A DNA stretch of 64,000 nt from Anthracocystis setariae (Eukaryota > Basidiomycota > Ustilaginomycetes > Ustilaginales > Ustilaginaceae): assembly GCA_928724745.1 (NCBI GenBank), contig CAKMXJ010000002.1, forward strand, positions 1,550,001 through 1,614,000, read 5' to 3'. The notes beneath the pieces were generated by a model. The model was given only the letters and a program-made list of their open reading frames with translations. It ran no database searches and had not been told where the DNA came from. Shown here piece after piece: positions 1-64,000 of this stretch (within the stretch, counting starts at the first letter, position 1; each line of letters starts with the position of its first letter). The position numbers and the translations under genes were made by a program.

Positions 1-1752
1 GGCTCGGCAGCTGCAAAGTCACACAGAATCGAAGGGATCAAGGCGTCGCAAGGCGAGTGTTCCCCCATGATTCCAGCTCTTCCATTGGGCTCGACCACGA
101 TGGTCAGCGCCTTGTCGAACCACCGGTTGTGTCCGCCTCGTCCAGCACCGCTGACATTGCGCGCCAGCGCATCCACCCAGACCGGCGTCGACTCGTGCGA
201 AGGCGCAGGGTGTTCCGACGAGAGCGCCAGCACACTAGAGTCGAGCGATAGACACAGCAGACTGTCCTCGATCGAATTGATCGTCTTGCGGTTCACCGGC
301 GAGACGCTAAGCAGGTGCTCTCGTGTCTGTGCAGAAGCAGCGAGCGCAACAAAGCGTAAGCTTGGTTGGTCAGTCAACAAAAGAATCAGAGTCGCACTTG
401 AGCGCAAACGGAAGCACCTACCTGAGTCCACGTGTCTCGGTTGTCCGAGCTAAGCACACCCACACCGGCACCGTCAGCCTTTCTTGCATCGGCTACAATG
501 TCCCAAAGTGCCTTTTCGATCGCATTGACGCCAAGCAAGGTTGCGTCCTTGCGCAGCACCTCGAGCTCGTAGTAGTTGTCACGAGCGATCACCGTAATGT
601 GTCGCGATGGCGCAGGGTGTGGAGTGGCGGTGTTCCAATCGTGAGGAAGTGCGGGGATACGTGTGATTCCGAACAATCTGCGAGCGGGACGATTGAACCA
701 GCGACCTTAAAGAGTCAGTTGGGAAAATGTTGGCAAAACAGCCGAGAACAAAGGAGGGCTAACGTCAGCAAGCTGCTCGTCACTCACCGTGTGTACTGGT
801 GCATGCAGAACGCACCAGCTCGGGACGTGTCCGGCATGATGTCCTCGCTACGAGGAATCAATGTTAGCAAGGGCAAGGGAACAAGAAAACAAAGGCAAAG
901 GAAAACGAGATGGTCAGCAAAACGGTCGTACGTCATAAGTAGGCCACCTCGCCTGTCCTGTCAGGGATACATACTCATCCAAACGCTTCTTGAACTGAAG
1001 GAATCGCGAAGTGAGCCATGCACCACGTCGGATACCCCAAGCGGCATCGTCCCAGTTTTGAGAACCGAGACCACGGATGGGGTAGGCGTCGTGACCCTTG
1101 TGCTCGCCGAGGTCTGTGGGCATGTTCTTGTCGTGGGTAAACATGAGCCACCAGTTGCTGTTGATCATCAGAGGCACGCGCCACTCATGGTAAGCCTTCT
1201 GCAACCACCATCGGTCGTCGAGCCAGTTGTTGTCGGTGGTACGGTCGACATCGATCAGTCGCTGCTGAAGCTTGTGGCCCAGACCACCTTGAGCGAGGAA
1301 TTCCTGGACCCACTGCTTGCGCTTGGCGAGCTCCTTGTCAGCAGTGGAGCCGTCCAACTTGCCCTGCTCTTCGAGCTGACGCAGGAAGGGCGAAAGAGAC
1401 TTGAGGTACTTTTCAAAAGTCTGCTCGAGTGTTGGCACGGGCAGACGAGGAAGGGTACGCTGCTGGCTGAACGTCTTGGGCTGAGTGCCCGGGGTACCGC
1501 GCCATGGTGTCAGAGCAAACATGGTGGGTGTGGTGGTGTGTAGCGTCCTTGTAGATGCAGTAAGGCGGGGGATTGCGACGATTGCGCTCGCAAGAAGTGG
1601 TCGAGAATTTGTAAGGCGGCTAGATTTGAGAAGCTGTGAAGGCAAAAAGAGAAGAAACACAGGCGGTGAGCTGTTGGATTGATCGACCTTCCATCTTGTA
1701 ATGAGAACGATCCACTTACCTCGAACCCTTTTCGTTGTCTGCTCAGCAACAT
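1..1752 (-). CDS. Carnitine O-acetyltransferase, 3' part outside window
   Basis: Transfers acetyl groups between CoA and carnitine, moving acetyl units between peroxisome, cytosol and mitochondrion. I read five exons on the minus strand: 1752-1720, 1633-975, 847-788, 677-422 and 326-1 (open at the window edge). All introns are GT-AG and the phases match across every junction. The joined product keeps family landmarks: LPRLPVPTLEQTFEKYL near residue 70, RAGAFCMHQYTRLFGITRIP across exons 3-4, and NGRAGIMGEHSPCDA in exon 5. The first ATG (1752) gives an Arg/Ser/Thr-rich, nearly acid-free leader of 48 residues; a second in-frame ATG at 1522 (MFALTPW) sits in a much better context (CACCATG) and would skip that leader. 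This is the layout expected for a mitochondrial plus peroxisomal pair from one gene. The C-terminus, where a peroxisomal signal would sit, is outside the window. Confidence 0.9.
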
Positions 1753-2801
1753 GAATACGACGGTCTCGACGTGGCTCGAGAACGGGTAATGTAGTTGCAG
1801 CGCAAGGCAGTACTTGGTGGATGACGTGCAGCGCCAGGTTGGCAGTGACAGAGGTCAAGCGATGCTTGTCGAGCAGCGGAGGACGGATCTGTGGGGAGGG
1901 ACGGTGGTATACAGAGGGGAAGGGGGCGAGCAACTTTACCGCAAGGTGTTTGTGTTCTGTCGGGGATACTTGGATTGTGAAAGGAGAATCATGCACGCTT
2001 GTGACACGGTAGCTTGAGATCGGGTAGAGAAAGCTAGCTGTCAGAAGGAGAGGAGAGGCTGTGTAGAGAGGCTAGAGGGGCAAGGATGGGGGAAGCGCTG
2101 GTGCCGGTGTTGTTCTGTGTGAGCCGCCGTCGAAACAGTCAAATTTAAAGCGCTGAACGTGAAAACGCACACGAACTTTCTTTACCGGCAGCACAACACG
2201 ACGTCCTCCCGCCACTTCCGGGATTTCTTACTGCCGGTCTCAACTGTCTCAACTGTCTGCTCCTGTCTCGGTCACTGCGCTGCCCAAGATCCAACTACTG
2301 CAGCATTTACACTCTTGTTGCCTGCCAGGCAATCTATATATAGCTGCAGAGGAGCATGGCCAGAAAAGTCAAGCCTGCTGTGAGTGGCACCACAACACAC
2401 ACGAAACATACATCCACAAACAAACAGATTATTGCGATTCTTTGCACCGAAGCGAGAATATCAGGCACAAGAAAACAGAGTCTAGGTCAGCAGTTTCGTC
2501 GTTCAGATGGAGGCAGCCACGTTCCAGCGCCACATCTTCCTCTTGTTACGCCATCTTAACCTACACACTGTATTGTATCTTTGCCTAACTCACAGAACTG
2601 CGCTTCTCTTTTTCTTTTTTCTCCCTCTGTCGTTCCGTTTCATCTCCATTTTGATTTTGTCATGTAATGTTATGTCTTCTTTTTCTTTTCTTCACACACA
2701 TGCCTCTGGTCAAGGCGCATTCGCTCAAGAAGGGAGGCAATGAAAGCAGCGAAATGGTTATCATTACGACGTAGACCGATGACAGTTGCGCATTGTTAGC
2801 A
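1753..2801. other. Intergenic region with an orphan TATA-like element
   Basis: No recognisable gene. A palindromic CTATATATAG lies at 2334-2343 on a stretch that is otherwise pyrimidine-rich on the plus strand, followed by an ATG at 2356 with a GTGAGT eight codons later and a tiny ORF at 2700-2774 (24 codons). These could be a short spliced or non-coding transcript on the plus strand, but no protein family is recognisable, so no CDS is called. Confidence 0.4.
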
Positions 2802-3807
2802 TCAGCGCAGGTTAGAAGCGAGCGCTACCTCATCGATAACATCTGCGTTCTCAGAGCGAGCTGACGTTGAGGAATCGTGCTTCTTGACGCTACCTGCGGA
2901 GAAGAGCTCTGATCCCGAGGCGAGGGCATCGATGAACAGCGGAAGTCGTGTACCACCGTCGGCACCGAGAGTTGGTTCGCGCTGTGAAAGATACGAGGAG
3001 AACGAAGAACGAGAAAGGCTGATCAGCATGGGCAAAGCGAGCAGTGCAATGAAAAAAAGGCTGGCTACCTACGGTACGAATTGCATCGAGTTCATCTCCG
3101 AACTCGTCTGCGACGGCTTTGAGCCACAATGAACGAAAAGCCTGTTGTCGACGCTCGCGTTGAGCTTGAGACCGCTGCGGCGTTGATCGAGAACTGCTTG
3201 TTTCAGAGCGCTTTGTTGACGCCGAGCCAGATTTCGAATCAACGATACGCTGTAAGCGAACGGGTAATTTGACGGCTGGCGGATCCAAACTACCGAGTGA
3301 TCTCGATTGATACTTTGTGTGCTTCTTCGAGGTGCCAAGCTGCACGGGACTCTGTTCCGGTTCGGGGGTTAGTCTAAAGATGTGCTTGCTTTGGCCTGTT
3401 CTGTCGGATGGCGGGTGTCGATCGAATTCTTCTTGCTTGGATTTCGAGCGCTTTGATGATGCTCGTCGATGCTCGGCAGGGTCATCAGAGTCAGATCCGG
3501 AATCATGCGAGTCGGATGAGCTGGAAGATGAACTGGACGACGACGAAGAAGAGGAAGAGGAGGCCGATGACGATGACGATGACGATGACGAGGAAGATGC
3601 AGCCCTTTGACGGCCGCGTTTCTTAACATTCGCTGTCGGACTAGGCGATCGCTCGCTTTCGGAATCATCGCTGCTGCTTGAAGAAGATGAGGATGAGGAC
3701 GAATCGGAATCATCGTCGGAAGACACAGCCAGCGTTCTCGTTTTTCTCTGTCGCTTACGACGAGGCTTTGGCGCCGTACCCCCTGTTCCTCTTTTCGCCG
3801 CTGCCAT
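2802..3807 (-). CDS. RSA3: Rsa3-like ribosome assembly protein
   Basis: Probable nucleolar factor for 60S subunit assembly. Two exons: 3807-3073 and 2981-2802, joined in phase 0 through a GTAGGT...CAG intron of 91 bases; about 304 residues. The N-terminal two thirds is basic and then poly-Ser/Asp (long Ser runs around residues 40-115). The C-terminal block reads FRSLWLKAVADEFGDELDAI, then across the splice TREPTLGADGGTRLPLFIDA, which matches the Rsa3 C-terminal domain (F..xW/Y...FGDELD..R, LP.LID.L..G..LF). The start at 3807 (MAAAKRGTGG) is chosen over an in-frame ATG at 3969 because the extra residues look like 5'UTR. It is divergent from MCM2. The family assignment rests on the short C-terminal domain only. 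Confidence 0.75.
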
Positions 3808-4467
3808 GCTGTGTCGAGTATTGAAGCTTGCTAGAGGAGGTGATCGATGTCGATTGCTAAACCCAACGCAGGCACAGAGTCGTATGCAATGTCGGTGTAG
3901 AGGAACTTTGGAAAGTGGAGAAACTTTTTTGATGGAAGGGACCACTTTTAATCCGAAACCCGATGCCATCCCTGTGAGTTCTCGGACGAAAAGAAATTTG
4001 CTCTTTCGCCAACGCGCTTAAATACCTTTGAGGTGTTTTACGCGTAGAATCAATTTACGCGACAGACGTGTACGGCAGATGAGGTTCGCGTTGATTGCAT
4101 ATTGTAACAGCGCAACCAACTCTCAAGTCTGTGACTATGCGCGCGCGAGAGACGAGACGAAAGAACATCGAGTCGTTTTTGCACACACAATCGCCGAATG
4201 CCCAAATCTGAAAAGCAACACCACTTTGTGTATGCTTTTCCGCTCGACTCGCCCTATCTACACACAAACTTCAGTCCCATTCAATCTCAACCAATTTTCC
4301 ACCGCATCTACTCAGCTTCATCTACTTTCTCTTCATCGTTCATCCAGCTCAACTCCTTGTCCCTTGCCGCTCTCTTCCTGCTTCCGATATCTCAACGCGA
4401 CCGTCTGTGGCATCCTACATTTGGCTCATCGCAATCCATTCCCTCAGCTTGATCTCCTTTGCCCGTC
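3808..4467. promoter_or_regulatory. Divergent promoter RSA3/MCM2 with MCB-type boxes
   Basis: The 660-base spacer between the two start codons contains ACGCGC (4012-4017), a perfect MluI cell-cycle box ACGCGT (4040-4045) and ACGCGA (4057-4062) within 51 bases. In fungi ACGCGT is the binding core of the MBF cell-cycle regulator that drives replication genes at G1/S. Assignment to MCM2 control is inference from position. Confidence 0.55.
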
Positions 4468-7446
4468 ATGGTAAGTAGAGCAGACGCTTGCTCCAAAACC
4501 GGCAGCCTGACTGATGTCTTTTCTATTCATATTTCGTTGACCTTGCCGCACAACTAGGCTGATTCACAGAACAATGCCAATCGCAAGCGTCGCCGCTCAC
4601 AGCAGCTGCAGCAACAGCGAGATGATCCATTCGATGCTTCCTCGCCGTTGCCCGGTCCTTCCACAGCTACGACCCCAGCTGGCCGCTCTTCACCTCCACC
4701 CTCCTCGCTTCCTCCTTCGAGTCCACCTGCTGCCTTTTCCGACTTCACTGACGGCGAAGTTGACGATGCCGACGTAGTGGACGAGGAGCAAGAGGCGAGG
4801 CAGCTCGGCGATCACTTTCAAGACAATGCCGACTCGGACGATGAGGGAGAGGATCTGTTCGGCGAGAACATGGAGAACGACTACACAGAAAACGCAGCAC
4901 TCGATCGCTACGATACCGCCCTCGGCATCGACGACGACAACCAGTACGACCAGATGGATGTCAATGCGCGTCGTCTTGCCGAACTTCGTATGAATCGCCG
5001 CGATCGTGCAGAGGCCTCCAACCGTGGCACCCGCTCCCGTGCTCCCGAGTTCCTCCACAGCGATGATGGCGCGAGTGATGCCGACGACGGTGTCGCCATT
5101 CTCAACCGCCGCAGGCGAAGACACTACGACGAAGCTGGCGCGGGCGCCGATGCTGGCGGCTTTGCCGACGACTTGCCGCTCGAGCAGCTTGGTGATGTCA
5201 AGACCGATAGCATCGCCAGCTGGGTTGCTACCGAAAACGTTCGTAGGGCCATTGTTCGCGAGTTCCGTAACTTCCTGGTGACCTACGTCGACGAGAACGG
5301 TGTCAGTGTATATGGTCAGCGTATCAAGACACTCGGTGAAACCAACGCAGAGTCGCTCGAAATCTCTTTCCTTCACCTGGTAGATTCTAAAGCCATCCTC
5401 GCCTACTTCCTTGCCAACTCGCCAGCCAGCATGCTCCCCATCTTTGACGAAGTCGCCTTTGATGTCATTATGCTCTACTACCCTTCGTACGATCGCATCC
5501 ACTCGGAGGTGCACGTGCGTATTGCAGACTTGCCCACCTCTTCCACCCTGCGTGACCTGCGTCAGGGCCATCTCAACTCGCTCGTCCGTGTCAGCGGTGT
5601 TGTGACGCGCCGCAGTGGTGTCTTCCCTCAACTCAAGTATGTCAAGTTCGACTGTCTCCGCTGTGGAGCCGTGCTCGGACCTTTCTGGCAAGACGCCAAC
5701 CAGGAGATCAAGATCAGCTACTGTTCCAACTGTGAGCAGCGCGGACCCTTCCGCATCAACTCGGAGCAGACCGTTTACCGTAACTATCAGAAGATGACGC
5801 TGCAGGAATCGCCGGGTAGCGTGCCGCCAGGTCGTCTGCCTCGCCACCGCGAGGTGATTCTGCTTTGGGATCTAATCGACTCGGCCAAACCAGGAGAGGA
5901 AGTCGAGATCACCGGTGTCTATCGCAACAACTTTGACGCTTCGCTCAACACCAAGAACGGCTTTCCCGTGTTTGCCACTGTCCTCGAGGCGAACCACATT
6001 GCCAAGCGCGACGATGCCTATTCGGCGTTCCGGCTTACCGAGGAAGACGAGCGGCAGATCAAGGCACTGGCCAAGGACGAACGCATTGGCAAGCGCATCA
6101 TCAAGAGCATTGCGCCTTCCATCTATGGCCACGAAGACATCAAGACTGCCATCGCGCTCAGTTTGTTCGGTGGTGTGCCCAAGGACATTGGCGGCAAGCA
6201 CCGCATCCGTGGCGATATCAATGTACTGCTCCTCGGTGACCCAGGTACTGCCAAATCGCAGTTCCTCAAGTATGTCGAAAAGACAGCTTCTCGAGCCGTG
6301 TTCACGACTGGTCAGGGTGCTTCCGCCGTCGGTCTGACAGCTTCGGTTCGCAAGGATCCCGTCACGCGCGAATGGACGCTCGAAGGAGGCGCGCTGGTGC
6401 TGGCTGACAAGGGTGTCTGCCTGATCGACGAGTTTGACAAGATGAACGACGCGGATCGAACCTCGATCCACGAAGCCATGGAGCAGCAGCAGATCAGTAT
6501 TTCGAAGGCGGGCATTGTCACGACGTTGCAGGCACGATGTGCCATTGTTGCTGCAGCCAATCCTATCCGAGGACGCTACAACCCTACGATTCCATTCAAC
6601 CAGAATGTCGAGTTGACGGAGCCCATCTTGTCTCGTTTCGATGCGCTGTGCGTAGTCAAGGACACTGTGGACCCGGTCAAGGATGACATGTTGGCGCGGT
6701 TTGTGGTTGGATCGCATCTTCGCTCGCATCCCAAGTTTGACGAGGAGAACGATGAGCAACTGGTGGCCACGTCGCTTGATGCCGATATTCTGCCTCAGGA
6801 TCTGCTCAAGAAGTATATCATGTACGCACGAGATCACATCCGTCCTTCGCTCAACGCTTTGGACCAAGATCGCATTTCGCGGCTGTATGCTGATCTGCGT
6901 CGCGAGTCGATCTCGACTGGCAGTTTCCCTATCACGGTGCGTCATTTGGAGAGCATGATCCGTATGGCGGAAGCCTCGGCCAAGATGCATCTGCGCGACT
7001 ACGTGCGAACGGACGACATCGATGTTGCCATCCGGGCCACCGTCGAGTCGTTCGTGTCGGCGCAGAAGATGAGCGTCAAAAAGACGTTGGAGCGCGGCTT
7101 CCGCAAGTATCTGCACCAGAGCCGAGACCACGACGAGCTGCTTTCGTTTATTCTTGGCTCGATCGTCAAAGACCGTATGCGATTTGTGCAGCTGTCATCG
7201 GGAGCTCGACGTGGAGGCAACGCTTCGTCGAGCACGGTGATCACTGTGCCCGTATCGGAACTCGAGACGCGCGCCAAGGAGGTGGATGTGTTCGATATCC
7301 GTCCCTACCTGGGTTCCAAGCTGTTCCACGCCAATGGCTATACGTTCAACCCTACGGAACGATCGATCACCAAAACATTCGGAGCTGCCGGTCGCGCTGG
7401 GATGACCGGAGGCGCTGCCGTGGCGGCTGCGGCCATGGTGGCGTAA
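4468..7446 (+). CDS. MCM2: MCM2, replicative helicase subunit
   Basis: Subunit of the MCM2-7 helicase that is loaded at origins and unwinds DNA in S phase; nuclear. The start codon is an exon of its own: ATG 4468-4470 is followed directly by GTAAGT, an 87-base intron, and exon 2 from 4558 (ADSQNNANRKRRRSQQ...). An in-frame TAG ends at 4557 and no usable ATG follows until deep in the ORF, so this start is well supported. About 963 residues. Visible parts: acidic Ser/Asp-rich N-tail (phosphoregulated in this family), a C4 zinc finger CLRC...CSNC near residue 367, Walker A GDPGTAKS near 561, Walker B CLIDEFDKM near 622, arginine finger LSRFD near 692. The segment IASWVATENVRRAIVREF identifies MCM2 rather than another MCM. 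Confidence 0.96.
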
Positions 7447-7808
7447 GCGTAGCTTGGAAACGCAAGCTACTTGTCTCCCTCGCCTGCACAGCTGATGCTT
7501 CCACTTCGGCATGTCCGATTACACACTCGAGTCTCGTTGGAACCCTTTTCCTGGTTTCTTTGTTCACGGTAGTCCGTTCTTGTATTCATAGTTTCGTTTC
7601 GCAGAAAAGCTCGGTGATCATTCAATGCATGTCTTTGTCATATGTGCGTTGTAGATGATCGAACTGCTATTATTTCCCGTAGAGCTCGACAGCAAACGCT
7701 GTAGATACCATTAATCTTGTATAAATTTTTTTTACTGCTGCACAGGTCCGGAACGCAATTGAATTGCATTGAATGGGGCATCTACATGGACCAAGCTTTT
7801 GGAGGTAA
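7447..7808. terminator. Convergent 3' region MCM2/FPPS
   Basis: 362 bases between two converging stop codons. AT-rich in the middle, with ATAAATTTTTTTTAC at about 7720-7735 on the plus strand. It must hold the cleavage/polyadenylation sites of both genes; no other structure seen. Confidence 0.4.
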
Positions 7809-8930
7809 TTACTTGGATCGTTTGTAGACCTTGTCGAGGAACGAGCGGAAGACCTCGCGACGCAGACCCTGCGACTCGGGAAGATTGTTGATGAGGTTGT
7901 TGATTTGCTCATACGACTCTGCCTCGTACTTGTGGAAGCGTCCGGAAATGTCAATGTTGGGCTGGTTGTAAATGTCCTTGACACGCTTCTCGCACTCGGA
8001 ATCCTTCTTGCCGTAGTTCTGGTCGAGGATTTGGCGCTGCTCAGGCGTGGCGTGTTGAAGGGCGACGTTGATGTTCCAGGAGCACTTGTTGTCAAAGATG
8101 TCGGTACCGATCTTGCCGATCTGTTCCGGGGTGCCGTAGCAGTCGAGGAAGTCATCTTGGACCTGGAAGTACTCGCCCATGGGGAGCAAGATGTGCAAAG
8201 CCTGCTTGTAGAGCGACTCGTCGGTGACACCTGCCATGCGCATGGCTAGAGCGACGGGAAGATAGAACGAGTAGAAGGCGGTCTTGTAAACGACGATGAG
8301 GCGGTGCTTGGTGAGCGAGAACTTGGACAGATCCACGTGGTCTTCGGGAGCGGTGATGAGGTCGATAAGCTGGCCCAGTTCGGTTTGGAAGGTGACATCG
8401 TGGAAGAGTTCGAGGAGCATGCCGTAGTATGGCTCGGAGCGGAAGTGCTTCTTGAGCAAAAAGTAGATGGCAGCCTCGAGCATAAAGGCATCGTTGATGG
8501 CAATGTTGCCAACGCCCTCGACGCGGTACCAACAGGGATGACCACGGCGGGTAACGCTAGCATCCATCATGTCGTCGGCGACAAGGAAGTAGGCCTGGAG
8601 AAGCTCGATGCACCAGCCGAGGATGGCAGCCTTGAGGTACTCGGGTTCGGTGAGCTCACGCGAAAGTTTGCCAGTGGACGCGTCAGTGCAGAGGAGGATC
8701 TCGACAGTGTCAACGACAGAAAGACCACGGTTGAGCTTGCCACCGGGCGTGTTGTAGTCAAGGTTGCGGCGGAACCACTCAATGGCCTCGGCAGGCATGT
8801 TTTCGGAAGCAAGGTAGGCGGTGAGCTCTTCGACGAGAAGGGGGAAGACGGCCTCGAACCTCTTTCGCTTTTGGACCTTGATCTGAGCCTTGTCGGCCAG
8901 AGCCTGAGCGTCGACTGTGGGAGCAGACAT
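7809..8930 (-). CDS. ERG20: Farnesyl diphosphate synthase
   Basis: Condenses DMAPP and GPP with IPP to give FPP, feeding sterol, dolichol, ubiquinone side-chain and prenylation pathways; cytosolic. Intronless, 373 residues, ATG in track with a clean N-terminus. First Asp-rich motif DDMMD at residues 119-123 followed by RRG, second motif DDFLD at 259-263 in QVQDDFLDCYG. Tyr-Phe just before the first motif (AYFLVADD) fits a chain length limited to C15. Family length is about 350, so it is full length. It diverges from the dynactin gene across 389 bases. Confidence 0.95.
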   Translation of the reverse strand: MSAPTVDAQALADKAQIKVQKRKRFEAVFPLLVEELTAYLASENMPAEAIEWFRRNLDYNTPGGKLNRGLSVVDTVEILLCTDASTGKLSRELTEPEYLKAAILGWCIELLQAYFLVADDMMDASVTRRGHPCWYRVEGVGNIAINDAFMLEAAIYFLLKKHFRSEPYYGMLLELFHDVTFQTELGQLIDLITAPEDHVDLSKFSLTKHRLIVVYKTAFYSFYLPVALAMRMAGVTDESLYKQALHILLPMGEYFQVQDDFLDCYGTPEQIGKIGTDIFDNKCSWNINVALQHATPEQRQILDQNYGKKDSECEKRVKDIYNQPNIDISGRFHKYEAESYEQINNLINNLPESQGLRREVFRSFLDKVYKRSK

Positions 8931-9319
8931 ATTGGTATACGGTGCGATTCGGTAGCACGGGGTGGGATGCTAGACTGGAAGTGTATCGTTGAGAGAGAAG
9001 AGTAACAAGAAGCGCGTGTTGCAGCAGCGAAATCTACTTGTCTGCTGTGTGCACAAAAGTGGTCTGATCCCACACCTTTCTTCTTGGCTCGCGTCGTAGC
9101 AAAAAACAACAATGTTACGCCGTACTTGACAACATTTGAAGTACGGGGTCACCGAGTTCAGGGTCTGTGGTGACTGCGTGACGATGCGAAAGGGTGACAC
9201 CAACACTTTAGTTGAGCACACCTGTGCCGCTCCTTCCTGCTCGCTTACTCGCTACTCAGCCTTTCCTCTCCTCCTTTCGAGCCACCAGATTCGCCACAGC
9301 AGAAAAGCATCTGGTGGCC
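8931..9319. promoter_or_regulatory. Short divergent promoter FPPS/dynactin p62
   Basis: 389 bases between two divergent ATGs. No TATA box or named regulatory motif recognised. An open frame runs upstream of the dynactin ATG as far as 9212, but it begins without an ATG. Confidence 0.35.
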
Positions 9320-11659
9320 ATGGCGACACCTCACGTGCTCTACTACTGTCCTTGCGATCAGGCTCGTTCTCAAGCGACAGCCGCAGCCGCAGCTACATCG
9401 TCATCCTCGTCTTCCAGCCAGCGCCATTCCACCTCTCTTGCTTCACCACCACCAGGCTTGCCAGCTCACTCTCCCGCCACCCGCTATGCATTCCAACCTC
9501 TAGAGTCTCTCTACTTCTGCGATGAATGCGATCAGATCAGATGTAACCGATGCGTCACGCTGGACATCTCATCCTACTTTTGTCCCAACTGTCTCTTCGA
9601 GGTACCAGGGGCCAGCGTCAAGGCGGAGAAAAATCGCTGTCCAAGAAACTGCTTCGTGTGTCCTTGCTGTCAACATACGCTTTCAGTGCTTGCCTCGGAC
9701 CTCAACGCACAAACCGTCAAAGACCTTGATCCTACCGACCCTCTTGCAAGCCAAGGCGAGCCGCCATTTTATCTTGGTTGCACTTTCTGCCGCTGGGATT
9801 CCAAATCGATCGGTCTGACGTTTGAAAAGCCTACCGGTCTCAGCCTACAACTGCAGAGGAGCGAAGACAACGCACCCGACGCACTCGAATTCGAACGACT
9901 CAAGGACCATTTTGATCCTTACCTCAAGACGCAGACCAAGGCCGCCATCACTGCAGCCTCCATCGGCACTTCCGGCTCTTCGCGTTCTCGTTCGGGATCT
10001 GCACCGAGTGGCTCTGTTGCCGCTTCAGCTTCGATTGGCCAAGGCCGCAGTACCAGAACCAACGCTGCGCGTACAGCTGCAACAGCTGCGTTGCAGTCAT
10101 CCAAACTGTTGCGCGACCTTCCTCATCTCGCCACGTCCAAACTTTCGTCTTCCAGTCGATCGAACCCGATCGAACCCGACGAATTGAAAAAGTATCGCGC
10201 GCTCAATCCTTGGCAGCCACCGCAAACATCCGATGCCCGCACAGGTGGTGTCACTCCCTCGGCGCCATCCATCGGCGTCATGGCGAAGCGTGAGAAGCAT
10301 CGCAGAGACTATATCGCTCGCGTCGAGCACGGTCCAAACCAACCTTGCGCATCCTTGGATGACAAGATCTCGTCTCTGCAGCAACGCTGGTCTTCGGTCG
10401 CCATCGCGGATCAGCCTGTGCGTGCAGCCGATCTACGACCAACAAGGGTGCCGCTCAAATCCAAACTGTCCAAGAGGTGTCCTGCTTGTCGTCACATTGT
10501 CATCAAACCCGACATCAAGGCCGACTCGACTCGATTCAAGATCAAACTCGTCGCTAGTAACTTTCTTCCCGAATTGACGATCGGCCTCGCTTCCCATCAG
10601 CCCTACCTCGACTCGCTCCGCTACCGTAAGAGCACCGCCGCTGTAGTAGGCTCGCTAAGGCGAAGACCTCAATCCACGCTAGGTCCTCATTCTACGTCCA
10701 GCATGCCCGACTCACTCGGCGCCTCTAGCATGCTACAATCCTCGGCCGACATCGATGTTGATGCGCTTGTAGCTGGCCAGACGTATAGCTACGAGCTCAC
10801 CATTACCAATCCACTCGACGATCCCGTGCAGGTCACCATGAGTTTCGTCCGCTTTGCCGATGCGGCCCAGTCGACTCGATCTACCTCTTCAAAGGGTTCT
10901 ACCGGTCGCATCGATAAGGTCAAGCCCTTTCCGGAGCCAAAGTACATCTTCGCTTCTGTTCCTCGAGATGGCGCTGCGTCCACTGATCATGACCTGCATC
11001 AGTCTGTCAGCCATCAAGTGGCCGGCCCGAAGCCAAGGCCCCAATTTGGCTGGCAGGTGTATCCGTCGGCAACCACGGTTCCTTTGAACGCCTTCAACGA
11101 AGTTTGGGAGTTGGAAGAATCGGAAGAGATGTATGCTTCGAAAACCGAGGCTGATCCCGATCGTCGCAAGGATGATGCGAATGTGCGTCAGGATTCCTGG
11201 CTTCGTCGACGCGCAGTTAAGACGGCTATTGTTCGTGATTCGGACGCGACTGGCTTGACGGACAAGTCTGAATGGGTGATCCAGGAGGAAGAGGAGGAGG
11301 AGGAGGGGGAGGAGGAGGAGGAGGAGGAGGAGGAGGAGGAGGGGGGAGGAGACGATGATGACGAGGGTGGTGGGTATGCTAGTCATGTTCAACGCCAGCC
11401 TTTTGTTCAAAAAGGTCATACCACATCGGTGTACATGGACTTGAAGATCTCGGCCAAACACCCGCCAAAAGCTGGACCATTGGAACTCGCAATGCATGTC
11501 ACCTACCGGTACACCGCCACACCGACAACAGCAGCGCAACAACTCGACTCTTCCTCGTCCAATACCGGAAAAGATTTTTCATTCTGGACTTCCATCCGCC
11601 TAGGCTCTGTCACAGATACTCAATCCAACACAGTTACTCCAGCTGCTGCCTCCAAGTAG
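9320..11659 (+). CDS. Dynactin subunit 4 (p62) homologue
   Basis: Pointed-end subunit of dynactin, the activator of the microtubule motor dynein; cytoplasmic. Intronless, about 780 residues from the first in-frame ATG (MATPHVLYYCPCDQARS). The N-terminus has the family's cysteine pattern: CPC at 10-12, then CDECDQIRCNRC, CPNC, CPRNCFVCPCC, followed later by CPACRH, all suited to zinc binding. The C-terminal half has the beta-rich p62 region (YSYELTITNPLDDPVQVTMS). A Glu/Gly-rich simple repeat encoded by GAGGAG units (11286-11370) interrupts the C-terminal region. Filament-forming smuts depend on dynein transport; that link is general knowledge, not seen here. Confidence 0.88.
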   Translation: MATPHVLYYCPCDQARSQATAAAAATSSSSSSSQRHSTSLASPPPGLPAHSPATRYAFQPLESLYFCDECDQIRCNRCVTLDISSYFCPNCLFEVPGASVKAEKNRCPRNCFVCPCCQHTLSVLASDLNAQTVKDLDPTDPLASQGEPPFYLGCTFCRWDSKSIGLTFEKPTGLSLQLQRSEDNAPDALEFERLKDHFDPYLKTQTKAAITAASIGTSGSSRSRSGSAPSGSVAASASIGQGRSTRTNAARTAATAALQSSKLLRDLPHLATSKLSSSSRSNPIEPDELKKYRALNPWQPPQTSDARTGGVTPSAPSIGVMAKREKHRRDYIARVEHGPNQPCASLDDKISSLQQRWSSVAIADQPVRAADLRPTRVPLKSKLSKRCPACRHIVIKPDIKADSTRFKIKLVASNFLPELTIGLASHQPYLDSLRYRKSTAAVVGSLRRRPQSTLGPHSTSSMPDSLGASSMLQSSADIDVDALVAGQTYSYELTITNPLDDPVQVTMSFVRFADAAQSTRSTSSKGSTGRIDKVKPFPEPKYIFASVPRDGAASTDHDLHQSVSHQVAGPKPRPQFGWQVYPSATTVPLNAFNEVWELEESEEMYASKTEADPDRRKDDANVRQDSWLRRRAVKTAIVRDSDATGLTDKSEWVIQEEEEEEEGEEEEEEEEEEEGGGDDDDEGGGYASHVQRQPFVQKGHTTSVYMDLKISAKHPPKAGPLELAMHVTYRYTATPTTAAQQLDSSSSNTGKDFSFWTSIRLGSVTDTQSNTVTPAAASK

Positions 11660-11923
11660 CCCGCTGCGAAATCGGCGGTTGTACCTTTCGTCTCAATCAA
11701 ATTTATACCCGCCGTACACTCGTTTTATACTTCTCATCTCCGTGCCATTGATTCCGTCTGGAAGGGTGGCAGATTGCAGGCAACATCCCAACACAAGGCA
11801 ACAAAGTCCAATTTGCACGCTGGCACAGTCCATTCTTGCTCCCAACATCGAGGAAGGAGTCGCCGATGTGAAGCAGCCATACTAGAATACAAATGGAAAA
11901 AGATTAAAATGGCTAAAGCCGAT

Positions 11924-14900
11924 TCATGTTGTTGTGGCCGGCGAAGGACGGAATCGTGTGGATTTCTTGCGTCGAGCTTGAAAACTGATGCATTGTTCGT
12001 CGCTGTCTTCATCCTCTTCCTGCATGTCCGACACGAGCGCTGAAGGGGGTTGGGCTTGCTTTGCTAAGCCAGGTTCGTCTGTCGACGCGGCTGTTGCATC
12101 TTCGTCCGCGTCCGCAAATTGCGACTCTTCCGCCGCATAGCCAATGTCGGCAGGCTCTTTCAAAGGAATCGTTGCAGTGTCCTTTGTCGCTGGATCTTCC
12201 AAGGTAGGAGGATGTGCACCTTCCACATCCGAGCGTGTCGCTTGCGTTTCAGCCGCCGAAAGCGCTTGAGATGACTCTTCTGAGCCGTGCTGCCGATGAG
12301 AAGCGGAACGAGATACGCTGCCCGAACTGATCGGCGTAGCATCGTCAACAGACGCGGATACAATGGCTGCACCAGGGTTCACGTGGAGTTCCGTCAATTC
12401 TGCTTTCCGAAGCGCATCAGCTTCGCTTGATAGCGTGGCGTCCATGGCAAACGTCTGACATGCAGGTGCCGCAGTGTCCAAGTCGACATTGGCAGCGCCG
12501 TTCAGGCCATCACGCACGGCGAATCCAGCTTCATCTCCCTTGCCTGCAGATCCACTGGGCTGGCTGGTGCTGACTTCGGTGGCGGCTGTGAGGGCACTCT
12601 CACCAGGCTGCTTCAAAGCATCGGGAGGTGTCAGTATGTGCTGATAGGGCGGCTTGAACACATTGTATCCACCCTCGACGGAGGGTGTCAGGACGCCATG
12701 GGAGCTATCGCTAGCGCTCGATCCTTTATGCGCGTAAGACTCTGGAAGGTAAGCTTGTCCGCCATCGTCCATGCCGTCTTCACCGCGAACCGTCCAGCCG
12801 TGACCCGAGTTGACCAGCATAGGGCCGGTCCCAAGGATGCCTGCGCCGTGAATGTCATCGGACAAGTCGTCGTCGGAGAACTCGACCTCGAGATCGACAT
12901 CGTCGTTGTCCGTGTCGATGCTGTCCAAAAGCATCGGGGCATGTCGGCGGCGTCCAAAGGCATCAAAGGCAAACGCCTGGCTTGAGTCGGCGTTGGAAAG
13001 GGGCGAAGATGGCTGGCTCAGTGCGCCGAAGGCACTTCGGGCAATGCTGGCGCTTTCTACGGGCTCGCTGAGCAGCTCTGTAGACAGTGTGGGACCACCC
13101 GTGACAGCACTGCTGCTGTTGCTGCCGAGAACAGGGGCGCTGACGGGCGTGCCCGAGTCTGCACGGGTACCGGCCTGTTGAACTGCGCCGACAGTATCGA
13201 TCGATAGCGGATTCCTGGCCTGCTCAGCGTCAGCATGCGGCCTGACGCTGCTCGTCGTGCTGAGAGTGCTGCCGCTGCGTTGAGGCCGACTGCTACCGAT
13301 GCTGGAGGACAAAGCAGGAGCTTCTCGTGAGCTGCGTGTGCTCGGTCGAGAGGAGCTGCGACGATCTTCGGCCGTCATCATCCAGCTACCACGAAGGAAA
13401 TCACCGAGACGATGCCGGCCTGAGACACGCGACGTTTGCGAAATGCTCCGAGAAGAAGATCTGCCTTCGGAGTCGACAGATCGTCGATGCGAGGCCGCTT
13501 GCTGAGGATGGGCGTCATGGCTGCCAGATCCTTGCCGGCTAGCCATGCGGTGAAGGGACTGGATCCGTGGGGACGACGAGGCTGCCGAGGCAGCGCTGAC
13601 GCGGCGTGCTGCTGACCCGTGCGTGTCTGAAGAGATGCGCTGCGGAATTTCAGGTCCAGCATCTGGACGAAGTCCGGCACTGCTGGCGGACTGGACAGAG
13701 GCCCTTCGTTGGCCCGCCAGGCTAGGTGGCTTCATCTTTTCATCTTCGAGACCCGTGACGAGCACAGGCGGAGGTAGGACGGGCGAGAAGGCAGAGCCTC
13801 GTTTGTCCGCGGCGGCTAAGCTCTCCTCAAAAGTACGCGGCAGCGTCTGGTGTGCGAATGGAGTCTGAGTTGCGCTCGACTTGCTGGCTGACTCAGAGCC
13901 TTTCATTTGCGGCGACCCTGACGCGATCGAGTCGGTTTCGTCATTGCGATGCGCGCTGGTGAGGGCACGAAGAGAGGCAGCCCCGTCACGACGACCGACC
14001 GAGTTGGTGCTTTTCTGGCGCGTGAAGAACATGTGACCTTTGAGCGGAGTCCGTGGTGTGCGTACCGACGAAGTGGATGGGCCCGACAAGCTTGAGGAGT
14101 CGAGGGGCGTAGCTGGTGTGGAGGATGCCATGTCCATAAATCGACTATGATGTGGCGAGCTTGCTCCAGAGTCAGTATGTCCGTGAACCGAAGAGGTGGC
14201 CGACGATTGGTTGATTGATCTGCTTCTTCGACGACCTCCGGCGAACGAATCCAGGAGCTTGGACTGCCACCTCTTCACGCGCTGCTTGAGCTTAGAGAAT
14301 CCTGTGAGGGCATCTTCGACATCCGCGTGAGAGATTTCGACAAAGGGCATGTGATGAGGATCTGTCTCGGAAAGCCATGCGGGCGCATCCTTCAAGCCGC
14401 GTGTGATCCACGGATGTTTCTTGACTTCTTCGAGAGTGACGCGTTTTGCTGGATCCTTTTCTAGCAGGCGATCCAGCAAGTCACGTAGCTGCCTTGCGTC
14501 TTCGTCCAAAGTTTCGGGGTCGGCATCCGGGCAGAGCTCAGAAGGGCTTTGAGGTTGAGCGTCGGCCTCCTCGTCCGTCCATTGTGAATGGGAACGCCAT
14601 CTGGGCTTCCTAGGTCCTACACGGACACGGTCTGAGCCCATGAAAGCGGGGATGGAATAGTCGGTGTTTGGGATGACAGCAAACAAAGCGAATTCGGACT
14701 CGGCGGTGAAGGGCGTAGTGCCGAACAAAAGGCAGTAGAGGGTGACACCTAGGGCCCATACGTCGATCGCTTTTGTTACCTTTGGCCGCGAAGCTGGAGG
14801 TGCTGATGGGCCGTCTACAGCGTCTGTCATTGTAGTTGTGTTGCCTGTGCCGTTGGGATTGATGGATGGTGAGGTTGAAAAAGAAGACATGCAGAGCTCG

Positions 14901-16687
14901 GGCGCAAAAAAGGCAGGACTGCCGGCGGTTTTGGCCAACTCACGATCGTCGGCGAGACTTGAATCGGATGTCGATGCAGTATGCGAACCGAGTTTGCTGT
15001 GGGTAGCGTACGCTGCTGCTGCTGCTGCTGCTGCTTGGTCGTTGGCGATCATCATGGCATAGCTGAAGTGAGACACGCCAAAATCCGAAATTTTGACCCG
15101 ATGATCCTTGTCCCAAAGCAAGTTGGCAGGCTTGATGTCGCGATGGATGATTCCTTGGTAATGAAGGTATTCGAGGCCACAGACGACGTCGCGAAGGATG
15201 CTCCTTGCTTCGTTTACGCTGAGAGTGGGATTTCCTTGATCGTCCTTCCACGCGACTTCGCCACCTTCCATGTATTCGAGCACCATAAAGATTTTCTTGC
15301 TCTGGGGATCATCGATGACCTCTTTGAGCTGGACCACGTTATCGTGGCTGCATTTCTTCATGATGGCGATTTCGCGTCGCACCTTTTGATTTGTTGTCCA
15401 GAGAAGAGCTTTGCGGGCCTTCTCGCGTTCCTTTTCGCGGCGACGGTCTGCATCGGTTTCCGAATGGCCCCTTCGAGTGTGGAGACCGAGGGCAGAGCCG
15501 GATGGCGAGCGTGGAGGGTTGGGCAAGGGAGCAAACTGCATCGAAGATGTGCTTGATACACCGTGTACAGTTGTAGAAGCCGATGCGGTGTCTTCGGCGG
15601 GGGAAGCCTCGCCCGGTAGGGCGGAACTGGTGTTTTCGGTGCTCTGTACTTGCTCTGATGCTTGGCTTTCGGGCGGCGGACGATCAAAGCCTGCACTGGA
15701 AATTCTGAGGTCTTTGTTTCGGGTGTTTCGATTCAAGAGACCGAGCCCAGCCCCTAATCGTTTGCGAGCCTCCCTCTCTACGATCTTGACGGCCACACGT
15801 TCGCCGGTTTCGAGGTCTCGTGCTAAGCGGACTTTACCGTGAACTCCACGACCCAGCTCGCCTTCGATCAAGTACTGGTTAACCATGCGTCGGCCGCTGG
15901 TGTGTGTCTGAATGTCGAGACGATGCGTCTCGAGCACGTGCGGCGCGCGATTGGAGCGCTGTGATCCGTAGTGTTTTGGTGACGAGTAACCCGAGTTGGG
16001 AGGAGAGTTGTTGGCGCTGGTACTGGCGGATGCTGCCTGACTCTGCTGTGGAAGGGGCAGTGTTGACGATCGCGTCGCTAAAGTGGCAGTTGCGCTTTGA
16101 AGCTGCTGATGCAGGTGCTGGTTGAGTAGTTGCTGCTGAATCTGATGAGCGTAGGCGTGGAGCTCGTTGACAGCTAAACGTACCGGACTAGAGGTACCCG
16201 AGACGATGGAAGGCGAGGCAGAGTCTGAATGGCTAGTTTCGGCTTGCATGTTGAGTAGGCTAGCCGAAGGTTGGCGCTGCGGAAACGATGGGACTGTCGA
16301 ATGAGTGCCAGGTGCAATCAAGACGGGCTGAGCATACTCTTTCGTGTCGGAAGGCATGGAAGGGGAGCTGAACAGCTGAGCTGAAGGAAGAGCGGGATCT
16401 GCATGGTGCGTCAAGGCGGCAGGTGCATCAGAAGCAGAATGGCTGGCGGGGTCGGCCAGCACCTGTCCGGCCATTGCTAAGCTGAGGGCTGGAAAGGTGG
16501 GACTAGACGGCAAAGTACTGCTACGCATCATGCTACTTGATGGTAGGTGAGTATCAGCATGGGATCCAGAATGAACATCTGGCTGGTGGTGAGGGACCAC
16601 AGCGCCGTTGAGGGTGGCATCAGATTCCTTGGTCGACACGGTTGTTGGGGCATCGACGACGCGCTGTTCTGTGGCTTGAGTTGACAT
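11924..16687 (-). CDS. Large CaMKK/Ssp1-type serine/threonine kinase
   Basis: Probable upstream kinase of the Ssp1/Elm1/Sak1/CaMKK group, which phosphorylates AMPK/SNF1-type kinases. Intronless, 1587 residues. The catalytic domain spans about residues 275-765: GELGRGVHGKVRLA, catalytic Lys 301 in VAVKIVE, HRDIKPANLLW with Asp 517, DFGVSHFS, activation segment TAGSPAFFAPELC, and KHPWITRGL. The HGKVRLA loop, VVQLKEVIDDP and GGEVAWKD are typical of this group. Two insertions are visible: about 100 Ser/Pro-rich residues between Lys 301 and helix C, and one with an Ala run (GCT repeat near 15010-15035) between DFG and the activation segment. Roughly 800 C-terminal residues are Ser-rich and unstructured. 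Start at 16687 (MSTQATEQRV) is the first ATG. Confidence 0.88.
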   Translation of the reverse strand: MSTQATEQRVVDAPTTVSTKESDATLNGAVVPHHQPDVHSGSHADTHLPSSSMMRSSTLPSSPTFPALSLAMAGQVLADPASHSASDAPAALTHHADPALPSAQLFSSPSMPSDTKEYAQPVLIAPGTHSTVPSFPQRQPSASLLNMQAETSHSDSASPSIVSGTSSPVRLAVNELHAYAHQIQQQLLNQHLHQQLQSATATLATRSSTLPLPQQSQAASASTSANNSPPNSGYSSPKHYGSQRSNRAPHVLETHRLDIQTHTSGRRMVNQYLIEGELGRGVHGKVRLARDLETGERVAVKIVEREARKRLGAGLGLLNRNTRNKDLRISSAGFDRPPPESQASEQVQSTENTSSALPGEASPAEDTASASTTVHGVSSTSSMQFAPLPNPPRSPSGSALGLHTRRGHSETDADRRREKEREKARKALLWTTNQKVRREIAIMKKCSHDNVVQLKEVIDDPQSKKIFMVLEYMEGGEVAWKDDQGNPTLSVNEARSILRDVVCGLEYLHYQGIIHRDIKPANLLWDKDHRVKISDFGVSHFSYAMMIANDQAAAAAAAAYATHSKLGSHTASTSDSSLADDRELAKTAGSPAFFAPELCMSSFSTSPSINPNGTGNTTTMTDAVDGPSAPPASRPKVTKAIDVWALGVTLYCLLFGTTPFTAESEFALFAVIPNTDYSIPAFMGSDRVRVGPRKPRWRSHSQWTDEEADAQPQSPSELCPDADPETLDEDARQLRDLLDRLLEKDPAKRVTLEEVKKHPWITRGLKDAPAWLSETDPHHMPFVEISHADVEDALTGFSKLKQRVKRWQSKLLDSFAGGRRRSRSINQSSATSSVHGHTDSGASSPHHSRFMDMASSTPATPLDSSSLSGPSTSSVRTPRTPLKGHMFFTRQKSTNSVGRRDGAASLRALTSAHRNDETDSIASGSPQMKGSESASKSSATQTPFAHQTLPRTFEESLAAADKRGSAFSPVLPPPVLVTGLEDEKMKPPSLAGQRRASVQSASSAGLRPDAGPEIPQRISSDTHGSAARRVSAASAASSSPRIQSLHRMASRQGSGSHDAHPQQAASHRRSVDSEGRSSSRSISQTSRVSGRHRLGDFLRGSWMMTAEDRRSSSRPSTRSSREAPALSSSIGSSRPQRSGSTLSTTSSVRPHADAEQARNPLSIDTVGAVQQAGTRADSGTPVSAPVLGSNSSSAVTGGPTLSTELLSEPVESASIARSAFGALSQPSSPLSNADSSQAFAFDAFGRRRHAPMLLDSIDTDNDDVDLEVEFSDDDLSDDIHGAGILGTGPMLVNSGHGWTVRGEDGMDDGGQAYLPESYAHKGSSASDSSHGVLTPSVEGGYNVFKPPYQHILTPPDALKQPGESALTAATEVSTSQPSGSAGKGDEAGFAVRDGLNGAANVDLDTAAPACQTFAMDATLSSEADALRKAELTELHVNPGAAIVSASVDDATPISSGSVSRSASHRQHGSEESSQALSAAETQATRSDVEGAHPPTLEDPATKDTATIPLKEPADIGYAAEESQFADADEDATAASTDEPGLAKQAQPPSALVSDMQEEDEDSDEQCISFQARRKKSTRFRPSPATTT

Positions 16688-17100
16688 AGCGACGGATCGC
16701 TTTGACACCGATGGATGATGCTGATGTTGTGATAGTCCCGGAGACCTGATGCGCAGAGGCGGACAGAGCTACGGAGTTGTGACACGGTTCAACGTAGCAG
16801 CTGCATTATGATTGCGGACAGGTATTGATGAAAGCGAGGTGGCGAGACGTCGAGGAGGCGAGCCAGCGATGGTGAGGTGCGATGTTGCCGTTGCCCGATT
16901 GAAGGATAGTTGCAGGAAAGGATGCAGGTGTCGGGCTTATGTGCAGTGGAGAAAGAGTTGAAGACGAGGTGACAAGGGGATGAACGATGGCCAGAGTAGC
17001 GGTAAAGTCGTGATCGAGTTTCCGATGAGTGGTAGTTGAGAGTGACCAGGATTATATCGACGAGCCAGACGATGTGATCTGAGTGAATCGTATCGGTTTG

Positions 17101-17190
17101 AAAAGGCAAGATCGAAGACGAAGAGCAAAGAACGAAGAGCAAAGAGTGAAGAGCAAAGAGTATATTGAGTACTGAGTATTGAGTATCGAG
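17101..17190. repeat. Imperfect GAAGAGCAAAGA / TGAGTA tandem repeats
   Basis: Several copies of a unit close to GAAGAGCAAAGAGT run from about 17112 to 17160, followed by TGAGTA-type hexamer copies to about 17190. The copies differ by single bases, so it is an ageing tandem array just upstream of the palindrome cluster. Confidence 0.7.
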
Positions 17191-17241
17191 TGCATCCACG
17201 ATACTGAACCGGTGCGGATCGAGATCGAAATCCAGTCACAG

Positions 17242-17269
17242 GTACAGTACTGTACTGTACAGTACAGTA
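17242..17269. repeat. Nested GTAC/ACTGTA palindrome cluster
   Basis: Contains the perfect 14-bp palindrome GTACAGTACTGTAC (17242-17255) and an overlapping perfect 18-bp palindrome (17250-17267, half-site CTGTACTGT). It could form a cruciform or bind a dimeric regulator. No known factor is assigned. Confidence 0.8.
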
Positions 17270-17756
17270 GTGCACAGAGAGGGGGCGCAGCTGCAGGTGG
17301 GCAAAAATCCGTCTCGACACGCGCAACCGAGAAAATGAGCGAGACGTGAGTGGAAAAGTGACAGCCGAGATTCAGCGTGACTGTTGCAAATACCGTAGCA
17401 GAATCCAGTACAATACAGTAAAAAGTGAGAGTGTCGTATTTGCCGCTGTTCGGCTGTTCCGCTGTTTCGCTGCAGAGCTGCAGAGGCTGCAAGCCACGCA
17501 GCAACGGATGTTCGAGATGCGACACAGCGTGGCTAGCTTGCGTTGCTGCTGCATATTTTTATCGTTATATTTAATTAATACGCTACTACCTCTGTACACT
17601 TGTTGTTCCCGGTTAGATTGCTCAGTCGGGCTCAACTGCTTGCACGCTTTCTTTAATCTTGAATGGCGCGTGCAATACGATACGGTGCAGTAGCAAGACG
17701 CTTTGCAATGTGATTGAGACCTTTGGTTTCTGTTGCTGCTACCAGGATCATGGACG

Positions 17757-17773
17757 GTACAGTCACACTGTAC
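17757..17773. promoter_or_regulatory. 17-bp dyad GTACAGT-CAC-ACTGTAC
   Basis: Perfect 7-bp inverted repeats around a CAC spacer. The 15-bp core TACAGTCACACTGTA recurs exactly at 41903-41917 in another divergent promoter, which is unlikely by chance for this length. Candidate binding site for a dimeric protein. Confidence 0.5.
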
Positions 17774-19022
17774 AGAGTAGCATTTGTGAATCACATCGGT
17801 CAGGCTGTGCGGTTCGGATGACGCCGTTGACGGTGGGGAAGAAAGTCAGCGCCAAGAAGCGCTACAACAGTAAGTCTAGGTCAGTTGCAACTCAGGCTTT
17901 GTTGCTATCATGCCTGCTATATAAAATGATGTGTTCCAAAGGACAGTGCTGTATACAGTAGTAGAAGGCGTACACCGTTTCGTGCTCATGTTATAGAATT
18001 GGCCAAGAGTGGACCGACCCAACAAAGCAGCAAAAAAGCGTTCCGGACCAGCTGCTCCTGGCTGGAGCCAAGATTGTTTCGAACACCTTCGATAGCATCC
18101 ATCAACACGCAACGCAAGGAAAGAGCCCAAGTATAGAGCCCAAGTATAGCCAACTGCGAGTCGCGAATCGGTTGCAGCTAGCTGCTACGCTCGGCTAGAC
18201 CGACATCCTGAGACATTCGAATCGAGCCGGCTCCAATTTCGCACTACTACTACTATACTACTACTACTCTTGATTCTTTGTCTCGCTGTTACCCGTCTCG
18301 GATGGTACAGTATTGTAGAGTTGCACACCGTTGCATTGCGCCGACATGGCCACCATACGTTAGCGCGCTTCGGACTTAACTCCCGATCTTGCCGTGCAGC
18401 CGTTCCGATCAAAATCTTTTTGCTGCCGGCTGCTTGCACCGACAAGTGTACCGTAGCACGCCTAGACAATTTGGCTGCACTGACTGACCTGTGGTGAATC
18501 TTGGCCGCCCCTTGCTCTCTTGACACTGAGCCAAACGACATCCTTTGGCGGTTTCAATATCTCGCTCGATACATGGGTTTCGCCATCGCGCAACGCAGAA
18601 TGAACAGCATATCGACCGCTACGCCAACAATCTGAAAGGGTCTCCTGCGCAACACGTACTCATTCAGCTCTAGCCATCGGAAGCATACGAAAGCCATGCT
18701 TTGTCAGAAACGGTCCGTCCGGGTAGCAAACTCGGGAATCGGAATTGGATTTTGTGAGCTTTTTCGCCAATTTTTTCGAAAATTTCCCGGAAGGTACGCT
18801 GTAACTCTGTCACCGTTTTGCTGCCACTCACTGAGGGCCTCCACCCAAACACGAAAGGCGAACTACAGTAAAAATTAAAGGGTTCAGCACCGCTCAACCT
18901 CACCGAGCTTCTTGCAATACCCATCCACCGTCTCACCTTTGCATCTACGCACAACATAGATCACACCTTAATCTTGGAGAACAGCACTCAACGTATCATC
19001 CCTACTGGAATTGGAGCCCATC

Positions 19023-20183
19023 ATGAACCCCGCAGAGATTGTTCGCGCAATTCGCGCCCAGTCTGCTTCCGAACGAAACCCATACAACGATAACCAGGCT
19101 GCCGTTGCTGGTCTCATGGCGTACAAGCTCTCCCAACATCGCGATGAAATCCTAGCCTCCATGCGAACCGGTTCATCAGCTTCAGCTTCTGCATCCGCTT
19201 CTTCACCTCCTCCCGGCTGTCCTATGCATGCCAGTGGCAGCCAAGCCCCAGTCCAGACACCTCCACCAAAGCCCACTCCTCCCAAAATGGTGGCTTCGTC
19301 CGGAGGTCAATGTCCCATCCCTCACCAAGACCGAGATGCGTACCTCGCATCGAAGTCCGCACAGCATGGTACCTCTGGTTCTATGGCACCCGCTTCATCT
19401 TCATCCGACTCATCTTCAAAGCCATGGTCCTCGACACTCAACCCTCTCAATATGATGCCTTCGCTCGGACAAGGTCAAGCTCCCGAACAACAGACGGTGC
19501 TCTCCACAGAACGAGTGGTTTCTTCCATCCCTCGTTCGCGATCGTCTGCTGCACCCGGCGCTTCTCCATATGACCCACCTTCAGCCTGTCCCGTCAAGCA
19601 CGACAGCAGCAAGCCGTCCGAGGAGCAGACTGAAAAGTGGGAATACCCTTCTCCTCAGCAATTCTACAACGCACTCGTCCGCAAGGGCTGGGAAACACCA
19701 GAGGAACACGTTGAGACCATGGTCATGGTTCACAACTTTCTCAACGAGCAAGCTTGGCTCGAGGTGCTCGAGTGGGAGAAGCTTGCCGGTGCCGATTCGT
19801 CTCGCGCCGAACTTGCGCGGTTCCAGGGCAAGCCAGGTACCATGACGCCGAAAGCACGTCTGTTCCAATGGATGGCCAAGATCATGCCCAACACGTTCAG
19901 CTCCGATGCGCCCTTTGATCGTCATGACTGGATCGTCAGGAGACCCGATCAGAACGGCAAGGAGGTGAGGTATGTGATCGACTACTATAGCGTGCCTGAT
20001 GATCCGGATAAGGACGAACCCGAATTTGTGCTCGATGTCAGACCAGCGTTGGACTCGTTCGAGAGTTTCAGCGTTAGAATGCAAAAGGGCTTTCAAGAGT
20101 GGAAGCAGGGTCAGGGATTCTTCACCGCTTTCGCTGCTGCCGAAAATGTACACCACAACAAAGATTCTGCGACAACAGCTTGA
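19023..20183 (+). CDS. CYC3: Holocytochrome c synthase (cytochrome c heme lyase)
   Basis: Attaches heme covalently to apocytochrome c in the mitochondrial intermembrane space. Intronless, 386 residues, starting at the first ATG (MNPAEIVRAIRAQ). The catalytic C-terminal half is clear: WEYPSPQQFYNALVRKGW, HNFLNEQAWLEVLEWE with the expected heme-ligand His 237, PFDRHDWIVRRP and VRYVIDYY. The N-terminal half contains three Cys-Pro motifs (Cys 66, Cys 97, Cys 189), the heme-regulatory-type motifs of the family. The N-terminus is longer than in yeast and Ser/Pro-rich. It ends convergently 229 bases from the MCU-COQ2 gene. Confidence 0.93.
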   Translation: MNPAEIVRAIRAQSASERNPYNDNQAAVAGLMAYKLSQHRDEILASMRTGSSASASASASSPPPGCPMHASGSQAPVQTPPPKPTPPKMVASSGGQCPIPHQDRDAYLASKSAQHGTSGSMAPASSSSDSSSKPWSSTLNPLNMMPSLGQGQAPEQQTVLSTERVVSSIPRSRSSAAPGASPYDPPSACPVKHDSSKPSEEQTEKWEYPSPQQFYNALVRKGWETPEEHVETMVMVHNFLNEQAWLEVLEWEKLAGADSSRAELARFQGKPGTMTPKARLFQWMAKIMPNTFSSDAPFDRHDWIVRRPDQNGKEVRYVIDYYSVPDDPDKDEPEFVLDVRPALDSFESFSVRMQKGFQEWKQGQGFFTAFAAAENVHHNKDSATTA

Positions 20184-20412
20184 TCTCTCCCTCTGTCACT
20201 TACACTATGTAAAACTATTCCGAAACGCAAACCAATTAAATTGGCTCACTTTGATATCCCCACTCTACCTTTCCCTTGTCTTGATATGGATAGCTGGATT
20301 GAGTGAGAGTTGGGTGATATGGGTATCTACTTTGGGACTCGGGGGGGGAAAGGCGTTAGGAAATTTGCGTAAATGAATGAGTCTTCACTTGGTTCGGTCT
20401 GTGTTGGATTGG

Positions 20413-23412
20413 TTACGAATTGAGGTAGAGCCAGGCAGTGTAGTCTGCGATGAGACCTGAGAAGATGATGCAACCTAAGGTGGTGTTTGAGCAAAATTTG
20501 CGCCAGCAATCGGGGCGATCGTTTAAGTTGACTGTAAAGATCTGCCACGCGAGGTGACCAGCCGCTCCTATGAGCGCGACGCAGAAGAACGGATGGTGAT
20601 GCGCCAACGTCTCCACCATCGTCGAGCATGTCGAAAGCGATTGCAGTGTAGAGGGTGAGAAAATCACGTCGCCAACCGAGACCGGTTCAAGGCGCGACAA
20701 AATCTCAGCTGCCGTCGGTGCCGGTGGGATAGCCTTAGATGCACTGTAACTGAACAGGCCGATGATTCCAGTGGAGAAGGCCGAAAGGACCGGCTTGGTC
20801 TTGTCGCCAAACAAGAGCGCCGTCGATTTGACGCCAGCATGCACGTCATCCGTCTTATCTTGGTGGGCGTAGATAGTATCGTACACCAACGTCCAACAGA
20901 TCGACCCTGCATACAGCGGAAGCACAACAGCCCAATCCACGGCACCGGCAACAGCAGACCAACCCAACATGGCACCCCAATTAAACGCCAAACCCAGCAC
21001 AAATTGCGGCCAGTACGTCACCCTCTTCATCAACGGATACAGCACCACAACCCCCAGCGAGCTCGCTCCTAACGCGATGCTGTACAGATTCAAATTCACC
21101 AGCACCGCCAGTCCGATACTCAGCTGAATACCCAGGAATGAGAGCGCCTGGAAGTGCGTGATGTCACCTGCCGCAAGCGGTCTCGCCTTGGTCCGCTCGA
21201 CCATGCGGTCCATCTTGACATCCCACATGTCATTGATCGTGCAACCGGCCCCGCGCATCACGATGGCGCCCACGCCAAACAGCACCGTATACAATAGAGG
21301 CACCGTGAAGTCAAGTCCAAGAGTGTGCGAGGCAAGCACAATCGACCACGCGCAAGGCCAGTACAGCAGCCACGTGCCAATCGGCTTGTCAATGCGCATC
21401 AGAGCTAGGTACGGCTTGATGCTAAACGGCTTCTTGGTCGGCAGCGTCGAAGTCTCTACCGCATCTACGGTGGCCTTGGCTGCGTCCTTTTGAGGACCTG
21501 CAGTGCTGGGATTCGAGCCCGTGCTGCTACTGTACCGCCTGACACCTTCGACATGCGTGACTTTACCTCGGCCGTATATCATCATACCCGAGGAGCGAGC
21601 AGATGTCGAGTATTGACGACGACCGTCCGTCTGTGCGATCTTCTTCTTTTTGGGCCTCAGCTTCGAGTGCTCCCTTTGCACATTGTCCGGCTGACCATCG
21701 CCATCCTTGTCTTCGGCCTCGTGTGTGGACGATCCCACCCCATCGCGCTTTCCGTCCCCCTCCCCCTTCTCATCCGCTTCCTCCTCGTCCTTCAATTCGC
21801 GCTTGGAAGATTGGAAGCTGGCGGCCTCCTGCTTTCGGATGATCTTGAGCGCCTGTTTGTTCTGCTTGCCCGCTTTGGTTTCTCCCTGATCCCATTCGAG
21901 GTCGTAGTCTTCGGCGACCTTTTTGATCGTCCTGCGAAGGTCCTTGACTTCCTCGATGAGGTCTTGGTATCGTTCTACGTTGAAGCCCTTCTCGATATAG
22001 AGCTTCTGTTGACGCCTCGACGTGGTCTCGTTCAGCACGGCACGATACGACACCTCGCGGTTGTGGATCAGGAACCAGATATAACCACCTAGGATGGTAC
22101 CGAGACCCGTGAGATACGTGACGGGTTCCATGACGTCCCATCCGAGCTCAGTGCAGAAGGTGAGGAAGGCGACGGAGCCCCACCAGGCGCTCAAGATGGC
22201 TACGCCAGCCAGCGAGATCCGCTTGGTGCCTGCGTGGGCGATGCGGTCACATTCTGCTTTGAGCTTGACGAGGTGTTCGATCTGCTCTGTTTTGGCGTAC
22301 AAGCTGGCACGCAGGAAGCGCGTGCGATCTTCGAAGGAGGGGACAGTGACATGGACGTTGCGTTCTCCGATGCGGATGACGAAGGAACCGATACGGGCGG
22401 CGTCGCGCAGGAAATCGCCGATTCCCGTCGCAGGCGACCAGCGCTTGCCATCAGCAGCACGGGTATGAAACGAGATGGGTGGGTCACCGAGTGGATCGAG
22501 GAAGCCTTCTCGGAGGAGCATTTGACGCATCTCGAGCTGCTCCTTGGTCAGCTTGAGACGCTTGTCCTTGCGTTCCGGCGAGGATCGTGGACCTTTAGGA
22601 ATGACGACTCTATCCTTGTCGTCGGTTTTGTGTACGGCGTCGTTCTCCTCTTCAAGCTGATACTTGCTGGGCTCGGGACTTGGACCTTCGGCACGAATGA
22701 GGTTGGCAATGTAGCTGAGCGGCTGAGCGCTATGCAGCAGGAATACAACGCTGTGCGCGGGCGCGTCTGCATCGTATTCGTCCGCCTCGACGTCCGAAGG
22801 TTCGCCATTTTCGGGCCCATGAAGGTTTGAATGCGGACGATGATTGACCTGAGATACGGGTGGCCCTGGCGTCTCAGCCGCCTGCTCCCACGGTTGTTGC
22901 GATACGTCGTGGCGCTCTGCCTCGTCGACTTTGGATGCTTGCTTGCCGTTCTGACGTTCGGCTATTGCTTTTGCAGATGAATGTTTGGAGGAAGGGGAGG
23001 ATGGGTCGGAGCTAGGAGGCTGCAAGGGGAGCGTGAGTTTGAAGAGAGAGGATTTGGTGAAGGCAAGGTAGCCTTGATCGCGTTCGCGGCCTAGTTTGGG
23101 GTTTCGATGATGTTGGCTGTTTTCGTCTGCGGGCGGCGCCGAGCTGGGATAGGTAGTCCTAACTCCTGAGGGGGTTGTAGCGTAGAATCGCAGATTCAGC
23201 AAAGCATCTGCGGTAGTTGCGTTCGGACAACGAAGCCGTGACGGCGTCTGACATGGTCTAGCAAAGTGATATCGCCGGACTATGGGCACTGCAGATGTTT
23301 GAAGCGCAGAGCTGATGAGGGATCCCCTCTCTGATGCGCCAAACCATGTTGGGGCAAGAGAGGTCGACACTGCCGAGGCTCGCAACGTACGAAAGGACAT
23401 GCTAGTCACCAT
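20413..23412 (-). CDS. MCU-COQ2 single ORF: calcium uniporter joined to 4-hydroxybenzoate polyprenyltransferase
   Basis: One uninterrupted 999-codon frame with two mitochondrial inner-membrane proteins. Residues 1-90 look like a mitochondrial presequence (Arg/Ser-rich, few acids). Residues about 215-520 are the calcium uniporter MCU: an N-terminal domain ([31 protein letters not shown]), a coiled segment, WWGSV, and the pore signature WDVMEPVTY with Asp 426 and Glu 429 between two hydrophobic helices. A charged linker (about 530-600) leads to [19 protein letters not shown], a presequence-like stretch with two in-frame Met codons at 610-611 (21585-21580). Residues about 650-999 are COQ2: [17 protein letters not shown], first Asp motif [10 protein letters not shown] from Asn 727, second DKTDDVHAG near 850, and several membrane helices. 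From Met 610 the COQ2 part would be 390 residues, a normal free-standing length. It may be a fusion, a protein cleaved in mitochondria, or two overlapping transcription units. Confidence 0.9.
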
Positions 23413-24195
23413 GACAAGTCTGGCAGTCCGAGCGTGACAAGACTGTGCCTGCTTCGATGTGGTCGTTGGGCCAATGTTTCTAGTTGTTGGCGATAGGGAA
23501 CATGATGGTTGAGCTATCGAGTTGATTTGGTTGAGGACAATAATGAAAGGTGGAAGTGGAGCAAGCGAGCGAGCGAGCGGGCTGGCTTCTCGATGCTAAG
23601 GGTCTTGCTTGGCTGACGCTCGGATAGGAGAGTGAGCAGAGTGAATCTTCCAATTTGCGTCATGCCGCTCGAGCCGCTTTTGTATGCATTTTGGCTTTAT
23701 TCCTTATTTAACACGCAAACATCGCTCTAACAAATGCAAACCAACGCACTTCAACGGACTTGACTTGAGCGTCCCTGCGTCTGTTCTGAGCTCCAACTCG
23801 GCACTGCACAGTACCGTCGAGGCTGAATCATCCTTTGCTGCTCGTCCCCAACACGCCAAATGTCGATTGCCTCTCCTGATACTCGGCTGAATCAGCTGCT
23901 ACTCTATACTCAACTTAGTTGGGCGTTGCTCGCCTGATGACTCTCTATCAGAGGTGTGCTCAGCCTGTGCACAATGCGTGCTCTCTGCCCAAAGCACGCG
24001 TGAGCCTGCAATCGGTTGCTCGTAATGCATCAACACGCTCACCTGAACATATACGCTCTCTTGATCGAAAGATCATCATCAGTCTTGTCTGTTCGAATCG
24101 TTACTTTGACCTTTCTTCCGCATATATATAGCACCGTCGTTACCATCTTCTCTCTACTCCTTCTCTACCCATCTCTCTTTCACAAACACAACATC
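23413..24195. promoter_or_regulatory. Divergent promoter MCU-COQ2 / 82-residue protein
   Basis: 783 bases. TATATATA at 24123-24130 lies about 66 bases upstream of the ATG at 24196, in a good position for a TATA box of the plus-strand gene. GAGCGAGCGAGCGAG-type tetramer repeats lie near 23562-23580. Confidence 0.5.
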
Positions 24196-24324
24196 ATGTC
24201 TGGTCAAGGCGGTACACAATCTCCCCCTCTTCAGGGTCATGAAAACGACCCCGTCGGTCAGGTAAGTTAGGATCCCCTTGCTCCAATCTTTTCACCGCAG
24301 CACCAACTGAAAGCCATTATTGCT

Positions 24325-24377
<53 letters not shown>

Positions 24378-24653
24378 CACAGTCGGCACCCGGTAAGGAC
24401 TCGCATGCTATCCCCGACGAACAGCAGCGCGGCGGCATCTTTGGCAGCGGCGAAAACAAGGGCAGCGAAAGTGGTCAGGCTGGAGACTCAAAGAACGGTA
24501 CTGGCAACCTTGAAGAGGTAAGGTAGTAAATGCTCATCATAAGCCAAGCTAAAAGCCACTTGCTGACCAGACCGACCTTCTTGTTGCGATATCTTTCTTC
24601 GACAGGCACTGAACAACGCCAAGCACGCAGATTCCAACCAGCCTGGCAAATGA
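24196..24653 (+). CDS. 82-residue hydrophilic Gly-rich protein, three exons
   Basis: Function unknown. Exons 24196-24261, 24383-24517 and 24606-24653 join in phase 0 through GTAAG...CAG introns to an 82-residue product that begins MSGQGGTQSPPLQGHENDPV and ends with DSNQPGK. It is about one fifth glycine, has no hydrophobic segment, no cysteine and no signal peptide, which fits the general profile of hydrophilins or small stress proteins (inference only). Support for it being real: three exons in frame, clean splice sites, a TATA box in the right place, and a convergent neighbour 110 bases away. The first intron has a run of 50 T ending seven bases before the 3' splice site. Confidence 0.75.
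24326..24375 (+). repeat. Homopolymer of 50 T inside intron 1
   Basis: Uninterrupted T run forming the polypyrimidine tract just upstream of ATCACAG and exon 2 of the 82-residue gene. The exact length could be affected by sequencing error. Confidence 0.85.
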
Positions 24654-24763
24654 GATCAATATTGCCACTGATGCAATCGCAACCCTCGAGCACCGTCGCA
24701 ATGTAATCTAGCGATGCATTTGTGAATTCAAATCCTGTGCGATACAAAAGTAGTGTGACGCTT

Positions 24764-26233
24764 CTATGCCGTCCGTCCAGTTCGTCGACGCGAAGGTGTG
24801 GACGCACCAAGCTGCTGCCATTCCGTCGGGTAGTAGCTCGGATGATAGTACGGCGGAACGCTGGTGCCGTGAGACACTCTCTGATCCGGCGCGCCACCAA
24901 TCGCGTGCGTTGCTGGTGCACAGTTGTGAGTGATGCTGGAATGCTGCGCGCCTCTTGAACCGTGATCTACATCCTTCGAGTTGGAGCGCGACTTGATCCT
25001 GAAGAATGAAAAGAAAGAGTTGGTCGCACCCACAACGATACTCAAGCAAATCAGCGTGAACAGCATCGTCTTCCAGCTCACCGAGTCGACGAATCCGTTG
25101 AGAATCTCTGCAAACGTCTCGGCAGTCACTCGTGCCGTACCTACAACCGCAGGATCACGAGCAGAGCAGCGTTCCCAATTCTTGCACGCGTGCGCCAGCG
25201 CAGGAGCTTGCAGATCGGTGCCGCAACGGTTGGCTGTATAGGCCGCGGCGCAGGCCGTGATCTCGGAGAGCGTATCTGTCGACGTCAAAGCATCATTTCG
25301 GCAAATGTCACTATGCAGAAGCCAGAGCGAGAGGGACGCAACCTTTGCAATACTCACCCATTTCGTAGGCTCGAACCTTTTCGGCGACATCTTTCTGTAC
25401 CGTCCTCACCACGTGGTAGAGCAAGTAAAGGAAGGTAGAAAGAATGCTCGCGTTGAAAATGAGCTGAGCGTAACCAAGCAACAGCTCCGGTCTGTCCATA
25501 TGGTGCACGTTCGAAGTCGAAACAGCTGCTGACGGTTGCTGAAGCGTTGGCGAGACAGTGTTGGGTAGAATGTAGTTGACAGCGTACTTTGTAATCGATC
25601 GAATACGACTAGGTGACCTTCTGTATTTGTCGCCCTCTTCCTCTTCGTCGTCGTCATCATCGTCATCGTCGTCTCCTGTACCGCAGCTATCCTCATCCCT
25701 GTCCTTTCCATCATGCTGCTGCTGCAACGGACCTCGAGAAGGTACAAGCTCGCGGCTCTGCAAATGCGCCAACCTCTTTCCTTTACGACTGAGGACGCTT
25801 CGTTTCCGTCGGACGTGCTGTGTTGATGACGATGCGAGATCTGATTTTGCCGACTTGCGAGCATAGACATCTGCATTGCTCATCGATTCGTCTGCTAGAT
25901 CTTCGCTGGCATCTGCAACTTGCGCTAAACGGCTGCTGACTCGATGCGAAGGCGGTGTGAGGCTGGACATTTCAACATCGGCCATGTCGGTGTCGATGGG
26001 TAGCTGAGAAGTAGAGGCTTGGGATGACCAGCGCTGTGAGCCGTCATGATCGAATATACTGGCTGCTGAGCAATATCGTTGAGCGTTTTGAAAGGTTGAA
26101 GAGATGAGATATAGTGAGTCAGTTTGGTCCCAAGGGCGAATGAGCGGTTGCGTGGCACAGAGGCACACTTACGTTGCGGTGGACCTGGCGGAGATGTGTC
26201 CATTGGGGCTTCTGTTCCCCTGTGCCAAAGCAT
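24764..26233 (-). CDS. Brl1/Brr6 family nuclear-envelope protein
   Basis: Integral nuclear-envelope protein involved in nuclear pore assembly and membrane lipid balance. Three exons: 26233-26173, 26065-25358 and 25275-24764, all GT-AG and phase-consistent, about 426 residues. The N-half is polar with an Asp/Glu run. The C-half holds the Brr6_like_C_C core: membrane helix (NASILSTFLYLLYHVV), an intermembrane loop with four cysteines (ITACAAAYTANRC, then HACKNWERC) that form disulfides in this family, and a second helix (TMLFTLICLSIVVG). The intron between exons 2 and 3 falls just before the cysteine loop and its removal gives YEMDTLSEITACAAAY. The start is uncertain: 26233 (MLWHRG) or the in-frame 26203 (MDTSPPGPP). 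The first acceptor could also be three bases further on. Confidence 0.87.
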
Positions 26234-26724
26234 GGTATCAATATAAGGCTCGTATGAGCGGTGTGTGCTAAGACGAGGCAATGGTGAGCTGGCGACCAAA
26301 GTTGAATTGGTTGCGAGGAAGAAGTCAAGTTTTGTGTCCTGTCAAGGGTTCGCGTGTTGTGTGTTGGTCTCGATGCATCCCGGACATTCCGCCTGGCACA
26401 CTGTCATCGGCCTAACAGCTTAGCAATTTCGAATCTGGAAGCCAAAGGAGATTGATTCTCCACATGCCAAGTGGACCCTTGAATCATCCGACTCTCACCA
26501 CTCGTCACCGTCACCGTAGCGGATGTCTCTAACAGTTGTGGTTCGTCTCCTCCGCCAAAGCCCATCGACATCACCTAGTCAAAACGGCGAGCTCTTACAC
26601 AACTCTGGTAAACTTCGGTCGATCGAGGGACAAGTTATTGCCCGAGAATGTCGACCTAGCTTCCAGCGTGGACTACGATTCGGATCGATAGTGCTTCTCT
26701 GCTAGACGGTAGCCAGCAGCCAAG
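26234..26724. promoter_or_regulatory. Divergent promoter Brl1 / Oca-like gene
   Basis: 491 bases between the starts; no TATA box or named motif recognised. CACCGTCACCGT direct repeat-like bases near 26504-26516. Confidence 0.3.
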
Positions 26725-28866
26725 ATGCCACTCAAGCCGCTTACCCCGCCACTTCGCTTCTCCACTGTCGCATTCTCGCCTGTCGATGAACCTCAGTATA
26801 GCGAAGTCTCGTGTCCTCGATCGCACCCGCATCATCGCGAATCCGTCTATCGTGGAGCGTATCCGAAACCGCGCAATCTCTACTTCCTGTCTCGCTTGCA
26901 TCTCCGAACCGTACTCAGCCTTACTCCAAGATCGCTTGACAATGATGCAGCCCTGACTACGTGGTCATCGCACAGCGAACCATCCGGAGTCTCTCCCGCG
27001 AAACTGGCATCCGAACATGGCATTCACCTTGTGCACGTACGATGCGAGAAGCCCAAAGACGAGAGCGGCGGTCTGACTCGCGAAGGCGCGGTTCGTGCCC
27101 TCTCGATTCTACTCGATCGTCGAAACCATCCAATCTATGTGCATTGCTTGGATGGCGTCGAGGTAACGAGCACCCTGGTTGCGTGTATGAGGAAAGTACA
27201 GGCATGGTCGACGCCTGCGATCCTCGCTGAGCTCGGAAGGGCGTTGAGGGATTCAAACTCTTCGGAATGGACCGAAGTGCCTGCCCACTTATCTTCGTTC
27301 GTCAACAAATTCGGCCAACCCGATGGAATCAGGCTTCCTCCTCGAAATCACATTCCTTCCTGGCTCTGGCCCGCACCGAATCCGCTTTCCATTCTGGCCG
27401 ACCCTTATGCGTGGGCGACCTCGTCACAGCCTTCCACTTCAGCCAATGGCGCCAAAGAAAGCAGTTCAAGAAACACGAGTGGCGATGCTGCCATGTCCAG
27501 AAGCCCAGGGGCACCGCAAGCCCCTTACGACGCTGCGCAGCGAACGTCGCCACAACCACCAATATCCCAGCCCATTCGGCGAGACCGGCAGCTTCCGATC
27601 CACCATCCCACGCTCAAACTCCACTTTGAAGTCGATCCGAATCTTCCGCCCGAACCCGCGCCCTCGGTAGCATCGACTTCTGCCTCCACTGCTGCATCAT
27701 CAACCTCACAGCGCTCCATGACACCCTCTCGTCCATCGCATCTCCATTCTCGCACGTCATCGCACAATAGCACCGCAAGTCTTCGCAGCCCGCCTCATTC
27801 TCGCCCCTCGAGTCGAGCTGGGCGTTCCCTGATCGGCACTTCGCATGCGCTTGCCAGCAGCAGATCTTCATCGATTGCCCCCGAGGAGGGACGCAGAGCC
27901 GCAAGTGGGTCAGGCTCGTCGCTGATCAGCCCCAGTCCCGCGCCTTTCGGTGGCTCATCCAATGCGATACCCTCGATCGCTGCTTTCCTCGAAGATCAAG
28001 CGCGAACGCATGACCTTCTCAGCAGTTCGCAGTATTTGGGTAGCGAGTCGCCCACGCGTCGTCCGCGCTCCAATCTCAGCCTTGACACGTTTGCGAACCA
28101 AGGTTCTTCGCTGTTTGGACCTGGCTATATTGCTTTGCCGACGGATAAGAGCCCGATAGAAGCAGACGAGCTCGATGTCAGTACTCCACGTGCTCGACCT
28201 ACAACGCTTCATAATTTCAACATCGGTATCGCCGGGACGATTTTTCATCATGATGATGACATTACCGACCATGAAGGCGAGAGTTCGCAGCTGGGTGCCA
28301 GTCGGACCCAAGCATCGAGCTCGACTATGCCAGCCGTGCGAGAGGGGAGAGTGGTGGTACCGCTTGCCAAGAGGAGACAGGTGCTGGATGAAGATGCCGA
28401 AGGCGAGCAAACTCCGACCAAGGGTAGCACTTTGGTGAAGGGACAGCACCGACTTGGCGGGGGGGCACAGCAGAGCGGAAGCGTGGTGGGCCAAGATCAT
28501 GCGGCGATTAACCGTGTTCCGTTTGCGGTTGAGTCTGGGGCTCAATTAGAGCGCGTTTTGGATACCACGCGGATTGCGGGTAGTGACGGACAAGAGCAAA
28601 GTCTCGATGAAGCAGTAGAAGGTAGCTTTGATAGGTTGAGTGGTAGCGAACACGGATCGGCCATCGAGGATAGTGAGGAAGATGGTAACGTCGATGTTGA
28701 AGAAGTCGGACGGGAGGATGTAGAGGAGACAGTTGAGGAAGAGGAGGAAGAGGAAGAAGAAGAGGAGGAAGAGGAAGAGGAGGAGGAAGAGGAGGAAGAG
28801 GAAGATGAGGAAGATGAGGATGAAGATGACCTTGCACTTGAAGCGCTGGACTTGGAGGGCTACTAA
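26725..28866 (+). CDS. Oca/Siw14-like atypical phosphatase-fold protein, catalytic Arg absent
   Basis: Intronless, 713 residues. Residues about 35-200 resemble the Oca/Siw14 plant-and-fungi atypical dual-specificity phosphatase domain: VYRGAYPKPRNLYFLSRLHL followed by RTVLSLTP, then GIHLVHVRCEKPKDE, and the P-loop region IYVHCLDGVEVTS. The Cys (141) and Gly of the CX5R loop are kept, but position 147, where the catalytic Arg should be, is Val. This resembles the Oca4/Oca6 branch rather than Siw14, whose members hydrolyse inositol pyrophosphates. The remaining 500 residues are Ser-rich and end in a long Glu/Asp run (GAGGAA repeats at 28735-28840). The role is unknown; a regulatory or scaffold role is inference. 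Confidence 0.75.
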   Translation: MPLKPLTPPLRFSTVAFSPVDEPQYSEVSCPRSHPHHRESVYRGAYPKPRNLYFLSRLHLRTVLSLTPRSLDNDAALTTWSSHSEPSGVSPAKLASEHGIHLVHVRCEKPKDESGGLTREGAVRALSILLDRRNHPIYVHCLDGVEVTSTLVACMRKVQAWSTPAILAELGRALRDSNSSEWTEVPAHLSSFVNKFGQPDGIRLPPRNHIPSWLWPAPNPLSILADPYAWATSSQPSTSANGAKESSSRNTSGDAAMSRSPGAPQAPYDAAQRTSPQPPISQPIRRDRQLPIHHPTLKLHFEVDPNLPPEPAPSVASTSASTAASSTSQRSMTPSRPSHLHSRTSSHNSTASLRSPPHSRPSSRAGRSLIGTSHALASSRSSSIAPEEGRRAASGSGSSLISPSPAPFGGSSNAIPSIAAFLEDQARTHDLLSSSQYLGSESPTRRPRSNLSLDTFANQGSSLFGPGYIALPTDKSPIEADELDVSTPRARPTTLHNFNIGIAGTIFHHDDDITDHEGESSQLGASRTQASSSTMPAVREGRVVVPLAKRRQVLDEDAEGEQTPTKGSTLVKGQHRLGGGAQQSGSVVGQDHAAINRVPFAVESGAQLERVLDTTRIAGSDGQEQSLDEAVEGSFDRLSGSEHGSAIEDSEEDGNVDVEEVGREDVEETVEEEEEEEEEEEEEEEEEEEEEEEDEEDEDEDDLALEALDLEGY

Positions 28867-29011
28867 CTTGGCACATCATCCGCACAATCACATTCGACTC
28901 AATTCAACGCTTGCATCTCATACCGTAAACTGTTCAGTGCAAAATAGCTTTGCGTACCCAGTCTGACAGGGGAGCTGAAGTGAGACTCGGAAGAATTGAT
29001 TCGGGCAAAAG

Positions 29012-32000
29012 CTAAAGCGTTGTATCGTCACTTGCATCGCCTGTGGTTGTAGGGTTGGTGGTGGCGGTGGTGGTGCTAATTGCACCCGAAGACGTAGACC
29101 CTATTGTGTCATTGTCCTTCTTGCCCAGGATCAGCTTTTTCGGCTTGAGCTCTACACCACTGCTTTGGCTCGGAGCTATGGGAATGCCACCGGGCCCGCC
29201 ACCTCCAAACATGGCCTTCCAAGTTGCGTGATCTCTCCTCTGCCGAATCCTCTCGGCTTCCAACACGCCACCTGTCTTGCGCAAGACCTTCTTATCCACA
29301 AACCCAGCCAACTCTTCACTGAACTCGTCGTTGCTCTTGGATGCAAGCATATCCTTCTGCCTCTGCTTCTCAACCGCCTGCAACGCGCGAAGTCGTTTCT
29401 CGTGATTCACCGCCTGAGATTTGACTTCCATCATGACCGTCGACAAACCCTCATGCCCCTCCTCCGGAAGCGGCGGAATGTACTTTCCTCCCTTACCAGA
29501 TCCACCTCGAAGCTTGACCACCTGCTGGATGTTGCTAAACACTTCCTTGAGCGAAGACAGGTCGTCACGCAAGTCCGAGAGCAGACCCTCTTCGTGGTTG
29601 AGGAATTCTTGCTCGTCGACAATGTTTTGCAGCTCGCTCTCCCAGGTCTTTTTCCAGCTTGGCTTGACCGTTTGCACGTACTGTTCCAGCTCCAGCAGTC
29701 CCTTGGTGGCACGATCCGTGTCCTCAACGATCTGCTTGACCAGGATCGGTCGAGGCTTGACACCACGTTGAATCACATCGACGCGAAGGTCATCGACGGT
29801 GTCTTGCAAATCCTCGATCAGAGTCAGCAAATCTTGCGACTGGGTATCGAGTCGAGCCTTACCGGCAACGATAAAGTTACGTTCGGCTGCGACTTTGGTG
29901 GAAGCGATAGCGCGGACGACCCCTGCCTGCTCGCGAACGGTGCCGAGGATCGATTTGACATCGCCCTCGAAATCGGTCTGCAACTGTCGAGTGATTGCAA
30001 ATTCGCGTCGAAGATTCTGCAGCTCCTCAAACTGCACTTTGAGCTCGTGGGCGATCCGGGAGCCTGCCAAAGCGGAGGAAGAGGAGGAAGAGGCAAGGAA
30101 GCCGCTGGATCCGGACCCATCCGACGCGTCGGTGGAAGCATCTTGCTGTGAGGCCGCACGGGCGGTATTGGCACGCTTCAGCTGGGCAACGCGCTGACCA
30201 GCAGCCTGGAACTGAGAATCGGTGATCTTGGCGGGCGTGGCAAGGGATGGAGCCGTCAGAAGATTGTCGTTGCTGACAAAGTTGTGGGACATGCGGCGAA
30301 CGTCACGATCGCGCTCGGCCAAAGCAGCCTTGAGTTCGCGGATCTCACGCGAAATGGTTCCGAGCGACAGATCCAGGTGTTGCTTGACTTGGTCAAGAGG
30401 CTCGATATTGAGCGTAAGAAGGCTACCTTCCTGAACATCGCTGAGATCTTCGAGCTCGTACGTCACGCCGCTCGCCGGGTCCTTGACGTAGATGGTGGGG
30501 AAATCGTCCATGCCAGGCGAATAGGCAAAGCGATCCATGAATAGCATCCGAAGTCTCGCGACACTGATGCCTCTCGTGACAGGATTGGAAGCGTCCAATT
30601 CAATGACCGCTTTCCTGGTCTGACGTCCAAGCTGTAGGAAGATGTTGAGCGATGATGATGTTGCTGCAGCGTGGGATCGAGCCCGAGGCGTGGCCGGAGT
30701 TGATCTGATCGAAGCTGCTGTTGCAGCATCAGCTGTAACGGAGGAGGGTACAACAACAACCTTGTCCTCGATATCTGTCGTGTCGCCGCCAAGGTCGGAA
30801 GGCGGTTGCTGAGCATCAACGAAGGGGAGCGATTCAGTTGAACTGGCCGCCTGGGAAATCACACGCTGCCCTATCGAACTTGGCTGAAGCAGCTCCCGCG
30901 ATTTTCCGGGCGTAGCCTGGGCAGCGGTGTCACTTGTCGGCTTATCCGACGACATGCTGCTCTGGACGGGCGAAGGAGATAGGTCGTCGCGGTCAAAGGT
31001 GGAAGAGGTGGGCGTCTTGACTTCCTCGATCGACTCGATTTTGGAGTCGATCGTAGCTGTGCTTCTGGACCGCGGCATGGCGCGTCCGGCGCCTTCCCTG
31101 GTTCCGTTGACCGCGGACCCAAAGTAGTCGGATGTACGTGCGAACGTGGAAGGACTGTCCAGCGCTGGACTTGTTTCGGGCAGAGGAGGGCGGACGACCC
31201 GACGTGCGCCGCTGGTGCGTCTTTCGGTGGGTTTGCGTTCGGCGAGGGGACTGGCGTTGCCACTGGAATTGGGCGGATACATGTTCATGGCTAGCCCTTG
31301 ACTGTAGCTCTGTCCGATGCCCATCTTGTTAAACGTGTATGCGCTGAAACGCTTGCTGGCTCTACGCTCGAGCGCGTCACGGTTCTTGAGCGCTCGAAGG
31401 CTGGGGTCGTGTTCTGTGAAGTCGGCAGTGTCTACGGAAGATTTAGGAGTATGGCGGGGCGATCTGGCACTCAAGCGTTGCGGTGTCATGCTGTTGAGCG
31501 GAGTGGGCTGATCTGCACTTCGCTCTTCGTCGTCGCTGGATGGGTCTGATGCAGGCGCGGCACCTTGATCGACCAGGGTGAGACGTTCCATGCTTGGCAT
31601 CTTGGGGGTGACTTGACCGGATTCCGTTTCGAAGGGTTCTGATGATGACAAAGTGGCCTGAGCAAGAGCGGGTGATGGATGACTAGCGCGCTGGCCGGGG
31701 GAGCGATCACTGGCAGCTCTCGAGATTCGACTCGGAGGACGAGCGATGCTAGTGCGATTGATTTGGGTATTGGCAGGAGATGTAGCAGAAGATTCGGCGG
31801 CTTCTATCGCTGAAGACTCGTCCGTCCTACGCGCCTGCAGAGCTGCGCTTGCCGAACTCGCCCGCTGCAATGCTTCTGACCGCTGAGTAGCATCCATGGC
31901 AAAATGGATCTCCGATTGCGATTCAGATGTTGGCACCACCGCAGTTTCGCTGAGACCCTGTCGAGAAGCACGTGGACCAAGAACGTGTGCTTGCGCTGGT

Positions 32001-32875
32001 GCTTGTTCTTGTGGTTGTGTTTTTGTTGGGGTGGATGTCACCGGCGCCGCTGGCAGAACATTGGATCTTTTGGCCTCCTTAGCTGCACGCTGCTGGACGA
32101 GATACTGCTTGTACTCGGCCTGCTTCATCTTGAGACCTTGCAGAAGATTGATGATGATCTCACGGATTCGGGGAAGATGGATCTCGAGAACAGCGGGCGA
32201 GGCGTCCTCGGAGAGGCATCGCTCCAGACAGTCACGGAGGTCGTCTGGCACCGAGTTGAGGTCGCTCATGTCGATACCGTACGATCCAAATGCGATCTTG
32301 GCCGAGTTAAAGTCGTTGCCCAGTCGAACATAGATGTCGGAAACGTCCTCTTCGGTGCGCTGTCCTATGGACCATTTGGTGAGCGACTCGAGCAGCATCT
32401 TGGTGGCGACCAGCAGCCTTGTTACGGACGATTCCATATGGTTCGAGGAGAACTTGGTGGGCGAATCCTGCGCAATACTTGCAGGAGGTGGTGGAGCTGG
32501 CGAGGTCGAGGCTGCAGTCATGGAAGATTGGCTAGCCTGGCGTTCACGGCGTTCGCGTTCGCGCTCTACCTGCCTCTGCCTCTCTCGAGCACGCATCTCT
32601 TCTGGCAACTGTGCAGGAGAGCGCGAGTACTGGTTGCCGCTGGGACTGTTCCATGCTGGCCCTGAAGGGATAGAGCCGGAACTATCCTGACGAGACATGT
32701 ACGATGATGAGCCGTGCGGACTGGATTCGTACGATGGTGAACCGCCTGCATCGTGGGCGTAAACATGCTGCGGATGGCGGATGCGATCAGCGGTGACAGG
32801 TTGACTTGAGCCCGAGAGACGATGATTGCTGCGGTCTCCAGAGCCTTTCCGGTTGTTCATGAGATTGGAAAACAT
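29012..32875 (-). CDS. BUD6: Bud6/Aip3 actin and formin regulator
   Basis: Polarity protein that binds actin monomers and formins at growth sites. Intronless, 1287 residues, ATG at 32875. Residues about 145-260 form the N-terminal Aip3 helical region (ESSVTRLLVATKMLLESLTK through the segment ending MKQAEYKQYLVQQR). A Ser-rich middle follows. From about 745 the conserved C-terminal half begins (IFLQLGRQTRKAVIELD, ISVARLRMLFMDRFAYSPGM, DFPTIYVKDPASGVTYELED), then long coiled coil (IRELKAALAERDRDVRRM and onward) that in Bud6 carries the core and flank formin/actin-binding parts. It diverges from HGH1 and converges with the Oca-like gene 145 bases apart. Confidence 0.92.
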   Translation of the reverse strand: MFSNLMNNRKGSGDRSNHRLSGSSQPVTADRIRHPQHVYAHDAGGSPSYESSPHGSSSYMSRQDSSGSIPSGPAWNSPSGNQYSRSPAQLPEEMRARERQRQVERERERRERQASQSSMTAASTSPAPPPPASIAQDSPTKFSSNHMESSVTRLLVATKMLLESLTKWSIGQRTEEDVSDIYVRLGNDFNSAKIAFGSYGIDMSDLNSVPDDLRDCLERCLSEDASPAVLEIHLPRIREIIINLLQGLKMKQAEYKQYLVQQRAAKEAKRSNVLPAAPVTSTPTKTQPQEQAPAQAHVLGPRASRQGLSETAVVPTSESQSEIHFAMDATQRSEALQRASSASAALQARRTDESSAIEAAESSATSPANTQINRTSIARPPSRISRAASDRSPGQRASHPSPALAQATLSSSEPFETESGQVTPKMPSMERLTLVDQGAAPASDPSSDDEERSADQPTPLNSMTPQRLSARSPRHTPKSSVDTADFTEHDPSLRALKNRDALERRASKRFSAYTFNKMGIGQSYSQGLAMNMYPPNSSGNASPLAERKPTERRTSGARRVVRPPLPETSPALDSPSTFARTSDYFGSAVNGTREGAGRAMPRSRSTATIDSKIESIEEVKTPTSSTFDRDDLSPSPVQSSMSSDKPTSDTAAQATPGKSRELLQPSSIGQRVISQAASSTESLPFVDAQQPPSDLGGDTTDIEDKVVVVPSSVTADAATAASIRSTPATPRARSHAAATSSSLNIFLQLGRQTRKAVIELDASNPVTRGISVARLRMLFMDRFAYSPGMDDFPTIYVKDPASGVTYELEDLSDVQEGSLLTLNIEPLDQVKQHLDLSLGTISREIRELKAALAERDRDVRRMSHNFVSNDNLLTAPSLATPAKITDSQFQAAGQRVAQLKRANTARAASQQDASTDASDGSGSSGFLASSSSSSALAGSRIAHELKVQFEELQNLRREFAITRQLQTDFEGDVKSILGTVREQAGVVRAIASTKVAAERNFIVAGKARLDTQSQDLLTLIEDLQDTVDDLRVDVIQRGVKPRPILVKQIVEDTDRATKGLLELEQYVQTVKPSWKKTWESELQNIVDEQEFLNHEEGLLSDLRDDLSSLKEVFSNIQQVVKLRGGSGKGGKYIPPLPEEGHEGLSTVMMEVKSQAVNHEKRLRALQAVEKQRQKDMLASKSNDEFSEELAGFVDKKVLRKTGGVLEAERIRQRRDHATWKAMFGGGGPGGIPIAPSQSSGVELKPKKLILGKKDNDTIGSTSSGAISTTTATTNPTTTGDASDDTTL

Positions 32876-33030
32876 TGTGTGCCCAACCGAGACGCAGCAA
32901 CGACGCCACGCTACCCAGGATGCGTCTCACCGGATGGAGACGGGGCCGAGAAAGCGTTGAGGCAGGTTGACGAGTGTTTGTCACGGCGATGGGCTTGTGA
33001 ATGGTGGTGAAGGTCAAGCTATGGCAGCAA

Positions 33031-33059
33031 TTGCAGTTGCAGTTGCAGTTGCAGTTGCA
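33031..33059. repeat. (TTGCAG)n hexanucleotide repeat
   Basis: Four complete TTGCAG copies plus a fifth partial copy, perfect. Confidence 0.9.
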
Positions 33060-33389
33060 AGGCTGTAGGATCTCGGTGACGTTTTGTGAATGCAGCACAC
33101 CAGCGCCAAAGGCTTAGGTTGCTCGGCCCAAGGAGGCGGATTGACGGACAGCTTTCCTTTGACGTCCGTGGTCCAAGCGTGTGTCCCATCATCGTCCATC
33201 TGAAACCCGATCCACCCGATACCATTCTTTTGAGAAAGAGCAATTTAAGGGTCCATAATTTCGCTCATAATAATAATAATAATTTCTAGCAAAACCCCCA
33301 CCAAACGAAAGACAGAGAAGAGATGAACTGGAAGGCAATTGATGCAGGATGATGATGATGGTGCGACTCGAAGCTCGAGGAACGAACCA

Positions 33390-33391
<2 letters not shown>

Positions 33392-33419
<28 letters not shown>
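33392..33419. repeat. 28-T homopolymer
   Basis: Uninterrupted run about 180 bases upstream of the HGH1 start. Confidence 0.9.
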
Positions 33420-33423
<4 letters not shown>

Positions 33424-33599
33424 AAAATGTGTGTGTGCTGCTGCGTCAAAAATTGAATAACCGGCGTTAAACGCGGCTGAATTATTATTATTCTGAAATT
33501 TTTTAAGTTGTTCGGAAGTCCTTCTGTGCTTCGGTCCTTCCTTCCGTTCAGGATATCATCTATACAAGTTCCAATACCTGCAACGCAGCATAGTCCGGC

Positions 33600-35297
33600 A
33601 TGCCTTCGACGACGACGACGACGCCACCCCCGGAGCTCGAGGTGCTCACGTTCCTGTCGGATCCAAACGCCCAAGTTCGTCAGGTGGCTCTAAGTAACAT
33701 TGTTGGGTTCAGTGCCAAAGACAGCCCGCACCGCTCGCTCCTCATCTCGAAGCATAAGAATCGAGATGGGTCTCCCCTCATGGGCCGCGATGGAAAGGAG
33801 GTGGATACAGTAGAGGATCTCAAACGTCTCTGTCAGGATCAACCCATCACCGCACACGACGCTTTCAGTGCACTGATCAACATTTCCGATAGCCTCGTCC
33901 TCGCCCGCAAGATCGGAGACAAGACTTTCCTCGAGTTCCTAGTCCGCTACATTGCCGATCCCGTGTCGCTCCTCGCCGACTTGGCCTGCATGCTACTCTC
34001 CAACTTAACCAAGCTCGAATCCATTTGCGCCATCCTGCTGGATCTCCAGGTGCAGGCACGTCCCTTTTACAGCTTCATGGCATCCGAAGAGATGGAAGGC
34101 GCCCTCAACGGCATGAACGTGGAGCCTAATGACCCCGAATACGCTACAAAGAAGGCCAAGGCTGAAGAGTACGCCAAGAAGCTTGCAGAGCAGGCAAAGA
34201 AGATGGACGAAAAGGTCCCGGCTATGGCTCGTCTGCTTGATGCGTTCGAGGAAGGTGCTACAGTCGCATCGCAAGGAAGCGATCTCGAGGCGATGAAGAA
34301 GCGAGCCAAAGATGCTGCCACCAAGGCGGAATCGGACAAAGAGCCGGAAAAGGTGGAACGTGGGCCGGATGGAAGACCAAGAATCAAGCGCAAGACCAAC
34401 TGCAACTTCCTCGCTAGCGTCTTTGCCAATGTCACAGTCCTGCCGAGAGGGCGAGACTGGTTCGTCACACCGCTTTCCGCCTCATCGGCAGCTGCATCTT
34501 CAACGGCTCAGGCTGCCCTCGCACGCGGCATTGACCAACAGGGTCTTGTTCCTGCTGCCACAGAGTACCCCGTCGCCCGTATCATGGCCTTCACAGAGCA
34601 CCCCAACTTGATCCGCAGAGGTGGTGTCATCAGCACACTCAAGTAAGTAACTCAACCTGTTTGTTCCTCGACTAGCATCCCGTACCTTTTCTGCTGTAGA
34701 TTACTGACGAGCCTTTCATATGCACTCGATCTACTTGTCCATACCAGAAACGTCCTTTTCATTAAATCAGCGCACAAGCTTCTAATCGCGCCACCACCAG
34801 TTCGCGATGGTGAAGACGAAATGCTTGCTGGTGCCCTTCGCGCCACAACTCGCCCACCCTCTTCTGTTGACATTCTCCCGTATCTGCTCCTTCCGCTGTG
34901 CGACGGAAAGGAACTCGCCGAGGTCGATCTCGAAGACCAAGAAGAGCTTCCCGAAGAATGTCAGATGCTGCCAGAGGATAAGAAGCGCGAAAGGGACCCG
35001 GCGCTCCGCCTTATGCTCATCGAATCGCTGCTTCTCCTCTGCACCAACATCTATGGTCGTCAGTGCCTCCGTGCTCGTGGAGCATACGTCGTTGTCAGGT
35101 CAGCACACTTGGTCGAGTCGGACGAGAAAATCGCCGAGGCGGTCCTCAGGCTGGTCAACATCCTCAAGCGCGATGAGTCGGCAGCCACAGCCAAGGATCT
35201 CGAGGACGATGCAGCTGCCAATGAAGAAGATGTTGGCGCCGAATCCCAGCAAGACGACGAGAGCGGGGATGAGGACCTTCAGATCGAGGAACTCTAA
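33600..35297 (+). CDS. HGH1: HGH1, eEF2-folding chaperone adaptor
   Basis: HGH1/FAM203 family; in yeast Hgh1 helps newly made elongation factor 2 fold together with TRiC and Hsp90. Two exons, 33600-34642 and 34748-35297, with a GTAAGT...CAG intron that restores the frame (...VISTLK then NVLFIKSAHKL), giving 530 residues. Armadillo-like helices are visible from the N-terminus (ELEVLTFLSDPNAQVRQVAL), with family blocks TNCNFLASVFANVTVLPRGR and ARIMAFTEHPNLIRRGGVIS and the C-terminal PYLLLPLCDGKELAE...LP. A Lys/Glu/Ala-rich insert (residues about 180-255) is longer than in yeast. The tail is acidic. Confidence 0.93.
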
Positions 35298-36518
35298 TCC
35301 GCGACTTTCTCTGAATCTTGGCACGGCAGAGCGATCCACGGGCTCCACCAGGCATTTGTATTTTTACCTTTTAGTTTGCATGGCTTGACACTTTCATGGT
35401 CCATGCAGGCGAGAGTGTGACGATGATGCGCTTCTATCCGGTCGAGCGACTGCATCAGAATCGAGTACAATTTGTGTGGATAAGAGGTCGGAACCTGGTT
35501 GATCGGTCGTTCCAAGTGCACGAGGCGAGCGAGCTTGGCTATGAAATGCAAGGCTTAGCGCCTCGGATGAGGCCAAGCACTGAATTGCCGCTTTCGGCTC
35601 CCGCTGAGCAGATGGCTTTCAAGAGTGTAACTTGGAAAGCGTTGGTCTATCTAGGGCATTGCCAGCTCGGATCGGACTTGCCCGCGTCCTGAGGCAATCG
35701 GTGGCAGACTGGTGGTGTGGTAGCCAGTTGACATGTGAAGCGCCACTTCTCACGACTTTGACTACTGCAAGCCATCTGGCTTCCCGCCTTCATTTTTGTC
35801 CTCCAGCTGCTTTGTTTCTCAACTCAACCTCATCTCACGATTGAATACTTCATGTGTACTCTCCCCTTCCTGTTTCACCATCATCACGTCCCGTCGGAAG
35901 AAGATGCAAGACACTAGTGGGGTAGAGTTACAGCTCAAGGTTGATCGGAGAACTTTCTCCTAAACAACAACCGAATCACTGGGGGAACGTATCGGTCGAT
36001 TCTCGGTCTGACCAAAGTTCAAGGCAAATGCAAGTCATGTTGCGTGACGGCGTTTCGCTGCTCTTACAGTACTTCTTGATGCAGAGGCAGCAGATGGCTT
36101 CATTGTGGCTGACACCTTTGCAAACGCTAAAAGCGTCAGCAGAGGCAACCACCGAGAAGAATGTGGCGATCATGGTGCTCGTGCCAGTCTATGCTAGGAA
36201 GTGAGCTGACCATGTCTCATTGGAGACCTCATTGGAACAAGCTTCAAGCTCCAGGAACTCGAAAGATGGTGCCCGAAGCTGTGGTACATGGCTTGACTTC
36301 ACAGCAATGGCGCAAGCCAACATAGGCTCGAATTCGGTCAAGAGAAGGAGTGCTGAGCTCGCTCAGCAAGACCTTCTAGAGCGAAGATCTGGCAGAAGGA
36401 CGAGATCGTCGGCAAATGGTTCGTTGCTCGTCTCTTTACATGCCCATAAAAGCGCTCGAACGGCACTCTTGCCATCTCAACATTGCCATCGTCTCCGAGA
36501 ACCATGTGATTCAACACG
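35298..36518. other. Intergenic region upstream of the Zn2Cys6 gene
   Basis: 1.2 kb between two plus-strand genes; short frames only, none with recognisable protein character. It must hold the HGH1 3' end and the promoter of the regulator gene. Confidence 0.4.
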
Positions 36519-37526
36519 ATGGCTTTGCTCACTCCATCGTCGAACAGTGACTCGTCACCTCCACCATGCTACCCTCAGCTGCAAATCGATGCGGCCCCGG
36601 CGCTACCTTCGGGCGCTGTGTCTGCTCCCGAAGGATCGATCCGAAAACGTGTCGTCCGGGCGTGCGAAGTCTGTCGTCGCAAGAAAGTCAAGTGCAATGG
36701 CCAGAAACCCTGTAGTCATTGCATAGCGTTCGCAGAAGAATGCTTCTACGTCGATGTCAAAGATCGGTCGGCTTACAGTCGGAGGTACGTCGAGTCGCTT
36801 GAGCTGAGATTGGCCAAGCTGGAAAGGGCTTGGGCCATGGTATTTGAGAGCGGCGGGTTAGCTTGTCGAACCGAAGGCTGTTGCGGATGTTTTTTTCAGC
36901 GCGACGCATCGGATGGGATGAGAAGAGCGAGCGATCCGGGCGCTGGAGCATCAGTCATGTGGCAGGACATGATCAAAGACAGTCGATCGACGCCTCCTGA
37001 ACGCTTGCTGATGGAGTTTAGATCTCACGCTGGCGGCAAAGCAGATTTCAGAGATGGAAAGAGGAGAGAATTGGAAGAATGTGGCAGTGCTGTCACGCCG
37101 CCAAGAGGCGAAAGTAAACGTTGGCGAGCTGCCAGTATGACCGGCAATGGACCTGTAGCCACGCCAATGGCTACGTTCCACTCCGAAACAACGGTACGAC
37201 CCCTCGCCCAGGCTCCATCCGACAATGGACAAAGCCATCTTGGTCCTCAACTCAGCATTCCCCATGCGGCTAGTTTTGTCCGGGCTCCTTCAATGCAGTG
37301 GCCTTCCAACGGGGAATTGGCGTCATTCTTCCATGACTCTGCCGGTCTCCTTCCGCTCCCTCCGCCTCCAACCAACCCGAGTCCGAGCGATAACCTGCAG
37401 ATGGACGCTTCATCCTGCTATGCTAATCAGGAAGATCTTGCTGGACTTTTGAGGCAGTTTATGGGTCAAGAAGGTGCACATCGTCCCATAGAAATCTCGG
37501 AGCCGAGATTCAAACCGATGCAATGA
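36519..37526 (+). CDS. Zn2Cys6 transcription factor
   Basis: Fungal binuclear-cluster DNA-binding regulator, nuclear. Intronless, 335 residues. The cluster starts at Cys 49: CEVCRRKKVKCNGQKPCSHC followed by IAFAEEC, giving the CX2CX6CX5CX2CX6C spacing with the basic RRKKVK loop. A short heptad-like linker (YVESLELRLAKLERAW) after the cluster suggests dimerisation. There is no visible fungal-specific transcription factor domain behind it; the rest is low complexity, so the protein is short for the class. It converges with the HMG-box gene, stop codons 120 bases apart. Target genes are unknown. Confidence 0.88.
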   Translation: MALLTPSSNSDSSPPPCYPQLQIDAAPALPSGAVSAPEGSIRKRVVRACEVCRRKKVKCNGQKPCSHCIAFAEECFYVDVKDRSAYSRRYVESLELRLAKLERAWAMVFESGGLACRTEGCCGCFFQRDASDGMRRASDPGAGASVMWQDMIKDSRSTPPERLLMEFRSHAGGKADFRDGKRRELEECGSAVTPPRGESKRWRAASMTGNGPVATPMATFHSETTVRPLAQAPSDNGQSHLGPQLSIPHAASFVRAPSMQWPSNGELASFFHDSAGLLPLPPPPTNPSPSDNLQMDASSCYANQEDLAGLLRQFMGQEGAHRPIEISEPRFKPMQ

Positions 37527-37646
37527 CGATGAAGAGAGGGAGCACAACATAAATTAAAGCAAAACTGGTAATGATGTATATGTGAAAAGAGTTGGGTAGA
37601 GGCGAGATTGACCGCAGATACGTCGGCGAAGAGGAGTTTTATCGTG

Positions 37647-40250
37647 TTATGCCCCATTGTCCCTGATAGTCTGGTCGTCGTCCCGCGCATTCTCCTGTTG
37701 ACATGCACCGGTAGATCGATGCCGGACGCGCGAAAGCCTGTGCTTGATGGAACTTATCTGGTCGTCTGTCCAGCTGCGTAGCCCTTTCCCAAAGGCAGGC
37801 GCGGACGTCTTTGCCTGGCTCATAGGCTTGCTCACTACTCCAGCTGCTTCCAACGACGAAGTCTCCGCTCGATTCGCCTCGCGAAGGGAAGTGGAGCCCA
37901 TTTTCGGAGGTGGAAGACTGTCCTGTTGAGATGCAGAAGTGTGATGAATAGGGCGGCTATAATTCTGGCCTTCGTGGAGCGACGTCTTGACGGGAGTGGA
38001 AGCAGAGGCAAACACATGTTCTAGCTCGTGTGCAGAGTTTTGGGTGCAAGCTGTGCTGTTGGACTGCTGAGCTGAAGGATATAGCTCTGTGTAGTTGCTG
38101 CTCTGGCTGTTATCGCCACATGTCGTTGGATTGCTTGGGTCGCTGATCTGACTGCTGGTGTGCGCCGCGGTTAAGCCAAGCGCAGGCAGGAAAGCATCTT
38201 GCCAGTCACGCCACTCGCCATGCTGCTGGTCGTCTGTGGACTCAGTGATGGGCTGTACGGGACAAGCAGGTTGTTCCACAAGTGGGAAATCGGAAGTGTG
38301 ATTCGAGGTTGACTCGATGAGTTGCGTTAGAAGCTGTTGAACAGCAATCTGCTGACGTCGAAACTCTCGTGCAGATTCATCATTTCCGGCGCTTGGCTGA
38401 TGGCCATCGGTTGTGCCAAGAGCGATAAGATCTCCTTCAAGATTGTAAAAGTGGCCTTGAACCTGGCGAGCCTCGTTTGGCTCGGAGAGAGCCACAATCG
38501 CGGAGTTGAATGGATTCAGCTGATAGCCCGCAGGATCTGGAGGATCGATCGATTCCTCATGGCCCACGTCAAAGTAGGACCACGAAGAGGCAGGACCGAT
38601 ACGAGCTGAGTTAGGGTCTTGCAGGTAGTGATTAGTAAATTGAGGAATGTCCATGTCATTTGCATCGTACGAAAAGGTGGTTTGCCGAGCTGCAGGAACA
38701 GTTGACTGCTGGATCGAGATTAGCTCTGGCTGAGACTGAGGACGAGCCTCGTAACACGGCTCAGGCTGGGTCCAATCGGCGAGTCCACCGAATTCAGCCG
38801 CTTGGGAGGCATCCATTCGGATGTTTAGGGAAGGTCCAGTCGCAGCAGAGATTGGTAAATGCATCTGATTCGAAGGGTCCAAAGAAGCGCAAAGGCTACT
38901 TGCCTGCGTATCTGATTCGCTGTTGAACCATGCACCTTGCATGGAACTTTCCGGCTGCATTTCCCAGGTCGGTTGAACGTTGCTTGCATAGTCCCTCCGC
39001 TGCGTTCGGTCTACCGTCGAAGTCGACAGGATGGTGGCATACCGTTCAGCTGCCGATGTGCTTTGTGTGTGCTCGACGGCTGACCCCTGCTGCGACAATA
39101 TCAATGGTGACGATTCAGTTTCTGCGGACAGTAGGCCCTTTTCGGCCAAAGAAGCCTGCAGCAAAGCGCGTCGCTCTGGCTTCAAAGAGCGCTTGACCGC
39201 ATCTGCTAGATTTGTCCGAGTTCTTTGCGTTGGGTCCGACTCGATGAGACTTGCAGCTGGCGTTGAATCGTCGGTAGTGATGGCCTGCCCGATGGGGATT
39301 GGAGGTGTTTGATCCGGTGCAAGGAAGACATGCTGATGAAGTCGGAGTGGATCCGGAACTAAGGTGCTGAATGAGTCATGAGACGAAGGAGCACCAATGT
39401 GACCATCGAGCGATTTTCTCGCCGGGGCTTTCGTGTGACATTGCGACCGGCTTGGCCCTCTTTGAGAAGTGGAGCGAGTAAGACGAATTTCAAGATGAGG
39501 GTCACTCGTTCCATCTGGTCCAGCGTACAGCGCGAATGTTGTAGCTTGCATTGCTTGTATGGCATGCGAGTGGGCTGTGCTGAGTGACTTTGGCGATACA
39601 GGGCCTGAGGATGAAGTTCGGCGATGTCGACTCGCGGAGTACGGCGAGCTTCTTGACCTTGCCCCCTCTAAAGAGGCCCTCTTCCGGCCGCTCCCTGATC
39701 CCGAGCCAGATACTGGACCGGTGAGATCACCAGGGGAGAAGTCGGTGTCGCCCTTGCTCTCTGGTGTCTGCTTGGCTTCGAGTTTGCTAGGCGCACTGGT
39801 CGATGAAGTTGTCGCGCTGGTGCCAGCTCTACGAGAAGGCTTGAAACGGTATTCAGGATATCTCTCTGAATGCTCTCTAGCAGCCTGTTCTGACTGCGCG
39901 TAGAACAAAGCCTTGATGTCTTCGGTCTCGTTGCGCCAAAGCTCGCCGATGCGTTTGCTGAGCTGACGCTGATAGTCCAATTTGCCGAGACCTGTTCCCA
40001 TGTCGGCATGTGCCTCTTTGCTGTTGAGTTCGCGCATCTTGCTGGATCTGTAGAGAATGAAGGCATTGGGTGGACGAGGAATCTTGCGAAGGATCGGAGG
40101 ATGCTGGGGCTTTGAAGAGGGTTGTACCGACTGTGATTCCGGAGGGGGCTGCGATGAAGGTCCAGCCAAAGTTTGAGAGCCAGAGGAGGTGCTCCGCGAC
40201 GCTCTCGATGGCCTAGCGGAGCTCCATCCATCGCGAGAACCTCGTTCCAT
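37647..40250 (-). CDS. HMG-box transcription factor (MAT/Ste11/Prf1/Rop1-like)
   Basis: Sequence-specific HMG-box regulator, nuclear. Intronless, 867 residues. One HMG box lies at about residues 50-130: ILRKIPRPPNAFILYRSSKM, then LSKRIGELWRNETEDIKALF and HSERYPEYRFKPSRR. The PRPPNAFILYR opening is that of fungal mating-type and Ste11-type factors. The rest is Ser/Gln-rich. In Ustilago, Prf1 and Rop1 are HMG proteins that control mating and pathogenic development; I cannot tell which, if either, this one corresponds to. Its upstream spacer is long (1.9 kb) and carries ACAAAGGG and ACAAAGGA motifs. Confidence 0.88.
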   Translation of the reverse strand: MERGSRDGWSSARPSRASRSTSSGSQTLAGPSSQPPPESQSVQPSSKPQHPPILRKIPRPPNAFILYRSSKMRELNSKEAHADMGTGLGKLDYQRQLSKRIGELWRNETEDIKALFYAQSEQAAREHSERYPEYRFKPSRRAGTSATTSSTSAPSKLEAKQTPESKGDTDFSPGDLTGPVSGSGSGSGRKRASLEGARSRSSPYSASRHRRTSSSGPVSPKSLSTAHSHAIQAMQATTFALYAGPDGTSDPHLEIRLTRSTSQRGPSRSQCHTKAPARKSLDGHIGAPSSHDSFSTLVPDPLRLHQHVFLAPDQTPPIPIGQAITTDDSTPAASLIESDPTQRTRTNLADAVKRSLKPERRALLQASLAEKGLLSAETESSPLILSQQGSAVEHTQSTSAAERYATILSTSTVDRTQRRDYASNVQPTWEMQPESSMQGAWFNSESDTQASSLCASLDPSNQMHLPISAATGPSLNIRMDASQAAEFGGLADWTQPEPCYEARPQSQPELISIQQSTVPAARQTTFSYDANDMDIPQFTNHYLQDPNSARIGPASSWSYFDVGHEESIDPPDPAGYQLNPFNSAIVALSEPNEARQVQGHFYNLEGDLIALGTTDGHQPSAGNDESAREFRRQQIAVQQLLTQLIESTSNHTSDFPLVEQPACPVQPITESTDDQQHGEWRDWQDAFLPALGLTAAHTSSQISDPSNPTTCGDNSQSSNYTELYPSAQQSNSTACTQNSAHELEHVFASASTPVKTSLHEGQNYSRPIHHTSASQQDSLPPPKMGSTSLREANRAETSSLEAAGVVSKPMSQAKTSAPAFGKGLRSWTDDQISSIKHRLSRVRHRSTGACQQENARDDDQTIRDNGA

Positions 40251-41784
40251 TGGTGATAAATGTATCGTCGTTATGCATAGATCTTTCAGGTCAGCAAGAA
40301 GCAGGTCATGAAAGGTCTGTACATTGAACCACGAAAGGAACCGGAAGCGTGGTGATCGTAGCGAATGTGTGTCAGAGCAGAGAGCGAGATAGCAAGGTCC
40401 TGTGTGCCTGGTGATCGATCGGAACCCAAGATTTGGCCGTGGTGTGATGTTGCAAGAATTTGTCGAGTGATTATAAAGAAAACGACGTTGTCGATGGACT
40501 GGCTTGTTTGCGCTGAGGAACGAGACCGACCCTTTAGACAGAAAGGTGGATCCGCACTCTGCTTGATAACTTCATCGAGACAAAGGCTGCAAGACACTGC
40601 TCAGGTGCGGTGATGTGCCTGTCTGTGGTTTCGGGTTGTTTCTGGCGATCTGCGGAAGTGCCCAAATGAGGTTATGCGGAAGGTGGCGCGCTGTAGTGAG
40701 GGCGTCGATAGGTCACCAGATAGGCTGTCAATCTTGCGTCCGTTGGTGTGTGGTACGCTGCACGCGCCAAGCTTGTTTTGGGCGATCGAGTGATTGACAG
40801 ATGAAGTTTATGCCGAGTGGTGGGAGCAGCTGCAAGTCAGATTCGTGTCCCTTGCCACCGCTGTGTAGCGGATCCAATCGAATTTGATCGACAAACGACA
40901 AGGGCGCAACGTGCGAGCCAACTCGTTGACCGGAGCAGAGGAGTGTGGGTGTGTGTATGGTTGACTGCTGCAGGAAAAGGCAGTGAAGATCAAGAGGTAG
41001 TTAGAGCTATGTTGCGGAAGATGCGCTTCCTCCCGCAAGTTTGAGGTGCAAGTGGAAGCGGGACAGCAAAGTGCTGATCCATCTGGATTGTTTGTGGACA
41101 TAGCAGTGAGTGGGGATGGGCAGATGTCGCATGTGCAGCGGCAGAGGCATGAGGATGATGGGACAAAGGAAGAGGGTCAAAGCTCATGCAGAGGCTCGAA
41201 ACCTTGCAAGCGATCGTATTCCAGAGTGTAGCGCACGCGCAGTGAGGGCTGAATTAGGTCGCCGGGAACAAAGGGCTTAAGCGGTTTTCTAGAGCGCCGA
41301 TCTTCCCTTTCTTCTTCTCGCGCAATTGGCTGAAAGCACTGACGCTGCAAGAAACTGTCACCGAGAAGGACAGGAGCGAACTTGATTCAGGGTCATGATG
41401 ATGCTACTTTCGCCAACTCAAATCAACAGAGACCGACACAGAGGTAATGGCTCCACTTTAGCTCTGAAGCATTTTATAGCCAAGCCGCCTTCACGGTTGC
41501 AGCAGCATGACTTTGTTTGGCGGAACACTATACCGAGGTAGCAATGCGTCTTGAGCGAACGAATCGTGCCGAAGCAAGACTCTGATTGTAAAAGATGGCT
41601 GACGTTAGTCATGATCGCTTTGACGACACCTTGCCGCAGCTCATCCGAGACGTCAGACCTGTCAAAAAGGTCACGAGATGTTAGTGCAATTTGCAAATCG
41701 ATCGGGGCCGAGGCCAAGCTGTTATGTCTCAAATCTCATACATCTTTGAGTTTGACTTTAGTAGTGTTGATCTCTCGCGCAGTC

Positions 41785-41790
41785 ACGCGT
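41785..41790. promoter_or_regulatory. ACGCGT MCB box upstream of POL3
   Basis: Perfect MluI cell-cycle box followed by a CGCGC stretch. The same hexamer lies upstream of MCM2 at 4040-4045. Confidence 0.45.
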
Positions 41791-41901
41791 CGCGCATAGT
41801 GCAGCTCGGAGCTTGTACAGAAGAGTCAGAGGAAAGGTAGCAGAAAACCAGCGTGCAAGCTCAGCAGTGTCAGCTGCAACAGGCCAATGAAATCTTGAAT
41901 T

Positions 41902-41918
41902 CTACAGTCACACTGTAG
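41902..41918. promoter_or_regulatory. 17-bp dyad CTACAGT-CAC-ACTGTAG
   Basis: Perfect inverted repeat around CAC, 247 bases before the POL3 ATG, sharing its 15-bp core with 17758-17772. Confidence 0.5.
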
Positions 41919-42164
41919 CTGCTCCACCCGGAACACCCGCCCTTTCCGGACCCTGGCTAAGTTGCTACCTTGGAGCTACTTTTGAACAGCACCGTTCAAC
42001 TTGGTGCTGCTCTCTTCTTGCTCACCATTACCGACGCCATCGACGCCTGCATCGATTGCCTTCGAACCCAAGGGGCTTTCAACATCGGCTGTTGCGCAAC
42101 GAAGTTTAAGCCACTCTGCCTGCAGTGCGGTCCTCAGCGGTCCACTTCCGACGTATCTGTCAGC

Positions 42165-45100
42165 ATGGCGCCCGTCTCTACCGACACGCTCACCAAGCCT
42201 TCGGCGGGTCCGTCGTCGAATAAGCGCAAAGTGGAAGAGCGTCACACGTCCGCATTCACAGACACTCTCAAAAGGCTGAAAGAGGAGGCCGAATCCAACC
42301 AAGAGGTGGACGACCAAGCATTATGGCCTCGACCCTATCTGGAACCCATCGACGTAGACAACGATGCCGTCACCTTTCAGCAGATTGACATCGAAGAACA
42401 TCAAGCAGTCGGTCAGCCTCCCGCCATTCGAATGTATGGTGTTACCATTGAAGGCCATTCAGTGTGCGCTCACATCCACGGCTTCTTGCCTTACTTTTAC
42501 ATTCACGCGCCCCGTGGCTTCACCGCCAACGCTTGCAATGACTTCACCAACCATCTCAACGTCCTCTTTGGCGGTCGCGCCGTTCATAAGACCGAGATGG
42601 TCAGCAAAAAGAGTCTCATGGGCTATGCAGGTCAAGAAAATGTTGCCTTCATCAAACTAACCATTTCCGACCTCCGAAGCGTACCAAAGATCCGCGGCTC
42701 GTTTGAGCGCGGCGAGATTGGCTTCCGTGATCTCTTTACTCCAGGAGACGCCTGCCTCACTTACGAAAACATCGCATATACGCTCCGCTTCATGATCGAC
42801 CTCAAGATCGTCGGCATGAACTGGATCCGCGTACAGGCTGCCAACTACAAGCTTCGTCCCGAAAGCCAAAAAGTCTCGCTTTGCCAGATCGAACTGGACT
42901 GCAGTTACGATGCCATCCTATCACATGCTCCCGACGACGAGTGGTCCAAGATCGCTCCGCTTCGCATCCTCAGCTTCGATATCGAGTGCGCCGGCCGCAA
43001 AGGCGTCTTCCCAGAACCCTCCATCGATCCCGTTATTCAGATCGCCAACATGGTCACACGGCAGGGCGAAGCCACGCCTTTCGTAAAGAACGTCTTTACC
43101 CTCAACACGTGTTCGCACATCGTCGGCAGCCAAGTCCTTTCGTTCAACAAGGAAGTCGACATGCTCGAGGCGTGGACCAAGTTTGTCCAAGAGGTCGATC
43201 CAGACGTGGTCATCGGATACAACATTGCCAACTTCGATTTCCCCTACTTGCTCGATCGCGCCAAGGCGCTCAAGTCGACCAAATTCGCTTATCTCGGTCG
43301 TGAACGGGGTGTCCGCACCGAAGCCAAAGACACCCACTTCTCCTCGAAAGCGTATGGTACTCGCGATTCAAAAAACACCGAACTCCAAGGTCGTCTCCAG
43401 CTGGACATGCTCCAGGTCATGCAGCGCGACTACAAGCTGCGCTCTTACTCGCTCAACTCCGTTTCGTTCGAGTTCCTCGGCGAACAGAAGGAGGACGTGC
43501 ACCACTCTCTCATCACCGAGCTGCAGAACGCCGGTCCAGAGTCTCGTCGACGTCTTGCAGTGTACTGTCTCAAGGACGCCTACCTACCCCAGCGTCTCAT
43601 GGACAAGCTCATGTGCTTCATCAACTACATTGAGATGGCAAGAGTGACGGGCGTGCCGTTCAACTACCTCCTCTCGCGTGGACAGCAGATCAAGGTCGTG
43701 TCGCAGCTCTTCCGCAAGGCCAATGAGGATCATTATCTTGTTCCAGCATACAAAGGCGAGGGCACGGAAGATCAATACGAAGGTGCCACCGTTCTCGAGC
43801 CCAAGGCAGGCTACTATGACCGACCCATCGCCACGCTCGATTTCGCGTCGCTGTATCCTTCCGTCATGATGGCTCACAATCTCTGTTACACCACTCTGCT
43901 CGACAAGAAGACGATCGAGCGTCTCGAACTCAAGGAGAACGAGGACTACGTCGTTACGCCCAACAACAACTACTTTGCCACCAAGAAGCTGCGAAAAGGT
44001 CTTTTGCCTACTGTTCTCGAGAACCTGCTCTCGGCTCGTAAGCGTGCCAAAGCCGACCTCAAAAAGGAAACCGACCCGTTCAAGCGGGCTGTGCTCGACG
44101 GTCGTCAGTTGGCTCTCAAGATCAGCGCCAACTCCGTGTACGGCTTCACAGGTGCCACGATCGGGAAACTACCTTGTCTCGAGATTTCCATGAGTACCAC
44201 TGCTTATGGTCGACAGATGATCGAGCAGACCAAGGCTCACGTGGAAAAGCACTACACGATCGCCAATGGCTACGAGCACGACGCCGAAGTCGTCTATGGT
44301 GACACCGATTCCGTCATGATCAAATTCGGCGTTCCGGACCTGGCGAAAGCGATGGAATTGGGAGCCGAAGCGGCCGGCCTGGTGTCCAAAACGTTTGTCG
44401 ACCCCATCAAGCTCGAATTCGAAAAGGTCTACTTCCCGTACTTGCTCATCAGCAAGAAGCGCTACGCTGGTCTGTACTGGACACGCCCAGACAAGTACGA
44501 CAAGATGGACACCAAGGGAATCGAGACGGTGCGACGTGACAACTGCCGACTAGTCCAGACCGTGATTGATACGTGCTTACGAAAGATGCTGATCGATCGC
44601 GACGTCAAGGGAGCTGAAGAGTATGCCAAGAACATCATCTCGGACCTGCTTCAAAACAAGGTGGATATGTCGCAGCTCGTCATCACCAAGGCGTTGGCCA
44701 AGTCGGACTACGCGGCCAAACAGGCGCATGTTGAGCTGGCGGAACGGATGCGAAAGCGTGATCCAGGCTCGGCACCCGCGCTCGGTGACCGTGTGGCCTA
44801 CGTGATTGTCAAGGGCGCAAAGGGAGCAGCGGCGTACGAACGCTCGGAAGACCCGATCTACGTGCTGGATCACAACATCCCCATCGACACGCGATACTAC
44901 CTCGAGAACCAGCTGGCCAAGCCGCTTCTGCGTATCTTTGAGCCCATCATGGGACCTAAATCGAGCACCATGCTGAACGGCGAACATACACGAGTCGTTC
45001 AGGTTGCTACGTCGAACGTGGGTGCGCTCATGAAGTTTGCGGTCAAGACGGTGCAGTGTCTCGGTTGCCGAACGCCGCTACGAGACCAGAACGCACCGGT

Positions 45101-45338
45101 GTGCAAAAACTGTCGGCCAAAAGTGGCTCAGCTGTATCACGAGAAGCTGGCAAGATCATCGGCGCTAGAGGTCGAATTTGCAAGATTGTGGACTTGCTGT
45201 CAGCGATGCCAGGGCAGTCTGGCACAGGATGTGCTGTGTACCAACAAAGACTGCCCGATCTTTTTCAAGAGAAAGCGTGCTCAGAAGGATGTCGAAGACG
45301 CCGTGAATGTGGTGCAGAGGTTCGATACCACCTGGTAG
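42165..45338 (+). CDS. POL3: DNA polymerase delta catalytic subunit
   Basis: Lagging-strand and repair polymerase with proofreading exonuclease; nuclear. Intronless, 1057 residues from MAPVSTDTLTKP; the frame is open 195 bases further upstream but without ATG. Exonuclease motif FDIECAG with Asp 272, polymerase motif A DFASLYPSVM with Asp 559, motif B KISANSVYGFTGA, motif C YGDTDSVMI from Tyr 711. The C-terminus has both cysteine clusters: CLGCRTPLRDQNAPVCKNC (CysA, PCNA side) and CQRCQGSLAQDVLCTNKDC (CysB, the iron-sulfur cluster that binds the accessory subunit). Length is close to the yeast enzyme. Confidence 0.97.
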   Translation: MAPVSTDTLTKPSAGPSSNKRKVEERHTSAFTDTLKRLKEEAESNQEVDDQALWPRPYLEPIDVDNDAVTFQQIDIEEHQAVGQPPAIRMYGVTIEGHSVCAHIHGFLPYFYIHAPRGFTANACNDFTNHLNVLFGGRAVHKTEMVSKKSLMGYAGQENVAFIKLTISDLRSVPKIRGSFERGEIGFRDLFTPGDACLTYENIAYTLRFMIDLKIVGMNWIRVQAANYKLRPESQKVSLCQIELDCSYDAILSHAPDDEWSKIAPLRILSFDIECAGRKGVFPEPSIDPVIQIANMVTRQGEATPFVKNVFTLNTCSHIVGSQVLSFNKEVDMLEAWTKFVQEVDPDVVIGYNIANFDFPYLLDRAKALKSTKFAYLGRERGVRTEAKDTHFSSKAYGTRDSKNTELQGRLQLDMLQVMQRDYKLRSYSLNSVSFEFLGEQKEDVHHSLITELQNAGPESRRRLAVYCLKDAYLPQRLMDKLMCFINYIEMARVTGVPFNYLLSRGQQIKVVSQLFRKANEDHYLVPAYKGEGTEDQYEGATVLEPKAGYYDRPIATLDFASLYPSVMMAHNLCYTTLLDKKTIERLELKENEDYVVTPNNNYFATKKLRKGLLPTVLENLLSARKRAKADLKKETDPFKRAVLDGRQLALKISANSVYGFTGATIGKLPCLEISMSTTAYGRQMIEQTKAHVEKHYTIANGYEHDAEVVYGDTDSVMIKFGVPDLAKAMELGAEAAGLVSKTFVDPIKLEFEKVYFPYLLISKKRYAGLYWTRPDKYDKMDTKGIETVRRDNCRLVQTVIDTCLRKMLIDRDVKGAEEYAKNIISDLLQNKVDMSQLVITKALAKSDYAAKQAHVELAERMRKRDPGSAPALGDRVAYVIVKGAKGAAAYERSEDPIYVLDHNIPIDTRYYLENQLAKPLLRIFEPIMGPKSSTMLNGEHTRVVQVATSNVGALMKFAVKTVQCLGCRTPLRDQNAPVCKNCRPKVAQLYHEKLARSSALEVEFARLWTCCQRCQGSLAQDVLCTNKDCPIFFKRKRAQKDVEDAVNVVQRFDTTW

Positions 45339-45456
45339 CATTTGTAGCGAGCCAAGACACAGTCGCACAATCCAATTCTTGGAAACATATGATGATGAAA
45401 CGTTTTGTTCTTTTTTTGAAGCTCGAGAGTGGCGTGATGACGATACAGCAGGACGA

Positions 45457-47034
45457 TCAAAGCTTGGCGCCATCCTTTCTGAGGAAGGTAGCGGCGACGT
45501 TTTTTCTCTGGATCTTGCCTGTTGCTGTCTTGGGAATGGCGTCGGTGATCCAGATTCGTTCGGGGATCTTGAACTTGGTGAGCTTGCCTTGCATGGCTTG
45601 CTGGATCTGCTCTTCGCCGAGCTTGCCCTGCTGGTCTTTGTGGAGGATGACGACAGCGCCGACCTTTTCGCCATAGAGTTTGTCTGGCATGGCAAAGGAG
45701 ACTGCCTCCTTGACGCCCTCGACCGCAAGCAAAGCGGCATCGACTTCAAGAGGAGAAATCTTCTCACCGGATCGGTTGATGAGTTCCTTGATGCGGCCGA
45801 CGAGTTCAACGTATCCATCTGCATCCTTGCGGCCTTGGTCACCGGTGCGGAAGAAGCCGTCGTTTTCGGGTGTGCGGACAAAGGACTCGGCATTGGCCTT
45901 GGGGTTGTTGAGGTAGCCTTTGGTGACATTTGCGCCTCGAACGCACACTTCGCCGATGGTGCCTCGGGCCACTTCATAACCCTGTTCGTCGAGGATGCGG
46001 ATCTCGACGCCGTGACCGATGCCAACGGTGCCGGGCTTGCGTTTGGCGGGAGGGAGCGGATTCGAGGTCATCTGGTGTGCAGCTTCGGTCATGGCGTAAG
46101 CTTCGAGGACGGGAGCCTTGAAAGTGTTTTCAATCTGATGAAAGGTAGCCGGGGAAAGCGCGGACGAGCAAGATCGGATGAAGCGGAGTTTGGGAAGCGG
46201 GTTAGGGATGGGAGAGTTGAGCAACATCTGGTGAATGGTCGGGACGGCCGTGTACCAGTTGCACTGATTGGTCGAGAGCTCGGACCAGAAGACGGTCGCG
46301 GAGAACTTAGGTGGGATGACAGCACTACCGCCGGACAGCAGGGTGGCTAGGAGGCCACAGAGAAGACCGTGGACGTGGAAGAGAGGCATGACGAGGTAGG
46401 TACGGTCTGCTGGAGTGAGGTTGTAGGTGGAGATGATGTTGCCCATGGTGGTGTAGAGGTTTCTGTGCGTCAGAGGGACGCCTTTGGGTCTACCGGTAGT
46501 ACCACTGGTGTGCAAGACGAGGGCAACGTCATCATCCTGAGGCTTCCTGATCTGACTTTTGGTTGCGACCTTGCTGCCATCTGGCTTGATCAGCGAGACG
46601 CTGCCATTGTTGGTGGGGTCGAACACAATCTCGACGATCTGAACGCCTCCAACCTTGTTGGCTGCAGCGACTGCAGGGTGGCCTGCCTTGATCGCTCCGC
46701 GTGGAAGCAAGAGGAGCTTGGATTGGGTGTCTTGAAGGTAGAATTCGACCTCGCCCTGGGAGTAGTTGGGGTTCAACGGCGCAGCAACTAACCTTTCGGC
46801 ACCGGTGGCAAGGAAAGCGAGGGTGAATTCGATGCCATTGACCAGGGAGGAGCTGACAGATGCACCAGGTGGGAGATCAAAGCTAGCGAGCTGGTGCTGA
46901 AGGTCGATGACGAGGCTGTGGAGACGGTGGTAGGAAAAGGTGAAAGGAGTGGGCGAGGAGGCTGGAAGGATGATAGCTGCGGTGGTAGCCTCCAAGCCCT
47001 GACGAGGGGCAAAGACGGACATGAGATTGGCCAT
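45457..47034 (-). CDS. Peroxisomal Pcs60-type acyl/oxalyl-CoA synthetase
   Basis: AMP-forming CoA ligase. 525 residues, intronless, starting at MANLMSVFAPRQGLEATTAA; the frame extends upstream only without ATG. ATP-binding signature LHTSGTTGRPKGVPLTH, then LFHVHGLLCGLL, YAMTEAAHQM, FFRTGDQGRKDADGY, GRIKELINRSGEKISP and the C-terminal catalytic Lys region PKTATGKIQRK. The C-terminus is GAKL, a type 1 peroxisome signal. The block MTEAAHQMTSNPLPP is typical of the Pcs60/AAE3 oxalyl-CoA synthetase branch, though other substrates are possible. Divergent from NOP2 and convergent with POL3. Confidence 0.9.
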   Translation of the reverse strand: MANLMSVFAPRQGLEATTAAIILPASSPTPFTFSYHRLHSLVIDLQHQLASFDLPPGASVSSSLVNGIEFTLAFLATGAERLVAAPLNPNYSQGEVEFYLQDTQSKLLLLPRGAIKAGHPAVAAANKVGGVQIVEIVFDPTNNGSVSLIKPDGSKVATKSQIRKPQDDDVALVLHTSGTTGRPKGVPLTHRNLYTTMGNIISTYNLTPADRTYLVMPLFHVHGLLCGLLATLLSGGSAVIPPKFSATVFWSELSTNQCNWYTAVPTIHQMLLNSPIPNPLPKLRFIRSCSSALSPATFHQIENTFKAPVLEAYAMTEAAHQMTSNPLPPAKRKPGTVGIGHGVEIRILDEQGYEVARGTIGEVCVRGANVTKGYLNNPKANAESFVRTPENDGFFRTGDQGRKDADGYVELVGRIKELINRSGEKISPLEVDAALLAVEGVKEAVSFAMPDKLYGEKVGAVVILHKDQQGKLGEEQIQQAMQGKLTKFKIPERIWITDAIPKTATGKIQRKNVAATFLRKDGAKL

Positions 47035-47542
47035 GTTGAATCCGGATGAAGCGATGATGTCTCCAAGGTAAAAAAGGCGGAGATGGCCAAGAGGAAAAGG
47101 AACCAAACTAGTTGTTGGTCAAGGCCAATTCTTAGATAGCTTTGATGTCTGTGCCAAAGTGAACTTGTTGGCGGTGACGGCTGAACGGCTGGACGGATGC
47201 ACCGACGGCAATCGGCGTCGTTCGGCTATACTTTCCCTCAACGACGGCTTATCCGTCTGTCGCCTTTTTTTTCTAAACGATGTTGAGCTGATATAACTAA
47301 CAAGTATGCTGTGTTTTTAATTTTCTTTTTCGGAAAATTTTGCTGCTGCTGTGACACTAACACTCTCTTCTCTGAGAGTTTTTGGCGCTGATATGCACGA
47401 GCACTCCAAATTTTTGCCAAAAAAAAAGGTGGAAATTTTACACAGTCGGACCCTCGTCCGAGCTTTCTTCTTGAACGTTGTCGCTGACACTGTCCACTCT
47501 TGACCCCTGCCATCACCAACATACACACACATCGAATTCACC
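47035..47542. promoter_or_regulatory. Divergent promoter Pcs60-like / NOP2
   Basis: 508 bases with an A/T-rich middle (47270-47440). No specific element recognised. Confidence 0.35.
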
Positions 47543-49473
47543 ATGGGTCGCAGAGCAAAGAACAAGCAGGCACCACCTCAGCCTTTGCCCGAGGACCGTC
47601 CACTCAACAAGGGCAAACGCAAGGCTCAGGAGTCTGCCGCGCCAGCCAAGAAACCCAAGACTTCGGCCACGTCGGCTTCAACTTCGAGGGCAACCAACGG
47701 CATAACTCGCCCATCTGCTTCAGCGAGCCGTTCGTCAAAAGGTTCCAGCATCAAAGCTAGCACAAATGGAATAGCTAAGCCCAAGACTCGTCGCGAAATA
47801 GAGCAGGAACAGGAAGAGGAAGAGGAAGAGGAAGAGGAAGAGGAAGAGGAAGAGGAAGACGACGGCGACCTCGAGGAGGAATTCGAGGAGGAGGACGAAG
47901 AGGAAAAGGAAGAAGAAGAAGAAGAAGAGGAGGAGGAGGAGGAGGAGGTGGAGGAGGAGGAGGATGCATTGGAAGCACTTGGGCTGCCTAAGAATGGCAA
48001 GCTCACAGAGAGGCAACGCAAAAAGGCGCTTGCTGAGGCTGAGCGACTCGAAGAACTTCTCAAGAGCCAGGGTTTTTCCCTCGATTCTGACGATGACGAG
48101 CAGGAGGGTGAAGATGACTTTGACGATGACGAACAAGACCAGGGTTCCGAGCAAGAGCTTGGCGACGAGTTCGATCTTGGAAGCGATGCAGAAGATATTG
48201 AGGAAGGTGACGAGGTAGAGCTCAGTGAGGAGGACGAAGACGAGGACGAAGACGAAGACGAAGACGAGGATGACGAGCAAGGCAGCGAAGTCGAGGGCAA
48301 CGAATTCATGCTGCCAACGCTAGAGGAGCGCGAAGCCGAAAAGATGCGTGGTGCCGACCTCCAGCTGGTTCACATGCGCATCCAGGAGATCGTCACTGTC
48401 CTCTCCAACTTCAAGAAGCTGGCCGTTGACGGTCGCTCCCGCTCCGAGTACGTCGAGCAACTTCTCGCCGACATCTGCACTTACTACGGCTACAATGCTT
48501 TCCTTGCCGAGAAACTCTTTGAGCTCTTCACTCCCGCCGAGGCCATCGAATTCTTCGAAGCGAACGAGACTCCTCGTCCCGTCACAATCCGTGCCAACAC
48601 TCTGCGCACAAGACGTAGAGATCTTGCACAGGCCCTCATCAACCGTGGTGTCAACCTCGAGCCCATCGGCGCATGGTCCAAGGTCGGTCTTCAGGTGTTC
48701 GAGTCGAGCGTGCCCATCGGTGCCACGCCCGAGTACTTGGCCGGTCACTACATGCTTCAGGCCGCATCCTCTTTCCTGCCGTGTATCGCACTTGCACCTC
48801 AACCCAACGAGCGCGTGCTCGACATGGCTTCGGCGCCAGGTGGAAAGTCGACCTACCTGTCCGCGCTCATGCAAAACACCGGTACCGTCTTTGCCAACGA
48901 CTCGAACAAGAACCGTATCAAGTCTCTGGTTGCCAACATCCACCGTCTTGGTTGCAAAAACGTCGTTGTCTGCAACTACGACGGCCGTCAATTCCCCAAG
49001 GTGATTGGCGGCTTTGACCGTGTTCTGCTCGATTCGCCATGCTCAGGTACCGGTGTCATCCACAAAGATCAGTCAGTCAAGGTCAACAAGTCCGAGCGCG
49101 ACTTTGCCCTGCTTACCCACCTCCAGAAGCAACTTCTTCTGTGTGCCATTGACTCGGTCAACCCGCGTTCAAGCACGGGTGGCTACGTTGTCTACTCGAC
49201 CTGCTCGGTCATGGTGGAAGAAAACGAAGAGGTTGTTCAGTACGCCCTGCGCAAGAGGAGCAACGTCAAAATCGTCGACACGGGCATTCAATTTGGTCGG
49301 GATGGATTCAAGTCGTTTGGTCGATCCAAGTTTGACGATCGAATGGTGTATGCCAGACGTATCTTCCCGCACGTGCACAACTTGGACGGTTTCTTCGTCT
49401 GCAAGCTCAAGGTCAACCCACCTTCCACCAACAAGGAGGCCAACGCTGACAAGAAGGAAACCAAGTCAACAGC

Positions 49474-49505
<32 letters not shown>

Positions 49506-49627
49506 ACGCGGATGACCAAGACGATGCTGAGAACGTCGTGGCAGATGACGGTCTCGTCTCACTCGACAATCCCGACGATCAGAAGCTGATGCAAAAATCG
49601 TTGAAAAAGGCAAAAACTCGCCGTTGA
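47543..49627 (+). CDS. NOP2: NOP2, 25S rRNA cytosine-C5 methyltransferase
   Basis: Nucleolar m5C methyltransferase needed for 60S subunit formation. Intronless, 694 residues. Basic N-terminus, then a very long Glu/Asp region (about residues 85-260, GAGGAA/GACGAA repeats at 47810-48285). Catalytic domain: RANTLRTRRRDLAQALI, PIGATPEYLAGHYMLQAASS, SAM-binding DMASAPGGKSTYLSALM, motif IV DSPCSGTGVI with Cys 500, and motif VI STCSVMVEEN with Cys 554, the two cysteines expected for RNA m5C enzymes. FDDRMVYARRIFPHVHNLDG and FFVCKL close the domain. A short GCC-GTC repeat encodes AVAVAVAV near the C-terminus (49480-49505). Confidence 0.95.
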
Positions 49628-49831
49628 TCGTTCACTCAATCACACCTTGCCTCGTCGCTCATACCACGTCTGTCCTTGTATGCAATTCAACTTCTTGAAA
49701 ACCCTCACCACAGCCTTGACCGAAAGTATTCACAAGTAAGAAAATGGAGGTGGAGGTTTCCAGACATGGGATTCCAGGTCAGATTATAGCGCATAACCGG
49801 CGATTTGACAATTGTCGTATGCGTGTGCCGT

Positions 49832-51412
49832 TCAAAGACGGGCGTTCTCGGGCATCATCCTAAGCGCCTGTCGAATACCCAAATCGGCCAAAACCTCTTC
49901 AGATCCGCCGAGCACGGCGTCAAACTTGTAAGTTCGGTGGAACATCTCGGTAAACTTGCCCATACCGGTCTTGGTCAAACCACGACCACCAAAGATCTGA
50001 ACCGCACCGTCGGCCACCTCGTGCGAAACCCTGGTGGACCACGACTTGAGCAAACCCACCTGACCCGCCAAAAACTTGGACTGCTGGGCGTACGTCATCT
50101 TGCACATCTGGAACGTGATGTTCTCGAGCCAGTTCTGCGCAGCCTCGACGAGCGAAATCATCTGCGCCATCTTTTGACGGATGACAGGCTGGCTGGTGAG
50201 CGGCTTGCCAAACACCTTGCGCTGGTGGATCCAGAGCATGCACTCTTCGCACACGGCACGTGCAGCACGAATGGTGGAGCAGCACATGACCCATCGCTCG
50301 TGGTTGAAGTTGGACAGGATATAGTAGACACCCATTCCGTCCTCACCGATCAGGTACTTTTTGGGCACCTTGACATTGTCAAACGTGACGTAGGCAGTAC
50401 CAGCCGTGGTCGAGTAGGAAGTCTTGATCTGCTTGGTCTCGACGTTGCCGCACGAGCGAGGAATGCAAATCATGGCAAAGCCTTGGTCGGTCTTGACGGC
50501 AGTGGAAAAGTAGTCGGCAAAGGTACCGTTGGTGATCCACTTCTTGGTGCCGTTGACAATGTAGTGCTCACCATCCTCGGTGAGGGTGGCGGTGGTGCGT
50601 AGACCCATGACGTCGGAACCAGCAAACGCCTCGGAGATGGCAAGGCAGATGAACTTTTCACCGGCAAGAACCGGCTCGACAATCTCCTTCTTGAGCTCGT
50701 CCGAACCAAAGTTCATGACGGGAGGCAGACCAATGACCATGCCTCCCTGGAGACCGTCACCGAAACCACGGGCACCGCAGCGAACAAGTTCCTGGGTAAG
50801 GATGAGCTCGTGGAAGTAGTCAAACTCCTCGCCCTTGATGCCGGCGAAAAGCTTGCGACCGTGGAGGTGCTTGCCGGGGCCCATACGCATGGCGTTGATG
50901 CCGTTGGCGCCCATCATCTTGACGAGCTCGACATCAGGACGCTTGCCATTGTCCTCGCATCGCTGGGCAACCTCGACAACGTGCTCATCGACAAACTTGC
51001 GCCACTCACGCTGGAGGTGGCGGTGCGAGTCGTTGTAGTAGGGCGAGTGATAGGCAGTGGCAAGCCAGGTAGGCTCGGCGTAGGGAACGCGCGATGGGCT
51101 GCCGACTGGGTCGGGCTTGAGCTTGGGCTGCTCGCCCTTGATGGTACCGATGATAAGGCGTTGGTACTGGGGCTTGGCGAGAACCTCGCGACGGTGGAGA
51201 CCAAAGAAAGCCTCGGTGGCGTCCTGACCGGCTACCTCGTCATCGTGGAAGACATTCTCACCGCCGGGGTGAAGCTCGGAGAACTTGGAGATGTTGTAGA
51301 CCTCGGTGTCGATGACGATCCAAAGGTCGCCAGGCTTGTTGTGCTTGGCCACCTCGTCACGGGTGTATTCCTTGCGCTGGGGGGCAGAAGAGCCCTGCTT
51401 CTGTGCGGACAT
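49832..51412 (-). CDS. Cytochrome b5-acyl-CoA dehydrogenase fusion, peroxisomal signal
   Basis: FAD enzyme that oxidises acyl-CoA, with its own heme domain. 526 residues from MSAQKQGSSAPQRK. Residues 15-92 are a cytochrome b5 domain with heme ligands His 48 (HPGG) and His 73 (FGLH). The acyl-CoA dehydrogenase part (about 105-520) shows ISEAFAGSDVMGLRTTA, YIVNGTKKWITNGTFADYF, VKVPKKYLIGEDGMG, QIFGGRGLTKTGMGK and VLGGSEEVL, where the catalytic Glu is expected. The C-terminus ENARL ends in ARL, a plausible peroxisome signal. Such b5 fusions are known in fungi. The heme domain could pass electrons away from FAD in place of ETF (inference). The frame continues upstream with in-frame ATGs, but the b5 start at 51412 is preferred. 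Confidence 0.9.
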   Translation of the reverse strand: MSAQKQGSSAPQRKEYTRDEVAKHNKPGDLWIVIDTEVYNISKFSELHPGGENVFHDDEVAGQDATEAFFGLHRREVLAKPQYQRLIIGTIKGEQPKLKPDPVGSPSRVPYAEPTWLATAYHSPYYNDSHRHLQREWRKFVDEHVVEVAQRCEDNGKRPDVELVKMMGANGINAMRMGPGKHLHGRKLFAGIKGEEFDYFHELILTQELVRCGARGFGDGLQGGMVIGLPPVMNFGSDELKKEIVEPVLAGEKFICLAISEAFAGSDVMGLRTTATLTEDGEHYIVNGTKKWITNGTFADYFSTAVKTDQGFAMICIPRSCGNVETKQIKTSYSTTAGTAYVTFDNVKVPKKYLIGEDGMGVYYILSNFNHERWVMCCSTIRAARAVCEECMLWIHQRKVFGKPLTSQPVIRQKMAQMISLVEAAQNWLENITFQMCKMTYAQQSKFLAGQVGLLKSWSTRVSHEVADGAVQIFGGRGLTKTGMGKFTEMFHRTYKFDAVLGGSEEVLADLGIRQALRMMPENARL

Positions 51413-52232
51413 TGTGTGTGTGTGTATGCGGAGGAGACGTATCAAGGGGATGGGGAAACGATGTGGTCGTGAGGGAAGAAGATGGATGGAGGTCAAGAAG
51501 GCGAGAGGGTAAAAGCGTTGTTTCGGGGCGACACTTTGGTAAGGGAAGAAGGGCTGTTGAGAAGACACTGGATGCATGCCAGGCATGTTATCCAGAGACG
51601 GCAGCGGACGATGGAACCAATTGTTGCGCGTCTTGCGTTCTTGCCAGGCAATCGACAGCCGAAGCAGACGACACTCCTAAGAAATCAAAAACACACACAC
51701 AGACGATTCACGCGGATGCGGGGTAAGCTACCGCTCGACCCCTCTCTTGTCTTTCTCAGTAGTGGAATGCATCCTCGGCTAGGTGGTGGCGCCTCAGAGG
51801 ACGTGCTTCGTTTGGCCAGGTATTCTCCTGCCTAGCCTTTGGCTGTTTATCAAGTTGTATATGTTGCCAGACACGATGCACGCACGATTCATCCTTGATC
51901 CTTGCTCCTTGATTCTTAGTGGCTTGATGATAGCTGGTGCAATACTGTAATATGCACACACGCGCGCCAAATCTTGCGTGGGACAGCTGGAAATGCGAAA
52001 TTGCTTCCGGTGCAACGGAAGTAGATTTGGACCGGCCCGTTTTTGGCTTTTTCTCTTTCTTTTTTTTTTCTTTCTCTTCAGGCCTGTGCGAGGCGAATGA
52101 GAGAGCGCCTATTATTTTGTAATCAAACTCAGCTGCAGCTTTCATACCCTTTCACACTACACTACTTTACTCTATTGATTACGTAATCTACTCCTTGTCG
52201 ATCCTCAGACCCTGGCCAACACTTTGGAATCC

Positions 52233-52248
52233 AGTACAAAACTGTACT
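52233..52248. repeat. AGTAC/GTACT dyad
   Basis: AGTACAAAACTGTACT: 5-bp inverted arms around a six-base spacer. It contains ACTGTAC, the half-site seen in the dyads at 17757 and 17242. Confidence 0.5.
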
Positions 52249-52507
52249 CTACCCGTGCAGTATTATCGTACGGCAGCTTTTGCGATTGAAATTCGGGTAC
52301 AAGCTTCAGTTGTCCGACGACATGCTTTGGAGGAGCATATGATTTGACGACAGGCCCCAATCTGCTGCAACGGTGCCACATTACCGAACATAGCATACCT
52401 TTCTCCCACTCACTTTGTCGAGGACAAGAGAAGGCTGTCGATTCTTGTCGAAATTTCAATCATGTCAGCTGGAGCCTTTGCATGCGCGCGCACAGTAGTG
52501 GTAACGA

Positions 52508-52510
<3 letters not shown>

Positions 52511-52539
<29 letters not shown>
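52511..52539. repeat. 29-T homopolymer
   Basis: Uninterrupted T run in the spacer between the dehydrogenase and F-box genes. Confidence 0.9.
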
Positions 52540-53108
52540 GGCCGGCACCCTTCTGGGTGAAGAGGCTTCACAAACATTGCGCGTGAAATGCACCCTTTCG
52601 CTTACTAGCTTGCTTTGAATACATCCGTGCGAATACTTTACTGCGCGCACTTGGTTCCCATGTAACACTTGGCTACTGTATTGTATAATATGTGTCTAGT
52701 CTGGCCCATCAGCCGCCATCTTCATGCAAGCGTGCTCAATGTACGCAAGACAGCAAAGCACGGGAAGGTGCATCGACTCGCTTCTTGCTAGTGCGGGGTA
52801 CCCCACAAGTCAACTGTCATGGACAACTCCAACAACACCTGCTGTCTCGTCCCCCTCGGCGCCGCTTAGTGTGGGTCGCATCGAGATGCATGCACGCACT
52901 CACGCTCGCCCGCTCGGATCTCAGGCATCCCATCTAGAGCCTTCCAACCAATTCCAACCAGCCTTACAACAACAGCAACAACGGTCGGAACAATCCTCTT
53001 CGAAGGTCGAGGATTCCAAGTACAGTAAGTGTGATAAGCAATCAATGTGAGATTTGGAAGTTGGGCCGAGCGATAACAATAAATGAAGCAATACATGCGA
53101 AAACCACT

Positions 53109-55031
53109 TCATGATTTGAGCTTCTCGAGCAGACAAAGGCATGCCATATCGGGCGATACCTTCTTTTCATGCCAAATGTAGTCGACCACCTCCCACTGTC
53201 GAGCTTGGATGGCGAGCCGCAGATGCGATTGATCCAGCTTCAACACAGGGGCACCCAGCTGAAGATGCCTACTTGCAGGTAGACGGAATGCGCCGTCTTT
53301 ATCAAATGTTGGGACAGCGGCTAATAGGTCTGCGTCCAGGCAAGGTCCCGTAACGAGCAGACGCACAATATCCAGCAATCCATTGCGGATTGCAATCTGC
53401 ATCGCCAAGCCGTCCTTGCAGCCCGGATCTGCACCAAAAAGCAGAAGGAGATGTACGAGGCAGTACGACCGGCGGTGGACAGCCATGGCAAGTGGATAGC
53501 CGCTGTGCGAAGATGCGTCTGCACCGTAACGGTGCAACATTGCAAACAGTAATTGCATCTCTTCACTGTCTGGCACAGCGCCAACTCTATCCTTGACGCG
53601 ATCCTCGGCTGTGTCCCCAGCGGTTTCGGCAGATTCGAGTTGATCAGCAGGTGGGCCTAAGCTGCATAGTAGTTGTGCCAACCATCGCGGGAACGCTGGT
53701 TCCTTGTCGGACGGCGTGTCGCTCGGAATCGCAGGACGTCGTCGACGTCGTTTCTTTGGTGGAGCTTGGCCGGCATCATCTCGCTGTGCAGCGTGCGTGC
53801 TAGGCTGAGTAACGATCTGGGCGTATTCGAAATGCTCAATGTGTCGAAAAAGTCTCTTGGGTAAGCGGACAGATCGCGAGGCAAAGGATGGGGTAGTGAA
53901 GACATAGGGAAGCGACGACGCTATTGCATTTTGCACGAGTCGATCTAGGATGGCCGCCGTGCAAATACCAAACTCGGCAGCAAAACTGATAACATCCATG
54001 CGCTCGTTCTGCACGAGGTGAGCATCACAATCGGTCGTGGATAGGGAGCTTGCCACGTCGCGCCAGCAAGTGTCTCGAAGCTGGCTAAGCACGGCGATCT
54101 GACGTTTGCAGGATTTATGCTTGAAACGGCAACGGTTGTGTGTGACATAGCCAAGGTAGCGCTGTAACCACCTCTCCATGATATAGTCGACCTTGTCCGT
54201 GATACTGGCGTTGCGAAATGCTTGGCGTATGTAGCGACACGTTGAAGCAAGTTCGGAAGAATGGGACAAGACCAGAATCATATGCAACAGTTCCACAGGC
54301 AGATCCTGCAGCCCTGTTGGTGTTTGTTTGCACTTTGAACGTCGCAGCAATTCCAAAGTCGAGATATGAGAGGTGGATCCACCATCCACCTGTTCGAAGC
54401 GAGGATCCCGCTTGGTGTACGAAGGGGTGGGGTCGAATGGCTCGTCAACGTCACGTCCATCCAAAGCCATACCGTCTCGATGCGATCGCCGGTCTGGGAC
54501 GGCATCGTGGGTGTCATGATTGGTGGTGTCGGAAGAGTTCCGATCAGATGTCGGCTGTGTTGATGAACGAGTTACACCGACAGACACGTCCGAGCGACGG
54601 TGATAGGTAGGCACCTTGGATCGGTCCTGACCATATATTAAGGCAGCTGGATCCCCCTTGGTATCGGTGAAGAAAAGTTTACGATCAAAGGTGGCAGAGA
54701 ACGTGCTATCCTGCTGCACCCTTGAGGCATCTGGTGCATGCTTTTCCGAGCGTCGATGGCTAGACTTGCGACGAGAGTGGGTACGCTTCCGAGATCGAGA
54801 ATCGCTGGGTGAATGCGAGCGACTTGGATGTGGTCGAGTCGGATCCTTACTCTCCGGCCGATGATGATGCAAACGACGGCGTTTCTCCGATGAGTGCGTG
54901 GTGTGACTGGCACCAGAGGAAGACCCGACGGCGTTGGGTTGATACGAAGAGAACTGCGGAACCTGGATTTTGGTTCTGCGATCGGACGATGCGAGATGGC
55001 TATCGCCATCGCCGTCTCGGTCTGCACTCAT
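53109..55031 (-). CDS. F-box-like and ankyrin-repeat protein with Arg/Ser-rich N-terminus
   Basis: Intronless, 640 residues. The N-terminal 150 residues are rich in Arg, Ser and His (SRSHSPSDSRSRKRTHSRRK), like RS domains of splicing factors, and contain a conserved-looking block DRKLFFTDTKGDPAALIYG. An F-box-like motif sits near residue 240 (GLQDLPVELLHMILVLSHSS). Residues about 500-590 carry ankyrin-like helices (MLHRYGADASSHSGYPLAMA, LLLLFGADPGCKDGLAMQIA, IRNGLLDIVRLLV). A basic KKRRRRRP patch near 415 may be a nuclear signal. A substrate adaptor of an SCF ubiquitin ligase is possible, but the F-box is weak and the role is unknown. Confidence 0.75.
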   Translation of the reverse strand: MSADRDGDGDSHLASSDRRTKIQVPQFSSYQPNAVGSSSGASHTTHSSEKRRRLHHHRPESKDPTRPHPSRSHSPSDSRSRKRTHSRRKSSHRRSEKHAPDASRVQQDSTFSATFDRKLFFTDTKGDPAALIYGQDRSKVPTYHRRSDVSVGVTRSSTQPTSDRNSSDTTNHDTHDAVPDRRSHRDGMALDGRDVDEPFDPTPSYTKRDPRFEQVDGGSTSHISTLELLRRSKCKQTPTGLQDLPVELLHMILVLSHSSELASTCRYIRQAFRNASITDKVDYIMERWLQRYLGYVTHNRCRFKHKSCKRQIAVLSQLRDTCWRDVASSLSTTDCDAHLVQNERMDVISFAAEFGICTAAILDRLVQNAIASSLPYVFTTPSFASRSVRLPKRLFRHIEHFEYAQIVTQPSTHAAQRDDAGQAPPKKRRRRRPAIPSDTPSDKEPAFPRWLAQLLCSLGPPADQLESAETAGDTAEDRVKDRVGAVPDSEEMQLLFAMLHRYGADASSHSGYPLAMAVHRRSYCLVHLLLLFGADPGCKDGLAMQIAIRNGLLDIVRLLVTGPCLDADLLAAVPTFDKDGAFRLPASRHLQLGAPVLKLDQSHLRLAIQARQWEVVDYIWHEKKVSPDMACLCLLEKLKS

Positions 55032-55182
55032 ACCGAGTGGATGTGGCAGACCGAGTGCGAGGCCGAAGGCAGTATCGGTACTGACGACATATGATGCCCG
55101 TCAAAGCGGTGCAAGTTGGCTACCTGCCAAAGTGTTGTTCTTGAAGAACCCCCCCCCGCGGTAACAACATCAAAAAAAAAAA

Positions 55183-55215
<33 letters not shown>

Positions 55216-55758
55216 GTTCAAGGTTTCGAAGAGAAGGACTGACTGACGACCTCCACATTCCATCGATGTCAGACTGCACAACTAACACCTTGTATCAGAG
55301 TAAAAGATACTGTACCGTCCGATAGGAAGAAATTGGCTAGAATCATCACGTGAAGTTGATGGGCGGTGGTGCAGTGACAAAAGGCAGTCTGAAGTCAAAA
55401 ACGGCGGCTCAGATTCTTCTTGCAGGGCGAAAAAGGCGAGGCTTGCGTGCCCTTTTTGCTGCGCTTGATTCGGCACCGCTGAGTGCACACACAAATAATA
55501 ATGCTTTGTGAATTTGAGGTTTCCAGCTCTGCTCCAATCTTGCTCCTTGATTCACTACCAACACCCCCTTTCAACCCGCAACCCGCTTCGGCACCAACGC
55601 TATCGCCACTTTTGCTTCACCAATCCACAGACTGCACCGCCTAAGCAAACAACTAGTGCCTGTCGGTCTCGTAACTCTACAGTAGCACCGCGAGATCAGC
55701 ATCCAAGTCAGGTCGTACATCCAGTTGAAACCAAACAACACACAACGCAATCGCCAAG
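55032..55758. promoter_or_regulatory. Divergent promoter F-box gene / eIF2-alpha
   Basis: 727 bases. Contains a run of nine C (55149-55157) and an A tract with AAAAG units (55172-55215). The 5' leader of the eIF2-alpha gene (55560-55758) is free of obvious signals. Confidence 0.4.
55172..55215. repeat. 28-A homopolymer followed by AAAAG units
   Basis: A tract 55172-55199 then GAAAAGAAAAGAAAAG. Confidence 0.9.
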
Positions 55759-56655
55759 ATGCGTTTCTACAAGAAGGAGCTTCCGGATGTGGACGAGGTG
55801 GTCATGTGCCAGGTCCAGCAGATCGCAGAGATGGGTGCATATGTCAAGTTGCTCGAATACGATGGTGCCGAAGGAATGATCTTGCTCTCCGAACTTTCCA
55901 GACGTCGTATCCGTTCCATTCAGAAGCTCATCCGAGTAGGCAGGAACGAAGTCGTCGTGGTTCTGCGTGTTGACAAGGAAAAGGGTTACATCGATTTGTC
56001 CAAGCGTCGTGTCTCGCCCGAGGATGTCATCAAGTGCGAGGACCAGTTCACCAAATCCAAAGCCGTACACAGCATCATGGCCCACGTTGCAGGCAAGCTC
56101 AATCGCGAGGTGGAGGAGCTCTACGACACCATTGTCTTCCCATTGCACGACAAGTACGGCCATGCCTTTGACGCTTTCAAGCTCGCCATCCTCGACATGG
56201 ACAAGACCTTTGACGGTATTCACATGGACGACGACGTGCGCAAGGAATTGCAAGCAAACATCGCGCGAAGAATGACACCGCAGCCCGTCAAGATCCGTGC
56301 CGACGTCGAGGTCACCTGCTTCGGCTACGAGGGCATCGACGCCGTCAAGACCGCTCTCCGAGCCGGCGAAGCCGTCTCCACCGAAGCCATCCCCATCAAG
56401 ATCAAGCTCGTCGCTCCACCACTCTACGTCCTCATCACCAACTCCACCGACAAGCTCGGCGGTATCGCTCTCATGGAACAGGCATTGGACAAGATCACCG
56501 AAAGCATTCGTGCCAACGGCGGCGACGTCAATATCAAGATGAAGCCCAAGACCGTCTCCGAGGTCGAAGACCAAGAGCTCGAGCAGCTCATGGCCCGTGT
56601 CGAAAAGGAGAACGCCGAAGTCGAAGGAGACGAGGACTCCGAGGGCGATGACTAG
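55759..56655 (+). CDS. SUI2: Translation initiation factor eIF2 alpha subunit
   Basis: Part of the eIF2 complex that brings initiator tRNA to the ribosome; cytosolic. Intronless, 298 residues. S1 domain at the N-terminus with EMGAYVKLLEYDGAEGMILL; the stress-regulated phosphorylation site is in SELSRRRIRS, where the serine is residue 47 (TCC 55897-55899). VDKEKGYIDLSKRRVSPED and KIRADVEVTCFGYEGIDAVK mark the rest, and the C-terminus is acidic. The N-terminus is five residues shorter before RFY than in yeast. The site implies a Gcn2-type integrated stress response. Confidence 0.97.
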   Translation: MRFYKKELPDVDEVVMCQVQQIAEMGAYVKLLEYDGAEGMILLSELSRRRIRSIQKLIRVGRNEVVVVLRVDKEKGYIDLSKRRVSPEDVIKCEDQFTKSKAVHSIMAHVAGKLNREVEELYDTIVFPLHDKYGHAFDAFKLAILDMDKTFDGIHMDDDVRKELQANIARRMTPQPVKIRADVEVTCFGYEGIDAVKTALRAGEAVSTEAIPIKIKLVAPPLYVLITNSTDKLGGIALMEQALDKITESIRANGGDVNIKMKPKTVSEVEDQELEQLMARVEKENAEVEGDEDSEGDD

Positions 56656-56827
56656 GCCCAACCCCACAGACATCTTTAGGCCAACATGTGCCACATCTCA
56701 TTGCTCGCTTCCTGTGATTCGTGTCAATTCTTGTAACAGTATCAGACGATGCCAAAGCATACATCCAAAACCCTTCTCATTTGCCATTTGTATGCGATTC
56801 AAATGTGTCGTTTCCGTACCAACCCAA

Positions 56828-59800
56828 TTAGCGACTTGCCATGTCCAAGGCTTTTAGTACAATAGTGAGACCTAAATCCGACGCCGTAATCGGGTCCATG
56901 AGCGTCTCGTGCACCTCTGCTAACGCCTTGACGCACGCCATCTTTCCACCAGGTCCAAGCAGATACCCGGCTTGAGCAGGAGCATAAGACACCACAATCT
57001 CGCGAGCCTTTTCCGCCGTCTTTCTCTTCTCCTCGTCGTTCCTCTCCGGCTTCTCATCCACCGTTCCCACCTCGGATCCCCACCTTCTGCCATTAGGCCA
57101 CAGTGTGCTGGTCAAATCGCTGATCCACCTCGCAAAGTTATCGACATTGAGGCTGGCAGCCGAATTGTTGAAGCCTGCCACAATCGACGATGCATACGTG
57201 GTTCGCACCACCTGTTCCAACACACGCAGCATACCACGCCGCAGCGTCCATCCGCCTTGAAGGTTGAAAGCTTCATCTGCGACCGCAAAAATCGACGAGA
57301 GCAGCATGTCCAGGTGGCGAGCGCTGAGCTCGGACGACACGACTTTAGCATTCGCAGCTGACGCGTCACGGGAACGATGAGAAGGAGACAGGCAAGGCGA
57401 GTTGGTCCGCGAGACGAAGGTCGAGCTGACTGTCGAATCCATCATGGGAGAGCCCGGCGGCCACCGGTGGCTCGTCAACTCCGGTGTTCGAGCACTTCCA
57501 GGAAGCGGCGCACCGGGACTTGGGCCGGACAGATGCGCCGATAGCGCACCATCATCATCACTGCGAGCCTTCGTCGCATCTGTCACGACTTGGATGCCTG
57601 CAGCTCCCGTCCTGGTTGCCTGCCTTCCCACCATACCCACGCCATTGACGATGCCCTTACCGATCTCGCCCAACAGAGCGCCAGCGCCTCCGTTGCGTTT
57701 GAGATCCTCAGACGATGCACCAGCTCGTGTCCGGTCGAAGAAGCGTCTGGCTCCTGCCACGTTGGCTAGTTGAGTCCGGTTGCCGGGAAGTAGTAATTCA
57801 AACAGGTATCTTTCCAGCAAGATGCACGCCTCGGCACTCCTTTTGCCCTTCACGGCTGGCAGACGAGGTAGGGGATGGCTCGATCGAGGCTGTCGCTGAA
57901 CCTCTGAATCCATCTGCTCGAACTCGTGCCAGCGGCGAACGAGAACGAAGCCGTCCGGACTTGCGCCGGTGGATGCATCCGAGGCACCCTCCACCGAGAT
58001 CATGACTTCCAGCGTGCGCAGGTCAACGGCTTTGCGGCTCTCAGAGTTGGCGCTGATGTCGGTGACGCTGATCGCAGTTGATGGGCGGTCGCTGTCGGTA
58101 CTGGCCCGCGTAGCAGCTTGAGAAGGCGGCAAGTCATTGCTGCTTCTTTGCGGCGGAGCTACGGCTTCGGTGTTCGAAGATGTGACTTCAGGCAGAATCA
58201 TTTGTTGTGCTCTCGGTGGAGCTGATGGTACACGCGGAGGAACCGACATGGGTCTTGACGGACCTTGGGGAGGACCCAAAAAGGACGAACCACCTAGACC
58301 GGATGGCGGAACTGAAGGAGCTCGTGGCGGGGTTTTCGGGCCAGTCTGAAGCGTCATGCTCGTGGAAGGCGCGGTGTTCTTCCTTCTCGGCTCGTAATGG
58401 TATCCTGCTCGATCCGAGTCCGCGCTCGATAAACTCGAACGGCCCTCGTGATGTGCTGACAGTTGACTCAACTTGGGCGAATCAGTCCGCGGCACTGCAT
58501 CTGGTAGAGTAGCATGTATGTGACTGGGTGGCATGCTTGGTGGCCGGCTCGGAGACGCCTGTTGCGAGTCACTGGCTGTATAGGCATTATGCAGCTGGAC
58601 CAGCCTGGCGATGATGTTCTCCCTGAGGGGTTCCACGACATCCATGTTGGCACACCACTCCAGATTGGTTAACACCTGCTGTGCACTTCGGCGGACAAGC
58701 ACCGGGCGCTGCCCATCGTGTGTGGGTGGCAGACTACCCGGCAATTGATCCAGGGCTTTGCTGAGGATGGTGCTGGCATCTGCTCGGAAGGTCTGCTCAT
58801 CGAGTGTTGCGAATTCCATGATACTTGCAAGGGTGTTGAGTTGCGTGTGGAGTCGGAGGAGGGATTCACCTTCGTTGGGAGCGCAGAAGCGATTGCCGGG
58901 TTTCTCTAGGAAGTTTTCGAAAGCCTCGTAGGCGGGCGAAGTGCGGTCAGAAAGGAGGTCGTGCATAGCAGCAAGAGAGGCCTCTTCCTCTTGCTGTTGC
59001 TCGTCCAGGGAAAAGCTGTCCCGAGAAGAAAAGTTGAGCGCAGCAGCGACCGGCGAAGGGGCAACAATCGCTGCCGTGTCCATAGAGTGCCTTGGCGGGG
59101 TCTCGGGGATGGTGAAGGCTCGTGTGACGTTGTTGGCTCGAGCAGCGGGGGAGCGCCCATTTTGGGTCTGCGGGTCGCTTCCTTCCATGCTGTCTCGCAT
59201 GTGCTCTCGAAGCGAGGCTGGAAGCGGAGGCTCTCCGATGCCGGAGGGCATATCGAGATGATATGCTGGAATATGCGGATCAACGGTCTGGCCCGGATTT
59301 ATCCTCTGTTTGGAGGTTCTGTTGCCCTCGGGGTTGTCTTGCTCCCTTTCTGCCAGGAGCATATATCTGCGACGAGGAGAAGATGCACTTGACGCGGAGC
59401 CATCGCCCGCCTCGCGTGTCGAGGACTCGGCTGGGACCATGAGGAGATTGCCGAACTCGTCAACTGTTCCGCCCACAACGTCGACGGCGCGCTCAGCTGC
59501 ATCAGCAAGGGCACCGAGCGCTCCCGTCGCAAAGCCTCCGAGAGCAGACAAGGGACCTGTGCCAGTCGACTTTCGTGGCGGTGTGATGCGTGGTCGGGAT
59601 GGTTGAGAAGGCCCAGCTGATCTCGGTGCTGACGAAGAGATACCTAAATGGTCGAATCCCGCGCTGATTGGGCTGGAAGACTGCATCGAGGACGAAGCGC
59701 GCCGCGCAGTAGATTTTGGCTGGGTTGGACGACCCGCTTGCATGGAAGCCGAGCGAACCGATGGCACCTGTCTGGCTTGTTGATTGGGTGCAGACGCATG

Positions 59801-60859
59801 GCGAGAAGTAGCAGCTGCATCGACTGCATCGGACTGACTATCGGATCTCGCTGGAGCTTGCACGGCTTCTTCAGCTTGTGGATGAAGCGCCGCCGGATCG
59901 AGAGACTTGAGGCGCTGCAGCTCGTCGGACGAGATAGTTTGGCTCTCGAGGCTGGTTTCCGAGGCAGGCTCTGCAAACTGAACGATCTTCTGGTTGATAA
60001 AGTCGGGGTCTCCGATGGTCTGCGACAAGTGCCAAGCCTGCTTTGCGAGGATCTCGGTCAAGAGCAGCATGAGAACAGGGCTGGAGCGTTCGGCGGGCGC
60101 CAGGTTACGCGAAAGCAGCTTGCGTACCGCCTTGCGAAGCGCATCGACACGCGCGGCAGTGTTGGGCCATGTGTAGCGAGCAAACGACGAGGACGGGTTT
60201 CGAATGGAATCCCTGCGACGTCGCAAGGAAGACAGGAGGACGCTTTGGACGGTGAGCAAGATCTCGGCGGCGGTGTTGGCGCTCTTGAGCTGACGGCATC
60301 GTAGATAAGCGCTAGCGGCTGTATGGGAGATGTTAGCCTCGGCGGATATGGGAAAGTTGGGGTGCGCAAATGTGAGAGGGTCATACCAGCCTTGGACAAA
60401 GTCGCGAACAACGAAACGAATCATGGTCTGACTGCTTTGGCGAAGAGCGTCTGGCATGACTGTGAGCGAGTAGAGCTGCTCCGTCTGCACCAGCGGATCG
60501 TTGTCGGCAGAGTTCGGATCTGCGACTGATTCGTCCTGTTCCCTTGCTGAACTGGCATCATGCTGATCTGCGGTCGGGTTTAGGGTGTACGACAACAGGT
60601 AGCGGGCTGGATCGAAGGTGCTCAACCCCCTTTTGCCATCGGTGCTGGGCAGTTCGAGTAAGGTGCGCACCCAGGGATTGCAGACGAGGAGCATCGCCAC
60701 GACCACAACAAGGATGGCGTTCCATAGTCCTATTGACAGCAAGACCAGAACGAGTCCGACTGTGATCCCAGTGAAGACCAGGTTGGCATGGTTGATCCCA
60801 GCAGCTTCCGAACCCGCGGAGCCCGCGACAGCCGGTTTGGATTGATTCGGTTGGCTCAT
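56828..60859 (-). CDS. PXA-PX-nexin C protein (Mdm1/Snx13-like)
   Basis: Intronless, 1343 residues. Two adjacent hydrophobic helices near residues 27-62 anchor it, probably in the endoplasmic reticulum. A PXA domain follows at about 140-330 (MIRFVVRDFVQGWYDPLTF, LLTEILAKQAWHLSQTIGDP). The middle is Ser/Pro-rich. A PX domain lies near 930-1050 (FVLVRRWHEFEQMDSEVQR, LERYLFELLLPG), and a nexin C domain at about 1185-1335 (LLSSIFAVADEAFNLQGGW, LGPGGKMACVKALAEVHETL). No RGS domain was noticed between PXA and PX, unlike animal Snx13/14. Family members tether the ER to vacuole, endosome or lipid droplets through phosphoinositide binding; the exact contact here is inference. Confidence 0.88.
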   Translation of the reverse strand: MSQPNQSKPAVAGSAGSEAAGINHANLVFTGITVGLVLVLLSIGLWNAILVVVVAMLLVCNPWVRTLLELPSTDGKRGLSTFDPARYLLSYTLNPTADQHDASSAREQDESVADPNSADNDPLVQTEQLYSLTVMPDALRQSSQTMIRFVVRDFVQGWYDPLTFAHPNFPISAEANISHTAASAYLRCRQLKSANTAAEILLTVQSVLLSSLRRRRDSIRNPSSSFARYTWPNTAARVDALRKAVRKLLSRNLAPAERSSPVLMLLLTEILAKQAWHLSQTIGDPDFINQKIVQFAEPASETSLESQTISSDELQRLKSLDPAALHPQAEEAVQAPARSDSQSDAVDAAATSRHASAPNQQARQVPSVRSASMQAGRPTQPKSTARRASSSMQSSSPISAGFDHLGISSSAPRSAGPSQPSRPRITPPRKSTGTGPLSALGGFATGALGALADAAERAVDVVGGTVDEFGNLLMVPAESSTREAGDGSASSASSPRRRYMLLAEREQDNPEGNRTSKQRINPGQTVDPHIPAYHLDMPSGIGEPPLPASLREHMRDSMEGSDPQTQNGRSPAARANNVTRAFTIPETPPRHSMDTAAIVAPSPVAAALNFSSRDSFSLDEQQQEEEASLAAMHDLLSDRTSPAYEAFENFLEKPGNRFCAPNEGESLLRLHTQLNTLASIMEFATLDEQTFRADASTILSKALDQLPGSLPPTHDGQRPVLVRRSAQQVLTNLEWCANMDVVEPLRENIIARLVQLHNAYTASDSQQASPSRPPSMPPSHIHATLPDAVPRTDSPKLSQLSAHHEGRSSLSSADSDRAGYHYEPRRKNTAPSTSMTLQTGPKTPPRAPSVPPSGLGGSSFLGPPQGPSRPMSVPPRVPSAPPRAQQMILPEVTSSNTEAVAPPQRSSNDLPPSQAATRASTDSDRPSTAISVTDISANSESRKAVDLRTLEVMISVEGASDASTGASPDGFVLVRRWHEFEQMDSEVQRQPRSSHPLPRLPAVKGKRSAEACILLERYLFELLLPGNRTQLANVAGARRFFDRTRAGASSEDLKRNGGAGALLGEIGKGIVNGVGMVGRQATRTGAAGIQVVTDATKARSDDDGALSAHLSGPSPGAPLPGSARTPELTSHRWPPGSPMMDSTVSSTFVSRTNSPCLSPSHRSRDASAANAKVVSSELSARHLDMLLSSIFAVADEAFNLQGGWTLRRGMLRVLEQVVRTTYASSIVAGFNNSAASLNVDNFARWISDLTSTLWPNGRRWGSEVGTVDEKPERNDEEKRKTAEKAREIVVSYAPAQAGYLLGPGGKMACVKALAEVHETLMDPITASDLGLTIVLKALDMASR

Positions 60860-61347
60860 GACGCGTGCGGTTGGTTAGCGTCGGTGCGGCATGCCGTTGT
60901 CAAGCCGTGACCGATGCTTGAGAACAGCGCTTTGAAGAAGGTGGAACGATAAAGTTGCGAGCAGGGATGGTAGCCGGTTCTTGGACACAAATCCACAGGC
61001 TCCTAAGTAAGCGAATCTAAACGATGCACGAACCCTGATTATTATTTGCTTTTCGCCAACTTGGTGGTCATCTCCGATCGACACCCAAACCTGTCCATGT
61101 TGGATCTCAGCGATCCGGAAGTCATCTCGCACTAAGAGTATTTCACTTGACCGCACTAAACACGCAAGCTCGCGTGTTTGAACGCAACGATTTAGGACAA
61201 AATATTGGAAGTTGACTGCGCCAAGGGGCAACCTTGATGGTAGGCAGCCAGGTACAATGAGTCTATTGTCTGCCAAAGGCGCTATAGCAAGTAGCTAGGT
61301 TGCTACAGACCTCACACTGGTGGATGGGCGTATAGAGCTGGTTCTGT
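60860..61347. other. Spacer between last gene and the LTR element
   Basis: 488 bases, no gene seen. It should contain the promoter of the PXA gene. The five bases just before the LTR are TCTGT, the expected left copy of a target duplication. Confidence 0.4.
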
Positions 61348-62023
61348 TGTTATGTCAGACCAGTTAGATCCATGACCAACAGTGGGCGATGACGTTAGGC
61401 AGCAGGCACAAAGGGGGGTGTCAGCGGTCGGGCGCCTGGTAGATAGGCCGATCCCGGTTCAAGAGCGGTTCGGTCCTGAGGGACTGGGCCGCCGAGTTTG
61501 TGTTATGTGCTTAGGCAGCTGGGAGGTAACAGTTGGGTTACCGCCTTCAACTTCTTACCAACTGACCGCTGTCAGCGCTCCGTTCAGAGGCAGCACGGCG
61601 TACTTGGTACTGCGGCGTGGTGGCCTAATGTCTCGTGAGCGCTCTTGACAAGGCAGAAGGCAGGTGTTATGATTGGGATATCGGGAGAGTTAGTGATTGG
61701 TTTCAGTATCAGAGCGGGCAGGAGTGGTCCCCCCGATGACGCCCCAAATCAGGGATTGGGGGCAGACTGCGGCATCACCCAGGGGGTATCCGGGAGGCCA
61801 CATAATCTCACGTCCTAAGTCCACCACACTCACAACAGGACGTCGATTGTATTTTAGCTTACTCACTCTAGTAGGTGGAAATATCAGACCTTCTCCCGAT
61901 CTCCCGCTCTACCGCTCCGCCACCTTGGCAACAATCCCGGGAGCAACACCTGGTACCACGCCCCTGGCCTCGATACAGACGCACAGCCACGTTCCGAGGT
62001 TCTAAGACCCCAGGAGCATAACA
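61348..62023 (+). mobile_element. 676-bp LTR of a Ty3/gypsy-like element (5' LTR)
   Basis: Begins TGTTATG and ends CATAACA, perfect 7-bp terminal inverted repeats with the canonical TG...CA ends. About the last 185 bases (from 61839) match a second copy at 63689-63873 in inverted orientation with about 11 mismatches by eye, while the part before 61839 matches only patchily. That split fits a diverged U3 and a conserved R-U5. It is followed at once by a primer-binding site and a gag gene on the same strand, so it is the 5' LTR of that element. Confidence 0.72.
61842..61851 (+). promoter_or_regulatory. Inferred start of R (self-priming segment)
   Basis: GTCGATTGTA, the exact reverse complement of the site at 62025-62034. 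The conserved block shared by both LTR copies begins three bases before it. In the Tf1/sushi group the 5' end of the transcript folds back on the primer-binding site; the transcription start here is inferred, not shown. Confidence 0.5.
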
Positions 62024-62024
62024 T

Positions 62025-62034
62025 TACAATCGAC
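62025..62034 (+). other. Candidate self-priming primer-binding site
   Basis: TACAATCGAC starts two bases after the LTR end and is complementary over ten bases to GTCGATTGTA inside the LTR. It does not begin with the TGG expected for a tRNA-primed element. Position and length match the self-primed Tf1-type arrangement. Confidence 0.6.
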
Positions 62035-62070
62035 CTCCCCGTTGCCATCAACGCGGAGACTCCAGCTACC

Positions 62071-63688
62071 ATGCAAACCCGTAGCCAGCCTTGTCCCGGT
62101 CTCCGGACTCCGTTACAAGTTTGGGCAGCCCTGCCCCCAAAAGTCCCGACTCGGGAGGCGACCCCGTCCAGGGACTAGTCGCTGCCGTCCAGAGCCTCAC
62201 CGCCCTGGTCGGTGGATTGGCTGACCAGATCTGGGCGCTCAACAGCGGCCGGGACCTCAACCCCGCCGCCCCAACCCTGGCAGAGCCGACCCTCCCACCT
62301 CTCCGCAAGCCAGGAGGAACCACGGGTTACCCGGGAGACTTCCTCCCTGAGCGCAAGACCTCGGAGGACAGGTACGCCCGTGCGACCCGTTTGATGGGCA
62401 AGCGAGAGGTCACCCAGCAGCTGGGTCCCCCAGGAGCCCCTGCAGTGGCCCCCAACTGGGACCCCTCGGAGGATTACTCCTCCCGGGCTAAGGCCCCGGA
62501 AGTTAGCGTTGCCGCTCCTTCCTGGGACGGTAAGCGCGACGAGCTGGAGGCTTTCATCAAACAATGCACCCTCCATTTTGATCTTAACCCGGCACGCTTC
62601 CCCTCCAACCCCCACCGTGTCTTATGGGCCCTAGCCCATATCTCAGGTGTACCCCGGGAGCGACTCCGCAACCTGCGCCAGGCCTGCCCGGAAATCAACC
62701 TGTTCCACAAATGGGATACATTCTGTGCCGATCTTCGCCGCACCTATGGGGATCCTAACCCAGGACACACCGCCCGGGTCAAGCTCCAGCGGTTGCGTCA
62801 ATTGGGAAGCGTTAGCGCTCACGCTGCCGAGTTCTTGGCCCTAGCCACTAAGGCTAACGCTACCGACAATCAGCAATTGTTGACTACCTTCCAGCTTAGC
62901 CTCCGGGAGAGCCTCCGGCAGAAGCTCCTCCACGTGGAGACCTACGATCTGCACGAGTACATTGACACCGCTATCCGAACCGAGCAGCGAATGTACGAGA
63001 TTGGCCTGGTGACCCCGGGTCACCCGGACACCCCGGGTCGCCCGGAACACCGCCCCGAAGGTTGGGGCGGCCGCTCACCCAATCCAATGGTACCCCGTCG
63101 CGAGCCCCCCAACAAGCGGGGTGATCCGCCCCGCCCCGGGCTGGCCAGCCGGGAGCTTCCCGGCGAGGTCCGCAAGTATCGTCGGGAAAACAACCTCTGC
63201 TACGGGTGCGGGGGCCCCCGCGCAGTCCGGGACTGCCCAAAGGCCGCCCAGACTTGGCCCCTCTGGGCCAATGTGGCTATCCTGGACCCCGCCAACGGCA
63301 AGCTTTTGGTCCAACCCCTGGTCCCGGACGTCCCAGAGACCCGGTGGTCCAGTGAAGACGAAGCCACACCTATCAACGATGAGGATGACCTACCCGACGA
63401 CCGCTCCATCCTGTCCTATGACCCGGAGTGGGACCCCGAGTCCACCGACCATCCTCAGTCCCTCCCGGTGAGGGCCAACATCGCCCAACTTTGCCAGGAC
63501 CCGGGACTCGTGGATCTCAGGAGCCATGTAGCGGCCCTCATCCCTCCTGCTGAGCCGGTGATCAGCGGGAACACTATCCGGGTACACCGACACCCCAGCA
63601 TCCCTGTGTATGAGTGCTGGGTCACGTTGGCCAGGTGCCGTGCCCAGGCCCTAATTGACGGGGGCGCCACCGCTTCTTTTGTGGACAG
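62071..63688 (+). pseudogene. Decayed gag-protease ORF of Ty3/gypsy-like retrotransposon
   Basis: An ATG at 62071 (MQTRSQ) opens a frame that stops after 35 codons; the conserved protein continues in another frame from about 62085, so there is a frameshift in the first 100 bases. The long frame shows a retrotransposon gag domain (WDTFCADLRRTYGDPNPGHT, then LKLQ-like RVKLQRLRQLGSVSAHAAEF), a degenerate zinc knuckle CYGCGGPRAVRDC lacking the His of CX2CX4HX4C and one residue short, and the start of an aspartic protease (ALIDGGATASFVDS, where DGGAT replaces the usual DSGAT/DTGAT). The protease is cut at 63689 by an inverted LTR. GC-rich codon use (CCC, GGG) differs from the flanking genes. Not functional. 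Confidence 0.8.
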
Positions 63689-64000
63689 TGTTAGGCTCCT
63701 GGGGTCTGGGAACCTTGGAACGTGGCTGTGCGTCTGTATCAAGGCCAGGGGCGTGGTACCGGGTGTTGCTCCCGGGATCGTTGCCAAGGTAGCGGAGCGG
63801 GTGAGCGGGAGATCGGGAGAAGGTCTGATATTTCCACCTACTATAGTGAGTAAGCTAAAATACAATCGACGTCTGAACGTGAGTTAGTTGCAGGGAGGAT
63901 CTTCGGTATGACTTCCGGGAGCCCCTCCCGGAGATTGCCGCAGTCCCCCCCTGGACCCCGATCCATAACATGGATCGGGAAAACCCCCTCCCGCTCGCGA
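63689..64000 (-). mobile_element. Second LTR of the same family, inverted, running off the window
   Basis: Read on the minus strand, 63873 to 63689 repeats the R-U5 part of the left LTR and ends in CCTAACA; 63874 onward resembles the left U3 only in patches (shared GCCGCAGTC, CCCGCTC and ATCGGG blocks). It is the 3' LTR end or a solo LTR of a minus-strand copy inserted into the protease. The five bases before it are GACAG, so GACAG is predicted on its far side. Confidence 0.65.

What the first reader, a model, noticed from the sequence alone, without database searches (positions are those of the whole stretch)
20413..23412. Calcium uniporter and COQ2 share one continuous 999-codon frame
MCU (pore motif WDVMEP, Asp 426/Glu 429) and COQ2 (Asp-rich motifs from Asn 727 and near 850) are normally separate inner-membrane proteins. 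Here no stop and no obvious intron separates them. The junction carries [14 protein letters not shown] and soon after VRRYSSST, both resembling mitochondrial processing sites, and two Met codons (610-611) that would start a COQ2 of normal length with its own presequence. Three readings: a true fusion; a mitochondrial polyprotein cleaved after import; or a nested transcript for COQ2 inside the MCU ORF. Any of these would couple calcium uptake to ubiquinone synthesis.
Basis: partly seen in the sequence, partly recalled or inferred. Interest (0 to 1): 0.87.

Follow-up and report, generated by a model that had tools for sequence, protein, structure and literature searches.

The report
Smut mitochondrial polyprotein joins MCU and COQ2
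In smut fungi one gene encodes both a calcium-uniporter-like membrane protein and the enzyme COQ2 of ubiquinone synthesis, most likely as a single chain that mitochondria cut in two at a conserved pair of cleavage sites.

Summary
Window 20413-23412 (-) is one 999-codon frame with an MCU domain (360-485) and a COQ2/UbiA domain (684-887). It is not a local accident: 20 database proteins (12 with smut species names, 8 unnamed) carry both domains in the same order, while Sympodiomycopsis has two separate genes. The roughly 100-residue linker is predicted disordered and evolves fast, except for two motifs of the MPP/Icp55 type (RR[HQ][YF]ST.AR and R.[YF]SSS; 14 of 22 sequences have a strict pair, 18-26 residues apart) that bound a presequence-like stretch. 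The same twin pattern sits in the junction of ARG5,6, a known MPP-cut polyprotein, in the same genome. The nested-transcript reading is weak: Met 610-611 occurs only in this window, and 9 of 21 proteins have no Met between the two domains. "Coupling calcium uptake" is doubtful, because the dikaryan "MCU" is the paralogue MCUP, reported without mitochondrial Ca2+ uptake. Elsewhere in this genome a 1531-codon frame joins CCDC90/MCUR1-like, gamma-butyrobetaine-dioxygenase-like and COX10 proteins. Cleavage itself is inferred, not shown.

The parts
20413..23412 (-). Joined ORF, 999 codons, MCU-family unit followed by COQ2 unit
   Evidence: same architecture in 20 other proteins
23179..23190 (-). 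N-terminal R-x-Y/A site (RFYA, residues 75-78), probable end of the import presequence
   Evidence: R-x-Y-A near the N-terminus in 16 of 21 aligned proteins; residues 1-77 hold 13.2 K+R and 1.7 D+E per 100 over the 21 rows
21637..23181 (-). MCU-family (MCUP-type) unit, residues about 78-592, with an acidic C-terminal tail like the one that ends the stand-alone MCU of Sympodiomycopsis (P0022)
   Evidence: best PDB matches are fungal MCU chains
21958..22335 (-). Pfam MCU domain (PF04678)
22123..22140 (-). Pore motif WDVMEP, residues 425-430
   Evidence: W425, D426, M428, E429 and P430 invariant in 21 proteins
21445..21747 (-). Disordered linker, residues 556-656
   Evidence: pLDDT under 50 nearly throughout, no helix or strand, in the 99-sequence model
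21595..21621 (-). Junction site 1, RRQYSTSAR (residues 598-606), MPP/Icp55-type motif
   Evidence: mean column entropy 1.16 bits against 2.38 in the spacer; similar RPYSTLAR in the ARG5,6 junction of the same genome
21580..21585 (-).
21520..21543 (-). Junction site 2, VRRYSSST (residues 624-631), MPP/Icp55-type motif
   Evidence: R625 identical in the 21 aligned proteins; mean column entropy 1.40 bits
21436..21519 (-). Variable linker between site 2 and mature COQ2, residues 632-659
   Evidence: mean entropy 2.61 bits
20413..21435 (-). COQ2 unit, residues 660-999 plus stop
20752..21363 (-). Pfam UbiA domain (PF01040); besides COX10 the only UbiA match reported in the genome
21220..21234 (-). 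First Asp-rich motif NDMWD, residues 727-731
   Evidence: N727, D728, M729, W730 and D731 invariant in 21 proteins
20845..20859 (-). Second Asp-rich motif DKTDD, residues 852-856
   Evidence: D852, K853, D855 and D856 invariant in 21 proteins

Best explanation
The gene is a mitochondrial polyprotein gene. One mRNA is translated into one 999-residue precursor, and the N-terminal presequence (residues 1 to about 77) takes it into mitochondria. In the matrix the processing peptidase MPP, followed by Icp55, removes the presequence at RFY/A. It also cuts the disordered linker at site 1 (RQY/S, Tyr 601) and site 2 (RRY/S, Tyr 627), releasing an MCUP-type membrane protein and a mature COQ2 and discarding about 26 residues, probably the relic of the old COQ2 presequence. 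The fusion arose once, before Violaceomycetales and Ustilaginales split, by loss of the MCU stop codon, and ties the two products to equal synthesis. Shown here: the joined frame, its conservation, one locus found for each of the two proteins, the conserved twin motif, its match to ARG5,6, and the predicted linker disorder. Inferred: the single transcript, the cleavage, the peptidases, the route of origin and equal synthesis.
For: 20 of 78 proteins found with the whole ORF carry both domains in this order; P0223, a fragment, is a 22nd row across the junction. Strict motif R.[YFL][SA] in the junction: at least one in 21 of 22 and at least two in 14 of 22, 36 in all against 4.8 expected from its density in the rest of the same proteins. 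With [SAHC] as last residue 38 in all, against 0.11-0.33 per junction after shuffling. In 13 other long ORFs of the window the strict motif occurs 18 times in 11,738 residues, with one pair 15-45 apart. Entropy: site 1 1.16, site 2 1.40, spacer 2.38, linker 2.61, MCU core 0.21, COQ2 0.29 bits. The stretch between the sites holds 20.9 K+R and 1.1 D+E per 100, against 14.9 and 36.2 in the MCU tail and 7.9 and 8.9 in the linker. ARG5,6 of the same genome has RPYSTLAR at 522 and RGYAT at 543 between kinase and reductase; MPP cuts Arg5,6 internally in yeast (Friedl et al. 2020 as reported in PMC8847149, passages). In the whole genome one codon pattern for R-x-[YF]-S-T-x-A-R occurs 7 times, and only these two junctions lie in long frames. 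9 of 21 proteins have no Met between MCU core and COQ2 helix 1. One MCU locus and one COQ2 locus found in the genome. Linker 556-656 predicted disordered.
Against: No protein, transcript or cleavage data were available. Eight of 22 sequences lack the strict pair: P0002, P0003, P0006, P0011, P0014, P0018 and P0019 have one strict site each and Violaceomyces (P0020) none, only RGFH under the wider motif. The alignment of P0018-P0020 in the junction is poor. The motif alphabet was chosen after seeing the alignment, and the genome-wide pattern after seeing the ARG5,6 junction. The maximum 18-residue hydrophobic moment of the junction (0.26-0.50) was computed without a null. The related proteins are database predictions whose DNA I could not read. 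Ustilago maydis itself was not among the names listed. A few COQ2-only pieces from smut-like sources exist (P0079-P0081, P0093, P0127) that I read as truncated calls.
Confidence: 0.8

Rival explanations
1. A true, uncut fusion: MCUP and COQ2 stay on one chain, so that each MCUP tetramer would carry four COQ2 domains on flexible matrix tethers.
For: One frame, conserved in 20 other proteins. Topology allows it: the MCU C-terminus and the UbiA N-terminus are both expected in the matrix (recalled). The folded parts are separated by a disordered tether.
Against: A plain tether would not need two conserved arginine motifs bounding a nearly acid-free, presequence-like stretch, nor share them with ARG5,6.
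Confidence: 0.11
2. Two mRNAs from one frame: a nested promoter gives a COQ2 transcript starting at Met 610-611, and a shorter MCU mRNA ends by internal polyadenylation.
For: Met 610-611 lie upstream of site 2 here. P0007 and P0010, which group with the window in the COQ2 tree (90 SH-aLRT), have a Met shortly before site 1. In this one species an extra nested start cannot be excluded.
Against: Only 4 of 21 proteins (window, P0006, P0007, P0010) have any Met between MCU core and site 2, at three different places; 9 of 21 have none up to COQ2 helix 1. The motif pair is conserved although the Met codons are not. A stop-free MCU mRNA would need a special ending in each species.
Confidence: 0.06
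3. Artefact: assembly error, hidden intron or gene-model fusion.
For: Databases do hold COQ2 joined to unrelated domains, e.g. P0030, P0033, P0057, probably gene-model errors. Contig 170187 gives separate MCU and COQ2 pieces (P0195; P0081).
Against: The frame is open in the raw window, junction codon usage follows the frame, no intron with the signals tested was found, and 20 other proteins show the same join. P0195 leaves the conserved frame before the junction, so that contig looks frame-shifted rather than split (by reading).
Confidence: 0.02

Closest known systems
ARG5,6 (acetylglutamate kinase / acetylglutamyl-phosphate reductase), a fungal mitochondrial polyprotein cut by MPP
   Same: Two mitochondrial proteins in one frame; junction with twin R-x-Y/[SA] sites about 20 residues apart; RPYSTLAR against RQYSTSAR in the same genome.
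   Different: ARG5,6 joins two successive enzymes of one pathway. MCU-COQ2 joins two polytopic inner-membrane proteins with no shared pathway known to me, and was seen only in Ustilaginomycetes and unnamed relatives.
Other composite mitochondrial precursors: Atp25, S. pombe Etp1, Rsm22-Cox11 and SPAC22A12.08c, rice RPS14 (PMC8847149, passages); rice S14 with SDHB (PMC10450427, passages)
   Same: Composite precursors reported to hold internal targeting-like sequences and MPP sites.
   Different: Different partners; none of those named in these passages is MCU or COQ2.
Fungal MCU structures 6dnf, 6dt0, 6d7w, 6c5w
   Same: Best PDB matches by sequence (5e-66 to 8e-58) and by fold to the N-terminal unit.
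   Different: Those are stand-alone proteins. Human MCU (6k7x, 6o58) matches far more weakly (3e-9 to 5e-9), fitting the MCUP class of Pittis et al. 2020 (PMC7423614).
COQ2 / UbiA 4-hydroxybenzoate polyprenyltransferase
   Same: TIGR01474 above cut-off; both Asp-rich motifs invariant in the 21.
   Different: A separate protein in Tilletia, Tilletiaria, Exobasidium, Sympodiomycopsis, Malassezia and other fungi listed.

Membership tests
MPP-processed mitochondrial polyprotein (ARG5,6 type) | Two mitochondrial proteins in one uninterrupted frame | tested here: met
   20 further proteins
MPP-processed mitochondrial polyprotein (ARG5,6 type) | MPP/Icp55-type motif R-x-[YFL]/[SA] in the junction, conserved | tested here: met
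   21 of 22 with at least one, 14 of 22 with two; entropy dip. P0020 has none
MPP-processed mitochondrial polyprotein (ARG5,6 type) | Internal presequence-like composition | tested here: met
   20.9 K+R and 1.1 D+E per 100 between the sites; 16 of 21 rows without D or E. No trained predictor of targeting signals was available
MPP-processed mitochondrial polyprotein (ARG5,6 type) | Actual cleavage by MPP into separate proteins | not testable with these tools
   needs proteomics or an in vitro MPP assay
MCU family | Pfam MCU domain with W-D-x-M-E-P pore motif | tested here: met
Functional Ca2+ uniporter (MCU with EMRE and MICU1) | EMRE present in the genome | tested here: inconclusive
   PF10161: no match in the genome, but no control genome rang either
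Functional Ca2+ uniporter (MCU with EMRE and MICU1) | Member of the animal-like MCU clade rather than fungal MCUP | tested here: inconclusive
   Much closer to fungal than to human MCU by score (199-226 against about 38-39 bits), and fungal chains come first by fold; no tree with animal MCU was built
Functional Ca2+ uniporter (MCU with EMRE and MICU1) | MICU1 present in the genome | not tested
   no search was made
COQ2 | UbiA fold with both Asp-rich motifs and COQ2 equivalog score | tested here: met

The most novel reading that the evidence does not exclude
Smuts use a set of mitochondrial polyproteins cut by a shared twin-site signal, including a three-protein one (CCDC90/MCUR1-like, gamma-butyrobetaine-dioxygenase-like, COX10). 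Placing the two uniporter-related orphans, MCUP and a CCDC90 protein, each on one chain with a UbiA-family prenyltransferase (COQ2, COX10) reflects a real functional partnership, making MCUP a partner or regulator of quinone synthesis rather than a Ca2+ channel.
Probability: 0.15. Interest if true: 0.82.

Novelty: new member of a known kind. Interest (0 to 1): 0.6.

Why it matters
It adds a conserved pair of inner-membrane proteins to the short list of mitochondrial polyproteins and gives a natural case of internal MPP sites that can be followed across a fungal class. In these smuts COQ2 and MCU cannot be knocked out, tagged or transcript-quantified independently without knowing this. The names shown for the joined proteins mention COQ2 or nothing, never MCU, and the COQ2 label is also borne by an MCU-only protein of Ceraceosorus (P0196). 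It also gives a testable lead to what the fungal MCU paralogue does, a question left open in PMC7423614.

Tried and rejected
Nested start at Met 610-611: rejected as a general mechanism. Hidden in-frame intron in the junction: none with the signals tested. Local gene-model artefact: rejected by conservation. P0079, P0080, P0081, P0093 and P0127 are COQ2-only pieces that start at, inside or after the second COQ2 helix. I treat them as truncated calls, but cannot exclude that some come from species with a broken or split gene; P0093 falls inside the fused clade in the COQ2 tree. The first AlphaFold model, from the 21 close sequences, was poor (pLDDT 42.2) and was not used. Viral-contig scan for related DNA: nothing. 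EMRE search: uninformative. Protein lists were capped: the best 120 of 7992 and of 382 were shown. Literature: no paper in the held library has all of 'mitochondrial calcium uniporter', 'COQ2', 'Ustilago' or all of 'CCDC90', 'COX10', 'fung'. The listings for uniporter with Ustilago maydis (6 papers), calcium uniporter / Ustilagin / gene fusion (15 of 54 listed) and polyprotein / tandem protein / processing peptidase / smut (15 listed) show no title or abstract start reporting this fusion; those papers were not opened, except PMC8847149 (passages). Subscription papers are mostly not held.
Full report
WHAT IS THERE. Window 20413-23412 on the minus strand is a single ATG-started open frame of 999 codons. 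Pfam places an MCU domain at residues 360-485 (3.1e-29) and a UbiA domain at 684-887 (3.2e-47). NCBIfam places the second unit above its cut-off in 4-hydroxybenzoate octaprenyltransferase, i.e. COQ2. An AlphaFold model from 99 sequences (mean pLDDT 72.2) gives ordered MCU and UbiA parts and leaves residues 1-104 and 556-656 almost wholly below 50, with no helix or strand before residue 107 or between 549 and 665. Foldseek matches the model to fungal MCU chains (6d7w, 6dt0, 6c5w, 6dnf) and to UbiA homologues (4od4, 6m31). In the 21.5-Mb genome one MCU locus and two UbiA loci, this one and COX10, were found. The tool calls such counts lower bounds, but the joined gene appears to be the only source of both proteins.

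IS IT CHANCE OR ARTEFACT? Noncoding-like stretches of this window stay stop-free over 100 codons in 3.5% of cases (86 of 2444), so one species alone would not be convincing. But 20 of the 78 proteins found with the whole ORF carry both domains in the same order at 52-80% identity. Twelve are named: Ustilago trichophora, U. bromivora, U. loliicola, Sporisorium scitamineum, S. reilianum, S. graminicola, Melanopsichium pennsylvanicum, Kalmanozyma brasiliensis, Moesziomyces aphidis, Pseudozyma hubeiensis, Testicularia cyperi and Violaceomyces palustris. Eight (source 'lgn') are unnamed. Testicularia is in Ustilaginales and Violaceomyces in Violaceomycetales of the same class; that the other ten belong to Ustilaginales is recalled. 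U. maydis is not among the names shown. Codon usage follows the frame across the junction and no intron with the signals tested lies there. The DNA of these relatives was not available, so their frames are known only as predicted proteins.

WHERE THE GENES ARE SEPARATE. Sympodiomycopsis kandeliae (Exobasidiomycetes) has an MCU of 557 aa and a COQ2 of 465 aa, each on one contig, of different lengths (P0022, P0090). Stand-alone COQ2 is listed for Tilletia, Tilletiaria, Exobasidium, Malassezia and Ceraceosorus, and stand-alone MCU for Ceraceosorus, Acaromyces and Parajaminaea. The MCUs P0022 (Sympodiomycopsis), P0023 and P0024 (unnamed) end in DEDGDGxPD followed by 17 residues, and the joined proteins keep a like tail ([10 protein letters not shown]) before the junction; P0196 and P0207 lack it. 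In quick trees (SH-aLRT only) the 21 joined MCU halves form one group among 33 hand-chosen single MCUs (89). The 21 joined COQ2 halves form one group among 25 single ones except that P0093, a 265-aa piece lacking the start of COQ2, falls inside. A single origin before the split of Violaceomycetales and Ustilaginales is the simplest reading.

THE JUNCTION. Between the MCU tail and COQ2 the sequence changes quickly, except at two places. Site 1 is RR[HQ][YF]ST.AR (window 598-606), site 2 is R.[YF]SSS (625-630). Mean column entropy over 21 proteins is 1.16 bits at site 1, 1.40 at site 2, 2.38 in the spacer and 2.61 in the linker after site 2, against 0.21 and 0.29 in the MCU core and COQ2. R625 is identical in the 21. 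With the strict motif R.[YFL][SA], 21 of 22 sequences (21 plus the fragment P0223) have at least one and 14 of 22 at least two in the junction, 36 in total against 4.8 expected from the density in the rest of the same proteins. With the looser set [SAHC] it is 22 and 15 of 22, 38 in all, against 0.11-0.33 per junction after shuffling. Where two strict sites exist they are 18-26 residues apart (positions; P0004 has a third). In 13 other long ORFs of the window the strict motif occurs 18 times in 11,738 residues, with one pair 15-45 apart. The stretch between the sites is basic and nearly free of acids (20.9 K+R and 1.1 D+E per 100 residues; 16 of 21 rows have no D or E), like the N-terminal presequence (13.2 and 1.7) and unlike its flanks. 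Such motifs are read as an MPP cut followed by Icp55 trimming, RX(F/Y/I/L) / (S/A)(S/T) for the plant enzyme in a review that calls it remarkably similar to yeast and mammals (PMC8847149, passages). Seven of 22 stand-alone fungal COQ2 proteins examined have the strict motif 31-60 residues before the D-K-P-I-G anchor, so site 2 is plausibly the old COQ2 presequence cleavage site. Limits: the motif alphabet was set after looking at the alignment; the sequences are related; eight of 22 lack the strict pair (P0002, P0003, P0006, P0011, P0014, P0018 and P0019 have one strict site, P0020 of Violaceomyces none), and the junctions of P0018-P0020 align poorly.

INTERNAL POSITIVE CONTROL. ARG5,6 is a natural polyprotein that MPP cuts at an internal site in yeast (Friedl et al. 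2020, not held; as reported in PMC8847149 and PMC10450427, passages). In this genome it lies on C3 (L008, a 687-codon frame that ends inside the reductase, presumably at an intron). Its kinase match ends at residue 496 and the reductase match begins at 564; the junction reads RPYSTLAR at 522 and RGYAT at 543. Seeing this, I searched the whole genome for one codon pattern of R-x-[YF]-S-T-x-A-R: 7 matches, control pattern 1. The same 7 came back with the reverse complement. Two of the seven lie deep in long coding frames, MCU-COQ2 and ARG5,6; the other five lie in stop-to-stop frames of 107, 98, 85, 28 and 8 codons. The pattern was chosen with both junctions in view and covers only some codons, so this shows rarity and likeness, not an unbiased discovery.

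THE THREE READINGS. Polyprotein (0.8): explains the frame, the paired sites, the presequence-like stretch and the likeness to ARG5,6. Uncut fusion (0.11): explains the frame and the tether but not the sites. Nested transcript (0.06): among 21 proteins the Met codons 610-611 occur only in the window. Nine of 21 have no Met at all between the MCU core and COQ2 helix 1 (P0223 has none either, by reading), and only 4 of 21 (window, P0006, P0007, P0010) have one before site 2, at three different places. In this one species an extra nested start cannot be excluded.

WHAT THE MCU HALF PROBABLY IS NOT. The best PDB matches are fungal MCUs (226 to 199 bits); human MCU (6k7x, 6o58) reaches 38-39 bits (species named). 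Pittis et al. 2020 (PMC7423614, abstract and passages) separate fungal MCUP from animal MCU and report no mitochondrial Ca2+ uptake for the MCUPs tested; I recall, without having looked it up, that some structural papers reported Ca2+ flux through purified fungal MCUs. No tree with animal MCUs was made here, so MCUP membership rests on scores, fold ranking and taxonomy. A link between calcium uptake and ubiquinone synthesis is therefore not supported; a link in gene dosage is.

A SECOND CASE OUTSIDE THE WINDOW. The only other UbiA gene found, COX10, also ends a very long frame: G000:C12 (L004 1492-6087, +), 1531 codons counted from a TTG, first ATG at codon 16, with a CCDC90-like domain (308-515), a TauD domain nearest to gamma-butyrobetaine dioxygenase but below that model's cut-off (843-1101), and heme o synthase (1215-1498, TIGR01473 above cut-off). 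Its junctions read RRQFSNN (591) and RRRFGSS (631), then RRGIHTT (1129) and RSFSTSS (1144); only RQFS and RSFS meet the strict motif, one per junction. No Met lies between 1063 and 1233, so COX10 has no AUG of its own before its first helix; the dioxygenase could start at several Met codons between 571 and 626. A second CCDC90-like gene stands alone on C10, in a 330-codon frame. Three other mitochondrial families checked as a small base rate lie in frames too short for such a join: COX15 593, COX11 443 plus a second piece, COQ4 325 codons. Human MCUR1 has yeast homologues Put6/Put7 that act in proline metabolism, with conflicting reports on complex IV (PMC7519068, passages), so joining a CCDC90 protein to COX10 is suggestive only.

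NOVELTY. Mitochondrial polyproteins cut by MPP are a known kind. This is a new, conserved member with unusual partners, hidden by names that mention COQ2 alone or nothing. I found no report in listings from the held open library; subscription papers are mostly not covered.

Noticed in passing
L004 1492-6087 (+) = G000:C12, outside the window: 1531-codon open frame joining a CCDC90/MCUR1-like protein, a gamma-butyrobetaine-dioxygenase-like protein and COX10, with one strict R-x-F/S motif and one looser motif in each junction; candidate three-protein mitochondrial polyprotein.
   Followed up: partly
L008 1730-3793 (-) = G000:C3, outside the window: ARG5,6 of this genome shows twin sites RPYSTLAR and RGYAT 21 residues apart in its junction; used as positive control.
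   Followed up: yes
window 19011-20183 (+): Convergent neighbour whose CPMH/CPIPH/CPVKH repeats and C-terminal part look like cytochrome c heme lyase (recalled, not searched): another mitochondrial gene tail-to-tail with COQ2.
   Followed up: no
P0196 and P0201: An MCU-only protein of Ceraceosorus bombacis is named 'related to coq2', and an MCU-only jgi protein '4-hydroxybenzoate polyprenyltransferase'; the labels were probably copied from the joined smut protein.
   Followed up: no
P0093: 265-aa COQ2 piece of unknown source groups inside the joined clade; it may come from a species with a truncated, intron-bearing or split gene.
   Followed up: partly
window 24326-24375: A run of 50 T inside what looks like an intron of a small gene starting near 24196 (+).
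   Followed up: no
window 26725-28866 (+): Tyrosine-phosphatase-like ORF with a long Glu/Asp-rich C-terminal tail.
   Followed up: no
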